DNA of 5,452 bases, taken from the NCBI GenBank assembly GCA_025924495.1, contig JAICIG010000494.1:1-5452 (forward strand). Reading direction: 5' to 3'. The notes beneath the pieces were generated by a model. The model was not told the DNA's origin and did not search any database. It saw nothing but the letters and a program-made list of their open reading frames with translations. Origin of the DNA: Pirellulales bacterium. Lineage in GTDB: Bacteria; Planctomycetota; Planctomycetia; Pirellulales; JAICIG01. The translations under genes and the position numbers were made by a program. Below, piece after piece: positions 1-5,452 of this stretch. Every line of letters starts with the position of its first letter. Position 1 is the first letter of the stretch.

Positions 1-573
1 ACGGCCAGCGAGCGTTTCGTCGAGCGCCACGGCCAAATCGCGACGAATGGGCTGCGGCCGCCGATAGCCCACGCCGTACTGGTCGTCAATCCGGCCGCGG
101 TAGCGCACGCGCCGCTCGGCATCCAGCAGGAACGCTTCGGGCGTGCGCTCGGCGGCGAACTTGTCGGCGATTCGATTGCCCTCGTCTTTAAGCACAGGAA
201 ACGCAACATGATGTTCGCGGGAATGCTCTGCAATGCTTTCGAGCGTATCGTGGCTGTTGGCATTGATGGCGACAAACTGCACGCCTTTCGGCTCATACTC
301 GCTGGCTAGTTCCGCCAATCGCTGCAGGTAGGCGTTGTTGACCGGACACTCCGTGCCAATGAACACGACGACGATGGCTTTCTTGTCGCGAAAGTCCGCC
401 TGCGACACGATGTTGCCTGACGCATCGGGAAGCGAGAAGTCAGCGATCTTTTCGCCAAGAATGGAGGAGTTCGGCGTCAATCCGGTTTCGGCCATGACCA
501 GCGGCGTTAGCACCGAGATCGACAAGGTGACCGCGGCGAACAGGCAGATCACAGATGAACTGGAAAATCTCAA
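1..573 (-). CDS. Secreted redoxin (thioredoxin/AhpC-TSA fold) protein, C-terminus beyond window
   Basis: The frame is open from 573 to the window edge, giving 191 codons without a stop. I chose a TTG start at 573 because GGAGG (582-586) lies 8 nt upstream and the product then begins with a signal peptide: Arg2, a hydrophobic core at about residues 8-26, and a plausible cleavage site VMA|ET after residue 28. An ATG at 621 is in frame but has no visible ribosome site and would bury the signal under 16 mostly polar residues. The mature part looks like a redoxin domain: 'FSLPDASG', a beta strand leading to GTECPVNN with Cys76, and a probable cis-proline in 'ERTPEAFLLD' (Pro145). Only one cysteine is at the active site, so it is not a CxxC thioredoxin. 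The segment 'YRGRIDDQYG' followed by 'RRDLAVALDETLAG' is familiar from planctomycete redoxins that continue into cytochrome c or copper-monooxygenase domains. That continuation is inferred, because the C-terminus is missing. It probably acts outside the cytoplasm; its substrate is unknown. Confidence 0.85.
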   Translation of the reverse strand, partial: MRFSSSSVICLFAAVTLSISVLTPLVMAETGLTPNSSILGEKIADFSLPDASGNIVSQADFRDKKAIVVVFIGTECPVNNAYLQRLAELASEYEPKGVQFVAINANSHDTLESIAEHSREHHVAFPVLKDEGNRIADKFAAERTPEAFLLDAERRVRYRGRIDDQYGVGYRRPQPIRRDLAVALDETLAGR

Positions 574-581
574 GCTTTCTT

Positions 582-586
582 CCTCC
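582..586 (-). promoter_or_regulatory. Ribosome binding site that decides the TTG start of the redoxin gene
   Basis: Read on the minus strand this is GGAGG, 8 nt before the TTG at 573. It is the strongest Shine-Dalgarno match near the gene and favours TTG 573 over ATG 621 or ATG 495. Starting at 495 would delete the signal peptide. Confidence 0.7.
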
Positions 587-776
587 GCAGATCGAGCGAC
601 GACGGATCGATCGTACCCCATACTTGCATCCGCTGGAACACGAGTCGGCCGTCGCCGATTCGGCGCCCTGCCATGCGGCTGGCGAGCGCTACGCAGGCAT
701 TCTCAGCAATTGCCGATTGATAAAAGGCCGCCAGCCCCGGAGCGTACCCCCCTAAATCCGGATTGCAACGCATGGC

Positions 777-881
777 ATGTCGGCGGCCCGGCTGCAGCAA
801 AATTTCGTTCTAGAAGGCCGCCTGACGTTGCCGAAGATTGGGGCGGAGTTCCTCACCCAGACGATCTACCGTGCGGAGTAG
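777..881 (+). CDS. Possible small ORF, 34 codons, unknown function
   Basis: It runs from ATG to TAG. Codon third positions are G or C in about 26 of 33 sense codons, which fits coding sequence in a GC-rich genome. The product starts MSAARLQQNF and ends with 'FLTQTIYRAE'; I recognise no family. There is no Shine-Dalgarno sequence before the ATG, which argues against translation. The stop lies 5 nt before the next small ORF (887-1051), so the two could be a pair, or remnants of a decayed gene. It overlaps 24 nt of a doubtful opposite-strand frame. Confidence 0.2.
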   Translation: MSAARLQQNFVLEGRLTLPKIGAEFLTQTIYRAE

Positions 882-886
882 GAAAA

Positions 887-1051
887 ATGAGCAGAGCAGC
901 CCGAACTCGTCAACTTCTGATTCCCGCCAATACGACCCGGATGCTCGGCGAACTCGAACAGATTTCTAAGACCGTCAAACTCACCGAGCCTTGCCCCAAA
1001 CCCGCGTCAAAGCCGGCCTCCGAACCGACCCTCGTCATTCGGGGGAAGTAG
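887..1051 (+). CDS. Possible small protein, 54 residues, unknown function
   Basis: The ATG at 887 follows GGAG (875-878) by 8 nt and AGGA (880-883) by 3 nt, so initiation is plausible. The product is basic. It has a short central segment that could be helical ('TRMLGELEQISKTVKL') and a Pro/Lys/Ser-rich tail ending 'TLVIRGK'. There is no signal peptide, membrane segment or known domain. Roughly two thirds of codons end in G or C, which is only mildly supportive. The gene would converge on the lipid kinase gene, with 45 bp between the stop codons. The same frame is open far upstream, but that part is antisense to the redoxin gene and has no protein-like character, so 887 is the only reasonable start. 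Confidence 0.3.
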   Translation: MSRAARTRQLLIPANTTRMLGELEQISKTVKLTEPCPKPASKPASEPTLVIRGK

Positions 1052-1073
1052 ATTCGCTTCATTCTGTCGAAAG

Positions 1074-1092
1074 GCCGCGTGGTCAACGCGGC
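1074..1092 (-). terminator. Hairpin just beyond the lipid kinase stop codon, possible terminator
   Basis: GCCGCGT (1074-1080) and ACGCGGC (1086-1092) form a perfect 7-bp stem with a 5-nt loop. It starts 4 nt past the stop codon of the lipid kinase gene. On the minus strand it is followed only by CTTTC, so the T-run is poor. It could also serve the small plus-strand ORF ending at 1051, but no T-run follows on that side. Confidence 0.35.
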
Positions 1093-1096
1093 GCCG

Positions 1097-1999
1097 TCAG
1101 GGAACGAAGATCTCGATCGCCGCAGGCTCGACCTGAATTTCGATCGGGGCAAAACCCGCCGCTTCGCCGTCGATCTCGAGCGGAACAGGCTGCGGGCAGG
1201 CAAGCTGAATATGCTTCGCCCGGCCAAAGAATACGTCGGTACAACTGCGATGTCGCCCGCGCCAGACTTTCAATGCATAGCGCATCAGCGGGACGCTGCC
1301 GGGCCGAGCGAAGACCAGCCAGTCGAGCAATCCGTCGTCGGGCAATGCGTCGGGCGCTAACGGCAAATCGTTGGCGTACTGCGGCAGATTGAAGACCATC
1401 GCCAAGGCGCCGCAGACCCGCAGACCATCGGCTTCGACCTCGATCAGCGGATATTTATATCGCAGCGCTGCGACCGCGATCGGGCGCAAGTAATTCAAGC
1501 TGCGGACTCGTTTCAATCGGTCGGAAGTCGCCCGCCAGGTCGCCAGGCGGTGCGCTGCATCGCCATCGAACCCTGCGCTGGCCACGATACTGAACCGCTG
1601 ATCGCCGGCGCGGCCAAGATCGATCGGCCTAGTCCGTCCGGCGGCGATCATACGGGCCATCGACAAGGGCTCGGCACTATATCCGAATTGGCGCGCGAAC
1701 AGGTTTTCGTTGCCCAAGGGATACATCGCCAGTGGAACGGGAATCTGCCGATTAATCAGGCAATTGAGGGTTCCGTCCCCCCCCGCCGCTACAACGGCGC
1801 GATAGTGCTGGGCGAAGTCGGGTTCGGCCGCGGCTTCCGACAATTCATCGAGCGACCAGGCAAGTCGCACCTCCAACCCCAGGCTTTGCATTGCCATCGA
1901 CAAGGCCCGAATGCGGGCCAGATTGTCTTTGGCGCCGCTATAGGGGTTGCCCAAGATGGTTACGCCGCGCGGCCGGTCGCCCGAAAGACTGCTCGTCAT
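1097..1999 (-). CDS. Diacylglycerol kinase family lipid kinase (YegS/DAGK-catalytic type)
   Basis: This 300-residue protein has the expected family length and motif order: a nucleotide-loop motif NPYSG (residues 18-22), GGDGTLN (73-79), PLGNEN (94-99) in place of the usual PLGTxN, SAGFDG (141-146), PDDGLLD (220-226) and EIDGE (275-279). Members phosphorylate a lipid hydroxyl such as diacylglycerol or a long-chain alcohol, using ATP, at the inner face of the membrane. The substrate cannot be told from sequence. There is no membrane segment, as is normal for the family. The ATG at 1999 is the first start in frame, since an in-frame stop lies three codons upstream. Its ribosome site is weak (GGAAATGA). 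A minus-strand frame from 2295 ends with an ATGA overlap at this start, but that frame does not look like a protein. The gene is divergent from the nagB fusion. Thr to Asn at residue 97 is the only motif departure I see. Confidence 0.92.
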   Translation of the reverse strand: MTSSLSGDRPRGVTILGNPYSGAKDNLARIRALSMAMQSLGLEVRLAWSLDELSEAAAEPDFAQHYRAVVAAGGDGTLNCLINRQIPVPLAMYPLGNENLFARQFGYSAEPLSMARMIAAGRTRPIDLGRAGDQRFSIVASAGFDGDAAHRLATWRATSDRLKRVRSLNYLRPIAVAALRYKYPLIEVEADGLRVCGALAMVFNLPQYANDLPLAPDALPDDGLLDWLVFARPGSVPLMRYALKVWRGRHRSCTDVFFGRAKHIQLACPQPVPLEIDGEAAGFAPIEIQVEPAAIEIFVP

Positions 2000-2087
2000 G
2001 CTGATTCATTTCCGGCAAATCGTAGCCGTTTCATTCTGGTTCGCTCGACAGCAGCCCGTTCAACGCCGCCGCGGTTGCAAGCGCATC

Positions 2088-2108
2088 CGCAGACGGTATC
2101 AATCTGCG
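2088..2108. repeat. Short hairpin in the presumed lipid kinase leader
   Basis: CGCAGA (2088-2093) and TCTGCG (2103-2108) form a perfect 6-bp stem with a 9-nt loop. A stem this short can arise by chance; it is noted because it would lie in the 5' leader of the lipid kinase mRNA. Confidence 0.3.
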
Positions 2109-2123
2109 TCGCCGCCTCTCTCA

Positions 2124-2138
2124 GGCTCGACACGAGCC
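2124..2138. repeat. Compact perfect hairpin GGCTCG-ACA-CGAGCC
   Basis: A 6-bp perfect stem with a 3-nt loop. It abuts the putative -10 box at 2139-2144 and so covers the expected transcription start of the lipid kinase gene. It may be an operator or an mRNA 5'-end stem-loop. Confidence 0.4.
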
Positions 2139-2168
2139 ATAATGTAACGAGCGTCGCGCCGGGCTCAA
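2139..2168 (-). promoter_or_regulatory. Possible sigma70-type promoter for the lipid kinase gene
   Basis: Read on the minus strand: TTGAGC (2163-2168), an 18-nt spacer, then CATTAT (2139-2144). Each box matches the consensus at 4 of 6 positions. Transcription would give a leader of about 130 nt before the ATG at 1999, containing the hairpin at 2088-2108. An inverted repeat (2143-2148 and 2171-2176) brackets the promoter. Confidence 0.3.
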
Positions 2169-2176
2169 TTGTTACA
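2143..2176. repeat. Inverted repeat TGTAAC/GTTACA around the putative lipid kinase promoter
   Basis: TGTAAC (2143-2148) and GTTACA (2171-2176) are perfect complements. Next to them, GAGC (2149-2152) pairs with GCTC (2163-2166), leaving AATT unpaired on one side, so a stem of 10 pairs is possible. One arm overlaps the putative -10 box and the other lies just upstream of the putative -35 box, as in an operator with two half-sites. Confidence 0.45.
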
Positions 2177-2184
2177 GCACCGGG

Positions 2185-2244
2185 CGAGCGGCAGTTTAGC
2201 CTTATTTCCCAAGTTGAGGCAGTGTCTCGCGCCGAGGCCGCTCG
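2185..2244. repeat. Inverted repeat CGAGCGGC/GCCGCTCG with long loop
   Basis: The perfect 8-bp arms at 2185-2192 and 2237-2244 are separated by 44 nt. Inside the loop, GCCT (2199-2202) and AGGC (2217-2220) can form a smaller stem. It lies in the divergent spacer upstream of the lipid kinase promoter candidate. Confidence 0.35.
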
Positions 2245-2371
2245 TTCTGCAAGTCGGAGCCGTGAGATGGCGAAGCCTGCCCGTGGCACAGACATCCCCC
2301 TAAGGGCCTCGGAACTGAAAGTTGGGCGTCCTGTCTCGATTGGAGAATGTCCAAAACGGCCCTGACAGACG

Positions 2372-2412
2372 CCCAGGCGCCCGGCTGGATGGGGCGTATT
2401 CTGGCGCCTGGG
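2372..2412. repeat. Perfect 10-bp inverted repeat
   Basis: CCCAGGCGCC (2372-2381) is complementary to GGCGCCTGGG (2403-2412) across a 21-nt loop. A G-T wobble at 2371/2413 could extend it. It is immediately followed by a second small hairpin, GTTCG-TGAG-CGAAC (2415-2428). Confidence 0.6.
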
Positions 2413-2414
2413 TC

Positions 2415-2428
2415 GTTCGTGAGCGAAC
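2415..2428. repeat. Small tetraloop hairpin GTTCG-TGAG-CGAAC
   Basis: A 5-bp perfect stem with a 4-nt loop, starting 2 nt after the 10-bp inverted repeat. It is weak alone but in line with the neighbouring structures. Confidence 0.3.
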
Positions 2429-2561
2429 TAAAGCGAGCCGTGCGATTGCCTCCACGGGTAGAATCCTCTAGGCGAGCACATTTCTTTCAAGCGAGCGATT
2501 CGAAGACCATTGCCTGGCACTCGCCGCGTCCTGCGATGGGATTTTGCTTAAGACAAGCGTC

Positions 2562-2612
2562 ATCGGTGAGCCGAGACTGCGCATGTATGGGTCCGGCAGT
2601 CTCGGCGCCGAT
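2562..2612. repeat. Strong hairpin, 11 + 5 bp, with internal loop
   Basis: GCCGAGACTGC (2570-2580) pairs perfectly with GCAGTCTCGGC (2596-2606) across a 15-nt loop. Beyond an internal loop (TGA against G), ATCGG (2562-2566) pairs with CCGAT (2608-2612), giving 16 pairs in all. The 3' arm can instead pair downstream (see 2601-2619). Confidence 0.65.
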
Positions 2613-2619
2613 TGCCGAG
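2601..2619. repeat. Alternative hairpin competing with 2562-2612
   Basis: CTCGGC (2601-2606), part of the 3' arm of the larger hairpin, is also perfectly complementary to GCCGAG (2614-2619) across a 7-nt loop. GCCGAG occurs at both 2570-2575 and 2614-2619, so one arm has two exclusive partners, as in attenuators and switches. Confidence 0.45.
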
Positions 2620-2642
2620 CGGTCGGGGTCAATGTCAGCCGA

Positions 2643-2667
2643 CGCCCACGTCCTCCAACCGTGGGCG
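2643..2667. repeat. Perfect 8-bp hairpin CGCCCACG/CGTGGGCG
   Basis: Arms at 2643-2650 and 2660-2667, loop of 9 nt. The 3' arm shares 3 nt with a segment (2665-2671) that can pair with the 5' arm of the hairpin at 2700-2736. Confidence 0.5.
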
Positions 2668-2699
2668 ACCCCGGCCCCCGGCGATCGTTATCGGCTGCC

Positions 2700-2736
2700 C
2701 GGCAGGGTCGCGACCAGGGGCGACGCGACCCTGCCG
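2700..2736 (+). terminator. Perfect 13-bp GC-rich hairpin, possible terminator or attenuator
   Basis: CGGCAGGGTCGCG (2700-2712) pairs perfectly with CGCGACCCTGCCG (2724-2736) across an 11-nt loop. On the plus strand the stretch CTCTTTTCTCT follows after a few bases (from about 2742). The stem is ideal for an intrinsic terminator, but the T-run is interrupted and 5 or more nt from the stem. No protein gene ends upstream, so if it is a terminator it would end a non-coding transcript or a leader. Confidence 0.45.
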
Positions 2737-2857
2737 AGGCGGCTCTTTTCTCTGCCGTGGTCTACAGAGCATGAAAATCTTCCATGCCGCTACCCGTGGG
2801 AATTCAGGCGTAGAACATCAGCGATAGCATTTGCCGCCGGATTGAGGCATACTAACG

Positions 2858-2905
2858 GGTTCTAGACTTGATCGATCGACTCGCAACCGCGTATAGGCTA
2901 GAACC
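2858..2905. repeat. Inverted repeat GGTTCTAG/CTAGAACC around the putative nagB promoter
   Basis: The perfect 8-bp arms at 2858-2865 and 2898-2905 are 32 nt apart, with 40 bp between arm centres, close to four helical turns. The arms contain CTAG, a tetramer that is usually scarce in bacterial DNA. The putative -35 and -10 boxes lie between the arms, and the right arm would cover the transcription start. It resembles a pair of repressor half-sites that could be joined by looping. Confidence 0.5.
2868..2897 (+). promoter_or_regulatory. Possible sigma70-type promoter for the nagB fusion
   Basis: TTGATC (2868-2873) and TATAGG (2892-2897) are separated by 18 nt. Each box matches the consensus at 4 of 6 positions. 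Transcription would start near 2904, leaving a leader of about 17 nt before the ATG at 2921. If this promoter is used, the structured region at 2372-2736 is not in this mRNA. Confidence 0.4.
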
Positions 2906-2920
2906 ATTCTCCCCCGCCCC

Positions 2921-4819
2921 ATGCGAACCACCGCTATCGTTACTGCCGCGCCCGCGGCGCGCCGCATTCCTGGAACAGAAATTCCCAGCTACGTCTTCGA
3001 CTCGAACCGCGACCTGGCCCGGCATGTCGCCGAATCGATCGCCAGCGTCATCCGCGAGCGTAACGCCTTTGGACAGAACGCCGTCTTGGGCCTGCCGACC
3101 GGCTCGACGCCGATGGGCGTTTATCGCGAGCTGATCCGGCTGCACCGCGAGGAAGGGCTCGATTTCTCGGGCGTGGTCACGTTCAACCTCGACGAATACT
3201 ACGGTCTGCAACCTAACCAGTTGCAAAGCTACCACCGCTGGATGTTCGAGCACTTCTTCGATCATGTGAACATCCCTCGCGATCAAATCCACATTCCCGA
3301 CGGCACGATCGCGCTCGATGATTTGGAAGACTACTGTCGCCGCTATGAAGCCGATATCGAGCGGGCCGGCGGCATCGATGTGATGCTGTTAGGCATCGGC
3401 CGCAATGGACACATCGGCTTCAATGAACCGTTCAGCATGCGTCATAGCCGCACGCGCTTGGCCACGCTCGATCCGGTGACGCGGCGCGACGCAGCCAGCG
3501 ATTTCTTCAGTGAGGAGAACGTACCGCAGCAAGCGATCACGATGGGGTTGGCGACGATCTTTGACGCGCGGAAGATCTTCTTGATCGCGCTTGGCGAACA
3601 CAAGGCGCCTATTATCAAAGAGGCGGTCGAAGGCCCTGCGAGCGATCGCGTGCCAGCCAGCTTTCTGCGAGATCATCCGGCCGCCGCCGTCTTGCTCGAT
3701 GAAGCGGCGGCCGGCAAGCTGACCGGCGTGGTAACGCCCTGGGTGTTGGGCAACGTGGAATGGACCGACGCCCTGATCAAGCGGGCCATCCTCTGGCTCT
3801 GCGATAAGACGGGCAAAGCGTTGCTCAAGCTCGACGACCAGGACCTGCGCGAGCATAACTTGCATCAGTTGCTTCGCCATCATGGGCCCGCTCAACAGGT
3901 CGCCCATCGCGTGTTCCGCTGGATGATGGACACCATCGAATATCACCCGGGCGGCCGCGAACCGAAGCGAGTGATTTGCTTCAGCCCGCATCCGGACGAC
4001 GACGTGATCAGCATGGGCGGCACGCTCATCCGGCTGGTTGAAGACCAGCACGAAGTGCACGTCGCCTACATGACCAGCGGCAACATCGCCGTATTCGATC
4101 ATGACGCACAGCGCGTGGCCGATCTGGTCGTCGAATTCAATCGGCTGTTCGGCATCGATCAGGACAAGTCGCTGGAAGTCGAACGACAAGTGTTGCAATC
4201 GCTGTCCAAGAAAGGGCCGGGCGAGCCCGACAGTCAGACCGTGTTGGCGATCAAAGCTTTGATTCGCTGGAGCGAGGCCAAAGCGGGCGCCATTGTCTGC
4301 GGCTGCCGCGAAGAACACCTGCACTTTCTCGACTTGCCGTTCTATCGCACCGGAACGATTGCCAAGAACCCGGTCAGCGACGAAGACGTGCGGATCATTC
4401 GCGAATTGATCGAGCGCGTCGATCCGCAGCAAGTGTACGTCGCCGGCGACTTGTCCGATCCGCACGGCACGCACCGCGTGTGCGCCGAGGCGATTTTCCG
4501 TGCCTTGAAGCAACTTGAGGCCGCCAACGGCAAACGCCCTGAAGCGCTGCTCTATCGTGGCGCCTGGCAGGAATGGGCGCCACATGAAATCGAAATTGCG
4601 GTGCCTCTAAGCCCGAAGGATTTGGATCGCAAGCGCACGGCGATCTTCATGCACGAATCGCAGAAGGACACGGCGCTATTTCCAGGCTCCGACTCGCGCG
4701 AGTTCTGGCAGCGCGCCGAAGACCGTAACCGCCACACGGCCGACACCTACAACCGCTTGGGGCTGCCCGAGTATTTCGCCATGGAGGGCTTCGTCCGCTG
4801 GAACGGCGAGCCCATCTGA
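2921..4819 (+). CDS. nagB: Glucosamine-6-phosphate deaminase fused to PIG-L family deacetylase
   Basis: The 632-residue product has two domains. Residues about 25-290 are NagB: LPTGSTP (59-65) for phosphate binding, FNLDEY with Asp91 as the base, and GRNGHIGFNEP (160-170) with His164 and Glu169 of the catalytic relay; Asn162 stands where E. coli NagB has Asp141. This domain turns glucosamine-6-phosphate into fructose-6-phosphate and ammonia. Residues about 348-600 are a PIG-L (LmbE-like) zinc deacetylase: SPHPDDD (355-361) and DPHGTH (513-518) hold the likely metal ligands His357, Asp360 and His518. This domain should remove N-acetyl groups from a GlcNAc-type compound. The two together suggest coupled deacetylation and deamination in amino-sugar breakdown, in the cytoplasm since no signal peptide is seen. 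Long NagB proteins of this form occur in planctomycetes and Bacteroidetes. The ATG at 2921 lacks a Shine-Dalgarno sequence, but it is the only start before the conserved 'IPGTEIPSYVFDSN' region. The deacetylase substrate is not known from sequence. Confidence 0.95.
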   Translation: MRTTAIVTAAPAARRIPGTEIPSYVFDSNRDLARHVAESIASVIRERNAFGQNAVLGLPTGSTPMGVYRELIRLHREEGLDFSGVVTFNLDEYYGLQPNQLQSYHRWMFEHFFDHVNIPRDQIHIPDGTIALDDLEDYCRRYEADIERAGGIDVMLLGIGRNGHIGFNEPFSMRHSRTRLATLDPVTRRDAASDFFSEENVPQQAITMGLATIFDARKIFLIALGEHKAPIIKEAVEGPASDRVPASFLRDHPAAAVLLDEAAAGKLTGVVTPWVLGNVEWTDALIKRAILWLCDKTGKALLKLDDQDLREHNLHQLLRHHGPAQQVAHRVFRWMMDTIEYHPGGREPKRVICFSPHPDDDVISMGGTLIRLVEDQHEVHVAYMTSGNIAVFDHDAQRVADLVVEFNRLFGIDQDKSLEVERQVLQSLSKKGPGEPDSQTVLAIKALIRWSEAKAGAIVCGCREEHLHFLDLPFYRTGTIAKNPVSDEDVRIIRELIERVDPQQVYVAGDLSDPHGTHRVCAEAIFRALKQLEAANGKRPEALLYRGAWQEWAPHEIEIAVPLSPKDLDRKRTAIFMHESQKDTALFPGSDSREFWQRAEDRNRHTADTYNRLGLPEYFAMEGFVRWNGEPI

Positions 4820-4842
4820 GCGGTTCGGCCGGGTGAGCCGCT
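4819..4842 (+). terminator. Terminator-like hairpin overlapping the nagB stop codon
   Basis: AGCGGTTC (4819-4826) and GAGCCGCT (4835-4842) form an 8-bp stem with one G-U pair and an 8-nt loop, followed by ATTTGATT. The stem begins with the last base of the TGA. The T-run is weak, so termination may be partial and the downstream glycosyltransferase, 52 bp away, could be cotranscribed. Confidence 0.45.
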
Positions 4843-4861
4843 ATTTGATTCGATCGCCGCC

Positions 4862-4867
4862 AGGTGA
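4862..4867 (+). promoter_or_regulatory. Ribosome binding site for the glycosyltransferase start at 4872
   Basis: AGGTGA lies 4 nt before the ATG at 4872. It supports that start, which places the heptamer repeats inside the coding sequence. The only other starts before the first membrane helix are rare-type codons such as TTG at 4986, without a comparable site. Confidence 0.55.
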
Positions 4868-4871
4868 GCCA

Positions 4872-5452
4872 ATGCGGAATGCCGAAAGGCGAGGTCGGAA
4901 GTCGGAAACCGGAAGTCGGAAATCTCAGCAGCCGGCAGGAGTTCCCTCCGCCACGACCTCCGACGTCCGACCTCCGACTTCTTCTTTGATTGAGGGTCGG
5001 AGGCACAAACAGATCCTTGCGCTCTTATTGTTCGCCACGTTGGCGCTCGCTGCCGGTTCCGCGGCGCAAAAGTCGGTGACGGTGGATGAATTCCAAGGCC
5101 TGCCGCTGGGCCTGGCGACGCTCAAGACGGGCGACTTTCATTTGGGCGTCACCAACCCGATCTTGCCCAGCATTTTGGCGGCGCTGCCACTGTTGGCGAC
5201 CTCCGCAGAATTCGACGCGACGAGCATGGCCGGTTACACGAGTTCCTGGCAATGCGGCGGGCAGTTCTTGCGCGAAAACGCGCTCTCGCCCGCAGCGCAG
5301 CCGGAAAACCCCGGACGTTATCACGATTACTTTCTGCTCGGCCGGCTTGTCTCACTTGCCGTGCTGCTCACGACGTGCGGTTTGACTTACGGTTTTGCAC
5401 GCAGTCTCTACGGGCCGCTCGCCGGACTGCTAGCAGCCGGCTTTGCCTGCCT
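4872..5452 (+). CDS. GT39/ArnT-like membrane glycosyltransferase, N-terminal part
   Basis: The frame stays open to the window edge (193 full codons). Residues 1-47 form a polar Arg/Ser/Thr/Pro-rich tail. Residues about 48-65 are the first membrane helix (ILALLLFATLALAAG), preceded by basic GRRHKQ, which puts the N-terminus in the cytoplasm. The loop after it has VDEF (Asp72, Glu73), at the place of the conserved acidic pair of GT-C enzymes, and TGDFHLGVTNP (86-96), matching the family pattern of TGDF followed by NP. A hydrophobic stretch 'LPSILAALPLL' follows, and a second helix begins near the end, before 'ARSLYGPLAGLLAAG'. Family members move a sugar from a polyprenyl-phosphate donor to protein or lipid on the outer side of the membrane. 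The acceptor is unknown. Seven or more helices would be expected in the missing part. The N-terminal tail is unusually long and is largely built from the repeats at 4893-4978. Confidence 0.8.
   Translation, partial: MRNAERRGRKSETGSRKSQQPAGVPSATTSDVRPPTSSLIEGRRHKQILALLLFATLALAAGSAAQKSVTVDEFQGLPLGLATLKTGDFHLGVTNPILPSILAALPLLATSAEFDATSMAGYTSSWQCGGQFLRENALSPAAQPENPGRYHDYFLLGRLVSLAVLLTTCGLTYGFARSLYGPLAGLLAAGFAC
4893..4978. repeat. Heptanucleotide repeat tract in two opposing blocks
   Basis: The left block has four 7-nt units in a row (GGTCGGA, AGTCGGA, AACCGGA, AGTCGGA; 4893-4920). The right block has TCCGAC at 4959, 4966 and 4973, exactly 7 nt apart and in the opposite orientation. One more GGTCGGA lies at 4995-5001. 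The blocks could fold into an imperfect long hairpin with a loop of about 35 nt. If the ATG at 4872 is used, the tract encodes residues about 8-36 of the glycosyltransferase. Confidence 0.75.

Follow-up and report, generated by a model that had tools for sequence, protein, structure and literature searches.

The DNA analyzed here (the window, 5,452 nucleotides in all) carries a lipid kinase gene and a divergently oriented gene for a NagB-PIG-L fusion protein, separated by a spacer of ~920 bp (Table 1). A sequence-only reading had described the segment 2372-2736 within this spacer as a series of perfect inverted repeats, and the arms are present as claimed: 10 bp (2372-2381/2403-2412), 11 bp (2570-2580/2596-2606), 8 bp (2643-2650/2660-2667) and 13 bp (2700-2712/2724-2736), with an extra pair of 10 bp and 90% identity at 2621-2630/2667-2676. 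That such arms are not expected by chance was also confirmed. When arm pairs with loops of 3-25 were counted in 2000 dinucleotide shuffles of the segment, none of the shuffles contained at least three pairs of at least 10 bp, none reached four pairs of at least 8 bp, and the mean number of pairs of at least 10 bp was 0.014. In the whole window one further pair of at least 10 bp was found, at 3677-3714 inside nagB. RNA folding of 2300-2760 gave z scores of -4.2 on the + strand and -3.3 on the - strand (100 shuffles each).

Table 1. Features of the window around the candidate RNA (G018 and G035 are the two related genomes described in the text)
Feature	Position	Strand	Remarks
Diacylglycerol kinase-like lipid kinase (DAGK_cat + YegS_C)	1097-1999	-	Divergent neighbour, also in G018
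10-bp inverted repeat, 21-nt loop	2372-2412	.	33 nt upstream of the promoter-like site
Promoter-like site TTGCCT-N7-TAGAAT	2446-2464	+	Both relatives have TTGCCC-N7-TACAAT before the RNA
Predicted small RNA transcript	2471 to ~2750-2753	+	Promoter-like site, conserved core, terminator-like hairpin; ends predicted
Conserved core, matched by covariance model R1	2569-2678	+	Window is one of the three model sequences
Hairpin 1, 11-bp stem	2570-2606	+	Invariant loop word UGGGUCC at 2588-2594; compensatory changes in relatives
Hairpin 2, three stems	2609-2687	+	Loop UCCUCCAAC at 2651-2659
Hairpin 2, outer stem	2609-2617/2679-2687	+
Hairpin 2, middle stem	2621-2630/2667-2676	+
Hairpin 2, inner stem	2644-2650/2660-2666	+
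Terminator-like hairpin	2694-2753	+	Arms 2694-2712/2724-2743, one bulged A, then UCUUUUCUCU
NagB-PIG-L fusion gene	2921-4819	+	Neighbour of the RNA in the window, not in G018 or G035

A two-hairpin core in three genomes

Positions 2200-2920 were searched against the DNA of 396 genomes, all from the order to which the nearest nagB relative belongs. Window positions 2614-2678 were matched in G035 (87% over 63 nt, E 9.5e-15) and in G018 (86% over 66 nt, E 7.6e-14), and these were the two genomes with E < 1e-5 among the matches listed. Matches at E <= 0.1 occurred in 123 of the 396 genomes, nearly all of them short, and the third best had an E of 2.7e-4. The rest of the spacer (2000-2920) gave nothing significant against the surroundings of the RNA in G018 and G035 (next best E 0.27), and nine genomes of nagB relatives searched with the spacer returned weak matches only (best E 0.0175). 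Family searches returned just G018 and G035. Because the nagB orthologues of these two genomes share 83% (G018) and 85% (G035) identity with that of the window, compared with 69-79% in the family of another genome, G001 (7 genomes), the window's organism is probably a third member of the G018/G035 family.

Hairpin 1 lies outside the block matched in the DNA search, yet it was found just upstream of that block in both relatives, as in the window, and the loop word UGGGUCC is common to all three. When the relatives' upstream regions were shuffled 2000 times each, this word turned up in 22 and 26 of the shuffles; UGGGUCC followed within 30-90 nt by CCUCCAAC occurred only at the three RNA loci in 1.19 Mb searched on both strands. 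The stem is formed by GCCGAGACUGC/GCAGUCUCGGC in the window, by UCCGGACCGC/GCGGUUCCGGA with one bulge in G035, and by CCGGAGCCG/CGGCUUUGG in G018. In a MAFFT alignment of the three sequences, 93.3% of the cells of hairpin 1 pair and 4 of its 10 pairs show two-sided changes, a number that rises to 6 once the G035 bulge is placed by hand. The observed two-sided changes were matched in 16 of 500 shuffles, the covariation score in 9 and the further pair types in 139; set against these shuffles, the evidence for compensation is moderate, and it rests on one stem because only three sequences could be compared. The covariance check proposed by the sequence-only reading gave this moderate support for hairpin 1, and the hairpins at 2372-2412 and 2694-2743 had no counterparts around the RNA in either relative to compare.

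Hairpin 2 is almost invariant: all 17 pairs of its two inner stems never vary in the three sequences, and its loop reads UCCUCCAAC in the window and CCCUCCAAC in G035. Its outer stem differs, being made of CCCGCC/GGCGGG in G035 and of about three pairs in G018. When pairing partners were slid, pairing over the whole structure fell from 97.5% to 27-49%, a contrast biased in favor of the structure because these sequences had helped to define it. In each of the three RNAs, the computed folding leaves UGGGUCC and the hairpin 2 loop unpaired, except that two G residues of UGGGUCC are partly paired. A loop-loop contact between UGGG and UCCA, both of them invariant words, is possible. The G-U pairs of hairpins 1 and 2 on the + strand would be A-C mismatches on the opposite strand, and the + strand is therefore favored. 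Folding of the core on this strand gave z scores of -6.4 in the window, -2.6 in G035 and -1.7 in G018; in G035 and G018, the - strand of the core had a slightly lower energy than the + strand and a similar z. Taken together, the core is very probably a real conserved structured RNA.

We built a covariance model, R1, from the window, G018 and G035 sequences. It detected one strong copy each in G018 (8.5 Mb; 112.9 bits) and G035 (6.9 Mb; 110.4 bits), scores that are high by construction since both sequences are in the model. Across three overlapping draws of 396, 397 and 396 genomes, with 9 candidates scored per genome, strong matches were confined to G018 and G035; because of this number of candidates, distant relatives may have been missed. 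Genomes with any match numbered 14, 7 and 3 in the respective draws, with E values no higher than 1, 0.2 and 0.1, and G035 itself had a second match of 24 bits (E 0.44). Such weak matches (20-28 bits) look like chance and were rejected as homologues: at the 18 loci checked over 300 bases each, which for one locus (L135) miss the match, CCUCCAAC was found at none and UGGGUCC at one.

The neighbors of the RNA differ among the three genomes. In G018, the kinase gene (C121:46800-47681), whose product is 59% identical to that of the window, adjoins the RNA (C121:47935-48044). In G035, the RNA is on C303, flanked by a gene with an STN domain and a gene with Sel1 repeats, and the kinase gene is on C35, where it appears to adjoin a recA-like gene. 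DAGK homologues were present in 9 of 10 genomes, with the RNA alongside in G018. The nagB orthologues are located on C296 in G018 and C123 in G035, in each case a different contig from the RNA. A conserved RNA with varying neighbors is expected of trans-acting intergenic sRNAs, and the combination of conserved sequence and varying neighborhood seen in these three genomes therefore follows the pattern of a trans-acting RNA.

Ends of the predicted transcript

The promoter-like site could be aligned in all three genomes. This alignment is not significant alone, 10 of 60 shuffled triples having equaled or beaten the three-way match, and a sigma-70 consensus scan of 2000-2950 reported no promoter. 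Genome-wide, the motif has 3 sites in G018 and 3 in G035, and the reversed control has 0 in each. Among the sites away from the RNA, one precedes a tRNA-like gene by 9 nt (L152), two precede an ATG by 32 and 33 nt, with 478 and 303 codons open from that ATG, respectively (L156 and L155), and the fourth falls inside a 467-codon frame (L153). Because of the positions of these other sites, we regard the motif as a likely promoter. A perfect 10-nt inverted pair, CCACGGGTAG/CTACCCGTGG (2452-2461/2790-2799; 328 nt apart), overlaps the promoter-like site and, by a rough estimate, could be due to chance.

The tRNA-like gene, on the same contig of G018 as the RNA (C121; L152:1529-1640), is of class II and has a 28-nt hairpin insertion in its anticodon loop, which is unusual for a bacterium. 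ARAGORN called it tRNA-Cys(gca) with a 28-nt intron when introns were allowed, and missed it in the default scan. It could be a real tRNA with an insertion, a pseudogene or a tRNA-derived RNA.

At the other end of the predicted transcript, the U-rich tail UCUUUUCUCU directly follows the stem 2694-2743. The sequence-only reading had placed this last stem at 2700-2736; the stem is indeed there, but it is longer, extending to 2694-2743 with a bulged A. A simple terminator scan reported no site; the scan allows loops of 3-8, and the loop of the perfect arms is 11 here. In G035, hairpin 2 ends with GGCGGGCUUUU, which is terminator-like, and G018 has no clear terminator, so that a terminator-like end is present in two of the three genomes.

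The four hairpins of the segment had been attributed to a single structured RNA. All of them exist, but they probably do not form one unit, because 2372-2412 lies upstream of the likely promoter; it is outside the predicted transcript and its role is unexplained. When 2340-2470 was compared by blastn with the regions around the RNA, L139 in G018 and L140 in G035, a single match resulted, at chance level (E 0.41), and neither 2372-2412 nor 2694-2743 has a counterpart around the RNA in these genomes.

A candidate trans-acting RNA and its alternatives

The first explanation offered by the sequence-only reading, an sRNA terminating at the 2700-2736 hairpin, gains support from the homologues in two genomes and from the compensation in hairpin 1, and further from the near-invariance of hairpin 2 and from the last stem running into UCUUUUCUCU. 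We give a probability of about 0.6 to the reading that 2471-2753 on the + strand is a free-standing gene for a trans-acting RNA. It is most likely free-standing, and not a leader, because the relatives keep the RNA elsewhere, in neither case beside nagB. The gene would consist of its own promoter-like site, the two-hairpin conserved core and the terminator-like hairpin, and it would encode a small, structured non-coding RNA that belongs to one planctomycete family and acts in trans. The likely contact sites would be the invariant loops, UGGGUCC in hairpin 1 and UCCUCCAAC in hairpin 2. The CCUCC of the latter is complementary to the Shine-Dalgarno sequence GGAGG, a match of five bases; we tentatively propose that it may pair with this sequence in target mRNAs and thereby block their translation. 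A global role as a lineage-specific housekeeping RNA, either a Shine-Dalgarno-binding repressor of many mRNAs or an RNA-protein particle replacing 6S RNA, is decidedly unlikely.

The position of the RNA in the window, upstream of nagB and on the same strand, is what would be expected of a long 5' leader or riboswitch controlling nagB-PIG-L in cis from the untranslated start of its mRNA, as the sequence-only reading had also suggested. The relatives do not bear this out: in both, the RNA is away from nagB, with the orthologues (83% and 85% identical) on separate contigs, and it is located mid-contig in G018 (47.9 kb of 90 kb) and followed by 2.5 kb of other sequence in G035. Moreover, a terminator-like hairpin stands between the RNA and nagB, and the spacer had no significant match in the best 80 of 588 nagB-relative loci (best E 0.67 with blastn, 0.16 with nhmmer), making a leader highly improbable. 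A small protein gene that includes the conserved block is hardly credible. Over the core, the window and G035 are free of stops in every + frame, but G018 has a stop in one frame, the indels between the three genomes are not multiples of three, and in the hairpin 1 part the translations cannot be aligned with one another. The 172-aa frame at 2347-2865 had no Pfam match and no relative but itself among 5.8 billion proteins, which agrees, as far as tested, with the earlier view that no protein frame here is convincing.

Perfect inverted repeats, and a - strand that folds about equally well, would also suit a DNA element such as a palindromic repeat, a mobile-element end or a protein-binding DNA site. 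We consider this very unlikely, given the single strong copy in each of G018 and G035 and the G-U pairs on one strand, which together with the invariant unpaired loops suit an RNA better. A REP-like dispersed palindrome, which would have many copies per genome, was rejected on the same copy number; a plasmid origin was rejected on plasmid matches that were short and at chance level only (6 records, E 0.2-0.6), and a viral copy on the hairpin 2 pattern, which had 0 matches in viral contigs. More serious, though still rather unlikely, is a structured RNA acting through protein binding, as a sponge, a scaffold or a polymerase regulator, with hairpin 2 as the binding site. The 17 of 17 conserved pairs of the hairpin 2 stem go beyond the needs of a base-pairing loop; pairing of the loop does not by itself account for this near-invariance, and a protein ligand could be involved. 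A lineage-specific substitute for 6S RNA is conceivable, as RF00013 had no match in G018 and G035, but this absence says little because RF00013 also had no match in 9 of 14 control genomes. No known protein-binding motif was recognized in the RNA, and its one-sided bulge and short loop are unlike the shape of 6S RNA, a single long hairpin with a central bubble.

Comparison with known RNAs

The window had no match at gathering score in Rfam 15, and neither did the RNA loci of the two relatives (L104 and L105), so that a known Rfam family was rejected for all three. Several other inverted repeats were seen. Between nagB and the next gene of the window, 4891-4980 is a long palindromic stretch in which GTCGGA-type words face their reverse complements, and its microRNA matches are far below the Rfam cut-off. 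Below-cut-off microRNA matches also occur in G018 near the lipid kinase gene and a TIM-barrel gene (L105:209-286 and L105:2622-2698), both probably strong inverted repeats. Upstream of nagB in another planctomycete (L003, where the nagB match starts at 1719), 1491-1571 is a long imperfect inverted repeat, GGGTGCCACTGCTGG.../...CCAGCAGTGGCACCC, which looks like a small mobile palindromic element.

Like 6S RNA (RF00013), the candidate is a structured bacterial RNA of similar size; unlike it, the candidate is not a single long hairpin with a central bubble, and the window, L104 and L105 had no RF00013 match. Catalogues contain few non-coding RNAs from this region of the bacterial tree: 8 sRNAs are given for the whole PVC group vs 345 for Proteobacteria in a survey from 2022 (PMC9029176). 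The exact loop words, the covariance model and the promoter-like site give a concrete search target, making the RNA a candidate to look for in planctomycete transcriptomes.

In a published account of the NfeR1/alpha-r14 sRNAs of alphaproteobacteria, anti-SD loops silence mRNA by pairing at the ribosome-binding site (PMC10746234). The candidate resembles these RNAs, as described there, in having several hairpins, a loop whose C-rich word complements the Shine-Dalgarno sequence, and stems that vary while loop words stay. However, NfeR1 has CCUCCUCCC in three hairpins (PMC10746234), whereas here UCCUCCAAC is in one hairpin and UGGGUCC in another; the hairpin 2 stem of the candidate is also conserved, the host phylum is another, and there is no Rfam match. 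Membership in alpha-r14/NfeR1 was rejected, as the candidate lacks the identical, unpaired CCUCCUCCC that three hairpins carry there. The Rhodopirellula-1 motif is a candidate RNA listed for Planctomycetes and Proteobacteria and is apparently listed as cis-regulatory, which the RNA described here apparently is not (PMC2864571). No described RNA of the same anatomy was found in the open-licence literature, as represented by such extracts. The RNA is a new candidate family of a familiar kind, the intergenic bacterial sRNA.
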